DNA from: Saccharomycodes ludwigii
Lineage: Eukaryota; Ascomycota; Saccharomycetes; Saccharomycodales; Saccharomycodaceae
DNA: 64,000 nt
Direction of reading: 5' to 3'
Assembly (NCBI RefSeq): GCF_020623625.1
Contig: NC_060200.1
Span: forward strand, 186,001 to 250,000
Shown: positions 1-64,000 of the stretch, one piece after another
How positions within the stretch are numbered: the stretch's first letter is position 1
Layout of the letters: each line of letters begins with the position of its first letter
The notes under the pieces: generated by a model
Database searches by the model: none
What the model was told of the DNA's origin: nothing
Seen by the model: only the letters and a program-made list of their open reading frames with translations
Program-made: the position numbers and the translations under genes

Positions 1-70
1 GTGTTTAATTATTTTATTTTATATAATATTAGTGAATATTTTTGCCTATTATTGTGACTTTGTCGATGTA

Positions 71-101
<31 letters not shown>

Positions 102-229
102 GTATTGTTATGCAGTATTAAAATAAATATCAATAGTTGAAAAAATATTATTTATTTTGTCTTTATTTTTTTTTTATTATTACAATTACTAAAATTATTA
201 GGACACAATGTCTACTTGCTTTTTGTCAA
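1..229. other. Intergenic, downstream of NNF1
   Basis: AT-rich sequence after the NNF1 stop codon. It contains a short TTA/ATT triplet run around 71-101 and a T-run around 162-175. I see no gene. Confidence 0.6.
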
Positions 230-583
230 TTATTCGCATTCGTTATTAAGATCATTTAAAAGAGTTGTTAAATTACTTCTTAGTACATTTATTGATATGG
301 TTCTGTTTGTTTGATCACCAAACTTATTAACATATACTTCATCATTTATACTTTGGATGTTATCATCTATTCTTTTAAAGCAATCATTAATCTCTTGTAA
401 CATTTGTTTATTGTTTTGAGTTAGATTGTCCAATTTTTCCTTTAAATTTTTTATTAGTTTTTTATTAGCTTGAAATTTATAAAAATTTACTATTTCCTTT
501 GGAGTTATTTTGCTGATATCTTCAAGTTGTTCAGACTTTTTTGCATCAAAGGATAACTTTTTATCGTGAAAGGTGTGCACTTC

Positions 584-617
<34 letters not shown>

Positions 618-1069
618 CGTTCCTTTGCATCTTTTTCCTCTTCAACTTCCTCTTGGGCCAAATATTCATATTTTTTTTTCTTTGCAACTTCTATGAGATC
701 ATCTAGCTCGTTTAGCTTTTGTTCCAGCTGCCTTTCTTGAAATATTTCCCGAAATTCGTTTGAACACAATTGATACCACAATTCTACAATCTGTTGTTGA
801 CAATTTATTAAATCCTGTTGGTGTGTAATGGCATAATTCGGATAACAGTACCGCACTTTAGTAAAATCTTGTAAATTTTTCAAAACTTGATGTAATGCTC
901 TTTCACAAACTTCAACCAATCTTTGATACCTTATATGTGTAAAATTATTAGATACAGGGGATGATGGCAGTTTTAATGGGTTCATTTCATTTTCTAGGGG
1001 GTCGTTGGCATTATTAGTATCATACATTTCAGTTTTATTAAATTGTTTTTGAACGATTTCTTGCTTCAT
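230..1069 (-). CDS. NNF1: Nnf1-like kinetochore protein (MIND/Mis12 complex)
   Basis: Subunit of the MIND (Mis12) complex, which joins inner kinetochore and Ndc80 complex; it acts in the nucleus at centromeres. The 279-residue protein carries the family core at about residues 47-130: an RYxRL start, a KVRYCYPNY-like block, an NCQQQIVELW block, then EF.EI..ER..EQKLNELDDLIE.AK, closely like S. cerevisiae Nnf1 as I remember it. The C-terminal half is coiled-coil-like. It is longer than the roughly 200-residue yeast protein because of a 46-residue N-terminal extension and an Asn run near residue 151. It is divergent from PXP2, as in S. cerevisiae (YJR112W/YJR111C). Identification is strong from both sequence and neighbours. 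Confidence 0.9.
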
Positions 1070-1347
1070 GGAAAAAGCTTATATTATTTGACTTTTTAAT
1101 AATATTCTATTTTAAGGAATGATTTTTGGTTTTGAATTCGCTTTCGTATTTAGATATCTATGTGAAGATGTTATAACCTAAGGCATAAAGAAACAATTAA
1201 TGGGTTGTACCTTATCTAAGATTATCAAGCATTTAAAAAAAAAAAATTAACTTGTGTACAAAATTTTGATAAAAGTAAGACGTGTTGGTTTCTTTACAAA
1301 AATAAAAAATAAAAAAGGACATCGGACAAAATGCTATGTCGGGAAAT

Positions 1348-1385
<38 letters not shown>

Positions 1386-1508
1386 TAAAGAACAAAAATA
1401 TCAATTACAGATTAAAAATAGAAAAAAAAAAAAATAAAACAATCCATCACTGGTATTAATTTGTATTTTAACTACAAGAAACTCTACTACCAGCATAAAT
1501 AGAAAAGT
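1070..1508. promoter_or_regulatory. Divergent promoter region NNF1/PXP2
   Basis: A 439-bp region shared by two divergent genes. It contains a poly(T) tract of about 35 bases at 1350-1384 and several A-runs. I see no further gene and no site I can name with confidence. Confidence 0.5.
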
Positions 1509-1687
1509 ATGAATGGCGTGCTAAATAAAGCTAGGTTACTCAAAATAAATAGTTTAATTCCATTAAACCATAGGAACAATCCAGATTTAAGATATTTTTG
1601 GTATATAACAGCAGCAACTACATTGAGTGTTTGCAATCAACCCAAAGATGTGGCCACATTATACAAATATGCAATAATTACAGCATC

Positions 1688-1722
<35 letters not shown>

Positions 1723-2435
1723 CTACCGATGTTCATCATATTAAGTTAGGTTTAGATAACAGCTGCAATGATCAAGATTTACTAATATCTACAATATTGG
1801 GAGATAACCATGAACTTTCACTAAGAGAAGCCAATTTCACGTTGTTGCAAAAAAATATATCTTCTAAATTTAAAGAGGCCATTTTGAAAAGTAGCTGTAT
1901 AGCAGGAATCCCTAAGGCAATTAACAGTCTACATGAGATTGCACAGAGTGTTGAAAAAGAAAATTTACATGAAACAACAACTAATAATATTGAAGACAAA
2001 TTCAGAATTAAAATCCATGCCCCAGACTTCAACAGGATATCCGACTATAACCAATATGTTACTGAGAATAATCATAATAAGAGAGAAAATATATTAGCCA
2101 GAGGATTTGATCATTGGAACCTTATCTACAATAAAGTTAGTGATAAAATAATTAATAATTTAAATGCATCTGATCCAGATTTGTGGTACATTATTTTAAG
2201 CACTTGTTATGCTCCAATTTTGAGTAATGATTCCGTGCTAAATGCTAAAGAGACTAGTTTAATTGTTATAAGCGCATTAGTGCCCCAAGACGTCAATCCT
2301 CAATTGTACGGTCATTTGAAAGGTGCTTTAAATGTGGGATGTACTAAAGAGGAGGTTCAATCAGTGGAAGATTTGAGTATTTTGATTTCCGAATGGTGCG
2401 GTATCACATGGAAAAGAAAATGCATAAAACTATAA
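1509..2435 (+). CDS. PXP2: Pxp2-like peroxisomal matrix protein
   Basis: 308-residue protein placed between NNF1 and YMR1 exactly as YJR111C/PXP2 is in S. cerevisiae (divergent from NNF1, convergent with YMR1). The pattern of a helical protein with a block such as FKEAILKSSCIAGIPKAINSL (residues about 119-139) resembles the AhpD/carboxymuconolactone-decarboxylase-like fold to which this family has been related; no enzymatic activity can be read from it. An Asn run interrupts it near residues 62-71. The last three residues are IKL, a weak relative of the SKL-type peroxisomal signal: K and L are right, but I at -3 is unusual. The name rests mostly on synteny plus family resemblance. Confidence 0.72.
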
Positions 2436-2509
2436 ATAAATAAATATATATATATATATATATTGATGTATAATTTTTTTTTTCCTTTTTTTTTATTTCT
2501 TTTTCTTTT

Positions 2510-3102
2510 TCATTTGAAAACATCGAGATTTAATGCATATGAGAAAATATTTTTGGGGCTTTTCTTGTTTTGCGGATTATCCCTTGCTTCATCTTCTTTT
2601 AGTCGTAGTGCATTTTTCATGTCAGGGGATAAATCTGATGCAATGATGTTATTATTATTATCACTAGTGGCACTTGCTTCCGTAGTTGTATAATCTATTA
2701 ACTCTTCCTTTTTTCGACCTAATAACTGATACCACCATTGTAGCTTATGTAAATCGGGTAAAATCCAATATTCTTCAGCATCAGTATTATTATTACTATT
2801 GTTACTATTAATATAGTTTGGGTTAGCAAATTCTTTTTTTCTTGATAAAAAATACGCCCAGACATCAACTGTAGCAGAACCTTCATTTAAACTTTGTCTT
2901 TGATTATTATATACAAATGTCCCATATTGACATGAATATAAATGGTAAACCAATCTTCTCAAAAACCTTTCATTAAATTCAAATTTTGAGGGTGATTGTT
3001 GTAATAACTGATAGACACACTCTAAAAACTGAAAGAATATAGGAGACGTATTGTTTGATTCGCCACTTATTATAGATAAAGGATTACTACTACTGCTGCT
3101 AC

Positions 3103-3178
<76 letters not shown>

Positions 3179-4777
3179 GTTTTTGCTGGAACTGTTACCT
3201 CTATTAGCAACTTGAACCTCTCCATTTCTACTGATACCGCCAGTAATGGCACTAGTGTTAATCGTATTACTGGTGGTTCCCCCAAAGATGTTATTGGTCA
3301 TAGATGCCAATATGCTATTCAAATCATCTTTTTTTTTGTTATTAACGTGATTTTCAACGGGCATCATTTCACTAGAAGATGTCATTTCATCAGAGGATAT
3401 GATGTCATTATCATTATTATTATCATTATTATTATCATTACTATTATTATTACTATTATTATTATTACTACCATTATTATTGACATTACTATTCCCTAAT
3501 ATAGAGGATTTTATAATATTATTTGAGCTGTTATCATGAAAATTGTTATTGGAGTTATAATGTCCACACCTCTCTAAAAATCTATGACCAAACAGGACCC
3601 ATTCTTTTTCAACAAGTACCATGAACCCTTCGTACGTTCTATAATATGGATCAATACAAAGTTGTACCAATGACGATATCTGGGTTGTTCTGTCCCAACC
3701 ATCTGAACAATGTATTAGCAAATTGCCCTTATTAAATAGTATATACTTTACCAATATTTCAGTATTATTCAATAAAGTTTTGATATGTTTATGCCATGAG
3801 GAATGTTGATTTATAGAAAATTTCCTATTTAATGGAGAATTAATATCATTATCTACAATAAGGTTATCAATTAGGGATTGAAACGAATCTCTCATCGTAT
3901 GAATATTTGGGATACCCAAAAACATTCTAGTCGTAGTACCACCAAAATTATAATTATCCATATTCTCTGTACCACCCCCCAAGGCAGTTTGAGCATAAGC
4001 ATTAGTAGTAGGTCTACAATCCACTATAACGTTTTTCTGTGAGGGTTTTATCTGGAAAAACTCATAAATTAATCTTTCATCTTGAGGAGACCTTTGTTGG
4101 GTTAATCCTGGTAACGGCTGTGCACTTCTTACTATACAACACCCAGTTTCCTTGTGGTAATAGGACAAAACTGGGATTCTTTGAGATGACCTATATTTGG
4201 AAGCGTGTTTTAATAAAGTGTCCGTAATTGGAAACGGAACAATAAATTCATTAGGATAGGTAGGACAAAACTTAAAATCACTATTAACATTAGAAACTCT
4301 CCATCTTGAAGGGTCAAGCCCTTGTCTATCAAAAAATTCTCTGCGAATATCATATATTCGGGCGGTAGTTTTCCCGGTGTACGGTAATTCTAACTGGTTT
4401 GGCCTGTACAAAAAACAATATAATTTTAAAGGCGGTTTAATGACAGTAAGAAGTTTAATTGAATCGAACACATCTTGTGCTTGATAGCAATCTTTAAAAT
4501 CAATAGAAAAGCATAGCAAATCTTTAGTAATAATTTTTATATTTTGATACTTCCATATATTATTATTGTTGCGCCCGTTATTATTGTTGCAATAGTTGGC
4601 ACTTCCTTTATTTTTAAACACTGAATGTATAATATGGAAAGGTAGCCAAAATTCCCTTTTAGAGTTGGGAGATGTAAAGATCAAATGATGTGTAGTCAAG
4701 TGTAATGTTCCATGTGTTTGGATGCCTCTTTTGTGAAGAATAACATCGTCCACTTTGGCTACTTTAATATATTCCAT
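2510..4777 (-). CDS. YMR1: Myotubularin-type phosphatidylinositol-3-phosphate phosphatase
   Basis: Myotubularin lipid phosphatase that removes the 3-phosphate from PI3P on endosomal/vacuolar membranes. The 755-residue protein has an N-terminal PH-GRAM domain (about 1-120) and a phosphatase domain containing the CX5R signature HCSDGWDRTTQ with Cys357 as nucleophile. The family also uses Asp residues of this loop. The domain is interrupted by low-complexity inserts: an Asn/Ser/Asp-rich stretch around 415-470 and a pure Asn run near 533-555, both absent from the roughly 690-residue S. cerevisiae protein as I recall it. The catalytic motif is intact, so it should be active. It is convergent with PXP2, as YJR110W is with YJR111C. 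Confidence 0.93.
3106..3179. repeat. TTA/ATT triplet run encoding poly-Asn in YMR1
   Basis: About 25 uninterrupted ATT units on the plus strand (AAT on the coding strand) giving a poly-Asn tract. It is the longest pure triplet run in the window and likely to vary in length between strains. Confidence 0.9.
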
Positions 4778-5590
4778 TAATTTTTATTTTTGATACTTAT
4801 TTATTTTACTTTATTATTTTTCACTTTCTTAATTGCACATATGTATATGGTACTTTATTTTTTTTTTTTCTATTTATTTTTTTTTCTCTTTTATTAGGTA
4901 TTGTTATTGCTATCTAGTTATCATTGGCAGTAAATTGTTAGACAACAGAACTTAAAAAAAAAAAAAAAAAAAAAAGAGGAAGTTTTATTAAAATTACAGA
5001 AGCAACTCCCCTTCTTTTTAAAATCAGAAGTAGGCAGGGTAACATATGTGTTATCGGACATCAAAGATATTTTTAGTTGTGTGTCCGAAACAATGCGAGA
5101 AAATGGGAACCAATTATAAAGTTTTTTGTATTTTTATTTTTGAAATTGGGTCAAATGGATTTAATCAAATTCTATAATGGAAACGATTAACGAATGTTTT
5201 ACTGATCAGTAATATAAATGTGTATGAAAAATAAAGTAAAATTATTTTAAATCTAGTTACAAATTTTCAACCAATGATCATAAGTTTCCCAAAAAGAAAT
5301 TTATACATCTAGAACGGCTACAAAAGCTGTAAATACACCTCTCTCCTCTCTTTTGACATGAAAGTATAAAAATAGAATACCCAAAAAAAAAAAAGAAAAA
5401 AAAAGAAACAAGCAACTTGAAACTTAATATAATGACCCAGAATAGGAAACTCTATTTACCCAAAATATACAAAATTATTATTTCACTTGAAATGGCCTAT
5501 AAAAAGTAATTAAAAGGCCCAAGCCATTTTCGTCTCCGCTTAATTTGGCTAAGATATAAACTGGGAATATTTCTATATTGTTGAATTATT

Positions 5591-5597
5591 TGCACCC
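5591..5597 (+). promoter_or_regulatory. Aft-type iron-response site (TGCACCC)
   Basis: TGCACCC, the core bound by Aft1-type iron regulators in yeasts, lies 779 bp upstream of the first ferric reductase start. A single 7-mer is weak alone but gains weight from the sites at 5866 and 5887 and from similar sites upstream of the second paralog. Confidence 0.4.
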
Positions 5598-5865
5598 TTT
5601 TTACTTATTATGTAATTTTTTTCATTGAAATATTTGCACACCTTTTTCCTTTTTCCTTTTTTTTTTTTTTTTTTTGACATTTGGCGCGAACAAAGCTAAA
5701 TAAAAATAATCTGAAATTCAAATGTCAGTGCCTCTATCAAGCTACGCAGTATTAACGATCTTGGCTTTTTTCTTACAAGGTTCTTACTATCGACTAAAAT
5801 TTACGCAGATGTTTAAGATCAAATTTTTATCTTTTAATAAAAATTTTTTTTATTCAAAGAAAATA

Positions 5866-5893
5866 GGGTGTATTTTTTACACAACTTACACCC
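5866..5893. promoter_or_regulatory. Inverted pair of CACCC (Aft2-type) sites
   Basis: GGGTGTA at 5866-5872 and TACACCC at 5887-5893 form a perfect 7-bp inverted pair separated by 14 bp, about 480 bp upstream of the ferric reductase start. RCACCC is the core recognised by Aft-family factors. The function is inferred. Confidence 0.45.
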
Positions 5894-6062
5894 TTCAAAC
5901 TAGAATGTTAGAATTCCAGTTACAAACCATAAATATAAATAATAGCCAGGACTTTAATATTTTGGCATTTAGAATGAAAATAAATAACTACTGTAACATT
6001 ATAGAAAACAATAAATACCGATCGATATTTCCTGCACATAATTTAATTATAAAAATAAAAAA

Positions 6063-6136
6063 TAAAAAAATAAAAAAATAAAAAAATAAAAAAATAAAAA
6101 AATAAAAAAATAAAAAAATAAAAAAATAAAAAAAAT
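6063..6136. repeat. Short satellite, 8-bp unit (T followed by seven A)
   Basis: T residues occur every 8 bp at 6063, 6071, 6079, 6087, 6095, 6103, 6111, 6119 and 6127, separated by A-runs. It is a poly(dA)-rich tract likely to exclude nucleosomes, 240-310 bp upstream of the ferric reductase gene. Confidence 0.9.
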
Positions 6137-6375
6137 AAGAGCTATCTTGCTTAGTTTTAATATACACAAAATGTGACACCAAGTAAAAGATAATATATAT
6201 AAGAAATAAAAATCTTTTTTTTTTTTTTATTTTAAATTTTTTTTTTTTTAGTTCCAAATTTAATTCTAAACTAAAAATTAAGATATGTCTGTTATTATTC
6301 TTCCAAATACCAATAGAAAAATATAAATAAAAGTAATATCATCAAGAAAGAAGCTACATAAGATTTTGTTACGCA

Positions 6376-8544
6376 ATGATATTGACAAGATTATCTTTCT
6401 TCTACTTTTTGCTGCTAAATTTTTTCACTTCTTTGGTTTTTGCCGGTAGTGGTTGGGCTCATTACAATACGGGTGATTATGTTGGTATGGCCTGTAAATA
6501 TTCGTTATCTTCAACCGCTATATTTTGTGCTACTGAGACTACTAGCAAATATACCTGCCAATGTAAAGATATTGATGCGCTGGGTTCTTATGTTTATTGT
6601 GGGTTCAGTAATACCGAGAACTCCACAAAGACTCAGGAGCAGTTTATTGATTGGTTCCAAACACAATGTCCAAATGTTACTACATCTAAAATCGAAGCGG
6701 CCTATAAGAATGTTACTAACTATTTAATTGATAATCCTAAAAAGCAAATTCCCAATTTTAATAAATCCATTCCAATCTATGTTCCATTTAAATACAATGC
6801 TACTCTTTATGAAATTGCTTACAATTCATATTACGCCAGATTTAGAAACTTTGACGTTTCTTTTTATTTTGGTAGTGGACTATTTGGTTATTGGGCTGTC
6901 ATTATTTTATTCAGTGCGATCTACAGGTTCTTACGAGTTTCTGGACTTTACAACTCTTTATTACCAAGTAAAAACTACACAACAAGGTTTATAAAATCTA
7001 AAATTGCCATCCCCAGTCTTTTTGCCAACAAATATCATAAAACGTCATGGTTTAAAGGTATCGTTCCTAGTAGAATAGAATCAATCATAATTTTTGGGTA
7101 TTTTGTTTTATGTACTTTGTTTGTTGCTACAAGATATCATTACGTAGAAAATGATATAATTTGGCCTAAAAGAAGAGGTCAGATGGGCAGATACCCGGGT
7201 GATAGAAGTGCTGTGTTAACATGTTTCATGTCTATTTTAACTTTCTTATTTGCCGGTAGAAATAATTTATTGCTTTGGTTGACTGGCTGGAAATACTCCA
7301 CTTTCGTTACTTATCATAAATGGATTGCTAGAATGACTGTTTTAATGGCGTTCATCCATGCAATATGTATGTTGGAAAATAGTTTAGGGGCCGGTAAGTA
7401 TGCTTCTAGACAACAAAGTGATTGGTGGAGATGGGGTTGTGTTTCCATGGTTTGCATGGGCATTATGTTTATCCAAGGTATTGCATTGTTGAGAAGTTTA
7501 CATTATGAAACCTTTTTAATTATCCACATTTTAATGGCTGTTTTTTTTGTTGTTGGTGCCTGGATTCACACTAAAAATTTTGATTACCAGTGTTTCATTT
7601 ACACTGTCACTGCCATTTGGTGCTTTGATAGGTTTGCTAGATATTTTAGAATCTTGGTACTTTTTGGTGGTTATAGAACCGCAACTGTAAAAATTGTTGC
7701 CAACGAAACCTTACGAATAACTGTTCCATACAATAAAACAACTTTTAAAGCTCGTCCAGGTGCTTTTGCATTTATATATTTTGGAAATTGGAGGTGCTTT
7801 TGGCAATCCCATCCTTTTACCATAGTCACAAATGAGGAGAATAATACGTTAGTCTTTTGTGTTAAGTTTAAAAAAGGCTGTACTAATACAATTTATAATT
7901 TTTTGAAAACACAACCAAACCAAACTGCTCAGATGAAAGTTGCCATAGAAGGTCCATATGGATCATATCATAACCTGGAAAGATACAATGATGTTTTGCT
8001 TTATACAGGTGGTAATGGTATTCCAGGCCCTTTTGCCTATGCCAAAAAGTTAGTTAACGACTCTAAGTTCAAAGGCTTTATTCATTTAGTTTGGGTTATT
8101 AGACATTGGGAATCTTTAGATTGGTTTTCTGAAGAATTAAAATTTTTGGAACAGCACAAGGACAAGATCAAGACATCAATTTTTATCACTAAATATTACG
8201 ATTACAAATTTGGTGATCATGAAGACCTATACAGTAATATAATTAACATTAAGAAACAGCAGGAGGAGAAAGAAGCATATGAGGAAAAACAGACCGATGA
8301 TTCCAGCTCTGATAATGAAGTTCTAACTACCATCAAAAACAATTTAACACACATTGAGTTCAAAGATGGTAGGCCAGAATTAAAAGAGCTGGTTAATACG
8401 GATATACAAAATTCCTCTGGTAGCACCGTCGTTATGACCTGTGGTCATCCTGAAATGTGTGACGATATAAGAGACATTGTGTGTGATGCTATTTATCAAA
8501 GAAAATCTAGAATTGATTTATTAGACGAATTACAAAAATGGTAA
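6376..8544 (+). CDS. Ferric/cupric-chelate reductase, FRE family (paralog 1)
   Basis: Plasma-membrane flavocytochrome that reduces extracellular Fe(III)/Cu(II) chelates with cytosolic NADPH. The 722-residue protein has a signal peptide (cut near residue 24), a Cys-containing glycosylatable ectodomain, then the ferric-reductase transmembrane domain. Both bis-heme pairs are present with the family's HX13H spacing: His314/His328 and His384/His398. The FAD motif HPFTI starts at His479, the NADPH part has GPYGS and GGNGIPGP (from Gly545), and a conserved CGHPEMC block sits near the C terminus. All redox motifs are intact. It is closely related to the gene at 13835-15994; which S. cerevisiae FRE it matches best I cannot say. 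CACCC sites upstream suggest iron control. Confidence 0.93.
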   Translation: MILTRLSFFYFLLLNFFTSLVFAGSGWAHYNTGDYVGMACKYSLSSTAIFCATETTSKYTCQCKDIDALGSYVYCGFSNTENSTKTQEQFIDWFQTQCPNVTTSKIEAAYKNVTNYLIDNPKKQIPNFNKSIPIYVPFKYNATLYEIAYNSYYARFRNFDVSFYFGSGLFGYWAVIILFSAIYRFLRVSGLYNSLLPSKNYTTRFIKSKIAIPSLFANKYHKTSWFKGIVPSRIESIIIFGYFVLCTLFVATRYHYVENDIIWPKRRGQMGRYPGDRSAVLTCFMSILTFLFAGRNNLLLWLTGWKYSTFVTYHKWIARMTVLMAFIHAICMLENSLGAGKYASRQQSDWWRWGCVSMVCMGIMFIQGIALLRSLHYETFLIIHILMAVFFVVGAWIHTKNFDYQCFIYTVTAIWCFDRFARYFRILVLFGGYRTATVKIVANETLRITVPYNKTTFKARPGAFAFIYFGNWRCFWQSHPFTIVTNEENNTLVFCVKFKKGCTNTIYNFLKTQPNQTAQMKVAIEGPYGSYHNLERYNDVLLYTGGNGIPGPFAYAKKLVNDSKFKGFIHLVWVIRHWESLDWFSEELKFLEQHKDKIKTSIFITKYYDYKFGDHEDLYSNIINIKKQQEEKEAYEEKQTDDSSSDNEVLTTIKNNLTHIEFKDGRPELKELVNTDIQNSSGSTVVMTCGHPEMCDDIRDIVCDAIYQRKSRIDLLDELQKW

Positions 8545-8822
8545 TACGTACGTATATGTATATATTTATATATATAAACACATTTTTAAAAGGCCTTTTC
8601 TTCCAATCCCCACCATGTATCTATTTAACTAATTTAATTATTTATCTAGGTTTTGTTTATAAATTAATAATAACAACAATTATCATAAATTATGTATATT
8701 ATAAAAGATGTGCCTATTTAATAATTAAACCCAAAGAAGAAAAAAGAAAAAAAAAAAAAAAATGAAAAAAGTAAAAAAAAATTTAAAAAAAAAAGCTTAA
8801 ATGTATAGAAATAAGCATGTAT

Positions 8823-9698
8823 TCACAATAAGTCATCATCCTCTTGTTTAGATATAGAATCCTTAATCTTTAGCAATATCTTGGTTTTCCAATCATCCAA
8901 CTTAGAAAACTTGTCAAATTCAAAAACGCTACTGCTAAATTTGTTCACATCCTGTTCATTATAACAATCAATCAATGTCTTCAACAAATTATATTCCCTG
9001 CTGGTATTATCACCACAATTTATTTGGAAATCACGCAACGTTTTAGAGGCAGTCACAGAATCGTTAGCAGCTAATTGACACAAACCAATTTTCAAATAAT
9101 AATCTTTTAAAGACCATTGACTCAACCTGTTTCCTATAGAATTAGCAACAACTTTACTATAACAGTCTACAGCTTCCAAAAATTCATTGTCTAATGCTTT
9201 CAAATCTGCAGCCTTTAAAAAACTCTTATTACTTAAAGCAGTAGCACTATCCTGACTATACCATTCCCCAGCTGTCTGATAACAAGTTATGGCTTTTTTA
9301 TAATCATGCAGGGTCGATTCATATAATTCACCCAATTCAAATTCAAAATTAGCTGCTCTTCTAAATTGTCCAATTTTATTCGTAAATAGATCGATAGCCT
9401 TTTCAATAGCGGTAGCAGCACTTGCTGGATCAATGGATTTATACATTTTATAGGCTTCTACATAAGTATTACCTGCTTCACTTTCATTATGAGCATTTAA
9501 TTGGCATTCTGCCGCCTTAATAAAATTATTTCCTGATTCACCTAGTTGTTTATTCACTCTATATATATTCGCAGCTTCTACGTATAGATCTGCAGCCTCT
9601 TCGTATTTATCAGCGTCATCTGTGAAAAGTTTCATGAAACCAGATGATGGTTTAGCTTTCTTTTCAGCTTTTTTAATTAATTCTAAAGGATCAGACAT
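8823..9698 (-). CDS. SEC17: Alpha-SNAP, Sec17
   Basis: Peripheral membrane cofactor that recruits the AAA ATPase Sec18/NSF to cis-SNARE complexes so they can be taken apart after fusion; needed throughout the secretory pathway. The 291-residue protein spans the whole TPR-like helical fold: the N-terminal SGFMKLF hydrophobic membrane-contact loop at about residues 19-25, repeated EAA.LYVEAANIY and ECQLNAHNE-type helices, and the acidic C terminus (EDDDLL) expected to touch Sec18. Length matches the S. cerevisiae protein (292). It is convergent with the first ferric reductase. Confidence 0.97.
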   Translation of the reverse strand: MSDPLELIKKAEKKAKPSSGFMKLFTDDADKYEEAADLYVEAANIYRVNKQLGESGNNFIKAAECQLNAHNESEAGNTYVEAYKMYKSIDPASAATAIEKAIDLFTNKIGQFRRAANFEFELGELYESTLHDYKKAITCYQTAGEWYSQDSATALSNKSFLKAADLKALDNEFLEAVDCYSKVVANSIGNRLSQWSLKDYYLKIGLCQLAANDSVTASKTLRDFQINCGDNTSREYNLLKTLIDCYNEQDVNKFSSSVFEFDKFSKLDDWKTKILLKIKDSISKQEDDDLL

Positions 9699-10374
9699 AT
9701 GTATATATATTTAGCTGGATGGTTTTTATTAGCTTCCTATTCTATTTTTTAAAATCTATGGCTCTTTTTTTTTTTTTTTTTTCTTTATGTATTGCCCGTT
9801 AACCGAGAAATAGGGATGAAAGTGACGATAACAGAAAAGTATATATACTTATGTTTAAGTTTATTTAAAGGCTTTTTTTTTTTTTTTTTCTTTTTTTTTT
9901 TTCTTTCTCTCTTTCATCAAAAGACGTAAAATAAATTCAAAAACATACTTTATTACCCGGCTATTATTTTAACAGTAAGATTATATCACGGGGAATTCTC
10001 TCTTCCATCTTTTCCCATTTTTTTTTTTTTTTTATCTTTTAGCCGAATTTTTGCAACAATGCCGAATGCGAAACCCGCCAAAAGTTAAATGACATTTTCT
10101 ATTCAATGTCCGACCAAGAATTTATTTTTTTTTTTTTTTCAATTAAAATTTATGCCTACCATAGAAGCTAACTATATATGTCTTTTAAAAATGACTTGCT
10201 TTGATATAAACAATTGTTTAAAAAGATTCAGTTTATATAAATTTAACATATTTAAACCTTCAACTCAAATAAAATGTATATCATTTAACTTTTTTAAAAT
10301 AAAAACAAACAAACAGAAAACAATTTACTAGATGTTTTTTTTTTTTTTTTTTTTTTTTGTCATTCATAGCTTTT
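9699..10374. promoter_or_regulatory. SEC17 upstream region
   Basis: A 676-bp gap between the SEC17 start and the yapsin-like gene's stop. It holds several T-runs and a Reb1-type site at 9953-9959. An 80-codon frame at 10089-10331 has no coding character. Confidence 0.5.
9953..9959 (+). promoter_or_regulatory. Reb1-type site (ATTACCCGG context)
   Basis: TTACCCG flanked as ATTACCCGG matches the Reb1 general regulatory factor consensus, 255 bp upstream of the SEC17 start. It is expected to keep the promoter free of nucleosomes. Confidence 0.5.
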
Positions 10375-11961
10375 TTAGAATAAAATTGAAACAATAAACA
10401 CAATGGTACTAAACAACATTTTTTCCAATTTTAAAGATGAAGCTCCAGCTTTAGAAGTTATGGTAGCAGTCGAGGAACTATTAGCCACACTATTAGAAGA
10501 AGTTGGTGTTACATAAGTAGCGTCGCTTGAACTAATGGTAGTATAGCCAGAAGTTGCAGTACCATTTGCTGGCGCAGTAGTATATGTCCCGTTGACTGTG
10601 ATCCAGTTATCTTGATTGCAGCCTCTGATTTCAGTAGTTAGCCATGGATTTATTGGTTCACTTGATAAAGTAAAGATATTGCCACCAGTAGTAAAGTTAG
10701 TTGCAACAGAAGTACTAGAATATCCAGGAACCTTTGTGGCACCTGGAATAGTGCTTGTGATAACTTGAACATCACTCTCATTAACACCTGCAAGATTGGC
10801 ATGGGCGATGCTGATTTCATAGCTTTCTAAATCATAAACAACATAAAGATCTTGCAAAATAGTACCGCCTAAAACACTAGTTACCTGATTATCATCATCA
10901 TCTGGTGGAAAAAATCCTAAGTAACAAGCATCAGCATCGTCATCATAAGCAATAAAACTGATTATTGGAATGTAAATATGGACACCTCCGAAATCTAAAA
11001 CAATTGTAGAAGCATCAGATTCATCTGGGCAAGTTAAGTGATAAATACCATCAGAAGTGTAAGTGGCATTAACCAGGGCAGCAATTGCGTCTGCAATTAC
11101 TGTAGGGAAAGTACTAGTAGTTTCAGTATTATCAAACACCAAAGCAGTTGGTGTATCAATGATAGTAACTTTTTCGTCAGCAGCTGTAATAACACCCAAA
11201 CCTTGCAATGCAACAGTGAAATCTGTAGAATCACTACCATTAACTAATGGAAGTGTGTATAGATCACCTGTATATTTAGAAGCATCAACAGCACCAAATA
11301 TGACACTACCTTCAGAAGCACAATACGAATTTGTAAATAAGGAATAAGCTTTTTTATTAATATAACCACCATCTTTTAAGGCTTGTGGAAAATTTGGATA
11401 TACAGAATTACCAGAAACTTCCAAAGACTCAAACCCAACACCTAAAACACCTTTACGAATATCGGACTCATTGGCCACCCCAAAAACAAAATTTTCAACG
11501 GATAAATCACCTAATCTGACGGTATCCTGGACCCAAGTACCATTAAGTGAGTAGTCTTCAGTATCAATTCTTAAATCTCCCAAAGTTGAATTCAACTTAT
11601 AAGTAGAAGAATTTTTAGCTTCATAAGTACCATATTCTACACAAACAGTAGAATTTTTGCATAGGGGGTTACTTGGAGAGGTAACCCAAGTGTCAGCGGC
11701 TTCTGTATCAAACAAAACTCTCACATGTTGTTCAGGAGTACCAATTTCTAAATCAACATAAAGCTCAATAGAACCACTTAACGCAGCCTCAATTGGAGAC
11801 AAATCTGTATTAACCCTTTTTTCTAAGTTCAAGTGAACGACTTTGTCATTTTTATTTGGAATAACAACAGCATTAACGACAGAAGAAAATAAAAAAATAA
11901 TTTCTAGAGAAAAAAGCAGTGATAACTTGCATTTATTAAAATAACTCATATTGAAGTACAA
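10375..11961 (-). CDS. Yapsin-like GPI-type aspartyl protease homologue with altered catalytic motifs
   Basis: 528-residue protein with the yapsin layout: signal peptide (1 to about 31), short pro-segment ending in a Kex2-type LEKR site (Lys48-Arg49), a pepsin-like domain beginning YVDLEIGTPEQ, a Ser/Thr-rich C-terminal stalk and a hydrophobic tail typical of a GPI-anchor signal. The first active-site motif, normally DTGS, is DTEA (Asp85-Thr86-Glu87). The second, normally D(S/T)GT, is DTPT (Asp269-Thr270-Pro271). Both aspartates remain but the invariant glycine of each loop is gone, so I expect an inactive or unusual protein at the cell surface. The frame is otherwise full length with several N-glycosylation sites and paired cysteines, so it does not look like a decayed gene. 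An alternative start at Met5 is possible. Confidence 0.85.
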   Translation of the reverse strand: MYFNMSYFNKCKLSLLFSLEIIFLFSSVVNAVVIPNKNDKVVHLNLEKRVNTDLSPIEAALSGSIELYVDLEIGTPEQHVRVLFDTEAADTWVTSPSNPLCKNSTVCVEYGTYEAKNSSTYKLNSTLGDLRIDTEDYSLNGTWVQDTVRLGDLSVENFVFGVANESDIRKGVLGVGFESLEVSGNSVYPNFPQALKDGGYINKKAYSLFTNSYCASEGSVIFGAVDASKYTGDLYTLPLVNGSDSTDFTVALQGLGVITAADEKVTIIDTPTALVFDNTETTSTFPTVIADAIAALVNATYTSDGIYHLTCPDESDASTIVLDFGGVHIYIPIISFIAYDDDADACYLGFFPPDDDDNQVTSVLGGTILQDLYVVYDLESYEISIAHANLAGVNESDVQVITSTIPGATKVPGYSSTSVATNFTTGGNIFTLSSEPINPWLTTEIRGCNQDNWITVNGTYTTAPANGTATSGYTTISSSDATYVTPTSSNSVANSSSTATITSKAGASSLKLEKMLFSTIVFIVSILF

Positions 11962-12337
11962 GAACTAGAATAATTCTATGTTGTATATACGTTTTTCTTT
12001 TCTTCTTCTTTTTAGGATGTATGGATATAAATAAAATTTATTTATGAAATTCAGATATTCATATTAGTACTGTTTTTATATACTTATATATTTTTTTGAA
12101 TTCTTCAAAGTTAAAATATTTTCGGAAACTTTACAGCTGTTAAAAAAAAAAAAAAAAAGAAAATCATATGTATGTATCTGTATATTTTTATGATAACTTT
12201 TATTAACAAAATAATTTAATATCCAAAAGGCCTCAAAAGAGTTCAAAAAATAATAACAGTGTATTTTGGTTTATTGTTCAACAATACAATTTTTCGGGAC
12301 GAATCTTATTAAAAACTTTCCCACGCTCATGAGACAT

Positions 12338-12344
12338 TGCACCC
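12338..12344 (+). promoter_or_regulatory. Aft-type site (TGCACCC)
   Basis: TGCACCC, the same 7-mer found before paralog 1, lies 1.5 kb upstream of the second ferric reductase. It is distant from either start, so its use is uncertain. Confidence 0.35.
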
Positions 12345-12937
12345 TGGGTTATAATCTTATTGTTATTATGTACTTAAATTGGAATTCACTTTACCTAAAT
12401 ATATCAAGCAATATGCCATTTATTTTTGACTTGAGTAACATTAAAGCCCGGAATTAAGGTATTGGTTACAAAATTAACTATGAACAACTATTATAAAGAG
12501 AAAGATATTTCGAACGCTTTAATAAAAAAACAATATTTCATTTTTCCTTTTAAAGGTCCGAATAAAATATAAGTGAAAAAAAAAAAAAAAAAAAAAAAAG
12601 GTGCAGTTCCTCTAGTCTTTATTTGTTAAAAAAAATAAAGGATAATAATCTTAAAGTTTCTTACCAAAAGTTATACAATAAAATGTAATGCCAACCAATT
12701 TTTTTTTTTTTTTTTCCATTTTTGGCGTTCGAGTTGGGAAGAAAGAGTAAAAAGCAAAAAGTGGGATTTGTGTGTTGTAGCCCGCAGTAAAAAGTGCAAT
12801 AAAAGTGGAAATAAATACTAAACGAAATACAGTGCCTTTTACCCAAAAAAGAAAATAATACGGTGACACGGTCAATTTTTTTTTTTTTCTTTTTTTTTTT
12901 TTTTTAAGAAAATAATTAAAAAGAACAAAAAAAGCTT

Positions 12938-12944
12938 GGGTGCA
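12938..12944 (-). promoter_or_regulatory. Aft-type site (TGCACCC, reverse strand)
   Basis: GGGTGCA on the plus strand reads TGCACCC on the minus strand, about 890 bp upstream of the second ferric reductase. Confidence 0.35.
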
Positions 12945-13264
12945 AAATAGACTATGCGCTATTTAGCAAGTGACCAATATGTCAGAAAAAGGGCAATCGC
13001 ATCTAAGAAATACGTACTTTTTCTTTTTTTTTTAAAATATAATCGGAGTTTTTATGACCAAAAGAGATGGAGAAATGATAAAAGAATTTAGTATTATATT
13101 AATTTTTTTTATTTTTTTTTATACGAAACAAGTCAAAATCTGAAACAATTGCAAATAGCTTAAGGCTAACAAAAGTAATAAGTACATATCTCCTGTTTCC
13201 ATGTTTTTCGGTGTTAATATAACCCAGCCGAATGAATAGATTCAGGATTAAAATGTAAAGTGAT

Positions 13265-13295
13265 GGGTGTCAATTGTAATTTAAACTAGGGTGTA
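13265..13295 (-). promoter_or_regulatory. Two CACCC sites close together
   Basis: GGGTGTC at 13265-13271 and GGGTGTA at 13289-13295 read GACACCC and TACACCC on the minus strand, in the same orientation and 24 bp apart, about 540-570 bp upstream of the second ferric reductase. They are the best-placed candidates for iron control of this gene. Confidence 0.45.
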
Positions 13296-13834
13296 TCTCT
13301 TTTTTTTATTCTTCTTTTCTTTCCCAAGTTTTCTTAAACTGGAAACTTAACAGTTTGCTATATCCACCAAGGCATTATTATTATTTTATTTTATTTTATT
13401 TTTTTTTTTTCTAATTACTTGGCTAATAGGTTTAACTGTATATTACTACCAACATACAAATAATTCTGCGAAATTATACCAATAAACTAAACTTTTATTA
13501 CATTTTTTAAAAAAATAAAAGATAAATTCTCGAGATTGAAAAAAGTGGAAATAATGACAAAAAATTTCAGTCACAGTCTTGATAATAAAAAATCGAGTAT
13601 ATATAAATTATTGGTAATTTATATTTATACTTCATTAATTCCATATAAAAATTAAATCTTACCTTCTTCATTCCCATTCTTTCCTTTTATTTAAATTAAT
13701 ATAATATAATTCTTTTTAACTAATATCAAGAAAAAAAAACAAAAAACAAACAAAGCAAATCAAAGGGCAAATAAAAACACAAGTATTTATTTGTTTATTA
13801 TTTTTGTGATATTTGACATCTAATATTTTCCTGG

Positions 13835-15994
13835 ATGAATTTAAAAATTTATCATTTAATTTTTACTCGCCTGTCTTACTTGGTTATTGCCGATTACAGT
13901 TGGTCAGCAACTAATGAAGGTGATTATATTTCAACAGGCTGTGAAAGCAGTTTAGATGACATAGCCACTTTTTGCGATGATTCCGATGATGAATGCTGGT
14001 GTGATAATATTAATGCTTTAGGATCTATGGTTTACTGTGGTTACGAACACACAGTAAACTCAAGTTCTTCAAGGAGACATTTCAAAGATTGGTATTTGGA
14101 TGAGTGTGGAAATTTAACTGGCACTCAGTTGGATGAGGTTTATGAAAATGTTACTAAGTACATTGTTGCTGATCCATTCACGTCAGTTCCTGATTATAAT
14201 TCGTCTGCGATAATAGATTATCCCGTGGGATACAACCAAACAACTTATGAAGAAACATATAATGCTGAAAAATCTGGCGATGAAGTGGAAAATCACTCGG
14301 TCTATTTTGGTGCGGGGTTAATTGCTTATTGGGCTGGTATTATACTTATTGGCGCGGTGCTCAGGTTGCTTCGTATCACGGGGCTAAACAGACACTTTCC
14401 TAATCTTTTTTTATCAAGATTAATAAGAGCCAAATTTACTTTGCCTGCTTTAACGAAGAAAAAACATGCATCTAATTGGTTATGGGGTGCCATACCCACT
14501 AGGATTGAATCTTTAATTATTTTTATTTGGTTTGCACTATGTGTTATATTTTGTGCTACCAGGATACACAATTTGAAAGGGAACGTATATTTTATAACCA
14601 CACATAGAGAATTGGCTACTTATGTTGGGAACAGAGCTGGTATTTTAGTGTGCTACATGATGATTTTGACCTTTATGTTTGGTGGTCGTAATAACTTTTT
14701 TATATGGCTAACTGGTTGGAAATTTTCTACGTTCGTTACCTATCACAAATGGATTGCCAGAACTACGGTTTTGATGTTGTTTGTTCATGCAGTTTCCTAT
14801 TTATTTAAAATTAGCAACAATGGTTCATATCCATATTATATGCAAGATAACTTTTACAGGTGGGGGTGTGTTGCTGCTGTTTGCGGCGGTACAATGTTTT
14901 TGCAAGGTATGGCTTTTTTAAGACGAAACTGGTATGAAATGTTTTTATATTTCCATATAGTACTGGCTGTTTTTTTTTTAATTGGCGCATGGAGACATGT
15001 CGATGAGTTAGGTTTTCAAAATTTTGCATATGCGACCTGTGCTATGTGGTGTTTTGATAGATTTATTAGACTAGTAAGAATTTGGATTCTTTTCGGTGGC
15101 TATAAAAAATCAAAAGTAAAAGCTGTGGCTGATGAAACGTTGGAATTGATTGTTCCTTATAACAAAACCACCTTTAGGGTTAACCCTGGTTCATTTGCTT
15201 TTGTATATTTTGGAACTTGGAAATGCTTTTGGCAATCCCATCCATTTACCATGATTCCTTACCCAGAAGAGGGATACGTTAAAATATGTGTTAAAGTTAA
15301 AAAGGGGTGTACTTCATCACTTTACAAAGAAGTAATGAACTGCCCAGAGAAAGAAAAAGATATATATCTCTCTCTGGAAGGTCCATATGGCTCCTATCAC
15401 AATTTGACAAGTTACGATCATGTGTTATTATACAGTGGTGGTAATGGTGTTCCTGGTCCTTTCGCTTATGCTAGAGAATTATGTGTTAATACCAATTTCA
15501 AAGGTTTTGTTAAATTTTATTGGGTCATTAGGCATTGGCACTCGTTAGATTGGTTTTACGATGAACTAAAATCTTTAGAACAGTATTCGGATAAAATCCA
15601 AATTGTCATTTGTTTGTCTAGGTATAAGGACTTTCAATTTGGTGAGCATGACGCGTTATATTCGGATAGCGATATAAAAGAAAATAATGTTAAAGTCAAG
15701 GAAACTAAAATTAGTGATAGTGATAGTGCTCAAGAGGAAAAAATCATGCCATTGCAAGACCAAGAATTGTTGGCAAAGATTGAAAGTAAGTTACCTCATG
15801 TTGAATTTAGAGAAGGAAGACCCGATATCGAACAGATTGTAGTTGCTGATTTAAATGAAGCTACCGTTGGAAGAACTTGTGTAATGTCCTGTGCTCATAG
15901 CAATATGTGTGACGATATTCGTTACGTTGTTAGTAGAGAAATTTTAAAAAAAAATAATCCAATTGACTTTATTGAAGAATTGCAGGGCTGGTAA
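13835..15994 (+). CDS. Ferric/cupric-chelate reductase, FRE family (paralog 2)
   Basis: 719-residue paralog of the gene at 6376. It keeps both heme pairs with HX13H spacing (His304/His318 and His374/His388), the FAD motif HPFTM at His469, GPYGS and GGNGVPGP NADPH motifs, and the C-terminal CAHSNMC block. The ectodomain has the same cysteine pattern (CW.D.INALGSMVYCGY). The N-terminal hydrophobic segment is shorter and less regular than in paralog 1, but a signal sequence ending near Ala19 is plausible. The two reductases lie in the same direction with SEC17 and the yapsin-like gene between them, so they arose by an old local duplication or by rearrangement after one. Acidic inserts before the C terminus differ in sequence. 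Confidence 0.93.
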   Translation: MNLKIYHLIFTRLSYLVIADYSWSATNEGDYISTGCESSLDDIATFCDDSDDECWCDNINALGSMVYCGYEHTVNSSSSRRHFKDWYLDECGNLTGTQLDEVYENVTKYIVADPFTSVPDYNSSAIIDYPVGYNQTTYEETYNAEKSGDEVENHSVYFGAGLIAYWAGIILIGAVLRLLRITGLNRHFPNLFLSRLIRAKFTLPALTKKKHASNWLWGAIPTRIESLIIFIWFALCVIFCATRIHNLKGNVYFITTHRELATYVGNRAGILVCYMMILTFMFGGRNNFFIWLTGWKFSTFVTYHKWIARTTVLMLFVHAVSYLFKISNNGSYPYYMQDNFYRWGCVAAVCGGTMFLQGMAFLRRNWYEMFLYFHIVLAVFFLIGAWRHVDELGFQNFAYATCAMWCFDRFIRLVRIWILFGGYKKSKVKAVADETLELIVPYNKTTFRVNPGSFAFVYFGTWKCFWQSHPFTMIPYPEEGYVKICVKVKKGCTSSLYKEVMNCPEKEKDIYLSLEGPYGSYHNLTSYDHVLLYSGGNGVPGPFAYARELCVNTNFKGFVKFYWVIRHWHSLDWFYDELKSLEQYSDKIQIVICLSRYKDFQFGEHDALYSDSDIKENNVKVKETKISDSDSAQEEKIMPLQDQELLAKIESKLPHVEFREGRPDIEQIVVADLNEATVGRTCVMSCAHSNMCDDIRYVVSREILKKNNPIDFIEELQGW

Positions 15995-16449
15995 ACATTA
16001 ATTTACTTTCAAATTTTTTCAACTTATTTAATTTATGACCCGTGTTAATAAAAACAGTATTTCCTTTCTTTCTCCCAATATTTAGCTAGTGTTTTGAAAG
16101 GCTTCTTATTTAGAATGAAAGATAACATTTTTAAATATATATAAAACTAGGATTAGTTTCAATATTGCCTAGCAACAAGTAAGCTCACCTCCTTCTTCTT
16201 CTTCAATTTGTGTATCTTTTTCCTTTGGCTTTTTAAAAATAATCAGATTGAGAATAAAGCAAGTAGAAAAATTTGGAAAAGTTTTTTGGTTTCATTTTTT
16301 TTTTTTTATTATGGAAAGTCTGTCGTTTTGTATTTATTAAGGACTTAATTAAAAAAAAAAAAAAAAAATGGGACTTTTTTTTATAGCACTTTGCCCGTGA
16401 GTTATCTGCTTTTTGTATTTTTTTTTTTTTTTGTCTTTTTTTTTTTTTG

Positions 16450-16486
<37 letters not shown>

Positions 16487-17048
16487 AATAATTTACGTTT
16501 TGACAGTCAGCTAATTGCGTTTATAGCCCTATGGCTTAAGCAAGCTTATTCAAAATATAATATATATATACATGCATTTTAGCGATACTTGATTTATTAT
16601 GTTACCTTGACATAGCCTAAGGTGTGAATGAAATTCATAAAAAGTTTTTTTTTACATTAAATCTGGCATTTATTGAAATGCTCCTTTTTTTTCTTTTTTT
16701 TTATTACAGATTTGAATGCCTTGGGAATCTATTAGTAGAAAAGAGCATTTTGAATATGACACTTTTATTAGATTTTTTTTAATAAAAAAGCGAAGAATAC
16801 TAAAATTCTTTTTGGTTATGAGAGGTCATGCAGTCAAAAAAAAGAAAAAAAAAAAAAACATGGTAAGCTAGTAAATGTCTGCCAAACATTTAGCATTTGA
16901 AGATGCCAATGTTTTTCTTGTCAGTTTTATTTATGCCAAAGAAAACTATATGGATTTGAAGTCTGAATTAAAAAAAAAATATACATATATATATATATAT
17001 ATATATGATATTAATAGAAATAAAGTGTCATGGCGTATAAACGTCTAG

Positions 17049-17053
17049 CCAAT
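17049..17053 (+). promoter_or_regulatory. CCAAT box (HAP complex type)
   Basis: AGCCAATAA lies 850 bp before COR1. The HAP2/3/4/5 complex activates respiratory genes through CCAAT in yeasts. The distance makes this the weaker of two sites. Confidence 0.3.
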
Positions 17054-17318
17054 AAAAATGTACTTTGATATAAATATCTAATATGGGATGGGGGGATACT
17101 TTTACTCTTTTAATTGATGATTAACATAGGTGTGGTTACCCTCCCTTTATATTTATACTTTGATTTAAAGAAAACAAACAAGATCGTATAAGATGATATT
17201 GTGATGTTCAAATATGAAAATGAAAACTTGATTAAATTTATTTTATTTTTTTTAAACAAAAGGCAAATACACCGATAAAAATCTTGAAAGGAGGTTAAAA
17301 GATAAATAAGAGATTTTG

Positions 17319-17323
17319 ATTGG
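17319..17323 (-). promoter_or_regulatory. CCAAT box (ATTGG), HAP complex type
   Basis: TTGATTGGCT reads AGCCAATCAA on the minus strand, 580 bp upstream of COR1, a respiratory-chain gene. It is a good match to the HAP-binding CCAAT context. Confidence 0.4.
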
Positions 17324-17900
17324 CTACAACTCAGAAAGAGACGTATAGAATGGGATATTTCGGTGTTTTTTTTTGTTTTTTTCATTCTTTAAGCGTAGAA
17401 AATAGCGCATTAAGAATTATGAAATGTTAGGAGAGAAAAACTGTTAAGGTGGACCAACTATAATTTTTTTTTTTTTTTTTCCCCTTCTTTTCACTTTTAT
17501 TTGAAATGTAATTTTTATTTTTGTCTTTTAAGCGTTGCTTTTTCTCTCTCTTCGTTTATTTACATATAGATTTCCTTTCCCTTCTTTTTAGTCTATCGAA
17601 GTCAATTGAATCAGTAATGTGATGATTCTGCTAGTAAGCTTTTTGTTTAATAATCTATTAACTTGTTTATACTTCAAAACATTTACTCTTTACCTGTTAG
17701 AACTTTAACTACTATCTTTTTTTTTTTTTTTTTTTCCTTCTTCCTTTCTCTCTTTTTCTTATGCGTGTGCATTTAAGATAATGATCACGCTTTATATACC
17801 AAACTTTAACCATTTTAAAAATATATAACACATATTAACAAACAAGATTATTTTTGTTTTTCTTTCTATCCCATAATATATTCCATATAAAACGTCAACT

Positions 17901-19223
17901 ATGATTAGAACCGCTTTGTTCAAGAGATCTATCGCTACCCAAGCTTCCCCAAAACCAGTCATTACCAAATTATCTAATGGTATCATTGTTGCTACCAAGC
18001 CAAACACCTCTTCATCAACTTCTTCTGTTGGTTTAGTTTTTGGTTCTGGTGCTTCTTCCGAAAACCCATACAATAACGGTGTTTCTAAATTATTATCCAA
18101 TATTTTCATTAAAGATGATTTGAAAGCTACCCAAGCAGGCTTCGTTTTAAATTCTACTGTTGGTAAAGAATTTCAATCTTTCATTGTTTCTTCTTCTTCT
18201 TCCAACGTTTCTAAATCTCTAGAATACTTACAAAGTAAATTGGCCAATCCAGTTGGTTCTGAGTCAAAGTTTAGTGAAACTTTGGCTTTTACATTGCAGG
18301 AAACCAAGGCTTTCGAAGAGACCAAACATGCTGAACGTGTTATTGAACATTTGCACTCCACTGCTTTCCAAAACACCCCATTATCTTTGCCAACTGTTGG
18401 TACCGTTGAGTCTTTGGAGGGCTTAGCTGCCTCTGATGTTACCTCTTTCTCTGAGTCTCAATTTGTTGCTTCCAATGCTGTTATTGTTGGTTCTGGTAAT
18501 GTTAACCATGATGAATTGGTCAAGGCCACTGAATCTGTTTTGAGTTTGTCATCTAAAGCTAAAGTTTCTCCAACTAAGAAATCCACCTTTTTGGGTAGTG
18601 AAATTAGATTAAGAGACGATACTTTACCAAAAGCTTACATTTCTATTGCTGCAGAGGGTGAGCCAGTTTCCTCTCCAAACTATTATGTTGCGCAAGTTGC
18701 TGCAAAGGTTTTTGGTTCCTTCATTTCTTCTGAACCAGCTTCCAGATTACAAGGTATCAAATTATTAGATGATATCCAAGAATATCACTTGGCTGATACT
18801 TTTAATCATTTTTCTTACTCTTATAAGGAAGCTGGTTTATGGGGGTTTGAAACCACCACCTCTAATGTTGGTCAAATTGATGATTTAGTTCATTTTACTT
18901 TGAAGCAATGGAATAGATTGTCTATTTCTATTACTGATACCGAAGTTGCTCGTGGTAAGAGTTTGTTGAAATTAGCTTTAGCCTCTGCTTCGACTTCAGA
19001 CGCTGTTATCGCCACCACTTTAGGTTCTAAACTTTTAGCCGGTGCCAAAACTGACTTGGCTGAAGAATTTGCTAAGATTGATGCCGTTACTGCCAAGGAC
19101 ATTAAGGCTTGGGCTTCCGAAAGATTGTGGGATCAAGATATTGCTATTGCTGGTACTGGTCAAATTGAAGATTTATTTGATTACAACAGAATTAGAAACG
19201 ATATGAGTATGATGAGATGGTAG
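17901..19223 (+). CDS. COR1: Core protein 1 of the cytochrome bc1 complex
   Basis: Matrix-facing structural subunit of ubiquinol-cytochrome c reductase (complex III). The 440-residue protein begins with a basic, hydroxylated mitochondrial presequence (MIRTALFKRSIATQ) followed by the M16-peptidase-like fold. Conserved blocks include GLVFGSGASSENPYNNGVSK, HLHSTAFQNTPLSLPT and the C-terminal AIAGTGQIEDLFDYNRIR with a final DMSMMRW, nearly the same as in S. cerevisiae Cor1. The zinc motif HxxEH of true M16 proteases is absent, as expected for Cor1. Codon use is strongly biased to optimal yeast codons, fitting high expression. It is YBL045C's counterpart and faces PSY4 (YBL046W), as there. Confidence 0.97.
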   Translation: MIRTALFKRSIATQASPKPVITKLSNGIIVATKPNTSSSTSSVGLVFGSGASSENPYNNGVSKLLSNIFIKDDLKATQAGFVLNSTVGKEFQSFIVSSSSSNVSKSLEYLQSKLANPVGSESKFSETLAFTLQETKAFEETKHAERVIEHLHSTAFQNTPLSLPTVGTVESLEGLAASDVTSFSESQFVASNAVIVGSGNVNHDELVKATESVLSLSSKAKVSPTKKSTFLGSEIRLRDDTLPKAYISIAAEGEPVSSPNYYVAQVAAKVFGSFISSEPASRLQGIKLLDDIQEYHLADTFNHFSYSYKEAGLWGFETTTSNVGQIDDLVHFTLKQWNRLSISITDTEVARGKSLLKLALASASTSDAVIATTLGSKLLAGAKTDLAEEFAKIDAVTAKDIKAWASERLWDQDIAIAGTGQIEDLFDYNRIRNDMSMMRW

Positions 19224-20008
19224 ATGTGGAAAACGCTAAACGATGAAATCTAAGAAAAACAGAGAGTAAAAAAAGAAAAAAAAGAAAAAAAAGAAAAAAG
19301 GCTTGAAGGTGTATAGGCAATATTTTTTTTTTTTTTTTTTTCATTCATTTTTTTTTTTTTCACTTTATTATATTATAGTATTTATTTATTTATTTTAGTT
19401 ATTTATTTATTCAACCTTTATTCCGTGATTAATAATATTAATTATATGTTCATTTGTTTATTATTTTTGTAAATTTCAAGAGTCTCGTCACGTGCCTCAG
19501 ATTTTATGTTAAAATATTAACCTGCTAAAGGATTGAGAAATTAGAGGTAAAAATTGAGATTAGAATTAAACATATAGACTGTAATCAATATATATATAGA
19601 AAATAATGTAAATTAAAACAAAAGAAAACAACAAAAAAAATATTAATATTTTAGATTCTATCATGTCAAGGTAAAAAATAGATAGCACATTTGTGGAATA
19701 AAAACCATTCTAGGGAGAAAAAATTTTTTTTTTGAAACCGTATCATTATTATTTAATAGCTACAGCTTTTTTGATGCAATAAATATGTCATTTAGGAAAG
19801 CAAAGCGATTATATTAACGACAGAAACACGTTCATAAACTGTCTTTTTTCTTTTCATAGTATAATAAAAGTTTTAACCTAAAGAGTTCCTAGTCAAAAAG
19901 TCCTATATAATTCTTTGGAAACAATGCAAGTCAATTCTTTGTAAAATTTTAATGCTACAAACCTGCTTTTTTTTTTTTTTTTCTATTTAAAAAGCAATTA
20001 TTTGTCCT
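19224..20008. other. Convergent gap COR1/PSY4
   Basis: A 785-bp gap between converging genes, rich in T-runs with no gene visible. It contains GTCACGTG at 19487-19494, a Cbf1-type E-box. I checked for a point centromere around it and found no CDEIII-like CCGAA element at a suitable distance. Confidence 0.5.
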
Positions 20009-21085
20009 TTACGGAGTTGATGGCCCATTGACTGTATTTTTTTCTTTCATTTCCATTTCATCGCCATGCTTTGTTGTGTTTTCTTGTACCTGTATAATCA
20101 TGTCCTCATTTTGATCATCACCAAACTCCTCTTGATCATCACCAAACTCCTCTTGATCATCATCAAACTCCTCTGTATAATCATCATCAAGTTCATCGCC
20201 ATCCTCTTTATAGTCTTCATCATCATCACCCTCTTCCGTATTATCGATAATGATTTTATTCTCATTTTCCTGTTTGCATTTTTCCTCCTTTGCACTGACA
20301 TCTTTGATAGAACATAGGTTGTGCTGATTTTCCATTTCCTCTTTAATTATATAACCTTCTTCTTCATTTTCTATTTCATGTGTTTCATCATCATTATATT
20401 CTTCTCCCTCCTCATCTCCTTCCTCATACTCTTCAAAATTGACGGATACTATACTCTCAATATCTTTCAAAAAATTGGTAGCATGTATGGAATGCAATAT
20501 ATCTTGATTAAGCCAAGTTATTTTTTCTAGTGACGGGTTTATAGATTCTGGACCAGTAATATCATTTTTATTGCCAATGGCACTCTCTCGTTTTGTATAC
20601 CTGGATATTCTTCTTTTCTTGAAATTGTTTTCATTGTCAAAAGATACATCAGTACTTTTAGTTATATCTATATTTCCGCTTTTCAACAAACTTATCGGTT
20701 TCCATGGTATATTAACAATACAGACATCCTCCAAAGCGTTAACAAACTTGGCCAACTCTATAATGTGAAAATATTGTAAAGGATGATAAGCCAATTCACA
20801 TATTCTTAAAATAGTGAAAGGATACTGAAAATTAATTAAAAATTTTTCATTTAAATAATTGGCAATCTTAATTAACCTTTCCTGACAAATATTTATTGTT
20901 TCAACATCAGTTTCACTGAAAATTTTTAAAGGTATCGTTATGGTTAAATGTTGCAATAAATCGTCATTAAATTTTTTTTGTAAGGTTTCAGATGGATGTA
21001 ATAAGATATCATTTAAATTATGATCTATCACTATTGTAGTCAATGATTCATATAATTCTTTAGATTCTATGCCTAAGGGGTTCAT
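20009..21085 (-). CDS. PSY4: Psy4-like regulatory subunit of protein phosphatase 4
   Basis: 358-residue member of the PPP4R2 family, which binds the PP4 catalytic subunit (Pph3) and helps it reverse DNA-damage phosphorylation such as gamma-H2A. The N-terminal domain (about 1-135) has the family's helical blocks, including PFTILRICELAYHPLQYF and a following IPWKP. The rest is disordered and very acidic, with a DDQEEFG repeat near the C terminus. It sits next to COR1 in the same convergent arrangement as YBL046W/YBL045C. The domain match is moderate but synteny makes the assignment secure. Confidence 0.88.
   Translation of the reverse strand: MNPLGIESKELYESLTTIVIDHNLNDILLHPSETLQKKFNDDLLQHLTITIPLKIFSETDVETINICQERLIKIANYLNEKFLINFQYPFTILRICELAYHPLQYFHIIELAKFVNALEDVCIVNIPWKPISLLKSGNIDITKSTDVSFDNENNFKKRRISRYTKRESAIGNKNDITGPESINPSLEKITWLNQDILHSIHATNFLKDIESIVSVNFEEYEEGDEEGEEYNDDETHEIENEEEGYIIKEEMENQHNLCSIKDVSAKEEKCKQENENKIIIDNTEEGDDDEDYKEDGDELDDDYTEEFDDDQEEFGDDQEEFGDDQNEDMIIQVQENTTKHGDEMEMKEKNTVNGPSTP
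20113..20172. repeat. 21-bp tandem repeat in PSY4
   Basis: Almost three copies of a 21-bp unit starting GATCATCACCAAACTCC; they encode DDQEEFG repeats in the acidic tail. The third copy has one difference. Confidence 0.9.
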
Positions 21086-21443
21086 AATTTAGGAGATTCT
21101 TAGTATTTTTTGACGCTATTATTTTATTTTATTTAGGATTGTTTTAATGTTTATCACAAAAGGTTTTTTGAGATGCTTGATTATCAAGAGATAGTTTATC
21201 TTTCTATTTGATTTTTATAACATAAACTGCCACATATAAAACACACGCGCACAAAATTTACTTAGTGAACGGCCTTGTTATTTTTTTTTTACCAGAAAAA
21301 AAAAAAAAATTGAATAAATAAAATAAATAACAAATATCCGGGTTAATTACTTCATTTAAAAAAAAAAAATTTTTTTTGTTTTGTTTTTTTCTCCTGTAAA
21401 TTCTTTTTCAAATGGAAATATATTCAACCTACAAGGACCAATT

Positions 21444-21475
<32 letters not shown>

Positions 21476-21570
21476 CTTGCTTTTCTCTGTTGGATCTTTT
21501 CATGTTTATTAAAATAATAATCTATCGATAATCAGGAAAAAAAAAAAAAAATCATAGAGCCTATTAGCCA
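21086..21570. promoter_or_regulatory. Divergent promoter PSY4/RSM7
   Basis: A 485-bp gap with A and T homopolymers, notably a T-run of about 26 at 21450-21475. No other gene seen. Confidence 0.5.
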
Positions 21571-22368
21571 ATGTTAGTAAGTTTTAAAAGATTATTACTT
21601 AGGACCAGCAGTAATGCTGCAACAGCAAAGTGTATATTATCATTATCAAAAAAGCCATTATCACAACAGATATATAGATATCAAAGCACTAAAACACCAG
21701 CTAACGTTGATAAGTCTCAAGAATTAGATGACGCTACTATTGACAACTGGCTTGAAGCTATTGCTTCGTTGAAAAAAGAGTTTAATGGTCAGGAATATTT
21801 GCCAGACAACTCCTTGACTCCTCCTGGTGTTACCCGTTTAAACATTATGCAAGAAGTCAATGCTATGGATAATTACAAGAAAAATTTTACTCCTACGAGT
21901 GAACAGTTAGCAATGCTAGAGAGTTTAAAGGACAAACCAATCCCAGAACGCAGCGATCCAATTTTACAACACGTGACTAATATGATTATGAGACATGGGA
22001 AGAGAGAAAGAGCTTCCAAGATCTTGAGCCGTGCACTATACCTTGTTTTTATTCAATTACGTCAAGATCCTATTGAAATTTTGAAGAAATGTTTGGATGA
22101 CTTGGCCCCACTAATGATTGTTAAAACTTTTAAAACTGGTGTTGCTAAAGCTGCTACTATTCCGGTTCCACTAAATAAAAGACAACGTAACAGATTAGCT
22201 TGGAAATGGATTGTAGAAGGTAGCGCCAAAAGACCTAGTAAAGACTTTAGTGTTAGGTTAGGGGAAGAATTGGTCTCTGTTTATAACGGAAATTCCAGTG
22301 GGTTTGAAAAAAGGGATTCTATTCATAAAACAGCTATTGCCCATAGAGCTTACATCAAATTGAGGTAG
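21571..22368 (+). CDS. RSM7: Mitochondrial ribosomal protein uS7m
   Basis: Small-subunit mitoribosomal protein of the S7 family, which binds the 3' major domain of 15S rRNA. The 265-residue protein has an Arg/Ser-rich mitochondrial presequence, then the S7 domain in its C-terminal half: [19 protein letters not shown] at about residues 130-148, [14 protein letters not shown] and [19 protein letters not shown]. These are diagnostic of S7. It matches S. cerevisiae Rsm7 (YJR113C), which neighbours NNF1; here about 20 kb lies between them. It is convergent with the VanZ-like gene, as YJR113C is with YJR112W-A. Confidence 0.95.
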
Positions 22369-22405
22369 TTTTTGGACACTATTACATACACAACTTGTAC
22401 ATACT

Positions 22406-22841
22406 CTAGTTTATATAATAATAAAAGTAGTTTACCAGTAAACCACAGAAAGAACCCAGAATATTTGCGCAAATGTCCAATATATCGAAACTTCTTGAGG
22501 GATTCAATATTTTTTGTAGGAACTCTGAACCAATACCGGCTACAAGACAGCATGTAAATACGGATAAATGTATTTTATTCAAAGTAACGTAGTAATTTGT
22601 GTATTGGAAAACAGATATACTCTTGAAAAATAATATAGTTTCAATCATAAACACGGTAAAATGCAGTATTTTATCATTTCCTATAGTGTCATTGTTGAGT
22701 GCATCTTGGGATATTATTGTTTTGTTAGATAGGCCTAAGGTATAATACTATCGGTATTGATATAATAAACAGAATCGCATATCTACAGTTTATAGATAAT
22801 TCGAAATTTTTTGAATTTGATTTTAGGTGATAGGAGACCAT
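22406..22841 (-). CDS. VanZ-like small membrane protein; candidate +1 programmed frameshift gene
   Basis: Two overlapping minus-strand frames make one 144-residue protein if a +1 shift occurs. Frame A starts at ATG 22841 and gives residues 1-35 with a hydrophobic segment (YAILFIISIPIVLYL); it would stop as a 38-residue product at TAA three codons later. Frame B continues to 22406 and carries the VanZ-family motif NDKILHF, a second hydrophobic stretch, then IGSEFLQKILNPSRSFDILDICANILGS split over the last two helices. The frames meet at CTT AGG C (22739-22733), the known Ty1/ABP140-type +1 slip heptamer: reading CTT, skipping A, reading GGC enters frame B exactly. It is convergent with RSM7 like S. 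cerevisiae YJR112W-A. Alternatives: an indel error, or an intron with a poor donor (GTAGAT) that would remove the first membrane helix. Function unknown. Confidence 0.72.
22733..22739 (-). promoter_or_regulatory. Candidate +1 ribosomal frameshift heptamer CTT-AGG-C
   Basis: On the minus strand the zero frame reads TAC CTT AGG CCT ATC TAA. CTT AGG C is identical to the Ty1 and ABP140 shift site, where peptidyl-tRNA-Leu slips +1 while the AGG codon waits for its tRNA. The +1 frame downstream is the VanZ core. No recoding activity can be proved from DNA alone. Confidence 0.65.
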
Positions 22842-23906
22842 GTTTTTGCGTGTAAGATGAGGTTGGAAATAATATTTAAATTCACTAGCAAATTTATCGA
22901 GAATAGAAAAATAAATAAAAAAATGTATTCACGGGGTCTTGATAATAGTTGTTAGTTATTTTAGAGTGTAATGAATACAGTGTGTTATTAGAATTTGGAT
23001 TGATGTACAAGCTCCAATCTATTCTGTCATCAACCTTTTCTTTTTTTTTTATACGATGTTACCCTGAAAACAAAGTTTGTTTACAAATTAAAGAATTATT
23101 TATTTTTATTCGGTACAAAATTATTTCAGTGAGCGAATTACCAAATAGGGTAAACAATTCCGAAACAAATGGTTTTCCTGGTTGTTAATAGAGTAAATTG
23201 TGATCCGGGTTACAATGTTAAATTAAAAAAAAAAATAACAGGGATGAGAAAGAGAGAATAACTCCTTCTTTCGGACTTATAGTATCTGTGAATATATATA
23301 AAGATATTGTAATAGAAACAACTTATGGCCTCCGAGGAAGGGATAAAACATCTAATTTGAAAAGAGTATGTTGTTTATATGTACCATTGTTTAGTACATT
23401 AAGATATACCACAACACAGCACCACGCAACACTCAGCTATTCTTCATCGTAGCAATCTGACAATACTTTTAAAATAAGTTTTTTTTTAGTTAAAAAAAAA
23501 AAAACCCTTTTCAAATTATTTACGAAGAAATTAAAAAAAGATGGGTATTTACTACAACAGAGTTGAGACGGGATTGGGAAATAGCCCCATTTTATTAAAA
23601 GCAATTTGAGGTATTTTTTTTTTTATTTTTTTTTCCTTTTTACTTTTTCCAAGTTCACTTTTTATCCGAGTTTAAGAAATAGCTGGGAATCCCCCTCCTT
23701 TTTTTAAATATATCTTTGACGTATAATTTTTCTTTCGGGAAAAACAACATTTACACGGAGCGTCAACTATGAAAATTATTTAACGGTTCTTAAAAAAAAA
23801 AAAAAATTAAAAAAAAAAACTACGTGCCTTAAAATCTAAACAAAAAAAAAAAAAAATAAATGCCTCGAACAAAAGTGAAAAAAAAAAAATGACTCCTATA
23901 AGAAAG

Positions 23907-23938
<32 letters not shown>

Positions 23939-24118
23939 TATAAATAATCAATATCAAACAGATGTAGATTCACCTTTTATCACTGATAGTGGAAAAATTA
24001 ATCACATTTATAAACACGCACATAGAATATTAATACGTTGACGTTAGGGTACCGTTACTGAGTGTTAATTAAAATAAATATAAATTGGATAGAGTAATAT
24101 AATATAATATAAACTAAT
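22842..24118. promoter_or_regulatory. Divergent region VanZ-like gene/ECM13
   Basis: A 1.28-kb gap. It contains A-runs at 23770-23920, an AT repeat at about 23920-23943, and a TTCCGAAA (23157-23164) with no partner elements. A 79-codon frame at 22949-23188 has no recognisable features. Confidence 0.5.
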
Positions 24119-24859
24119 ATGAAGTTGGTAACCATGGATAATTTAAGTTTAACACAACAATATCTTTTAGCAGATAAAATACGTTCCAAGTTATACAACT
24201 GCGTAAATAACACTAAAGCACAACACCGAAACAAGGAGTACAATTTACGTGTATTGGTTGGCCATGCCATGCTCTTGGATAAATTAATGGATAATTTGAA
24301 TACTACCTTGACTACTAATGCCAGTAGTTGTACTACCGTCACTTTTGCCGAAGAGGAGAATGCTAAAAAAGTTGAAGTCCAAGAAGAGTACCATAATAAT
24401 AATGATGATGATGATTTTTTTTATAGTTATTCTTCTAGTGATGAAGATGAAGAGGATGAGGACGACTATGCTGGTACTGACGATGATGATGATGACGATG
24501 ATGTCGATGAAGTTTATACCGTTCATAATTATAGCAATATTGACAATAATGCTACTGACCGGAATGAACCTGAGTTTCAATATCGTTTACATAAAGTGGC
24601 CTCAAATAATGGATGTGGTATTAGTAACGTTAATAGTGGTATAAAAATATCACACCATACAGAGGAAGATGAAGAAGATAGCGATGATGAAAGGGATAAC
24701 ATTATAGTACATCATATATCCATTGAAAATGAGAATAACGTTAGAAATATTGGTAATGTTACAAGGATTAACACGCATGATGCCATTAAGAGGAGTATAA
24801 CACATGATAATAGCAGAAATGAGGTAGATTTAGGTACCTTAAATGTGATATGTGTGTGA
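24119..24859 (+). CDS. ECM13: Ecm13/YJR115W family protein
   Basis: 246-residue protein whose N-terminal 65 residues hold the only ordered part: [17 protein letters not shown], then [21 protein letters not shown]. From memory this matches S. cerevisiae Ecm13 and its ohnolog YJR115W, small proteins of unknown biochemical role. The remainder is highly acidic and Asn/Asp-rich, with Asp runs at about 122-129. Position supports the call: it lies between counterparts of YJR113C (RSM7) and YBL041W (PRE7), where a single pre-duplication ancestor of ECM13 (YBL043W) and YJR115W should be. Met6 is an alternative start with a better-looking context for the conserved block. Confidence 0.75.
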
Positions 24860-25063
24860 AAGAGGGAGGCATTGGGTGTTTTTTTTCCCTAAAAGAATGC
24901 TTTTTCTAAGATTAGATTTCTTTTTTTATTTCTGGGAGCTTTTTTATCCACGATCTTATTGTTTGCAGGTGTACTATTTTTTTTTTTTTGCTAATGACGG
25001 TTATGAATATTCGTATGTTGATGATTTATATATACAGATATATACTTTTTTTTTTTCAGGATT

Positions 25064-25094
<31 letters not shown>

Positions 25095-25266
25095 TCACTA
25101 TTATTATTGATTTTAATTTATATGTGTGCTGTATATTACTATTTCTTAGCGGTGGTATCCTTTCAACATATAAACCATTCATTTTCTGATGTGGCAGTTC
25201 ATCTCATTTCATTTCACCTTTTTTCTCTTTTGACGTATTACCATCTACCCTTCTTATCCGTCTGGT

Positions 25267-25290
25267 GTCCGAAATATTCCAACTTCGGAC
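25267..25290. promoter_or_regulatory. Inverted repeat GTCCGAA-N10-TTCGGAC
   Basis: A perfect 7-bp inverted repeat with a 10-bp spacer, about 205-225 bp upstream of PRE7. The CCG...CGG layout is that of a dimeric Zn2Cys6 activator site (CCG-N14-CGG). The cognate factor is unknown. Confidence 0.4.
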
Positions 25291-25397
25291 TAACTGTTCA
25301 AATTTATATCACACAGTTTTTGTTTTTTTTTTTTTTTCCTTTCTTTAAATCTTCAGTACCTTTTTTTTTCTTATAAAAAAAAAGAAAATACTGAGCG

Positions 25398-25406
25398 AGT
25401 GGCAAA
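25398..25406 (+). promoter_or_regulatory. PACE-like proteasome box (AGTGGCAAA)
   Basis: AGTGGCAAA differs at one position from the PACE consensus GGTGGCAAA bound by the proteasome regulator Rpn4. It lies 88 bp upstream of the PRE7 start, the usual distance for proteasome genes. Confidence 0.65.
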
Positions 25407-25493
25407 AGCTTTGCTATGTTTTATTTGACAAAATATAGTATCAAAAAAAGTCAGTCAAAATTGATCATATATTCTAGCGATTGAACTATTAAA

Positions 25494-26222
25494 ATGTCAG
25501 AAAACAACAGTATCAGTAAGCTAATTCAACATCAATTCAATCCATACACAGACAATGGTGGTACTATCTTAGGTATTGCAGGTGAAGATTTTGCAGTTTT
25601 AGCAGGGGATACAAGAAATACAGTTGATTATTCTATTAATTCTAGATACGAACCTAAAGTGTTTGATGTAGGTGATGATATATTAATGAGCGCTAATGGA
25701 TTTGCAGCTGATGGTACCGCGTTGGTGAAAAGATTCAAGAACGGCCTGAAATGGTATCATTTTGACCATGATGGGAGTAGTACGAGCAGAGGAATCAAAA
25801 AAATGCGTTTAAGCACTGCTGCTAGAAGTATACAACATTTGCTATATGGTAAAAGATTTTTCCCTTATTATGTTCACACAATTATTGCAGGTTTAGATGA
25901 AAATGGTAAAGGTGCCGTGTATTCATTTGATCCTGTCGGCTCATATGAGAGAGAACAATGTAGGGCAGGTGGTGCTGCAGCTTCATTAATTATGCCCTTT
26001 TTAGATAATCAAGTAAATTTTAAGAACCAATATGAACCAGGAACCAATGGAACTATTAAAAAGAAAGTTGAGTACTTAACCATTGACGAAGTTATCAAAT
26101 TGGTGAAGGATGCTTTTACATCTGCTACTGAAAGACATATATCTGTTGGTGATGGCTTACAAATCTTGATTGTTACCAAAGATGGTGTTAAAGAAGAGTA
26201 TCATCCATTAAAAAAGGATTGA
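25494..26222 (+). CDS. PRE7: 20S proteasome subunit beta 6
   Basis: Non-catalytic beta-ring subunit of the 20S proteasome (beta 6, Pre7/C5 family). The 242-residue protein has the beta-type N-terminal block NPYTDNGGTILGIAGEDFAVLAGDTR, the subunit-typical YYVHTIIAGLDE and GAVYSFDPVGSYEREQCRAGG segments, and the C-terminal SVGDGLQILIVTKDG strand. Length agrees with the S. cerevisiae protein (241). The catalytic N-terminal threonine arrangement is not used in this subunit. The upstream PACE-like box fits co-regulation with other proteasome genes. Confidence 0.97.
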   Translation: MSENNSISKLIQHQFNPYTDNGGTILGIAGEDFAVLAGDTRNTVDYSINSRYEPKVFDVGDDILMSANGFAADGTALVKRFKNGLKWYHFDHDGSSTSRGIKKMRLSTAARSIQHLLYGKRFFPYYVHTIIAGLDENGKGAVYSFDPVGSYEREQCRAGGAAASLIMPFLDNQVNFKNQYEPGTNGTIKKKVEYLTIDEVIKLVKDAFTSATERHISVGDGLQILIVTKDGVKEEYHPLKKD

Positions 26223-26397
26223 AGTATTTACATTTTAATTTCCCCCCCTTCCTTTTTTATTAAAATTATCTAAATACGTAAGTAAGTGAGAAAGATATAT
26301 ATACGTATGTATGTATATTATATTGCAATAGTTATATAATATTTATTGACGCGCAACCTTTACCAAGATACATATATTCTCCCCTTTCTTTGTATTA

Positions 26398-27057
26398 CTA
26401 ATGTGGCAATTCAAAATTTTTACCCTTTAAGACTCTTTTATAGTAAATATAAAAGAAGTCTGAATATAACAAAGTTTGAATAAACCCGGCAACAAAACTA
26501 ATTTTTTCAAACCTTTCTTCAAACATATATCTCCAAATCCAATTGGGTATGTATAAAGCTCTATATAACCCTAAAGCAAAAATGTAATGAGTTGTTAAAG
26601 TAGTGGCTTGCTTTGCCTTGGATAACATAAACAATTGAGGTAATATGGCAACACTTTCTAACCATATAGAGAAACTCCACATAACCTGCAAAAAACTAAA
26701 TTTATAGTTGAAAATCAACCCCAATGCTAAAGATACAAGCAAAATATATTGGATTTTAAAGGAGTCCTTGGAAATCATATCGCTGTAAGCAATTGGATTT
26801 TTAACTTTGCACCTTTGTATTAACATTACAGTATAAATAGAGGATGTAATAAAGAAAATTTTGAAAATTGTATTATAAAATGAAATGAAATGGAATGTTA
26901 ATAAATCTAAGTATCTTGCCAAATAAACAATGCTATAGCATACTTGAGTTTTTAAAGAGACGCCATCTACATTGGATGTGACCCTAATGGTTTGTAATAG
27001 AATTAAAATGCTAGCCAAGTGACTAAGGTCACCCAATAATCGGAATATATTTAACAT
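26398..27057 (-). CDS. ERD2: ER retention (HDEL) receptor Erd2
   Basis: Seven-helix Golgi receptor that returns soluble ER proteins bearing HDEL-type tails. The 219-residue protein matches the KDEL-receptor family throughout: MLNIFRLLGDLSHLASILILL, YLARYLDLLTFHFISFYN, SFSIWLESVAILPQLFMLSK and ALGLYRALYIPNWIWRY, with YSDFFYIYY near the end. The frame is continuous from the first codon, whereas, as I recall, S. cerevisiae ERD2 carries an intron near its 5' end; no splice is needed here. It faces PRE7 convergently, as YBL040C does YBL041W. Confidence 0.97.
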   Translation of the reverse strand: MLNIFRLLGDLSHLASILILLQTIRVTSNVDGVSLKTQVCYSIVYLARYLDLLTFHFISFYNTIFKIFFITSSIYTVMLIQRCKVKNPIAYSDMISKDSFKIQYILLVSLALGLIFNYKFSFLQVMWSFSIWLESVAILPQLFMLSKAKQATTLTTHYIFALGLYRALYIPNWIWRYMFEERFEKISFVAGFIQTLLYSDFFYIYYKRVLKGKNFELPH

Positions 27058-28206
27058 TATTATTATTATTATTTTTTCAAATATTTTTTATTTTTTATTT
27101 TTTTTTTGAGTAGATGATCTGTTGTAACTGGCAGTTTATCTGTTGTAAAGGAATAATAAACAATATCAGTAAAGAATAACAGCAAATGGAAAAAAAAAAT
27201 AATATTTGAAAAAATAAAAAAATAAAAAATAAAAAATAAAAAATAAAAAATAAAATTTGAAAAAATAAAAAAAAAAAATTACAAAATAAAAACCTGAAAA
27301 GCTAAATTCAAAACGTGGGAAAACGCCGCGGGGAATGAATTTTTTCTTACTTTTAGTTACAGGTTTTGTTTAGAACTTTTATTATAAAATAAGCCCATTG
27401 TATATAATGCAAATGTTGAAATAATTTGTGCCTTTAGGTATTACCCAAAGTGAAAATGCTACTTTCTTTAACTGTTCTTGTTGTATCGAAATGTACCTTT
27501 ATTATTACAAGTTCTTACGCAACATCTATTTTAAGGTTTGGATCATATATGGTTAACTATCTATCTTTTTCCTGTTCTTCTATATATTTCCAAATTAATA
27601 GATATGTATAGAGTAATAAATCACTCACCGCATTGTACATAAATGAATCCAGTGTCAAAAAAAAAAAAAAAAAAAAAAAAAACTAAATAGTCGAACAAGC
27701 CAGCTTTAATCCTACAGTAATTACTATCTGATCTATACAAATCTCTTCAACTTAAACAACAATATCAAGTCTCTACCAGGACACTAATAAAATTATTTTT
27801 GCTCAGAAGATTTCAAAATCAATAATACTAGCAAATGCGAATGTACTTTTCATTGCTGAAAAAAAAAATAGGTTAAGCTTGTAGAAGAATCAAAATAACT
27901 TTTAAACTTAACTTTTCTATGACGACTAATATCCCACTTGTTATTATATGTTATATGTTTTTTTTGCATCATACGGGAAGCACATAAAACATATAAAGAA
28001 GAAAATACGAAACTATCAAACATGTTTGTTAAGATAATATTTTAAAACTTATAAGTTAAATATTACAAAGCCTTTTTTACTAAGTAATTACGGGTGTAAT
28101 TTGACTAATCATTTATTTTAAACTATAGCTCATATATCATTATTCTAATCATTACTATTAAGTACTTGTATATATAATAAAAAAAATTTAATAAATGTCA
28201 TCCTAA
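27058..28206. other. Intergenic ERD2/OPT2-like
   Basis: A 1.15-kb gap between two minus-strand genes. It contains an AAAAAAT-type repeat at about 27209-27254 and an A-run at 27658-27681. I see no gene and no RNA gene signature. Confidence 0.5.
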
Positions 28207-30693
28207 TTACCATTTATCTCTACCGAACCATTGCCCATCAGGTAAAGTCACTTGAATCGCCGTATCTAACATATCAGTAGTTTCGTTTAGAACATCGTTA
28301 CCCCACCAGGTAATACCAGGAGCATTAGTTAAATATAAACATAAAAAGATGATCAATGAAGACCATGCCAAAGAAATATCTAAACCAGCACTCAAAGAAT
28401 AGTTATACTTGGCCCACCAATGATACCATCTTTTCTTAATAAAATAACCGAAAATCATACCAACAATACAATATGTGGTATAATTGTATGGTGTGGCTGG
28501 TGGAATATAACCAGTGGCACTAAAGAAGACTGGCCAATTACAATATTTGATCCAATGGTTTGGCCATTTTTTCAATATAGACCAGTTAACAAAGGGCAAA
28601 CCAGCACCTAGCAAAAAGAACCACAATAGCTTGTTGTATAATTGACCGGAGACAAACATTCTCTGAGGACCAATACAACCCCAAATTAATGAAGCATTGT
28701 AAAAGACTCGTCCATTTGGACAAGTAAATCTATCCTTTTGTGTTTCGCTACATAGATCATCAATAGCACCATAGGCCCAATGTTGTACTGCGATTTGAAC
28801 TAAAGCACCCCAGATAGAAGCAATGAATTGTGCAACAAACAATAATCTAGGTGCAATCTTCATATAATGGCCTAATTTTTGATCTTGAGCAAAAGTGATG
28901 GCTTGATTGTTAGTGATATAACCAAAAGTTTTAAAAAACATCATGGCAACTGGTTTACCTGGAACCATGAACCCAACAATGAATTCAGTGATGACATTTA
29001 GCCCGACTGCAATATTAGTTAGTGCATATATTATACCGATTGGCAATAAAAAGAACAAGGCAATTAATAATGCAACTACTAAACTGTAAACTGGCATTTC
29101 AGTGTTCCAAGCTCTAATGGTAGCAATGGCCAATGCAAAAAAGACCAAAAAAACGACCATATACCACCAAGTAGGACACTCTTTATAATTCCTTTCCATC
29201 AATATAGCATGTATATCCTTTTTCTCTGTTTTCATATTTCTTACCTGGTTATATATTTGTTTACCATGGAACAAAAATGCATGAACCACCGTGGCAGTGG
29301 TTGATGCAAAAGACATCCCATAACTGATAGCAAATGTAGCGGATAAATATAATGGAGAATATTTTTTATATGCATCCAAATTGAGAGATAAATCTGAGTT
29401 GACAATCTTGGAAGAATTATAAGTTTGTTGAAATCTATCATATGAACTACTATCACTAATAGGTAAATACTTGCCGTACCAGACACTGGAGTAATGAATT
29501 GCAGGGACGACGGCCCAAAAAATAACAACAACGGAAAGCATGGTTGTGAAGATAACACTAATTGGTGGAACCAATGGGGAGCCGATGTAACCGGCAATTT
29601 GGTTCCAATCAAAAGTTATTGGGATCAAGCCTAAACCGGTAGAGACACCGAAAACTTGGTTCAAAACAGTGTTATTAGGTCTAATCCAAGTGACCCATCC
29701 AAAATAACTTAAAGCTTGGAAAATGTAACCCGGGAACCAATACCAGACAAAACCGGCTATGAAAACAATCAAGAAAAATTTCAATCTAGATATTCTCCAT
29801 CCGTTAGCTACATGATTCTCGTTGATGTGCATATTGGTTAAAAAAGTACACGAGACTAAGTTACTTGGCCATATCATGCTTGGAGAACTGACCAAGATTT
29901 TACGAACCATACCGGCCATTGCAAAACCAAGACATTGGGTAGATAGAATGGCTAGGATATCAAAACCAACACCAAAGTCTTTATGGTAAAAGTTGTGAAG
30001 AGCCAACAAAATATCGGTGGCATAAGCGTTACCACCACCAAATGAAACATTGCCCATAATGGTAATCAAAGTGTGTTCCTTGATATTGAATGGACCCGGG
30101 TTCAATCTTGGGCCACCATACTTGCCGAATAGACGGACATCAGGAACAATTTTTTCCCAACAGCGACCAATGGGCCAGGCCAAAATGGAAGTGACAAATG
30201 AAGTTAAAACAATTGATGGTGAGTGCATGGAAAACAATAAATTTAAAGCGCTACCGATCATAGTCATGAGAATTCCAAGAACCCACATTCTTAAAGTGTT
30301 TTGAGGAATAGTTGGGTCATCAGTACTTGGAACGGCAGCTCTAACTTCCGGATAAGGCGAGTCATCTTCAACAGTAACACCCGCATATTCATCAGCAACA
30401 ATTTCTCCAGATAGTTCTTGCGCCAATGGATCATAGCTGCTGCTCATTTGGGAAACTACTGCGTTTAAAACACCTTTTTCCACATCATATTCTGAAATAT
30501 TGCCATTTGCAGAACCATCAACTAGTTCATTGTCTTCCACTAGAATTTTATCATTTTTCTTTTCTGATGTTGATGCGGCTGGGTCAAGACCATAGTTTAG
30601 TTCTGCATCACCGAGAAATGAATTCCTCGGTGTGATAAGTTCCTTATCTGTTATCGGAGCATCTGATGATAATATTTTTTTAATTTTGTCCAT
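28207..30693 (-). CDS. OPT2: Oligopeptide transporter, OPT family (Opt2-like)
   Basis: Proton-coupled oligopeptide/glutathione-type transporter of the OPT family, with about 12-16 membrane helices over 828 residues. The first 130 residues are a hydrophilic cytosolic tail, then DDPTIPQNTLRMW opens the membrane region. Family signatures are clear: GSALNLLFSMHSPSI, LNPGPFNIKEHTLITIM, YATDI, SMIWPSNLV, WYWFPGYIFQALSYF, and GLGLIPITFDWNQ. These match the Opt2 branch better than Opt1/Hgt1, as I recall the two. In the literature Opt2 has been tied to glutathione and lipid asymmetry; the substrate here is not readable. It has no counterpart at this spot in S. cerevisiae, so it is a lineage-specific insertion between ERD2 and CTP synthase. 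Confidence 0.88.
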   Translation of the reverse strand: MDKIKKILSSDAPITDKELITPRNSFLGDAELNYGLDPAASTSEKKNDKILVEDNELVDGSANGNISEYDVEKGVLNAVVSQMSSSYDPLAQELSGEIVADEYAGVTVEDDSPYPEVRAAVPSTDDPTIPQNTLRMWVLGILMTMIGSALNLLFSMHSPSIVLTSFVTSILAWPIGRCWEKIVPDVRLFGKYGGPRLNPGPFNIKEHTLITIMGNVSFGGGNAYATDILLALHNFYHKDFGVGFDILAILSTQCLGFAMAGMVRKILVSSPSMIWPSNLVSCTFLTNMHINENHVANGWRISRLKFFLIVFIAGFVWYWFPGYIFQALSYFGWVTWIRPNNTVLNQVFGVSTGLGLIPITFDWNQIAGYIGSPLVPPISVIFTTMLSVVVIFWAVVPAIHYSSVWYGKYLPISDSSSYDRFQQTYNSSKIVNSDLSLNLDAYKKYSPLYLSATFAISYGMSFASTTATVVHAFLFHGKQIYNQVRNMKTEKKDIHAILMERNYKECPTWWYMVVFLVFFALAIATIRAWNTEMPVYSLVVALLIALFFLLPIGIIYALTNIAVGLNVITEFIVGFMVPGKPVAMMFFKTFGYITNNQAITFAQDQKLGHYMKIAPRLLFVAQFIASIWGALVQIAVQHWAYGAIDDLCSETQKDRFTCPNGRVFYNASLIWGCIGPQRMFVSGQLYNKLLWFFLLGAGLPFVNWSILKKWPNHWIKYCNWPVFFSATGYIPPATPYNYTTYCIVGMIFGYFIKKRWYHWWAKYNYSLSAGLDISLAWSSLIIFLCLYLTNAPGITWWGNDVLNETTDMLDTAIQVTLPDGQWFGRDKW

Positions 30694-31125
30694 ATTGTGA
30701 GATTATTTGGTATAATGTAATATTATTTCCACCTTTTCTCTTTTTATTTCTCACTCTTTTAATTATTTTTAATGTGTTTGTTTGATACTTACACGAAGAA
30801 AGAAAGTTGCTAGAAATAAAATTTGGAACAAGTGAAATATGTAAGACAAGATTACAAACATTTAAAAAGAAGTATCTTTATATATAATTGGATCAACGTC
30901 CTTAAAAAAAATTTTTTTTTTTTTTTTTTTCTTTTAAACTAATAAACTTTTGATTGATTTGAGTCGTGAGGGGATAATAGTATTAAAAAGAAAAAGAAAA
31001 AACAGCCATTCATTTGTAAATTAAAATTATCATTATTAAAGTTATTTTTTTCGGAGACTCATTCTTATCATTAAGTAAATACATATACATTTATTATCGA
31101 CTTGAAAATAAAACAATGGAATGCG

Positions 31126-31160
<35 letters not shown>

Positions 31161-31491
31161 TACTTTTATTTCATTTTATTACCTTTGCTTTAATTTTCTT
31201 CATCATTTTTAATCTTTTACGGTGCCTTTGAGCTTTATTATATGAAAATTTAAATATAATATTTTTCTCCCACTTTTCGAGCCATTCAATCATTAGGCTT
31301 TTTTTTTTTTTTTTTTTTTTTTAATTTTTCTGAGGCGCTTTTTTATGTAAAATATACATTCATATATAGAGCTACCCACTACATCCGCTTAATTATATCT
31401 TTTGGTAAAAAATAAATAAAATCAGAACCAGCTAGTCAACTGGCTTTCTGTTAAAGGGGAGGGATGGAAAATATACAAACAGATATATACG
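30694..31491. promoter_or_regulatory. OPT2-like promoter region
   Basis: A 798-bp gap with T-runs at 30908-30930 and 31300-31322 and an A-run of about 33 at 31125-31157. No gene seen. Confidence 0.5.
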
Positions 31492-32694
31492 TCACAATTC
31501 ATTTAAATATTTATAATAATAATCATCTTCTTCCTCGTAATCATCTTCTCCGTAATCATCTTCTCCGTAATCACATTCTCCGTAATCACATTCTCCGTAA
31601 TCATCTTCTCCGTAATCATCTTCTCCGTAATCACCTCGTCTATCTTCGTTATAGGGCTCTATCACTTTTCCCCCTGAAGCATGTAAACTATTATTTATCC
31701 AATCAGATGTAAATTCCGATTTTTGTATGTATGGTGTCAATTCATCATTATCAACTCTATCTAATGTATATTTACCAAGAAAAAGTTCAATTTGCTTGGA
31801 ATAATCCAAATTTCCACGAGTGTTTTGTCTGATATACATCAAATCTAGTTTAAAAGCCTTAACGATAATAGAATTGTTGTCATGACTGTGTTCCTTTTGA
31901 AGCACTACTAATGTTGGGAACGAGCTAATTTGAAATATAGACATTAGTTTACTATATATTCCATCGGATCCATTGAGCTGAAACCAGGGGAATAAAACCA
32001 AATTTTCTTTGGTTGCAGCAGTGCCATTTTTTCCACAATTTTTATAATATCTGTGTATTGTGTTAAGTCTACCGTGAAAGAGCGTTTCTAACTGAATATC
32101 TAACCAAGGAGTAACAAAAGACAATCCTATTCCACCACAATTGTCGTTATCCATTATATTGTGTAGTATATGGTTTATGCTGTTACAATTATCATTGTCA
32201 GCATTATGAAAAGTGATGTTATAAAGTGAATCTACTATATAATTTGAATCCGGCCAAATGGGATTTAATTCAGGGAACACTTGATTTATTTTAGTTACTA
32301 GAGAATCCAAGGGTGTTATATAGTCCTTTAAAATGTATTTTTCAACCTTATCGTTGGCAGTATCTACAAATAACCAAGTGGGGAATCCAGTTATTGAATA
32401 AGTTGACAAAAACGAACTAAAATGATTCTTTTTTCCAGCTGCATTTAGTAAATATATTGGTAAATCAGGATATACTTGAGATAATTCTTCTTTAACCATA
32501 GGCATAATCTTATTACACCATTGACAATTTTCCGAGTATATTAACATTAACTTTTGATTTTTTTTATCATCATTGTATTTAAATATTTGGTCTATATCGG
32601 TGGTATGTTTTACTTCGATAATATGAGCGGATATAGTTGAGAAAAAATACAACAGGAATCCTGTTATTATAGTGGAGGAAGTACGAAATAGCAT
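31492..32694 (-). CDS. Secretory thioredoxin-fold (PDI-like) protein with GEDDY repeat tail
   Basis: 400-residue protein with a signal peptide (1 to about 23) and a thioredoxin-like domain: LMLIYSENCQWCNKIMP at about 49-65 gives an active CQWC site, and ITGFPTWLFVD supplies the cis-proline loop. A second, weaker thioredoxin-like region may follow (FQISSFPTLVVL near 260). The tail is six GE(D/C)DY units, two of them with Cys, and the protein ends LNEL, a possible but atypical HDEL-type ER signal. I read it as an ER oxidoreductase of the protein disulfide isomerase superfamily. It is not clearly Mpd1, Mpd2 or Eps1. Six or more potential N-glycosylation sites fit a luminal location. Confidence 0.7.
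   Translation of the reverse strand: MLFRTSSTIITGFLLYFFSTISAHIIEVKHTTDIDQIFKYNDDKKNQKLMLIYSENCQWCNKIMPMVKEELSQVYPDLPIYLLNAAGKKNHFSSFLSTYSITGFPTWLFVDTANDKVEKYILKDYITPLDSLVTKINQVFPELNPIWPDSNYIVDSLYNITFHNADNDNCNSINHILHNIMDNDNCGGIGLSFVTPWLDIQLETLFHGRLNTIHRYYKNCGKNGTAATKENLVLFPWFQLNGSDGIYSKLMSIFQISSFPTLVVLQKEHSHDNNSIIVKAFKLDLMYIRQNTRGNLDYSKQIELFLGKYTLDRVDNDELTPYIQKSEFTSDWINNSLHASGGKVIEPYNEDRRGDYGEDDYGEDDYGECDYGECDYGEDDYGEDDYEEEDDYYYKYLNEL
31536..31635. repeat. 15-bp tandem repeat coding GEDDY/GECDY
   Basis: Six or so units of a 15-bp sequence (CGTAATCATCTTCTC on the plus strand). The two central units have an A for a T-C change that turns Asp into Cys, giving a DD-DD-CD-CD-DD-DD order. Confidence 0.9.
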
Positions 32695-33132
32695 TTTATT
32701 TTAATTATATATACGTGTTTCGTAGCTGATGGTTAGGTTGTTATATTATTTTAAAAACTATATAATACGTATTATGTATATTATTATTGAAAAAAAAAAG
32801 GTGGAAATTACAATGTTTTCTATTATTATTTATTATGTTTGCAAAAATTTGATATTTTTATACGAAAAAAAAAAAAAAAAAAATTAAAATTAAAATTAAA
32901 AACAACAAATGATCACGTGACATAAAAAAGGTTGTAATTGGACAAATTGAATCATTTTATTATTGTTGATAACGGAGGGGGGGGGTATATGTTTTAAGAC
33001 CGTATAAAGTGCAGTTTCTTTTTGTTAGAGATGATGAAGCCAAGGTAGCAGCGGCAAGAGAGAGAAATCTTGGTAATAATAATTTGAATGTATAAAAACG
33101 TGTATATATAAAGAGACTAAGTACGTATGAGC

Positions 33133-33139
33133 CGGGTAA
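33133..33139 (-). promoter_or_regulatory. Reb1-type site (TTACCCG)
   Basis: GCCGGGTAAT reads ATTACCCGGC on the minus strand, a full Reb1 consensus, 270 bp before the small membrane protein gene. Confidence 0.5.
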
Positions 33140-33235
33140 TACTCCCACGGTTGGATCCGATAATAAAAAAATAAAAAATAAAAAATATTTATATAAAAAG
33201 GGGAGCAAAGAAGTCAATTCTTATAATCATCTTTT

Positions 33236-33279
33236 AATCCATTATACAGCAATTTTTAATCCATTACACAGCAATTTTT
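33236..33279. repeat. 22-bp tandem duplication
   Basis: Two adjacent copies of AATCCATTAYACAGCAATTTTT with one T/C difference, 130 bp before the small membrane protein start. Probably a recent duplication in the promoter or 5' UTR. Confidence 0.9.
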
Positions 33280-33407
33280 TCTTATCTTTTGATTTAAAAG
33301 AGAAGAGAGATATTTTTTTTTTTCTATTATTTTATTACTTCTTTTTTCTTTTCCTTTGGGATGGTGTTGTAATATAAGGACAAAGATAATATATATGATA
33401 AAGTGGA

Positions 33408-33602
33408 ATGTTGGACAGGACTACAAATATGATTTCTAGATGGTTTCATAAATTACAATACATATTCGTTTATAGCCCACAACAAATGGCAAGCATAATA
33501 TTTGGTGGTATTATATTTTGTAGTACTATCTACACTTTCTGGGCTATCTCCAACTTACCGCCTCCGCCGTCTTCGCCAGAAGAAGACCGTGATCGTAGTT
33601 GA
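33408..33602 (+). CDS. Small single-pass membrane protein, unidentified
   Basis: 64 residues: a basic, aromatic N-terminal part (ISRWFHKLQYIFVYSPQQM), one clear membrane helix (ASIIFGGIIFCSTIYTFWAI, about 29-48) and a short Pro-rich acidic tail (PPPPSSPEEDRDRS). The composition is unlike random AT-rich frames: it has Trp, Gln, Pro and a charged tail in sensible order. The positive-inside N terminus would suit a mitochondrial inner-membrane or ER protein. By position, between ERD2 and CTP synthase, it could be the counterpart of S. cerevisiae YBL039W-B, but I cannot confirm that by sequence. Met7 is a possible alternative start. Function unknown. Confidence 0.6.
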   Translation: MLDRTTNMISRWFHKLQYIFVYSPQQMASIIFGGIIFCSTIYTFWAISNLPPPPSSPEEDRDRS

Positions 33603-34031
33603 TTTATATGCGGTGCACGGATGTGGGGGTGTTTTGTCCATTTATTTCCTTTCTTCTTTCCTTTTTTCCAATCCCCCCCCAAAAAAAGAAAAGAAAAGAA
33701 AAGAAAAGAATAAATAAAAACTGTGATAAATTCTAATGATTAATAATCAATAACTGTTGAATTATCTAACAGTTTTTTTTTTTCCCTTTTTCTTTTTTTC
33801 ACTTTTTTTTCACTTTTTTTCCTCCCCTTTTAATTCACACAAACTTATACGTTTATATATATATATGTGTGTATCAATTTTATATATTCGTCAATATGAT
33901 ATGGTTTTTTTTTTTTTTCTTCTTTTTCACCTTTAATTTTCCTTTTTCTCTCTTCTACAATTTGGCTTAATTATTTTCTGATATATAAAACTACCAAAAT
34001 CACAAACAAATAAAATAAAATACGTACAAAT
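33603..34031. promoter_or_regulatory. SOD1 promoter region
   Basis: A 429-bp gap of pyrimidine-rich tracts with GT/AT repeats near 33857-33873, typical of a strong yeast promoter with poly(T) upstream of an AT-rich leader. No gene seen. Confidence 0.5.
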
Positions 34032-34496
34032 ATGGTCAAAGCTGTCGCTGTTTTAAGAGGTGATGCCGGTATTTCTGGTGTCGTTAATTTCGAACAAGAA
34101 TCTGAAGAAAAACCAACAACTGTCTCATGGAAGATTACTGGTTGTGATCCTAAAAGTTTGAGAGGTTTCCACATTCATACTTTTGGTGACAACACCAATG
34201 GCTGTACTTCTGCCGGTCCTCATTTCAATCCATTTGGTAAAACTCATGGTGCTCCAGAAGATGAAAATAGACATGTTGGCGATTTGGGTAATGTTCCAAC
34301 TGACGCCAAGGGTGTTGCTGAAGGTTCAAAAACCGATTCTTTAATTAAATTACTGGGTACCAACTCTATTGTCGGTAGAACTGTTGTTATTCACTCTGGC
34401 CAAGATGATTTGGGTAAGGGTGGAAACGAAGAATCCCTAAAGACTGGTAACGCCGGTACAAGACCAGCTTGTGGTGTTATCGGGTTCTCTAACTAG
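34032..34496 (+). CDS. SOD1: Cu,Zn superoxide dismutase
   Basis: Cytosolic and intermembrane-space enzyme that converts superoxide to oxygen and peroxide. 154 residues, same length as S. cerevisiae Sod1. All metal ligands are visible (counting Met as 1): Cu ligands His47, His49, His64, His121 and Zn ligands His64, His72, His81, Asp84. The disulfide pair is Cys58/Cys147 and the active-site arginine is Arg144 in GTRPACG. A third cysteine, Cys38, is an addition relative to yeast Sod1 as I recall it. Codon use is strongly biased, fitting high expression. It converges on CTP synthase, as YJR104C does on URA8 (YJR103W). Confidence 0.98.
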
Positions 34497-34727
34497 AGTA
34501 TATATATATATATTATTCTTTTCCGTGTTTTTCTCCTCCCAGTTCTAACTCAATTGAAAAAATTGTACTGTGTGTCGCAAGAGGAACGCTTAATAAAGTC
34601 TTTTAATCCGTTCTCTTTTTTTTCTTTTTTTTTAGCAGTATGCTTTATATATATATACATAAATAAATATATATTCGATTTAACGTATGAGATAATTACA
34701 TAAAAAAACAGCCAGCGGTTTACTGCT

Positions 34728-36515
34728 TTAAAATTCTGCTTTTAAACCGTTTGAGTAACCGTTCCCTTCATTGTTGTATTCGCTGCTTATTAAAAATTGA
34801 TCCAATATACCGGCAGAAGCGGCCACCAACCCCAAAAATGGTGGGGATGGGTCCAAAACTTTGGATTTATATTCAGGATGATATTGTGTTGCGACATAAA
34901 ATGGATGATCAGGTAACTCCAAGATTTCACATCTTTGACCGGTTTCGTCCTTACCAACAAATTTAAAATTATGGTTTTCCAATGTCTCAATCAACCTTGG
35001 ATTGATCTCGTAACGGTGTCTGTGTCTTTCATGCACAACATTGGCGTTACCATACAACTTCTTGATTTTACAACTATTGCTATTTCCCTCATCTTCAGCG
35101 ACAAAGTGTGTTGGTCTTAAACCTAACCTCATGGTGCCACCTAATTTCTCCTTATCGATTTCAGGCATGTAAATAACCACACTTTTTTCATCATTTTCAT
35201 CTAAACTTTCATCAAATTCACAAGAGGTGGCATTAGAAATATTTAAAACATCACGGACAAACTCAATAGTGGCAATTTGTAAACCTAAACAAACTCCCAA
35301 GTATGGAACATTATTTTCTCTGGCCCACTTGGCAGCAGCCATCATACCTTCAACACCCCTAATACCAAACCCACCAGGAACCAAGATACCATCAGCAGAG
35401 GTAACTTTATTCCAAGCTTGATGAAATTTCCCTTTATCTTCTTCAGAAGAGGAAACTTCCAAGTCAGAACTTTCCACCCAGGAAATTTCTAGTTTTCTTT
35501 TACATTTCATAGCACTGTGTTCTAATGCTTTAATAACACTCAAATACGAATCCTTTAAATGTGTGTATTTACCCACCAATGCAATTTTAACTGGAATATA
35601 ACTTTCATCAATACTTTCAGTCAATTTTTTCCAGTTGTTATACAAGTTTTCACCTCTCTCAATCAGTTCAATTGGAATTTTGATGTCTTGATCTAATTTC
35701 AATCTACAAGTTAAAAACTGTAACAATTTTTGTTCCTTCAATAAAATCGGAACATGATAGGTACTATTAACATCGTACACATTGATGACTTGTTCAGGAG
35801 CCACATGACAAAACATGGCTATTTTATCAATACTTGGCTGCTCCAACTTTTCGCTACATCTACAAGCAATCATATCTGGAGTTAGACCCAAAGATCTTAA
35901 GTCCTTAATCGCAGCTTGTGTGGGCTTGGTCTTTTGCTCACCATGGATAACTGGTACCAAGGAAACATGGATTAAACAAAAATTATCCCTACCAACTCTA
36001 AATTGAAATTGTCTTAATGCCTCAATGAATGGTGCACTTTCAATATCACCAACAGTACCACCTAATTCTATAATACAAACATCAGGTTTACTTTCATTCT
36101 CTTTAAGATCATCATCCACAGGAACACAGCTAACTCTTTCTATCCATTCTTGAATAGCATTAGTTAAATGCGGAACTACTTGAACCGTTTTACCTAAATA
36201 ATCACCCTTTCTTTCTCTGTTGATAACATGTGAATAAATCTTACCAGTAGTAATGTTGTGGTCCCTAGTTAGTTGTGTATTCAAATATCTTTCATAATTT
36301 CCTAAATCTAAATCAGTCTCCCCACCATCATTTAAAACAAAACATTCTCCATGCTCCAATGGTGACATTGTACCCGCATCGATATTCATATATGGATCAA
36401 TTTTAATACTAGTTACTTTCAACCCCAATGTTTTTAATAACATACCAGTAGAAGATGCTAAAACACCTTTACCAATACCAGAGATGACACCACCAGATAC
36501 AACAACGTACTTCAT
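34728..36515 (-). CDS. URA7: CTP synthase
   Basis: Makes CTP from UTP, ATP and glutamine, the last step of pyrimidine nucleotide synthesis; in yeast it also forms filaments. The 595-residue enzyme has the N-terminal synthetase domain beginning MKYVVVSGGVISGIGKG with the ATP loop and GLKVTSIKIDPYMNIDAGTM, followed by a class I glutamine amidotransferase domain. The nucleophile is Cys409 in GVCLGLQ, and the His/Glu pair is in ATQYHPEYKS. It is single-copy here and represents the ancestor of both URA7 (YBL039C) and URA8 (YJR103W); its neighbours are shared with both loci. All active-site motifs are intact. Confidence 0.97.
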   Translation of the reverse strand: MKYVVVSGGVISGIGKGVLASSTGMLLKTLGLKVTSIKIDPYMNIDAGTMSPLEHGECFVLNDGGETDLDLGNYERYLNTQLTRDHNITTGKIYSHVINRERKGDYLGKTVQVVPHLTNAIQEWIERVSCVPVDDDLKENESKPDVCIIELGGTVGDIESAPFIEALRQFQFRVGRDNFCLIHVSLVPVIHGEQKTKPTQAAIKDLRSLGLTPDMIACRCSEKLEQPSIDKIAMFCHVAPEQVINVYDVNSTYHVPILLKEQKLLQFLTCRLKLDQDIKIPIELIERGENLYNNWKKLTESIDESYIPVKIALVGKYTHLKDSYLSVIKALEHSAMKCKRKLEISWVESSDLEVSSSEEDKGKFHQAWNKVTSADGILVPGGFGIRGVEGMMAAAKWARENNVPYLGVCLGLQIATIEFVRDVLNISNATSCEFDESLDENDEKSVVIYMPEIDKEKLGGTMRLGLRPTHFVAEDEGNSNSCKIKKLYGNANVVHERHRHRYEINPRLIETLENHNFKFVGKDETGQRCEILELPDHPFYVATQYHPEYKSKVLDPSPPFLGLVAASAGILDQFLISSEYNNEGNGYSNGLKAEF

Positions 36516-36989
36516 TATTAGTATTTTTTAATTTTTACTGTTGTTTTTTTTTTTTTTTTTTTGTAATCAAGAAAGAGATGGAAGACTCTGTTAACACTAA
36601 GGAAGAGAAAATGGGGAGATGTGGGTGAGTGCTGGAACAGATTGTGGGTGAAGAAGGGAAATAGAAATAGAAAAAAAAAAAGAAATGAAAAGAAAAAAAG
36701 AAAAAGGTTAAATACCAACATCAAAAATGGTAGTAGAAAGTAAAATGACGGAAAGATTTTATATCTTAATTTTGAATAGGGCAAAAAAGAGAAAAAGAAA
36801 CGTGCATTTTTTTATCTTTTCTTTTCTTTTCTTTCCTTTTCTTTTTTTATTGATAGGTAATACACCCACCGTATGAAATGCGAAATCATGGCAAGATAAT
36901 TTTGCTAGCAATATGCATATTAATAATATCGAGAATAAGATCACAGTATATTTTACATATCAATCATTAACAAAGAAATAACTTCACTC

Positions 36990-36996
36990 CGGGTAA
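36990..36996 (-). promoter_or_regulatory. Reb1-type site (TTACCCG)
   Basis: TCCGGGTAAC reads GTTACCCGGA on the minus strand, a full Reb1 consensus, 475 bp upstream of the CTP synthase start. Confidence 0.5.
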
Positions 36997-37022
36997 CAAC
37001 AACAACAACTTATTCCATCTAT

Positions 37023-37092
37023 AATCACTTGATACGAATCACTTGATACGAATCACTTGAGACGAATCACTTGAGACGAATCACTTGAGACG
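37023..37092. repeat. 14-bp minisatellite, five copies
   Basis: Five copies of AATCACTTGAKACG: the first two have T at the variable position, the last three have G, and a partial copy (AATCAC) follows. It is noncoding and sits 30 bp beyond the Reb1-type site. Confidence 0.95.
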
Positions 37093-37464
37093 AATCACAC
37101 TTTTTATTCTTATTATTAAAAGTCAATTAATTTCATGCAAAGTTTATCTCTACAAGCCTTTGAATTAATAATATAAAGTTTTAAATAACATATTAAAACA
37201 ATCTTGTAATGTTTTTTCTTTTTCTCAATTCTTTTTCTGAATCCCCTTTCTTGATTTCTTATCAATAATCAAGAACGATAAACTGCTTATGTATACCTAT
37301 TGGTTTATCTTTGCACACCTTGTGATTCAAACTGTCAACACCATATATCTGTCTCAGTCTATTATTAATTATTCTTTCTGTCTTCATTCTACCTAGAATA
37401 TAACAATACAGATACCACCTTTTTTTTTAGACCATTGCCATAAACAAAAACGTACAATTGGAAC

Positions 37465-38151
37465 CTATAACAATTTAATCCCCATAACCACTTTCTTGTT
37501 TTTACTATTATCTTCTTCATCATACAAACACACAGCTCTTTTTCTTTTATTACACAACTCAGTGACCACAATATACCTCAATAAATCTAAATCCATATTA
37601 TAAAAATCTTGCCCATAAACTTGAGTTAATTCATATAAAGTGAAAATATTATTAGAAGTACTACTAGCGCCAGTACTTACTAGATAATTTAAAATATTTG
37701 AACACCAATCCTCTATGGATCTCCATAAGATATAGTATTTTGTACTATTATTGTTATTGCTATTAATATCGTTGGTACCACTATTATAGATTATATTAGA
37801 AGCATTATCATGCCCCAAATTTATTAATTTTTGAGTCGTATTTAACATGTAATCCCATATATAGGCTTGAAAATCATTATCCAAGCTTCTATTAATTTTG
37901 TGATTTTGAAACAAGTTTTTCTGCAGCGAGTTATCGGTGGTATTAAACACCGGAGTCGTTACCCATATCTTATTTTGTTCGCAGAATCTTAATATTAAAG
38001 ACTGCCATGTTTCCAATTGTTTATTATATATTATAATGTTTGGTTGTTTAGTAAATAATGGGGGGAAATTATAAATATTAGACTGAAAACGCTCCAACAT
38101 ATTGCGACAAAATGGTATTCTTTTTGGGTTTTTATAATGACTATTAACCAA
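37465..38151 (-). CDS. VPS25: ESCRT-II subunit Vps25
   Basis: Small winged-helix subunit of ESCRT-II, which links ESCRT-I to ESCRT-III during multivesicular-body sorting at endosomes. The 228-residue protein has the family start YNFPPLFTKQPN (about 27-38), the PPxY-like contact region for Vps22/36, and a C-terminal winged helix with KYYILWRSIEDWCSNILNYL and FTLYELTQVYG. An Asn-rich loop (about 130-137) is extra. Four additional N-terminal dozen residues precede the usual start, and Met18 is a plausible alternative. It neighbours RSM26 and CTP synthase as in S. cerevisiae (YJR101-YJR103), but its direction is flipped relative to them. Confidence 0.93.
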   Translation of the reverse strand: MVNSHYKNPKRIPFCRNMLERFQSNIYNFPPLFTKQPNIIIYNKQLETWQSLILRFCEQNKIWVTTPVFNTTDNSLQKNLFQNHKINRSLDNDFQAYIWDYMLNTTQKLINLGHDNASNIIYNSGTNDINSNNNNSTKYYILWRSIEDWCSNILNYLVSTGASSTSNNIFTLYELTQVYGQDFYNMDLDLLRYIVVTELCNKRKRAVCLYDEEDNSKNKKVVMGIKLL

Positions 38152-38456
38152 TTACAAAAGTAATAAGTTCTAAAGGTTTAAAGTCATTTTATGTTAAGTT
38201 TTTATTATTATTTGAAACTCTAGCTTAAAATATATATATTTATGTTATATGGAACTAAAAAAAAAAAAAAAAAAAAAAAAATCATTCCGTTTCACGCTAA
38301 AAAAAAATATCTTGAAAATATAATAATAAATTAAACTATATACAAGTATAATAATTTGCTACTTTTTTCTTATGAAAAAAAAAAAAAAAAAAAAAAAGAA
38401 AAGGAAAATTCATACACATGCATAGTATATGCTAGCAACTAAATAATATCTCATGA
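38152..38456. promoter_or_regulatory. VPS25 upstream gap
   Basis: A 305-bp gap between RSM26's stop and VPS25's start, with two A-runs (38257-38280 and 38374-38398). No gene seen. Confidence 0.5.
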
Positions 38457-39299
38457 TTAATTTTGAAATATTCTTTTATTAACAACCCCCCAATTCAAAT
38501 TATCCAAAATGGTGCTTAAATATTTGGATCTACCAGCAACACCGTAATCAGGTAAATATGCAACGTCAAATAGATTAACAACAATCAAAGGCAAAGTCCA
38601 ATCCTTGAAAACCTTGTTTTCACTTCTACTCAATTCATTTTTTAATTCATTTAACAGTTCATAATCTTTATGGTTATTAACACCACCATTTAGGTCAACA
38701 CTTTGATTTCTTGGCGCAAAATATGGAGTGCCATGATTATTACAAGTCAAAATATGCAACTTCTTATTGAAATCTTCTACTACAAAAACCCATCCCTGAC
38801 CACTTTTTAAGTTTTCTTCAACTTTGTTCAAAATTTCTAATTTATAATCTTCCCAGGTCAAATTTGGATTCTGGTATTGATCTTGCAATTTTTTAATAAA
38901 AACACGACTGGGTTGGATTTTGTCGTTAGTAACAGAGGAAATTTGGTTAGGAATAATATTTTCAATAAACAAATGGTTATTATGAACTGCTGATGCTAAA
39001 TTGAAAATACGAGTGTTAAAAGTAGTTTTTGCACTTTTTAAAATCAGATGGTATGGCAAATAATTTTCGAAACTAGTGCCTTGTGTCACTAAAGTTAATT
39101 GATCACATAAGTATTTTTGGTAATCTGTCCATACAGTTTGAAACCCGAGAGAAGAGTACACATTTGGTATAATTGGGGCAGTAGAACTGGTTGTATTGGT
39201 ACATGAAGACGGTAATATTAACTTCGGGACCGTATAAATAGAACGTTTGACAATAGTAGTACCTATAGTTGATTTAGCAGTGGCAATAAACATTAGCAA
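38457..39299 (-). CDS. RSM26: Mitochondrial small-subunit ribosomal protein Rsm26 (SOD-fold)
   Basis: Mitoribosomal protein related to the Fe/Mn superoxide dismutase fold but lacking the metal site. The 280-residue protein has a basic, hydroxylated presequence and SOD-like blocks: LPYHLILKSAKTTFNTRIFNLASAVHNNHLF (residues about 81-111, longest helix pair) and GWVFVVEDFNKKLHIL, then PLIVVNLFDVAYLPDYG in place of the catalytic DVWEHAYY. The aspartate/histidine metal ligands are not all kept, as expected for a ribosomal protein. Orthologous to YJR101W by sequence type and neighbours. Confidence 0.88.
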   Translation of the reverse strand: MLMFIATAKSTIGTTIVKRSIYTVPKLILPSSCTNTTSSTAPIIPNVYSSLGFQTVWTDYQKYLCDQLTLVTQGTSFENYLPYHLILKSAKTTFNTRIFNLASAVHNNHLFIENIIPNQISSVTNDKIQPSRVFIKKLQDQYQNPNLTWEDYKLEILNKVEENLKSGQGWVFVVEDFNKKLHILTCNNHGTPYFAPRNQSVDLNGGVNNHKDYELLNELKNELSRSENKVFKDWTLPLIVVNLFDVAYLPDYGVAGRSKYLSTILDNLNWGVVNKRIFQN

Positions 39300-39651
39300 A
39301 GTTATTATTATTTATGTATATATTTTCTTAGAACGATTGTGTTACTATTATCTCCCTTTAGTGTAATATTTATCGTGTATATCGGTAGAAATAAGTCTTT
39401 TTTTTTCCATCTCGACGTGGCAAAAGTACTAGATAATAATATTAAAAAAAATTTTAATTTTGAATTTTCAAAGGCTTGAATTTTTTTTATTTTTCATTTT
39501 TCATTTTTTCATATTTTTTTTATTTTTTTTATTTTTTTTTTATTTTTTTTATTTTTTTTATAATATTTTGATACCCGGATATATCTGTCAAACCCTAAAA
39601 TAGGTCATTTATTATTTATGTTTAAATTACAAAGCCCATAAATAGGGCTAC

Positions 39652-39682
<31 letters not shown>

Positions 39683-39882
39683 TTTTTTGATATTATTATA
39701 GAAAAAATTTTTTTTTTTTAATTAAGTTGAATAAGTATCCTAAACATTCACTCTCTTCCCATATGATGTAAAAAAAAAGAAAATGAAGAATAGAGTCAAG
39801 TATAAAACTTATATTTAATACTAAACTTGTTTGTAAAAGATAACTACAAATAGAAGGAAAGAAAAAGAAAAGGAAAAAAAAA
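39300..39882. promoter_or_regulatory. Divergent promoter RSM26/THP3
   Basis: A 583-bp gap with a TTTTTTTA-type T repeat at about 39481-39562 and an AT dinucleotide run at 39652-39664 leading into a T-run of about 24. No gene seen. Confidence 0.5.
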
Positions 39883-41895
39883 ATGGATTGTAATAATAGC
39901 AACACTAATGATAACAACGACGAATATATACCACCTCCACCACCTACAAATATTAATTTATCTTCTCCTTTTGACACTGATATGATAGATTCATCATATC
40001 AATATCAACAACAGCCACCACCACCAACTTCACCTCCTTTGCTAGAATCCACCTTTAATAATAACAATAATCCCAGTCACTATGCCAGGGAAAATAATCA
40101 ATATGGTGAAAGCTCTCCTTCATCTGTTATTAAAAAGAAAAATAAAAGGAAATCCAAGCCTAAAAAAAATCAAGAAAACAATAGTATTGTTGATCTTACT
40201 AGACTCTACAACCCAGTAAACCCAATTAACTTGGGTTCTCAAAGAAAATTAAACCACAACAATAGTACCATTACCATCAATTCTTCAAAAAGTATTGGGA
40301 AAATAAATAAAGGAATTAACAGTAATACAAATAATAACATTGGTAAAAGCTTTGGTGGTGATTTAAGAAATCCTCCAAAGGAATTGCTTGATGCCATCAA
40401 AGATTATACCCATTGGAGTAAAAGTGTATGTAACAAACTATTTGAACAAAAAATTTATTTTCAGCCAATGCTTTCCTTTGTTAATTTTTGTCTCTTGAAA
40501 ACAAAAAATGGTAACCACGATGAAATAGCTACACAGGATTTAAAGTTACTCCCCATACAATTGGAGAAAATCATTGTTATGGCTTATAGAAATAATGCTG
40601 TCAAGACTACTGATTGGAAAAAGCAAACTTTACCTGCCCTTAACAAAAACACAACAACTTTAAAATTAGCACATAACGAAACTTGGAAGCAAGATGATGA
40701 CAGTTACAATCCTGACACATTCAATACTTTTATTAAAAAAATTGATGTTGTTGAGGATGGATATAACCCGGAATATGCAACTTCTAAGGGTTCTACCTTA
40801 GATGGCGAACTGGGTAATACAAAACAAAAGCAAAGATTACTTAAATTTTCAAATAATGTATCATCTACTAGCACACCGTATCTTGAAGATTTCAGCAATT
40901 TGAATAAAATGACAAATAAAGCCCAGCATTATGATATTAATAAACCCATTGTGGGTAGATGTACTAAATTGGAAAAACCATATTTGCGATTAACTAGTGA
41001 ACCCAATCCTGATTTGGTAAGACCCCTATTTATTTTAAAAAAAAGCTACAAGATGTTAATGTACAAGTACAGAACCGGTACAGGATCTTATCAATACCTC
41101 TGTGACCAATTTAAGTCTATAAGGCAAGATCTACGCGTTCAATTAATTGAAAGTGACTTCGCCATAAGGGTTTATTCTACGCATGCCAGGCTAGCATTAG
41201 AGTTTAAAGATGTGGGTGAGTTCAACCAATGCCAAAGTAGATTGAAGAACCTATTTGAAAATAAAGTTGATTTTCGTAATAATAATAAGGGGATGATGAT
41301 GGAGTTTTTTAAACAATATTTTTGTTGTACAATTTTGTATTTTATTATGATGGATGATTATCAATCAGTATTAGATTTAAAGTATACTTATTATATGAAA
41401 GATGCGGGGGAAGAGAACAATATTGTTAATAGTAGGAGTATATTGAATGATTGCTTGGTGCTTAAATTATTTACCATGAATGAGATGTTAATAGTTAATG
41501 ATTATCATAATTTTTTCCGTGTATATGGTAAATCTGGGTGTTTTGATGAAAGTACCAGAAACCACGATGAAAATTGTGATAGTGATAATAACAACAAATA
41601 TGCTTATGACTTGCTAAAATTGTTTATTGATAAATTGAGGTTGAAAGCATTGGCCTATATGTGCCGTGGTTATATGCAATTAAAGTTAGACTTTTTACGT
41701 CAAGAATTGAGTTTCGATGATGATAGTGAGCTGAAAATTTTTTTAAAAGATATCAAAGTTAATGAAAATTGTATTATAACCAAAAAATTGGCAAATAGTA
41801 GGGAGTATATTTATTTGGATTGCAAAGATTGTAGAGTATCTCTATGGATTTTGTATGAAAATTCCAAAAAAATTAATATTAAGGGACAAATATAG
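39883..41895 (+). CDS. THP3: Thp3-like SAC3/GANP domain protein
   Basis: Member of the SAC3/GANP/THP3 family; S. cerevisiae Thp3 pairs with Csn12 and helps transcription elongation and mRNA splicing. The 670-residue protein has a disordered Asn/Pro-rich N terminus (PPPPPP at about 17-22), a conserved GDLRNPPKELLDAIKDYT helix near 161, and the SAC3/GANP core at about 380-470: RPLFILKKSYKMLM.KY, YQYLCDQFKSIRQDLRVQ and VYSTHARLALEFKDVGEFNQCQ. The PCI-like C-terminal part follows. It is longer than the roughly 470-residue S. cerevisiae protein because of its N terminus. YPR045C lies near PUF2, the duplicate of JSN1, so its presence here near JSN1 fits a pre-duplication order. Confidence 0.88.
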   Translation: MDCNNSNTNDNNDEYIPPPPPTNINLSSPFDTDMIDSSYQYQQQPPPPTSPPLLESTFNNNNNPSHYARENNQYGESSPSSVIKKKNKRKSKPKKNQENNSIVDLTRLYNPVNPINLGSQRKLNHNNSTITINSSKSIGKINKGINSNTNNNIGKSFGGDLRNPPKELLDAIKDYTHWSKSVCNKLFEQKIYFQPMLSFVNFCLLKTKNGNHDEIATQDLKLLPIQLEKIIVMAYRNNAVKTTDWKKQTLPALNKNTTTLKLAHNETWKQDDDSYNPDTFNTFIKKIDVVEDGYNPEYATSKGSTLDGELGNTKQKQRLLKFSNNVSSTSTPYLEDFSNLNKMTNKAQHYDINKPIVGRCTKLEKPYLRLTSEPNPDLVRPLFILKKSYKMLMYKYRTGTGSYQYLCDQFKSIRQDLRVQLIESDFAIRVYSTHARLALEFKDVGEFNQCQSRLKNLFENKVDFRNNNKGMMMEFFKQYFCCTILYFIMMDDYQSVLDLKYTYYMKDAGEENNIVNSRSILNDCLVLKLFTMNEMLIVNDYHNFFRVYGKSGCFDESTRNHDENCDSDNNNKYAYDLLKLFIDKLRLKALAYMCRGYMQLKLDFLRQELSFDDDSELKIFLKDIKVNENCIITKKLANSREYIYLDCKDCRVSLWILYENSKKINIKGQI

Positions 41896-41950
41896 AGTTA
41901 TTTATGTATGAACTGTATAAATGTAAAAAAAAAAAAAAAAAAAAAGAAAA

Positions 41951-42736
41951 TCAATCCCATGCTGGTCCAAGACCTAGTAAATTACAAGTAATTGGAGGGC
42001 TGCTATCTTTAGTATTATCAGTTTTCTTTATTAATAATTCCTGTAATCGATTGTTTATAATTGAAGAATAATCAAATAAATCTTTATCTTCTCCACAATT
42101 GGATAAAATAACAGATGGCTTATCGTTTCTTCCATCAAATTCTATAATTTTATTATCATCTGTTTTGAGGATACTTATATAATGATGATCAACCTGTATA
42201 TTTTCAGTGGCAGTAATTGTTGTATCTAGAGTTGTAGTTAATAATAAATCATTTAATATATAATTGTTAATTAAATTGGTCAATAAGTGTTCATTGTCGC
42301 CCCCGCTATTTACTATTTTTTTATAACTTATTAGGAAACTCTTAAACTTATTGTAATTTAAATTATTGTTATCTCCAAAGATCATTTCCAAGTTTTCAGT
42401 CTTTAGGTTAGCCATTAGATGTAAGATAGCATGATAACCGCATGCATTTTTTATAGTTTGTTTAAAAAAATAATAATTATTTCCAGTAGATACGGTCTTT
42501 TCTCCAGTTGACATGATTTTTTTTGTCGAATTAATGGGAAATAGTAATATGATGCCTGTACATGGTCTTGGCATAAAATTAAGCAAGTCAGGTTCCGTTA
42601 ATGAATAAATATCAAAAAACTTTACTATATTGATATTTGCACCCAACTTTGTAGATATAATATGGTTGAATATTTCGGGTGTAGATTCTAAAGGTTCAAC
42701 TTCAATAAGTGCGTTGTTATTAACTTGGTTATTCAT
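41951..42736 (-). CDS. YUH1: Ubiquitin C-terminal hydrolase Yuh1 (UCH family)
   Basis: Cysteine protease that trims small adducts from ubiquitin and processes Rub1. The 261-residue protein carries the UCH active site: oxyanion Gln93 and nucleophile Cys99 in FKQTIKNACGYHAILHLM, catalytic His184 or His185 in the VDHHYISI strand, and Asp201 in EFDGRNDKP. The conserved GLGP near the C terminus is present. It has an N-terminal Asn-rich start and a variable loop around 115-175 longer than usual. YJR099W is its counterpart, close to YJR101W (RSM26) and YJR096W as here. Confidence 0.95.
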   Translation of the reverse strand: MNNQVNNNALIEVEPLESTPEIFNHIISTKLGANINIVKFFDIYSLTEPDLLNFMPRPCTGIILLFPINSTKKIMSTGEKTVSTGNNYYFFKQTIKNACGYHAILHLMANLKTENLEMIFGDNNNLNYNKFKSFLISYKKIVNSGGDNEHLLTNLINNYILNDLLLTTTLDTTITATENIQVDHHYISILKTDDNKIIEFDGRNDKPSVILSNCGEDKDLFDYSSIINNRLQELLIKKTDNTKDSSPPITCNLLGLGPAWD

Positions 42737-43075
42737 TTGCTTGTTTTGTCTTGTTTTATTTTTTTTGTTTTTTTTTTTGTTTTTAATAAAAAACTATTAA
42801 TAGTGATAGTTTCATCATCTATAGAAAGTATACATTGATGAGATATTTGAATGGAAAAAAGTTCATATGTTTGTATAATAAAATTTTTATAAATCAAATG
42901 TTTTTTTGTCGCTTTCTTTCCGGGGGTTTTTTTTTTTTTTTTTTTTCAAGAAATAAAACAAAAGTAAATTGTAATCAAACATAAAATGAACACATATAAC
43001 ATCAAGATATCATACAGTATTGCATTATTTTACAAATTATTAAACAAAAAAAAGTTGTACAAAAAAAAAAAAAAA
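42737..43075. promoter_or_regulatory. YUH1 upstream gap
   Basis: A 339-bp gap between the unidentified gene's stop and YUH1's start, containing T- and A-runs. No gene seen. Confidence 0.5.
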
Positions 43076-43981
43076 TTATTTACTTTTATGTTCAATTTGA
43101 CCCTTAGTTTCACTGTAATAGTAATCACAACCTTGTAACAACAATCTATTCAAAAGTGTGTCAATTTTATCATCTTTTAACAAAGTTTGCTCTTTTTCTG
43201 TAACTATGGTGTATATGAATGTGTTCAATCTACTGAAATAAGTATTCCAACATTTTATTCTTTTTTGTATATTAGTAAAATCTATATTAGAGTTGTTTAC
43301 GGGTGTTGGTAACAATAATTTTGAATCAATAAAAGCAGTTTTATATTTTAGAAACAGTTGAATATGAATCTGAAATAATTGTAAATAAGTTTTTCCGACT
43401 AATATGTGATTGTTGAGTTCTATAATATATTCCAGTTGGTTATTATCGTTTTCAATAATATCCAAAACATTTATGATGGTATCTGTTTGTTCCTGTTTTA
43501 TATTGGTTAATATTGTAGAATTGAATTTATTTGACAATTCTAAATTAATATAACAACATCTCCATGGTATTAACCCCTCACTTACTCTAGTGATACATTT
43601 GACCCTGCACATGTTATTTTCATCTGGTTTAGAAATCAGCCTAACTAACTCGTTTTTGTATACGTTGATAAACTTTGAATCCAATCCGTTTGAATATTCG
43701 TTGGGTAGATAGTCTTGGGTAATATTTAATATAATAATGGAGTTTACAACATTATTTGTAAAGATTTTTTGTGGAAGCTTTGGTGATGTTTGTGATGTTG
43801 TAGGGTATTTTGAGGTTTCATTATTAGGCAAAGAGTTATTTTCAGACAATTGAATGAAAAGTAAGTTCGCAATAACAGGTGAGCTTACTGGGGAAGGAGG
43901 GAAATAGGGATTAATTTTCAAAGTTGGAGTAGATATTGCATCTGTAATAGTAACATTAGTTTGATTGTTATTAATATTCAT
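43076..43981 (-). CDS. Protein of unknown function
   Basis: 301-residue protein I do not recognise. The first 85 residues are Asn/Ser/Thr/Pro-rich and probably disordered (NPYFPPSPVSSPV looks like a docking or phosphorylation stretch). From about 85 it looks folded: alternating hydrophobic strands (NSIIILNITQDYLP, MCRVKCITRVSEGLIPWRCCYINLEL), then helices (GKTYLQLFQIHIQLFLKYKTAF, RIKCWNTYFSRLNTFIYTIV) and a C-terminal helix with LLNRLLLQGCDYYYS. The frame has few Asn runs for this genome and even amino acid use, so it is a real gene. It shares its direction with YUH1 and the aldo-keto reductase. It could be a fast-evolving chromatin, kinetochore or trafficking protein; nothing in the sequence decides. 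Confidence 0.75.
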   Translation of the reverse strand: MNINNNQTNVTITDAISTPTLKINPYFPPSPVSSPVIANLLFIQLSENNSLPNNETSKYPTTSQTSPKLPQKIFTNNVVNSIIILNITQDYLPNEYSNGLDSKFINVYKNELVRLISKPDENNMCRVKCITRVSEGLIPWRCCYINLELSNKFNSTILTNIKQEQTDTIINVLDIIENDNNQLEYIIELNNHILVGKTYLQLFQIHIQLFLKYKTAFIDSKLLLPTPVNNSNIDFTNIQKRIKCWNTYFSRLNTFIYTIVTEKEQTLLKDDKIDTLLNRLLLQGCDYYYSETKGQIEHKSK

Positions 43982-44041
43982 TTCAGATAGTAAAGTAATG
44001 GATTTACTACAAGATTATGGATAACTGGAATTGAGACTTTG

Positions 44042-44073
<32 letters not shown>

Positions 44074-45000
44074 CTAGTTCTAATAACATTAAACTGAGAT
44101 TGTATATTAAAGGTTTTTTTATTGGTAGAAAAAGGAAGAAATTATGATTATTGTTATGATTGGCAATCTGTTCTGTAAGCGAAGAAAGGCGGAAATTGTA
44201 AGACGGAAAGGGGAAACGTGTACCTTTTTAATTGAACGGTTCAAATTACCGTATTTTATTTTATTTTATTTTGTAGGAAAATATTATCCAATTTAACGTT
44301 TTCGTGGAAAGAAAAAAAAAAAAACGTATATCAAACTGCAGCACTTTCCACGTCAAACATAAAAAAAAAAAATTACTTATAAATCAACTTTTCTACCTTC
44401 CTCTCTCCCGCCTTCCGATCAATCCGCTATTGCTCGGACATCTAAGTCGGAGATTCGGAGATTCGGAGATGTTTTCGGTGTGATTTGAAAAAGGGACAAA
44501 AAACAAAAGACAAGAAAAAGAAAAATATCTGTTCTCAGCGAACCACTAAAACATTGTGAATAAATCAAGTTAAAGTGGATTATAATAAAAAAGAACAAAA
44601 AATATCATTTTTATTCTACTTCTAGCCATTTGTGCCTATAAACTACGGAGGTGTGCAATTAAATCATAGATTAAATTGAAATATAGACTTGGTATTCCAG
44701 AAGAGGTTAAAATATTATTAAATGTAAGTGGTTTTTTTATTTATCTTTTCTTTAATAAATTTACAAGTGTGCAAAAAAAAAAAAGATTTAAAAATAATCA
44801 ACTTTAAAGCATACGCAATAAATATTGTTTATATACCAATAATAATATTCATTTGCATTTAAAAATAAAAAAATTACAAAGATAAAAAACAAAAACACAA
44901 CACACTTTTTTTTTTTTTTTCCTCTCTTTTTCCCCCCTCTCCCTTAAAAAGTCACTGAATTGGTAGGGCTTTTTTTTTAGTTTATCACCGCAGAAGAATC
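43982..45000. promoter_or_regulatory. Gap between unidentified gene and aldo-keto reductase
   Basis: A 1.02-kb gap. It is unusual for this genome in holding a GC-richer island at about 44395-44480 with a cluster of CCG/CGG triplets (listed separately). Around 44719 there is ATGTAAGT, a fortuitous donor-like word with no partner. No open frame of note. Confidence 0.5.
44408..44478. promoter_or_regulatory. CCG/CGG cluster with three CGGAGATT units
   Basis: CCG at 44408, 44415 and 44424 is followed by CGG at 44435, 44448, 44456, 44464 and 44476. The middle part is a direct repeat of CGGAGATT/G at 44448-44471, 8-bp unit. Such clusters are typical of binding sites for Zn2Cys6 factors. It lies about 430-500 bp upstream of the unidentified gene. 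Confidence 0.4.
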
Positions 45001-45858
45001 CTATGGTGCATCTGTACATTCCCAGTCGGTAGGATCGTAAGAATTTGGGTGGTCCAAAAATAACATTTGTTCATCACTTAATTCAAATCCATACACATCC
45101 AAATTCTCTTTCAATCTATGTAAAGTGGCTGTCTTAGGCAATGGAACATAACCGTGTTGTAAAGACCATCTAATTAAAATCTGGCCCGGCGTGACATTGC
45201 ATTCTTCAGCAACTTTAAGCACATCAGGGTGTTTAATCTTATAACCATGAGTTAAAGGAGCATAAGCCTCGACAATTAATTCTCGCGATTTACAGTAATC
45301 AGCTAACTCCTGTCTCATTAACCATGGTGAAATCTCAATTTGATTAACCACCGGTTTAATTTTCAAATCACTCCAGTTTAATAATTCCTCAATATGATGC
45401 TTACCATAATTTGAAACCCCAATATTTTTTACAATTCCTTCCTCAACAGCCTCTTGCATTGCTCTATACGTTTCTAATCTTAAAAGACTACCTGCTAATG
45501 GCGAATGAATTAATAATAAATCAATATATCCTAATCCTTTAACCTTATTTAAACATTCTTTGATCGCATACTTGGCTTCATTATATCCACATTGATTGTT
45601 CCACAACTTGGTAGTATAAAATATCGACTCTCTCTTATGTACTTCAGGGTTTTCATTCAACCATTGCGAAATACCTTCCCCAACCTCTTTTTCATTCTCA
45701 TATAAAACAGCAGTATCAAAATGCTTATAACCTATTTTGCAAGCCTCGTAAACTATTTGTTTGGTTTTATTTTGTGGCAAATAATAAGTTCCTAACCCAA
45801 CGGTTGGAATATAGTTCCCATTATTTAATTTATATTTTTTGGGAATCGAAGATTTCAT
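45001..45858 (-). CDS. Aldo-keto reductase (YJR096W-like)
   Basis: NADPH-dependent aldo-keto reductase, 285 residues, of the YJR096W type, which reduces aldoses such as xylose and arabinose in vitro. The (beta/alpha)8 barrel has the full catalytic tetrad: Asp48 and Tyr53 in HFDTAVLYENE, Lys84 in TTKLW, His118 in LIHSP. The family block GIVKNIGVSNYG and the cofactor region PLPKTATLHRLKENLD are present. Length fits the 282-residue S. cerevisiae protein, and the position between YUH1 (YJR099W) and JSN1 (YJR091C) supports orthology. Exact substrate cannot be read from the sequence. Confidence 0.92.
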   Translation of the reverse strand: MKSSIPKKYKLNNGNYIPTVGLGTYYLPQNKTKQIVYEACKIGYKHFDTAVLYENEKEVGEGISQWLNENPEVHKRESIFYTTKLWNNQCGYNEAKYAIKECLNKVKGLGYIDLLLIHSPLAGSLLRLETYRAMQEAVEEGIVKNIGVSNYGKHHIEELLNWSDLKIKPVVNQIEISPWLMRQELADYCKSRELIVEAYAPLTHGYKIKHPDVLKVAEECNVTPGQILIRWSLQHGYVPLPKTATLHRLKENLDVYGFELSDEQMLFLDHPNSYDPTDWECTDAP

Positions 45859-46564
45859 TCTTATATCTTTTTTCTTATTTTTTTATTTTTTATTTTTTAT
45901 TTTTTCTTTTTTTTTTTTTTTTTTCAATTTAATTTTCTTTATTCTAGTTTAATTTTCTTTTTTTTTTTAATTTTATTTTTATATCTATTAATGTGTTTAA
46001 GTTTAAATAAGCCCGCTCGAGAGATTATTATCAATCTTTAAATATTGATGTTTTAAAAGGGGAGAGGGATGATTAATATTTTAAGGGGAGGAAAGGAGAG
46101 TGTGCGCTGGTCATGATTAACATTATTGACCACAATTAATCCCTAGACTTTTTATTTTTTTTTTTTTTTCCTTTTAATTCATCACTTGTCCGACTCCATC
46201 CGTTCACATCATTCAAGTTATTCTTGTTTTGTTGGTAACTTTTGTAGAATCTGATATATCATATAGCCAACCTTCTCCCCCTTCTTTCCATATAGATATT
46301 GTCATGTTACCCACAAATTAACTATTCAACAAATCCAAGAAAAAGTAATAAACTAACAATCCAAATATCTAATTAAATTAAAATTGTAATTTATAAGTAC
46401 ATAGAGTTAAGTCCATATATTTATAGAAACTATTTCATATATAACCCATATTATTAAATGGGAAAAAAAAAAAAAGAAAAAAAAAAAAAAAGATCACGTC
46501 ATTATTCATTAAAAACAATAAAAAAATAATATATATATATATATATATATAATGTTTATAATAT
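45859..46564. promoter_or_regulatory. Aldo-keto reductase upstream gap
   Basis: A 706-bp gap between JSN1's stop and the reductase start. It has T-runs with a TTTTTTA pattern at 45871-45925, A-runs at 46460-46492 and an AT repeat at 46530-46551. No gene seen. Confidence 0.5.
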
Positions 46565-49500
46565 TTACTGCCAAGTACCATTAGTACCCGTATTGTTCAT
46601 ATTGTTCAAAGTATTTGTGATTTTCATTGAATCAAACTGAGAAAGCATATCACCATTATTATTTGTTGCATTTGAATTAGATTGAGGTACAACTAAATGA
46701 TTGCTAGATAATAAACTAGTGCTATTACTGGCGCCGTTATTGTAAAATCCACCGGGTATAATCATGTTAGAATTAAACCCACCACTCATAACCGGTATCC
46801 CCGTGTTAGATAGCTTCCTTGATCTCGCACCGGTTGAGCCAGTGCTGCGTATACTACTAGTCGATACATTTCTTATGTGTGTGGGGGACGTTATCCGTAA
46901 ATCTCCTTGTGTTAAAACTTGCGGCTGTTGCTGTTGTTGACCAGTAGCAATTGTTGGTAAGTTATTTGATGAACCTGTCGTGCCAAAAATATGAGACAAG
47001 TTTGGCCTTACAAAATTACCACTGCTAGTATTGCTGTTGCTGTTGTTGTTGTTATTATTATTATTATTGTTATTATTATTAGCAGTACCGGTACTACTGA
47101 TAGTATTTGAAGGAGGGCTGGTATTAGCAGTGTTATTACCAGTGCCAATGCAAGTACCATTATTGGTGGTCGTACCACTAATATCGCCCGTAACATTTGG
47201 AATAACATTAATCCCTACATTACTAGAACTCACAGAGGTATTAATAGTGGTAGAAACCGTGGCATTACCACCAATACTACTATTGGCAGCACCATTAGCT
47301 CCCAGACCTACTTCTTCTAATAGTCTTCTGTGTGATTGCGCATTGATGTTGTAATGAGAAGAATCCAATAAAATTCTACGAACTTGTTGAATCGCAAAAT
47401 TTCTAACGCTCCCCTCTAACAATGGCATAGATAAAACTTTATAAATGAACGTAGGACCATAGTTGTTATCACTTAAAATCTTAATTAATGTTTCTAATTC
47501 AGGATTTATAGTGCTGGTATCATCATTTGCATGGCTATTACTATAACTATTATTGAAATTTTCAAAATCAAATTCTAGATCCTCATGTTTCTTGTCAAAA
47601 CTACCAAATAAAGTTTTCAATATCAAATTTTTAGCTTCCGAATCTCCTCTATAATTCAGCACCTTTAATACAGTCAAAGATGCCAACTTGTGACAGCACA
47701 ACTCAACAATGTTTTCAACAAGCTTTGGTGCAATGACCAAGTGTCTATTTTTCAAGGTGCAGGTATCCAAAAACCAAGTAACCAACAATGCACCGTTGCT
47801 ATTAGTAGCCAAATATTCAGCATACAAAACAATCACTGAGCTCAAAACTAGCTGTTGTTCTTTAGTGACAATGTCATGAGCTTCTAAGCAGGCTCTAACA
47901 GCACGAGCTCCGTATCTACTCTGTGAAATCGTCCAAAAGTTAGCTACAATACTTTCAAATATAAAACTATTCCATGGAAATCCAAACTTCAAACAACATT
48001 GAATAACATAATTACCAAACTGATCATTGAATAGTGGGGTGCAATAAGATTGAACGCCCTTTGCGATAAGCATTTTTTGCCTGGGAGTAGAAGCCATCGA
48101 TATCATCTTTTGACACGCCCAAGTACCATTCTTATGGACACCCATAGAAGTGAGATATGGACTGGTTTTCCTTAACATAACATCTTTAACAATTTCACTC
48201 GAATGTTCAAATAACTTTTGCACAATAGTATTACCCAAGTAATCCGAACTTAGTTCCGGTAATTCATCAATCATGCACATGGCCAACTGTTCGATTTCTA
48301 AATCCGTAAAGGAATGGCTATCGATCAATTTTCTTAACTCCCTTAAGGTAGGGGAGTCAAACTCTCTAGTGCTGCTTGTTAGCGGCTCGGGCAACGGACC
48401 AAAGTCGTTAGTGTCTTGTGTACCTTCGTAAACCATTGATTTATTAATTAAATGCTGTATTTGGATTCTGTCAAATTCACAGTGCTCATCATCACCCGCA
48501 ACTAAACTATTATAATCCGGGGTGATACTTCTACTGCTACTACTAATGCTACTATTGATTGCATCATTGGTAGTAGGATTTGCCTTGCTCTCGTATGATA
48601 CAAATAAGTCAATTGTATCATCTAATTCTGATACTTTATCTTTCAAACTGGTTGGTGGCGTTGGAAATGGACAATATTCCTTCTCAACAACATGTGCTGT
48701 GTTGCTATTGGCACTGTTATTGTTGTTTCCTACTGAAAATAGAGTATTTGTACTTGGATTACTATTCATCATTATATTACTGGTGTTACCCAGAGAGGTG
48801 ATTGAAGATATAGATAACTGAGGTGCATGATTGTTACTATTACTACCATTCTTAGTAGCATTATGATTAAGTAAACTTGAACTGGCCATGGCGTCGGATT
48901 GCATATTTGCATTATTATTACCATTGTTGTTGAAAACAGGAATGGAGATATTGCCATTTTGGGCAATAGACAATGAACCATTCAACAGCTGTTCCTGTAG
49001 TAACGAGTGATATTGTTGCTGAGCACCTCCGTTTAAATTATGTCTTAAATTAGCACCATTCCCTTGCTGCTGATAATAGTGCATTGGTAAAATCTTAGCA
49101 AACGAAACTAAACTAGGAATTCCCACCATGGACACTTCTTTGCCGTTCAAGGCTTCTTTGGCCTTCATGGCGCCTTCTACAGTATCAAATTCAACAAGTG
49201 CCATATTCAACCCGCTTAAGGTCCTGCTTGATACAACCTGGCCAAAAGACATACATAAAGTCGCCAAACTCGAACTTGTTAGATTGATAGCATTAAATAA
49301 ATGGGGCTGTTGTTTTTGTAAAGAATAAACGTTTGAAATAGAAATAGTATTGGTCGGTAACAAGTTATTAATTTGGTTGATTTGCGGTATGTTTTTATCA
49401 GTACTAACCCAATTCAAAGATCTGGGATCAATATCATCGCCCACAACAGGAGTGATATTAAACTTTGTACCATTAGTTTTGACGGTAGAGACATTACTAG

Positions 49501-50994
49501 TAGATGTATTAGCATTATTGATTTGCAAATGTGGATTGGTCGTAGACCTCGGTCTTGTGGTTGTAGTAGTGAGTTGAGGTAAGGGCTCATCAAAATATGA
49601 AGCTGCATCCACATAAGTACTCGATGCGTTAGATTTCGACCGAGATCTCCAGGCAGAGGTAGAAGATTTGGCAGTGGTATTATTGGGTGTATTAATAATA
49701 ACATTATTGGAACCAGTATTGGCAGTATTGTTTGACTTTATGGGGGATATAACATTAAAAGAATTTACAGGAATACTATTGTATTCATAATAGTGATTAT
49801 TATTGCTTTGTGTGGTATTATTAGTAGTAGTATTAGAAGTAGTAGTATTATTATTGGCGACGTTGGTAGCTGTAGCGGACGATCCCAAAAAATATTTATT
49901 ACCGCTATTGATATTAGCATTAGTGATAGCTGTAGTAATCTCATTTGGCTCAGACCATATATTACTGCTACCGCCACCATTGGCTCCTGCATTATTTAAA
50001 GTCATATAATTCGAGATCGATGTTATCTGAGAACTAACTGTATTGTTTCTTGTTCTGGAAATAGGAGGATTGGAATTAACGGTACTTAAACCGACACCGG
50101 TAAACTCATCCATTGTGGCATTCAAAGAATCTAGAGAAGTTCTAGGAAACGGTATTTGAATATTTGAATTAGGTCCAGTTATATTGATATCTGGTGGTGT
50201 AATGGCACCCATTTCTTTACTCTTTTTAGTATGCATATCTTCGTACATGGTATTAGTGAAATAATACTTATTACTTCCGCTATTGCTGCTATTACTTTCA
50301 AGAGATTTACGATTTGGTGTGATACTGGTAACCATGCCATTTCGACTTTGATTTGGAGTATTCATGAGAGTATCATGAGTATTGTTGCTGTTGTTACCAC
50401 TATTTCTTTTTTGTCTTGTAGAATTATTACCATTGGTAGCAGTAGAGGCATTATTGTTGTTGTTGTTGTTATTATTACTGTCATTATTATTACCCCTTTT
50501 ATTTGATAACAACCCTTCTTTAAATACATTTAAACTATTTATATTTTCGTTAACTATACCATTTGGTAATAAGTTGGAATTAATGGAAGTGCCGCTATTG
50601 CTGCTATTTATGTCATTGTTGTTGCTGTTGTTGTTGTTGTTCTTATTTTTGCCAGTATTCGTGTTATTATTAATAGTTCCCGAGGAGGACACATTTGTTG
50701 TTGGTGATTTATTTTTCGAATGATGTAGTTTAGCACTAATACTTGGAATTAAATTACTCAAGGTATTTGAAAACTTACCGGCTCTATTTCTGTAAGAGCC
50801 CAAAGTCTTTGGTTTTGAATCATCAGAATCGTTAGTATCACGGCTATTATAATTTACATTAGATTCATTCTGCAATTCAGGTATATTATGTAGGGCATTA
50901 TTATTGGTAGTAGAACTCATAATGCTGTTATTGTTACCATAACTACTATTGTGGTTATTGTTGTTGTCATAATTGGCACCATCAGTACCATTAT

Positions 50995-51027
<33 letters not shown>

Positions 51028-51526
51028 TATTATTATTATTATTATTAGTGGTAGTAGTATTGTTATTATTATGGTTATGATTATTATGAGAAGTCGAAAA
51101 AAAGGAGTTGTTGGCAACATTGGCGGCCATAGTAGAACCACTTGTCACAGTAGAATTATAATTATTGATCGATTTTTGATCTAATTGTGTATTAAAATTA
51201 TTATGGCTAATACCATTGTCTGCGTTATTATTAGCGTTATTATTACTATTGTTATTGTTACTATTGTTATTGTTATTATTACTGCTAATTCCACCTCCGG
51301 TTAAAACTTTCTTAAACTTATTTGCGCTATTAGAACGCTGAGGACTGTCGTTAACAGAGCTTCTATTGAATACAGAAAATGAAGGTTCCTTTGGGGAGGT
51401 TACATTGGTTGCAGAATTAGTAGCAGTAAATGAGGAATTCGGTGGCAAATTGTGTATTTTTGTATCAGAAGTCCAATTATTACTTGCAGTATCTGCATTC
51501 TTAGTAGAGTTGTTGTTACTACTCAT
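46565..51526 (-). CDS. JSN1: PUF-family RNA-binding protein Jsn1/Puf2 type
   Basis: Pumilio-family protein with an RRM, the Jsn1/Puf2 layout; Jsn1 binds mRNAs for membrane and mitochondrial proteins and links the Arp2/3 complex to mitochondria. The 1653-residue protein has a very Asn-rich N terminus (1 to about 720), an RRM-like domain at about 725-815 (LCMSFGQVVSSR, NMALVEFDTVEGAMKAKEALNGK), and PUF repeats at about 1060-1395 including DYLGNTIVQKLFEHSS, GTWACQKMI and FGNYVIQCCLKFG. The C terminus is again Asn/Gln-rich. It is about 560 residues longer than S. cerevisiae Jsn1 (1091), nearly all in Asn/Ser tracts. It is divergent from BUD4 as YJR091C is from YJR092W. Confidence 0.95.
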
Positions 51527-52442
51527 GGTGATTGTTGTTGTTGGTTTATTTCAATAGGCAGAAAATACTACAAAATATTTTTGGAAAATGTAAAAGGAAT
51601 AATAAAAAAAGAGAAAAAGAAGAAAAAAGAAAAAGAAAGAAAAAATTAGTAGTGAGTTAAACTAAGAATAAATAATAATTATAAAATATAGTAGACACAA
51701 GCCCACTTTTTAATTTTTTTTTTTTCCTTTTCTTTTTGTTTCTTTTCCCTTCGCTGCTTTTTTTTTTTTTTTTTTTATTTCTTGTTTATTAGATTATTTG
51801 TTCATATTCTATCCACGTGAGCAACTTTGTTTTCTTTTACAGTCTAAAAGAAAATTAATAAAAAAACCACAGACAACCACGTAGCATAGCTTGTGGGGAA
51901 AGAATGGCGTGTGTGATGATCATGATTAATGTCCAGATATTGTGCTTGCCAATCTTACCGATTCAGCCTTATACCAACTGTCCGCCGGTAATCCGGACTT
52001 CAAGCTTTTTGTCTTTAGTATTTGTCTTTAAATTGTGCAATGTTTTCTTTTGTTATACAAAAACAAAAACAAAAACAATTTCATATTCCTTTTTAGGTTA
52101 AAATGTAAACAATTAGAATATATGTGGAGCTTTTTCGCAGATCGTTTGGTATTAGCGTAGCTTTTTCCCTTTTCGACGAAAAGAAAAACAAACAAAAGTA
52201 AACAAAACAAAATAAAGAAAAACATAAGATCTCTTTGTTGATCTTTCATTTCCTTTTCTTTTTTTTTTTTTTCAAAAATAAATAAACAATCATATAAAAA
52301 TTCATTAAAAAGTGCCCATTTTACCAAAGGCATTAAACTTTTATCTCTTACTTTCGTTTAAACTCGGTGTCTATCTTTTAAGTATCAACTGTTAAAATAT
52401 TCCAGAAACAAAAAACAAAAAAAAAACACAACATTTAACATC
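51527..52442. promoter_or_regulatory. Divergent promoter JSN1/BUD4
   Basis: A 916-bp gap containing purine- and pyrimidine-rich tracts, a T-run of about 20 at 51758-51777 and an AAAAC repeat near 52060-52077. No gene seen; the open frame at 51904-52101 lacks coding character. Confidence 0.5.
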
Positions 52443-55400
52443 ATGGATAAAGGAGGTACTAATGATGAAGCACCTGCCGAGTTTTTTCGAACCTTTGAAA
52501 ATGATAAAAATATTGGTTTAAAGGATAACGCTGATGAAGCTCAACTGGTACTGAATAAAAAAATCGAATTAGAAAATTATTATGAAAACCAAAAAAGAAT
52601 AAGTAGTACTGAGGAAGAAGAATATAGTAACAACAGTGATATTTCTCAAGGCATTCCAGAAATTCCAAAGCGAATTGAAAGTCATCCAACCTCATTTATA
52701 TTAGAAACTTTAAACAAACAGAATGAAGCACAAGATTATAATGGTAGCAATATTGATTCTCTACCAGTAAAATCCAGCATCATTAAATTAAAGGAAATGC
52801 TATCTTCTGTGGAAGAATTAGAAAAAACGTTAAATACTAATAGTCCTAGCACAATTGACACCACTACTGATAATGAAAATAATAATGGCATTCGTGATGA
52901 AAATGTTGAATCAAAGACTTCCTTAATTGTACCAATGTTACGTGTCGATACAGCTAATAAGAACGTTGGAACGGGGAACATCAGCTTTTGTTCTGATGCT
53001 GACGGTGAATGCAATAGTACTAGTAGTTTTGGCAGTATGCTTGATTCGAACGACAATAATAATAATAAAATTATAGTCTTGCCCAAACAAAATACGGATA
53101 CAAGAAACATTAGCTTTCACGTCGAAGATAATAACAAGATGGTAGATATAATTTCCAACAATGATACTAGAGATAGTGATGATAGTAGTAAAACCACAAA
53201 ATTTGTTGAAAAAGTTAAAAAATTTAACTTGATTTCAATTGAAACTGGAAGAACCGTTGACACGAATAACAGAGTTGTAAGTACTAGATCCGTCTCCACT
53301 TCTTCGTCTTCCAATACTCATAACGCTACTAATAGCGTCGAAAAGAAAAAAGCTGGCTCTAGAAAAAGTAGTTTTATGCCCACCACTGATGATGACGCTT
53401 TTCAAAGTGCCTTTGAAGAAGAAGAGGAGAAAAAGAATAATAATAATAATAATAGTAATAATGATAATGATAATTTTGGTCCTGGATATATTAATGCAGA
53501 ACTAAATGACGGGATGCTAATACAAAATTATTTTAATACTGGACAAGAAAAAACAATCAATAATATTATGGAGGAAGAATCACATTTAGATACCCAATTT
53601 TTGAATGTAACTGATAAAAATAATGACACCACCACCACCACCACTAACGCCAACAGCACTAATAGTAGTAGAGTACCCTCAAGTGAATACAGCAGTCGAA
53701 CAGTGAATTATTCGAAAATTGAAATAACAAATGAACAAAGGCGGTCAGAATATGAAGAAATTAAAAATACTTCTCAGTTAAAGGAATATAAAAAATCAAA
53801 AATACCAGAGAAAAAGGAAGAAATTATAGACAACTTTGATGGGTCAGTTTTAAAAAATGATAATTTTGATATTCTTAGTCACAGTTCGCATAAAGCTAGC
53901 ATGAGTAGAACTAAAAAACCTTACATTTCTTATAATTCACAATCTGAATCTCAATATCGTAATTTCTCAACTTCCTCCAACATGTCTCAATCTGTAGATA
54001 CTTCTGATTTAGTCCACAATACTCAAAGTCATAATAATAAAAGAGATGTTTCTGTTCAGACAAATCCTGAAGGAAAAGAGAACGAAATGGACCAAAAGGA
54101 AGAATATCCGAGAAAAACATCAGCCCCCACTAGTTCTAAGTCCAATCCTAATTCTTCTTCTTCCTATTCTTCTTCTTCGTTTTCAGGTGCTAGATTTGCT
54201 TCTAATGTGGAAAATAGAGCCAGTAGCATTCGTCATATAACACCAACCTCCCCTTTATTTTTATTACATCCTAATTCTGTTGCTGGTAATGGAGGTATTC
54301 CATCCTTATCATTCAATACAAGGAATATGTCAACTTCTAGTAAGACCACTTCTGCTTCTAAGTCATTTGATGAGAATTATCCGTTTGGTTTACCTGATGA
54401 TGTGGATGAAAATGCGCCATCTAATAATGAAGGTAGTACATTTTTCGATGAAATCATGGAATCTTTGAAAAACCATGATTTTGTTTCTATTTGGAATAAA
54501 CAGGAACATGGTTCTCCCACTTCAAGTGTCAATTCTCAATTTACTGCTGCAGGACCTCAATTAAATAGTGAACTTTCTAGTAACAACAATAAAGATATCG
54601 ATAATGATGATGCTAATAGCAGTAGCGGACGTACACCATCCTTAAATAGCACAGCTAAATTTTCCTTTAAACCAAGAGTTATTAGTAGAAGTCACTATCA
54701 TTATCATGGTGACGAACCTTGTGGTTCAAGTAGTAGAAAGAGTAGCAATACTATTAGTAACACCACTGCTGGCAGTAACAATAACAGTACATACGAATCT
54801 AATTCTGCTACTCGATTGGTTAGTCGTGGTAGCAGAAATAGTAGTCGTGGTAGCAGAAATAGTAGTCGTGGTTATGGTAAAAACAACAATGAGATAGAAG
54901 AGGAGGAATACATCATTCCAGTTGTTGAAAATTCCAATTTAGATCCATTACGAAGAAGTACTTTGAAGTCTAAATTGTTACAACAAAGATTTGAATTAAT
55001 TAGAAACGCTACGGCTACTCTAACCAAAGGTGGTATCCCTAATAAACCCATAAATAGAAATAATGAACTATACACCTTTAGAGAAGAAAGCAGCGACCTT
55101 TTGAACAGTTCCGATAATTACGCACATTCTAATACGACTGATGGAAAACAAACATCTGATGATAAGTATAAGTCTTTTGTTGAAAATGAGGAGAATGGGA
55201 ATGATTATGTTATATCTACTAATAGAGGACTTTCTGGCGTAGTTACAGGCTTAGATCCCATGAGAAGAAATACCATACTTTCCAAAAAAATTCAACAGCA
55301 GATTAAAACACAAGAAGCCCTATTAAATGATTTATTACCCAATAAAAGTGTTTTGAAAGAAATAGAAGAAAAAGTTGGGGATGAACAAAACCCAGAAATT

Positions 55401-57419
55401 TCAAAATCATTGTTATTAGATAATTTCGATAAAGTTATTAAAACAAAGATTCATAATAATAACACACCTCGTAAATTCAAAGTACTTTCTCACAATTCTA
55501 ATGTACTACCATCACCTTCGCCTATAAAAGGAATCAAGGATAATTTAATGAATCAGTTAGATGCTATAAACGTATCGACTAACGAGGATCACTCTGGCTC
55601 TTACATGATTAATGATAACAATGAAGGTGTGCCTAATGACTCATTCAAGACTGATATCTATATGAATGAGTCTTCTTTTATTAATAATAAAAGTACTTTT
55701 GATACTGCACAAAGTGGTAAAAATCATGCCTTAAGCGATGATGTAGTACAAAATTTATTTGAACTAGGTAATGGAAATGTAACACCATCACATTCTATGT
55801 TGCTGTCATCTGCTATAAATACAAATACTATTGCTAATAATGATACCTCTATATCAACTCACTTTTTACCAGAAATAAACAATAACGTCAATACAGAAAA
55901 GCATCATGGTCTAGTAGGTTTGGGTATTTTCAAAAAAAATAATAGCGATGATATTACTGCGGTGCAAAAAATGAACTTGGATCAATTTAAAATGAATCAA
56001 GAAGTTCTGGTTGAACCTGAAAACGTTTCGAAATCCATAATCGATTGTGATAACACCAAGGATAGTCTTATTAGTAAAAAAAGCGATGTTCATGTAACCT
56101 CTCCTTTTAAAGTGGTAACCAACTCCAAGAAAGCAGATAAATCAATTATCACCGCTTCCTCTGATATTGATGAGAATGATGTTAAAGCTATTAAAAAAGT
56201 TACTATTAATCCTGTTCCACAAGTAAGAACTATCAAAAAAGTTAAAAAAGGTATGAAGGATATGGGTGAACTATATATACAATTGCATGGCACGAGTAAG
56301 CTTGAATTTTTTAACAATTTTAAAGAAAGAAAGGCAGAATATTGTATTGTATTTGATAATGGTATTAATAGAATAGAGACACCGTGGGTACATTTTGAGG
56401 ATAATGATGGTATTTACAAAAATCTAAATAAAGAATTTGAGACAGTTTTGCCATTGAAGGATGTATTGCAAATGGATAACAAAAATATTATAAAAATTGT
56501 TATTACCTTAAAATGTAGATATGCAAAGCCAGCTGACAAAATTGTTGAAGTTCGTGAAAAAATTCCAATCAAGATTCCGGGTGTTGAGCTACCTCAAAAG
56601 AAACAACATAATTTCCTATTTGGATTAAAACATGGCAAGCATCTTAAACAACAAAAGAAAAAATATAGTGAACCTATAATTGAATATCAAACGGTCGTAA
56701 GAAGAGTTCTTCAACCTTCTAATGATAAATGGAAAGATAAAATTGCCAATGACGGTTCATTTGCCGTATCTGTCATCACAATCGATGAAGATTTTTTAAG
56801 TGGGTGTGAATATTTGAAAGCTCCAAAAACCTTTAACTTGATTAATAAATGGGGTGTTAAATTGAATAATTACCACAAGTTAAATAGTGACCTATCATTT
56901 CAAGAAAGCAAAAATTGTATTGGCCAACTTTATGCTACTGTTTGTTATTTGCCCAGGTTAGATCCCCTGGAAAAATTCCCCAAGACTTTAGACAAAGCTG
57001 AAAAAATAGTTCAAAAATGGTTGGAACAGGAAAGTGTTCACTATGAAGGCTGGTTATATCAAGAAGGTGGTGATATTGATCAGCACAAGATGATGACTAA
57101 AAGATATTTTAAATTAAATGGCCCAGAATTGATAGGGTACCATGAAATTACTAAGAGAGCCAAATGTGTTATTAATTTGTTAAATGTTGATTACATAGAT
57201 TATTATGGTAATACTAAAAGTGATAACGGAAGAAATGTCAGTAATCCAATCACATCTAATTTGAGTTTCCAGCTAGTTTTTAAAAACAAGGAAAGCATTA
57301 CTTTCACTACTGAAAGTAAAAGCCAAAGAAATGAATGGTTGATGAACTTGAATCACATTTTAGAACTAAACATTGCTCACCAACCTTGGGTGAAAAAATT
57401 GGCAGAGACATTGTCTTGA
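52443..57419 (+). CDS. BUD4: Anillin-like bud-site protein Bud4
   Basis: Anillin-related scaffold at the bud neck, needed for axial budding and septin-ring stability. The 1658-residue protein has a long disordered Ser/Asn-rich N terminus with phosphosite-like stretches, then an anillin-homology/C2-like region at about 1270-1500 (MKDMGELYIQLHGTSKLEF, AEYCIVFDNG) and a C-terminal PH domain at about 1530-1655 (YEGWLYQEGGDIDQHKMMTKRYFKLNGPEL, NEWLMNLNHIL). Two other conserved motifs, DPLRRSTLKSKLLQQR and DPMRRNTILSKKIQQQ, match each other and are probably docking repeats. Slightly longer than S. cerevisiae Bud4 (1447). Its neighbours JSN1 and FIP1 are the same as at YJR092W. Confidence 0.94.
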   Translation: MDKGGTNDEAPAEFFRTFENDKNIGLKDNADEAQLVLNKKIELENYYENQKRISSTEEEEYSNNSDISQGIPEIPKRIESHPTSFILETLNKQNEAQDYNGSNIDSLPVKSSIIKLKEMLSSVEELEKTLNTNSPSTIDTTTDNENNNGIRDENVESKTSLIVPMLRVDTANKNVGTGNISFCSDADGECNSTSSFGSMLDSNDNNNNKIIVLPKQNTDTRNISFHVEDNNKMVDIISNNDTRDSDDSSKTTKFVEKVKKFNLISIETGRTVDTNNRVVSTRSVSTSSSSNTHNATNSVEKKKAGSRKSSFMPTTDDDAFQSAFEEEEEKKNNNNNNSNNDNDNFGPGYINAELNDGMLIQNYFNTGQEKTINNIMEEESHLDTQFLNVTDKNNDTTTTTTNANSTNSSRVPSSEYSSRTVNYSKIEITNEQRRSEYEEIKNTSQLKEYKKSKIPEKKEEIIDNFDGSVLKNDNFDILSHSSHKASMSRTKKPYISYNSQSESQYRNFSTSSNMSQSVDTSDLVHNTQSHNNKRDVSVQTNPEGKENEMDQKEEYPRKTSAPTSSKSNPNSSSSYSSSSFSGARFASNVENRASSIRHITPTSPLFLLHPNSVAGNGGIPSLSFNTRNMSTSSKTTSASKSFDENYPFGLPDDVDENAPSNNEGSTFFDEIMESLKNHDFVSIWNKQEHGSPTSSVNSQFTAAGPQLNSELSSNNNKDIDNDDANSSSGRTPSLNSTAKFSFKPRVISRSHYHYHGDEPCGSSSRKSSNTISNTTAGSNNNSTYESNSATRLVSRGSRNSSRGSRNSSRGYGKNNNEIEEEEYIIPVVENSNLDPLRRSTLKSKLLQQRFELIRNATATLTKGGIPNKPINRNNELYTFREESSDLLNSSDNYAHSNTTDGKQTSDDKYKSFVENEENGNDYVISTNRGLSGVVTGLDPMRRNTILSKKIQQQIKTQEALLNDLLPNKSVLKEIEEKVGDEQNPEISKSLLLDNFDKVIKTKIHNNNTPRKFKVLSHNSNVLPSPSPIKGIKDNLMNQLDAINVSTNEDHSGSYMINDNNEGVPNDSFKTDIYMNESSFINNKSTFDTAQSGKNHALSDDVVQNLFELGNGNVTPSHSMLLSSAINTNTIANNDTSISTHFLPEINNNVNTEKHHGLVGLGIFKKNNSDDITAVQKMNLDQFKMNQEVLVEPENVSKSIIDCDNTKDSLISKKSDVHVTSPFKVVTNSKKADKSIITASSDIDENDVKAIKKVTINPVPQVRTIKKVKKGMKDMGELYIQLHGTSKLEFFNNFKERKAEYCIVFDNGINRIETPWVHFEDNDGIYKNLNKEFETVLPLKDVLQMDNKNIIKIVITLKCRYAKPADKIVEVREKIPIKIPGVELPQKKQHNFLFGLKHGKHLKQQKKKYSEPIIEYQTVVRRVLQPSNDKWKDKIANDGSFAVSVITIDEDFLSGCEYLKAPKTFNLINKWGVKLNNYHKLNSDLSFQESKNCIGQLYATVCYLPRLDPLEKFPKTLDKAEKIVQKWLEQESVHYEGWLYQEGGDIDQHKMMTKRYFKLNGPELIGYHEITKRAKCVINLLNVDYIDYYGNTKSDNGRNVSNPITSNLSFQLVFKNKESITFTTESKSQRNEWLMNLNHILELNIAHQPWVKKLAETLS
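54824..54871. repeat. 21-bp tandem repeat in BUD4
   Basis: Two complete copies of CGTGGTAGCAGAAATAGTAGT and the start of a third, coding for RGSRNSS repeats. These make a basic, serine-rich patch in the disordered region. Confidence 0.9.
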
Positions 57420-57422
57420 TAG

Positions 57423-57459
<37 letters not shown>

Positions 57460-57647
57460 CATTTATTATCTTTGTTGCTGTAATAATAATGATAAAAGAG
57501 AAAAAAAAGGTATAACTAGTTATAACTTTGTGTATTTTTATTTATATGTAACTCTCTATGAAAAAATAACTTTTGACTAATAAACGATAATTTATATTAT
57601 TTTCGATATTTGGAAAAAAATATGATAGATTCTTCTGTATGTTAATA
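57420..57647. terminator. Convergent 3' region BUD4/FIP1
   Basis: A 228-bp gap starting with a T-run of about 33 right after the BUD4 stop; it must hold the 3' ends of both genes. No individual poly(A) element is assigned. Confidence 0.4.
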
Positions 57648-59036
57648 CTACTTTTTGTTATTGGTATTACTGTTATTAAAAGGTGAATTATTTCTGTTAT
57701 TATTATTAATATTATTTTGATTCAAAACAGGCATTGGCGGCATACCAAACGGAAAAGGTGGAAAGCCGCCAAACATGGGTGGCAATGGAAATGTAGGAGT
57801 ATTGCTGTGGTTAATATTAAGATTAGCATTATTAGCAGAAATAGGGGAAGAGGAATGAGCGTTCAAAGTGGTACCTGTGTTATTTATACCATTATTAACA
57901 TTATTACTATTATTGGTGATGTTAGTATGTGAAGGAAGTGGGCTGTTGACTTTATCATTAAATGAATTAGTTTTAATCATATTTTTCGAAGTGGTATCTA
58001 AAGTTGTGGTAGCTGAACTGTTTATATTATTCAAACCATTTTCATAAATATTTTGCTGTTGTTGATATTTTAATTGTTGATTTCTTTGGTTATCATAATT
58101 GCTTATTGCACTATACAAACTGCTGTTATTAAAAAATGGCATGTTGTAATTACCATTAGTAGCTGTATTAGAATTAATGGCATTTGGTTGTTGTTGTTGT
58201 TGTTGCTGTTGTTGTTGTCTTTGTGAATTTAATAACCCATTTAATATCTTCTGTGGATCGTATTCTGCTCTTAACTTTTCCTGTCTATGTAAGTATTCCA
58301 TCCATGTAAATTCATTAAAGCCATAATTAAAATAATCGCTTAAATTGATACCCGGCTCACGCCATGGTTTTTCTTTTATTATTTCTGGATCAACGTCTTC
58401 AATATATTCATCGCCTAATTTTCCCTTTTCGTCAATATCCAATGGTAAAGTTTTTTCAGGAAAAGAGGCGGACACGTTATCTGGAACTTCAGCTTTAGTG
58501 GGTAAAGGTGTGTTAAGTGGCTTCATATTAGTAGTTGTACTTGGGTTATTGGAATCTAATTCGAAATTAACTTGGCCCGCACTAATAATAAACTCAACAG
58601 AGGAATCACTACTATAACCATCATCATCATTGATATCATTGTCAGAGTCATCCGTATCTTTATTTTTCATATTGCTGATATTTTTATGGTTCTCTATATC
58701 CTCATTTTTTTGCTTTATGTTATCACTTTCAATTGCATGGTCTTCTAATTTTCTATTTTTAGAGTGCCCTTCTTGTTTATCCTTTTCTCCTATTTCTAAT
58801 TCCCTTTTGTTGCTTGTATTAGTATTATTGTTATTATCGGGGTTATCACCGTATAAAAAGTCATCTTCGTCATCATTGACCTTTGCGACATCTTTTATAA
58901 TATCTGTTTTAGGTTTTTGAACTTGGCTAAAGCTATTTTCACTTGAGCTGATCCCTTTCTGTACCAATTTACCATCTTCAAGTTTTTGTTGTTTTTGTGT
59001 TGTACCAGTTTCTTTATCGTTATCAGTAGCAACCAT
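57648..59036 (-). CDS. FIP1: Polyadenylation factor subunit Fip1
   Basis: Subunit of the cleavage and polyadenylation factor that tethers poly(A) polymerase (Pap1) to the complex. The 462-residue protein has an acidic, disordered N terminus (Pap1-binding region; a SSDSSVEFIISAG-like block near 142), then the diagnostic Fip1 motif at about 229-250: GINLSDYFNYGFNEFTWMEYLHRQEKLRAEY starts here. A Gln run (near 275) and an Asn/Pro-rich tail with PLPPMFGGFPPFPFGMPPMP follow. The S. cerevisiae protein is about 327 residues; the extra length is mainly Gln/Asn-rich. It is convergent with BUD4, as YJR093C is with YJR092W. Confidence 0.95.
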   Translation of the reverse strand: MVATDNDKETGTTQKQQKLEDGKLVQKGISSSENSFSQVQKPKTDIIKDVAKVNDDEDDFLYGDNPDNNNNTNTSNKRELEIGEKDKQEGHSKNRKLEDHAIESDNIKQKNEDIENHKNISNMKNKDTDDSDNDINDDDGYSSDSSVEFIISAGQVNFELDSNNPSTTTNMKPLNTPLPTKAEVPDNVSASFPEKTLPLDIDEKGKLGDEYIEDVDPEIIKEKPWREPGINLSDYFNYGFNEFTWMEYLHRQEKLRAEYDPQKILNGLLNSQRQQQQQQQQQQPNAINSNTATNGNYNMPFFNNSSLYSAISNYDNQRNQQLKYQQQQNIYENGLNNINSSATTTLDTTSKNMIKTNSFNDKVNSPLPSHTNITNNSNNVNNGINNTGTTLNAHSSSPISANNANLNINHSNTPTFPLPPMFGGFPPFPFGMPPMPVLNQNNINNNNRNNSPFNNSNTNNKK

Positions 59037-59384
59037 TGGTATCTCGTTTAAAATTATGATACTTGAGATTTTATTTATTTATATATCTATTTATTTATTT
59101 AATTTCTTTTTTTTTTTAATTATATTTTAGTTACTTCATAGTATATGGGAATTAATAAAGAATTAAAGAGAAGATTAACAAATAAACTTCTCACGTTGGA
59201 ATTTTTTTTTTTTTATTTTTTTTTTTTTTTATTGAAAAATACAACTCCTGCATTAACCGAAATGGTAAATTTGTATATGTCCGAAGACAAAATAAAAAAC
59301 CAAAATAAAAATAATACCGAGTTAATAGCACTCTATTTTTCCGTAGTATTTTTCTGGACTTCTTTTATTCACAAAAATACACTC

Positions 59385-59415
<31 letters not shown>

Positions 59416-59647
59416 TAGTGAAGAACGACGGCGGCTCTGTCTTTTATTATGATTGCTATTTTGCTTTGAAGCCAACAAAAATAAAAAAATAAAGGGGAGT
59501 TTTACTATGATTGAATAATAACTTGGCTAATCATTCATTAAAAAATAATTAAAAAATAAGAAAGTGTAACTTGAGTTATTATAATAACATTTATTAAACT
59601 TTATGTTGGGAAAGTTGTAGTAAATATATCAAATAAAAAGATCAGAA

Positions 59648-59679
<32 letters not shown>

Positions 59680-59868
59680 AGAAAAAGAAAAAGAAAAAAA
59701 ACTGGCATATAAATAAAAAGCAGTTCCTTTTTTTTTTTTTTGTTATCCAAAGATTATTAAAATATTCAAGAGAAGGGGATAAGAAAAAAGGAAGCTAAAA
59801 AAAAAAAAAAAAAAAAAAGAAAATTAATAATAGTAATAGTAATATTGTTTCTATAAGGTCAAAACAAG
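59037..59868. promoter_or_regulatory. Divergent promoter FIP1/MOH1
   Basis: An 832-bp gap with T-runs, an A-run of about 28 at 59386-59413, and a GAAAAA repeat at 59647-59700. No gene seen; the 115-codon frame 59145-59492 contains a poly-Lys/poly-Phe reading of homopolymers. Confidence 0.5.
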
Positions 59869-60403
59869 ATGGGTGGATTGTCATATGCCGTAAATTTTTA
59901 CACAAATGAAAAAAGACCAAGAATTATGTTTAAGAATAACTCCAAATATATTGTTTTCAATGATACTGATGATGAGGATAGAGCATCTTTTAATTTTGAC
60001 AGTAGAGTCACTTATTTACCAATTTATAGTTTCCAAGAAGATTATTTAAAACCTCAGTCTGAAGTCAACAATAATGGTATTGAAACTAATGCTGCTACTA
60101 GTCAAACTGTTGTTGATAATGCAAAGACGGGTAGAACTGTCTCTAATTCTTCATTATTTACCTCAAGCTCCTCATGTAGTAGTTTGAGCACAAATAAATC
60201 ATCGTCCTTCTCTATTTTTGATTATCAAAGTAATAACAGCTCTTCTTCAGCTGTTATAGAAGAGGAAGACGAGGAAAGTTGTTCAAAAAATAATAGCTCT
60301 AATTATATTGTGAGTAAGAAAAAAATGTCATCTAATCCATCACTCTATAATAATAATAATAATAAAATGAATATGCTGTGCTTTTCATCCATTTTAAATA
60401 ATG

Positions 60404-60447
<44 letters not shown>

Positions 60448-61086
60448 TTGACCCCAAATAACAATTCATCTCATATTAGTTCTAATAGAAATACTAATAA
60501 TGCTACTAGAAATGCTATTGACATAAAGAATAGTAGATATTTTAAAGAGCTTATGGTCCTTAGTAGCAATAAGTATACTTCTAACATGTATGATTACGAG
60601 AAAAATATAAATGAGGAAGCAAAACCCTTGGTGTCCCTATATGCTGATTATGAAGGAGAAAAAGAGGAGGATAGAGATGATGAATCCATTGAAAATGATT
60701 ACTCTGATCAAGATGAAGAATATGAAGAAAATGTATATTCAGGAGATAAAGGGAGTCATCGTAATTTAGACAATCTCCACTTGAAAAAAGTCTACTGTTG
60801 CAGCAATTGTTTCATGCAAATAACTACACCATACCATATTTTAAGCGAAGATTACAGGGGGAAAACTGGGAAAGCTTATCTATTGGAAAGAATGGTTAAT
60901 GTTAAATTAGGACCAGAAGAAACTACAGAAATGATTACAGGAAGCTACTTGTGTTGTGATGTTTATTGCAATGGTTGTGGTAATTACATTGGTTGGAAGT
61001 ATTTGAAGAGTTTTGATGTAGAAATGAATTATAAAAATGGGCTATACATTGTGGAATTAAAACAAGTTTTACAAATATATGTTTAA
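59869..61086 (+). CDS. MOH1: Yippee-family zinc protein Moh1 with a long internal extension
   Basis: Yippee/Moh1 zinc-binding protein; Moh1 is linked to stationary-phase survival and its family includes GID-complex-like CTLH neighbours in other species. The conserved Yippee domain is at about 307-405: zinc pairs CxxC at Cys311/Cys314 and Cys367/Cys370, with DYRGKTGKAYLL and GWKYLKSFD between and after. The first residues MGGLSYAVNFYTNEKRP resemble the start of S. cerevisiae Moh1, so both ends are family-like. About 260 residues of Ser/Asn-rich, acidic sequence separate them, making 405 residues against 138. This is an insertion of low-complexity sequence, not a fusion. YBL049W lies next to SEC17 in S. 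cerevisiae, but here between FIP1 and IME1. Confidence 0.9.
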
Positions 61087-62013
61087 GTGTACGAATGCAA
61101 GCAATATGTTTTTTTTTTTCTTTTTTTTTCTTTTTTTTTTTTTTTTTGGTTTAGGTCATTGTCTACTTAGGAGAAGGAACGAATGAATTTCAAGAGAAAT
61201 AGGTGGTTTTTAATATTGGTTTGGATATATATATATATATACATATGTAAAGGGTTATTCGGTAATTCATTTTATTTTTATTTTTATTTTTATTTAATTA
61301 TTTAAAAAAAAAAAAGAAAAAGAAAAAAAAAAAAAAAAAAAAAAAAGTATCAAACGTTTCATAGTAACTTCTTGTTTCATAATAAAAATGTAAATGAGTT
61401 AAAAAAGAAGGAAAGAAGCGATTGGCGGGATACGCACGATTTAAATTCTTTAAAGTTCTAAACACAAATAATAATAATAATAACATAATTTGAAACAGCT
61501 ACATAAATATATCTAACTATCTTTTTTTTGGTGCAAATGTGAGAATCGGATTCCGATATCAATCCATTTCACATTAACTGAAACTTTAAACTTTTTAGTT
61601 CAAACTTTCAAAACTTACAAAAATATTACATCATTAAAATAACATTATATCAGAATCTATAATTATATTATTATAACTTAATAAAAAGGCAACCCAGAAG
61701 GGGGAGGGGAAGAAGGATTACCTTTTTTTTTTTCTTTAAAGAAAAAAAAATCAAATAAATACATAAGCAACATTATACCTAATAAAGAACTAAATATTTT
61801 GAATTCTCAAGACTATTATCCAATAAATTTATAAAAATAAAAAATCACAAAAAGAAATTTGCCTCTTCATCTTTCCATTTCTAATTAAAATGTGGATTTT
61901 TTATAATAAGCAAATATAACCAATATAGGTGACACATATAGAAGGGGGGAGTACCTAAAAATAAAAACACTTGGGGATGAATATAACTAAAATACTGTTG
62001 ACGGACATAAAAA
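61087..62013. other. Convergent gap MOH1/IME1
   Basis: A 927-bp gap between converging genes. T-runs at 61108-61147, a TATA repeat near 61227-61240, a TTTTTA repeat at 61269-61295 and an A-run at 61326-61346. I looked for the RPL43 gene expected near IME1 and did not find it. No gene seen. Confidence 0.5.
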
Positions 62014-63498
62014 TTAAAAATATGTTTTACCTAATCTATATTCAATCTCTTGTATTCTAATTTTGTCCATTTTATCTTGGTCTTCTTCATTAAAATAGCC
62101 AAAATAAGTTGCCAGTTTAGTCATTAATTTGTAAGATAAATCAATTTGCTGTTTTGTTTTTTTATAATTACTATTATTAACTATTTTAGTCTTAGTATTT
62201 CGATCAGTATTGTTACCACGAATTATCTCTTTGTTGACACCCACTTGCTCCTTATCTTTCAATGCAATTGTAAAATCAAAATCAACGTACATATCATTAT
62301 TTCTTATACCATCGTAATTCTCGTTATGAACAAGATTATTGTGACTAGAATTTTTATTATATTCGCTAAAAAGATCCATTAAAGGTTTTTCAATAATTTT
62401 ATTTTTGGGTGTAACAAATTGATTGTAAGCATCAAATTTTCCATCCGAAGTAGTAGAGTCTTTGTTTTTGTTAATAGTGGCATTGGTAACTATGGCTTTT
62501 TTGTTTACCATTTGTTTCTTTGCATCACTCGCATCTTTGCTTAACTTTGTGTTACAATTATTATAAACACTACTATTTTTCTTGAATCTAATTGGTTGTA
62601 ATAGTTTAGTTAATTTTTGCGGTTTTGTAAACGATGAAAAGTCCTCAATTATGTCAGAGGAGCTGGTACCAGCATCATTGTCGCCTAAAAATGGTGGAAT
62701 TTTTTTATTTTGGAAAGGACTAATGTCAGCAGAAAAAGGAAAAATAGATGAAGAATCCGATGCGTGGTCGTAAGTATAAGAACTGGAATTTGAAAATAAA
62801 GATAAAGTTGAGCAACGTGTACTAGATAGCTCATTGGGAATTTCTGAACTAAACCCAGTTGTTTTTTGTTTTTTTCGAATTGGAGTTTTCAAGTCACAAA
62901 AAGATTTAGGATTGGTGTTATAGTAATAATTGTTGGTGTTATAATTTTCTTCATACTTGTTGTCATTCACATTTAAAAAATAATTATTGTGGAAATCATT
63001 GTGGTTGTTATTATAAAAGTCAAAAGAATCAAAACTTTCTTCTTCCAGTAAAGACCTTTTTCTCATACTATTGACATTGGCTGTGTCACGTTTCTGTGGA
63101 GTGTGGGAAAAAAAAGAATCATCATCATTATTTATGGTATCAATGACAGACTCAAATGGTTCAGTCAAGATAAAATCAAACAACTTGCTGTGACTATTAT
63201 TATTGGCATTTTCCGCGGCAGCATTAACAGTATTTGTAGCATCAATTTGTATTTTTTGGTTTTCTAGATTTAAAAAACTTTCCAACAATTTAACAGAAGA
63301 CGAAGTAGATGGTATTGACTCGTCATAATTATTCTTATTTATGTTTTGTGACTCGATAATTGCTGTATTGATAATATGCTCTGAGGAATATAGCTCTGCT
63401 GATCCAGGAGAAGAAGCAAAAACAGAAGCAGAAGAGATCCATGATAAATCATGGTTATTGTTATTTTTTAAATTATTATCAAAATTGGGTTGTGGCAT
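62014..63498 (-). CDS. IME1: Ime1-like master regulator of meiosis
   Basis: Transcriptional activator that starts the meiotic programme by binding Ume6 and the kinase Rim11. The 494-residue protein is mostly disordered (Asn/Ser-rich), but its last 36 residues keep the Ime1 signature: a KLxxKLxxY helix start, EDQDKMDKIRIQEIEYR and a final GKTYF, which aligns with the S. cerevisiae ending DQDYYNKIRFQEISYKFSKTYS as I remember it. This C-terminal segment is the Ume6/Rim11 interaction part. Position beside FIP1 (YJR093C) and MOH1 matches YJR094C. The name rests on the tail and synteny, since the rest has drifted; it is longer than the 360-residue yeast protein. Confidence 0.85.
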   Translation of the reverse strand: MPQPNFDNNLKNNNNHDLSWISSASVFASSPGSAELYSSEHIINTAIIESQNINKNNYDESIPSTSSSVKLLESFLNLENQKIQIDATNTVNAAAENANNNSHSKLFDFILTEPFESVIDTINNDDDSFFSHTPQKRDTANVNSMRKRSLLEEESFDSFDFYNNNHNDFHNNYFLNVNDNKYEENYNTNNYYYNTNPKSFCDLKTPIRKKQKTTGFSSEIPNELSSTRCSTLSLFSNSSSYTYDHASDSSSIFPFSADISPFQNKKIPPFLGDNDAGTSSSDIIEDFSSFTKPQKLTKLLQPIRFKKNSSVYNNCNTKLSKDASDAKKQMVNKKAIVTNATINKNKDSTTSDGKFDAYNQFVTPKNKIIEKPLMDLFSEYNKNSSHNNLVHNENYDGIRNNDMYVDFDFTIALKDKEQVGVNKEIIRGNNTDRNTKTKIVNNSNYKKTKQQIDLSYKLMTKLATYFGYFNEEDQDKMDKIRIQEIEYRLGKTYF

Positions 63499-63883
63499 AA
63501 TGTGTTTATCAATGATCTATCTATATCTTCCTAGTTGAGTTGGATTGTTAGTACGTTTTATTTTTGTTGTTATTTGTCTATCTAATTTTGAATATTTATT
63601 TTTAATATATTTTAATTTTATTATGTTTGGTTTTGTATGTTTTATTTATTTATTTGTTTTTCTTTTTTTATTTTGTTTTTCACCTGTTGATTTGCTGTTA
63701 AGTTTATTGTTATATCCGTAAAAAATTTATGATCTTTATACTAGCGATCATAAAAATGGTAATAATAAAGTATTAAAAAATAAGATAAAAATAAATAATC
63801 TTAAATATATAAAAATAAAATAAAGTAGTTAGATTCAGTAACAAAGATATATATATATATATAATTATCTTTCTCAAGGGGAA

Positions 63884-63915
<32 letters not shown>

Positions 63916-64000
63916 TTTTTCTATTTTGCTAAATTATTATTATTATTTTTTTTCTAATATAAGGGATTCATCTATTTTGATTTTTTTTAATATTTAACAT
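63499..64000. promoter_or_regulatory. IME1 upstream region (window edge)
   Basis: The first 500 bp of what in S. cerevisiae is a very long IME1 control region. It contains TTTATTTAT repeats near 63639-63655, a TATA repeat at 63849-63862 and a T-run of about 26 at 63889-63914. No regulatory site is assigned. Confidence 0.5.

Follow-up and report, generated by a model that had tools for sequence, protein, structure and literature searches.

Overlapping frames and their neighbourhood

The window analysed here is a 64,000-nucleotide stretch of the Saccharomycodes ludwigii genome, and on its minus strand two overlapping reading frames occupy positions 22406..22841. We observed directly that the first of them (ORF1, the zero frame, 22725..22841) starts with an ATG at 22841 and runs for 38 codons to a TAA ending at 22725, and that the second (ORF2, the +1 frame, 22406..22735) supplies 109 residues after a shift, followed by a TAA, and holds the VanZ core (NDKILHF and GSEFLQ). 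Where the frames meet, the zero frame reads TAC CTT AGG CCT ATC TAA, with the slip heptamer CTT-AGG-C at 22733..22739. When CTTA is read as one step, with the A at 22736 skipped, a single open frame for a 144-residue protein results, in which residues 1-35 come from ORF1 and contain most of the first hydrophobic stretch. The possible shift window is about 7 codons long, bounded by a +1-frame stop that lies 3 codons upstream of the heptamer and by the zero-frame stop, before which 4 codons including CTT can be read. The first ATG of the +1 frame, at 22648, corresponds to residue 65 of the joined protein and thus comes after NDKILHF (residues 55-61); therefore, neither frame alone has both a start and the full VanZ core. 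Re-reading of the sequence confirmed the first-pass annotation as to the ATG 22841 frame, the second frame running to 22406 and the CTT-AGG-C at 22739-22733. Its 144-residue VanZ protein, made by joining the frames at a skipped A, was borne out by the translation and the Pfam match, and its statement that the zero frame stops three codons later is correct when counted after CTT.

The family match was also observed directly. The Pfam VanZ profile (PF04892, cut-off 30.1 bits) matches the +1 piece with 34.0 bits and the joined protein with 33.4 bits, while the 38-residue ORF1 alone has no Pfam match up to an E value of 1. Since the joined protein scores slightly below the +1 piece alone, the profile lends no support to the N-terminal part. 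A six-frame search of the 12.5 Mb genome (E up to 0.001) reported one PF04892 match and hence no second candidate ortholog. On the plus strand, at 21571..22368, lies the convergent gene for the mitochondrial ribosomal protein uS7m (RSM7), whose top match among PDB sequences is a mitochondrial uS7m (E 1.4e-83); RSM7 (YJR113C) is presumably also the convergent neighbour of YJR112W-A in S. cerevisiae. Taken together, the protein family, the single VanZ match, the neighbour and the slip site, rather than an alignment, lead us to regard the minus-strand locus at 22406..22841 as the apparent S. ludwigii ortholog of LLP1/YJR112W-A. Elsewhere in the window, a 246-codon ORF at 24119-24859 is rich in Asp and Glu and has no Pfam match.

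S. cerevisiae YJR112W-A has been placed in a fungal VanZ clade (PMC12419801), so that the VanZ type is common to S. cerevisiae LLP1 and the S. ludwigii protein. The title of a 2025 J Cell Biol article, given in the reference list of PMC12661321, describes LLP1 as a pyrophosphatase in the homeostasis of dolichol-linked oligosaccharide, and going by this title a lipid-linked pyrophosphatase function like that of Llp1 is probable for the S. ludwigii product. Searches with the joined protein itself gave no match among PDB sequences up to an E value of 1, and the bacterial and archaeal genomes that were scanned yielded 103 pattern-matching stretches, with no relative confirmed among them. The single-sequence structure prediction of the joined protein (pLDDT 47.3) was too poor for use.

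A probable +1 shift at CTT-AGG-C and its alternatives

In the mechanism that we propose, translation would start at 22841 and proceed until CUU reaches the P site with AGG, which would be slowly decoded, in the A site. A forward slip by one base would then let the P-site Leu-tRNA re-pair with UUA, and GGC would be read next in the +1 frame. Ribosomes that slip would produce the 144-residue VanZ-type protein, and ribosomes that do not slip would read three more codons, stop and release a 38-residue peptide. We infer that the shift occurs in S. ludwigii, and likewise its efficiency and the identity of the slipping Leu-tRNA. A stimulatory RNA structure was considered and rejected, as neither flank of the slip site folds clearly better than shuffled sequences (z of -0.22 upstream and +0.53 downstream).

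The first-pass annotation had named RNA splicing as an alternative, and we checked for introns on the sequence. A short intron joining both frames, as annotated for S. cerevisiae YJR112W-A, would find 13 internal GT..AG pairs of at least 40 bases in the gene, such as 22786-22705 (82 nt) and 22786-22735 (52 nt), but none of these 13 candidates has good signals. GTATGT and TACTAAC are the consensus sequences of the donor and the branch site, respectively; the best donors (GTATTA, GTTTAT and GTAGAT) have two mismatches to the former, and the best branch sites among the 13 internal candidates have two mismatches to the latter. In addition, DKILHF is kept by three candidates (52, 82 and 91 nt), each of which removes the first hydrophobic stretch, and we consider an intron within the gene very unlikely. 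A one-base indel in an ordinary VanZ gene, caused by a sequencing or assembly error or marking a recent pseudogene, would give an identical picture, with CTTAGGC at the frame change by chance. However, an in-frame CTTAGGC within 7 given codons is expected by chance at about 7e-5 (a rough figure from the genome frequency), two other S. ludwigii genes have canonical sites at their frame changes, LLP1 of other yeasts is reported to have a matching site (PMC12661321, PMC5433688), and the reference assembly of strain NBRC 1722 is described as built from PacBio reads at about 200x, with Illumina polishing (PMC8567612). An indel thus has a smaller chance still of being the right explanation. Just as improbable is translation of the +1 frame by itself, via internal or near-cognate initiation, with ORF1 as an upstream ORF: an 80-residue ATG frame does exist within ORF2 (22648-22406), but this internal start would lose NDKILHF, and the +1-frame stop 3 codons before the heptamer leaves little room for an alternative start that includes the first helix.

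Taken by itself, the heptamer is no rarity. CTTAGGC occurs four times in the window, compared to 3.08 expected from shuffles, and 265 times in the whole genome (140 forward and 125 reverse), where the reversed word occurs 464 times; the GC content is 30.1% in the window and 29.6% in the analysed part of the assembly. We screened the first 20 listed of the 265 genome sites, including the four of the window, for an ATG-started zero frame of at least 30 codons whose stop is no more than 10 codons away, combined with a +1 frame that stays open for at least 60 codons. This layout was found at one of the 20 sites, that of LLP1; the ABP140 site described below lies outside those 20. Copia-type elements, of which the genome has 14 reverse transcriptase (RVT_2) matches, gave no extra support for the slip site when two loci were considered (L068-L077 were left out). 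At L078 (G000:C1:21600-24000), another of the 20 screened sites, CTTAGGC stands in a long ORF, in its zero frame, and this ORF meets no stop before the analysed piece ends; at L098 (G000:C2:2900-3800) it stands in the zero frame of a 901-base stretch free of zero-frame stops. Copia-type reverse transcriptase matches follow about 2.3 kb downstream of both heptamers, and shifting at these heptamers would leave the long frame; we count these in-frame heptamers against the frameshift reading. The +1 site of Ty1 gag-pol has the identical heptamer (PMC12719033), but Ty1 is a retrotransposon. Overall, the mechanism of the first-pass annotation, in which a VanZ-like gene is read with a +1 shift at CTT-AGG-C, draws support from the layout of the frames, the family match, the lack of a good intron within the gene and two sister genes, and programmed +1 frameshifting of LLP1 is, as predicted from the sequence, with high confidence the best explanation of the locus.

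Other probable frameshift genes and the tRNA set of S. ludwigii

The two sister genes were observed directly in the genome. A Methyltransf_12 search led to the ortholog of ABP140/TRM140 (L052:363-2076), in which the ORF at 363-1085 starts with MGVADLIKKFE, which we take to be the actin-binding start of Abp140, and the +1 frame encodes the methyltransferase. The frames are joined by a +1 shift at a zero-frame CTT-AGG-C (1071-1077), where the zero frame has 4 codons including CTT and then stops. For the ortholog of EST3 (L066, contig C3, about 1411-2128 counted on the reverse complement), PF10341 matches two overlapping frames with 39.3 and 26.4 bits (27.3 with neighbours; cut-off 26.5). These frames join at a zero-frame CTT-AGT-T (1741-1747), which is the known EST3 frameshift site, with a TGA directly after AGT. 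Judged by their reading frames, S. ludwigii ABP140 and EST3, like LLP1, would need classical +1 sites, and these sites are the same heptamer as that of LLP1 or a sister of it, in genes for unrelated proteins. PF02100, used for OAZ1, had no match in the genome, and its controls also gave none. Likewise, PF10544, the family that we presume to be linked to YFS1, had no match in the genome, and this profile may simply be too distant.

We searched for the tRNA genes that bear on decoding at the slip site. One gene for tRNA-Arg(CCU) was observed directly (pattern with up to 2 mismatches, and ARAGORN), compared to at least 8 genes for tRNA-Arg(UCU); as counted by gene number, the tRNA for the A-site codon AGG is therefore scarce. 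One search with Leu-type patterns found 17 places, and a second found 2. By their matched letters, the 17 places comprise 8 of UAA type, 8 of CAA type and 1 with AAG, and ARAGORN agrees on those Leu places save L037, which it calls Val(CAC) with an intron. One gene was found for tRNA-Leu(AAG) (L040:1492-1575) and one for tRNA-Leu(UAG) (L064, reverse, 1373-1536), the latter interrupted by an 83-base intron; L065 (reverse, 1028-1537) holds a tentative tRNA-Leu(CAG) gene with a 422-base intron. Because these copy numbers come from patterns and BLAST, and the tRNA family search scored 63 of 914 candidates, they may miss copies.

According to PMC12719033, which relays Farabaugh 2006, a need for frameshifting in ABP140 and EST3 almost always goes with a lack of tRNA-Leu(IAG) and with abundant tRNA-Leu(UAG). 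The paper also states that the ABP140/EST3 shift is required in none of the species that branched off earlier than the split between Kluyveromyces and other Saccharomycetaceae. S. ludwigii departs from both statements: the genes found are one AAG and one UAG, and although the species stands outside Saccharomycetaceae, its ABP140 and EST3 appear to need the shift. By the reported correlation, a tRNA-Leu(AAG) gene would be expected with an absence of frameshifting, and it therefore counts against frameshifting in S. ludwigii. As the words "almost always" imply, the absence of tRNA-Leu(IAG) is a correlate and no defining feature of CUU-A +1 sites.

Earlier work on LLP1 and the age of the sites

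The first-pass annotation had considered a frameshifted VanZ gene to be a new member of its kind, which is wrong; its hunch about YJR112W-A was right, as this gene is published as frameshifted. The Ashbya gene ABR148CA/YJR112W-A was listed in 2013 among genes apparently translated across frameshifts (PMC3737163), and in 2017 a +1 shift at CTT-A-GGC was reported to be needed by both YJR112W-A copies of Zygosaccharomyces parabailii (PMC5433688). The gene was tested in S. cerevisiae in 2025, where RNA-seq is reported to be uniform across the supposed intron, footprints to lie in the +1 frame and reporters to shift with an efficiency of about 40%, and CUU_A.GG_C is described as conserved in Saccharomyces LLP1 (PMC12661321). 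For S. cerevisiae, these data contradict the divergent introns in YJR112W-A mentioned by PMC4202332, and the annotated 49-bp intron is reported to be without a terminal AG (PMC3226532). Because PMC3737163, PMC5433688 and PMC12661321 report YJR112W-A recoding, the LLP1 frameshift is not novel; the recoding itself is already known and the S. ludwigii case is a confirmation.

As in S. cerevisiae LLP1, the ORFs of the S. ludwigii gene overlap and meet at CUU-AGG-C close to the 5′ end, and just as no stimulatory context was seen in S. ludwigii, none is reported for S. cerevisiae (PMC12661321). In contrast, S. ludwigii belongs to Saccharomycodaceae and has a tRNA-Leu(AAG) gene. The orthologs of Ashbya gossypii (ABR148CA) and Z. 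parabailii are reported to need frameshifting too, but both species are Saccharomycetaceae. The taxonomy assigns S. ludwigii to Saccharomycodaceae (order Saccharomycodales) and Ashbya to Saccharomycetaceae, a separate family. Zygosaccharomyces also belongs to Saccharomycetaceae, and the two families are sisters. S. ludwigii itself is a wine yeast. A literature search for VanZ, frameshifting and yeast gave no such gene by title or start of abstract among the matches listed; a search for frameshifting in Saccharomycodes found nothing, and one for Hanseniaspora found nothing on these genes by title or start of abstract, so that the literature library searched gave no report for Saccharomycodaceae. 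What appears new is the host, S. ludwigii, outside Saccharomycetaceae.

The interest that is left lies in the age of the sites and in the exception to the tRNA correlation. Since three S. ludwigii genes seem to need canonical sites despite the AAG gene, the sites probably predate the family split, which suggests that these +1 sites are older than the separation of Saccharomycodaceae and Saccharomycetaceae. We lean towards the view that CUU-A shifting in LLP1, ABP140 and EST3 was already present in the common ancestor of both families, at a time when tRNA-Leu(IAG) was still there. A review puts frameshifting in ABP140, EST3 and antizyme at about 150 million years (PMC5009743); our claim concerns branching order, not years. 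If it is true, these sites did not depend for their origin on the loss of tRNA-Leu(IAG); scarce tRNA-Arg(CCU) may have been enough, with the slip made by tRNA-Leu(IAG) itself (through I34-A and G36-U pairs on UUA), or else the sites may run at lower efficiency in S. ludwigii. It also suggests that the absence of +1 frameshifting in Kluyveromyces may be a loss. S. ludwigii thus combines three genes with classical +1 sites and a tRNA set that the literature ties to non-frameshifting yeasts, and whether +1 frameshifting arose in connection with tRNA loss, as has been proposed, thereby becomes directly testable.
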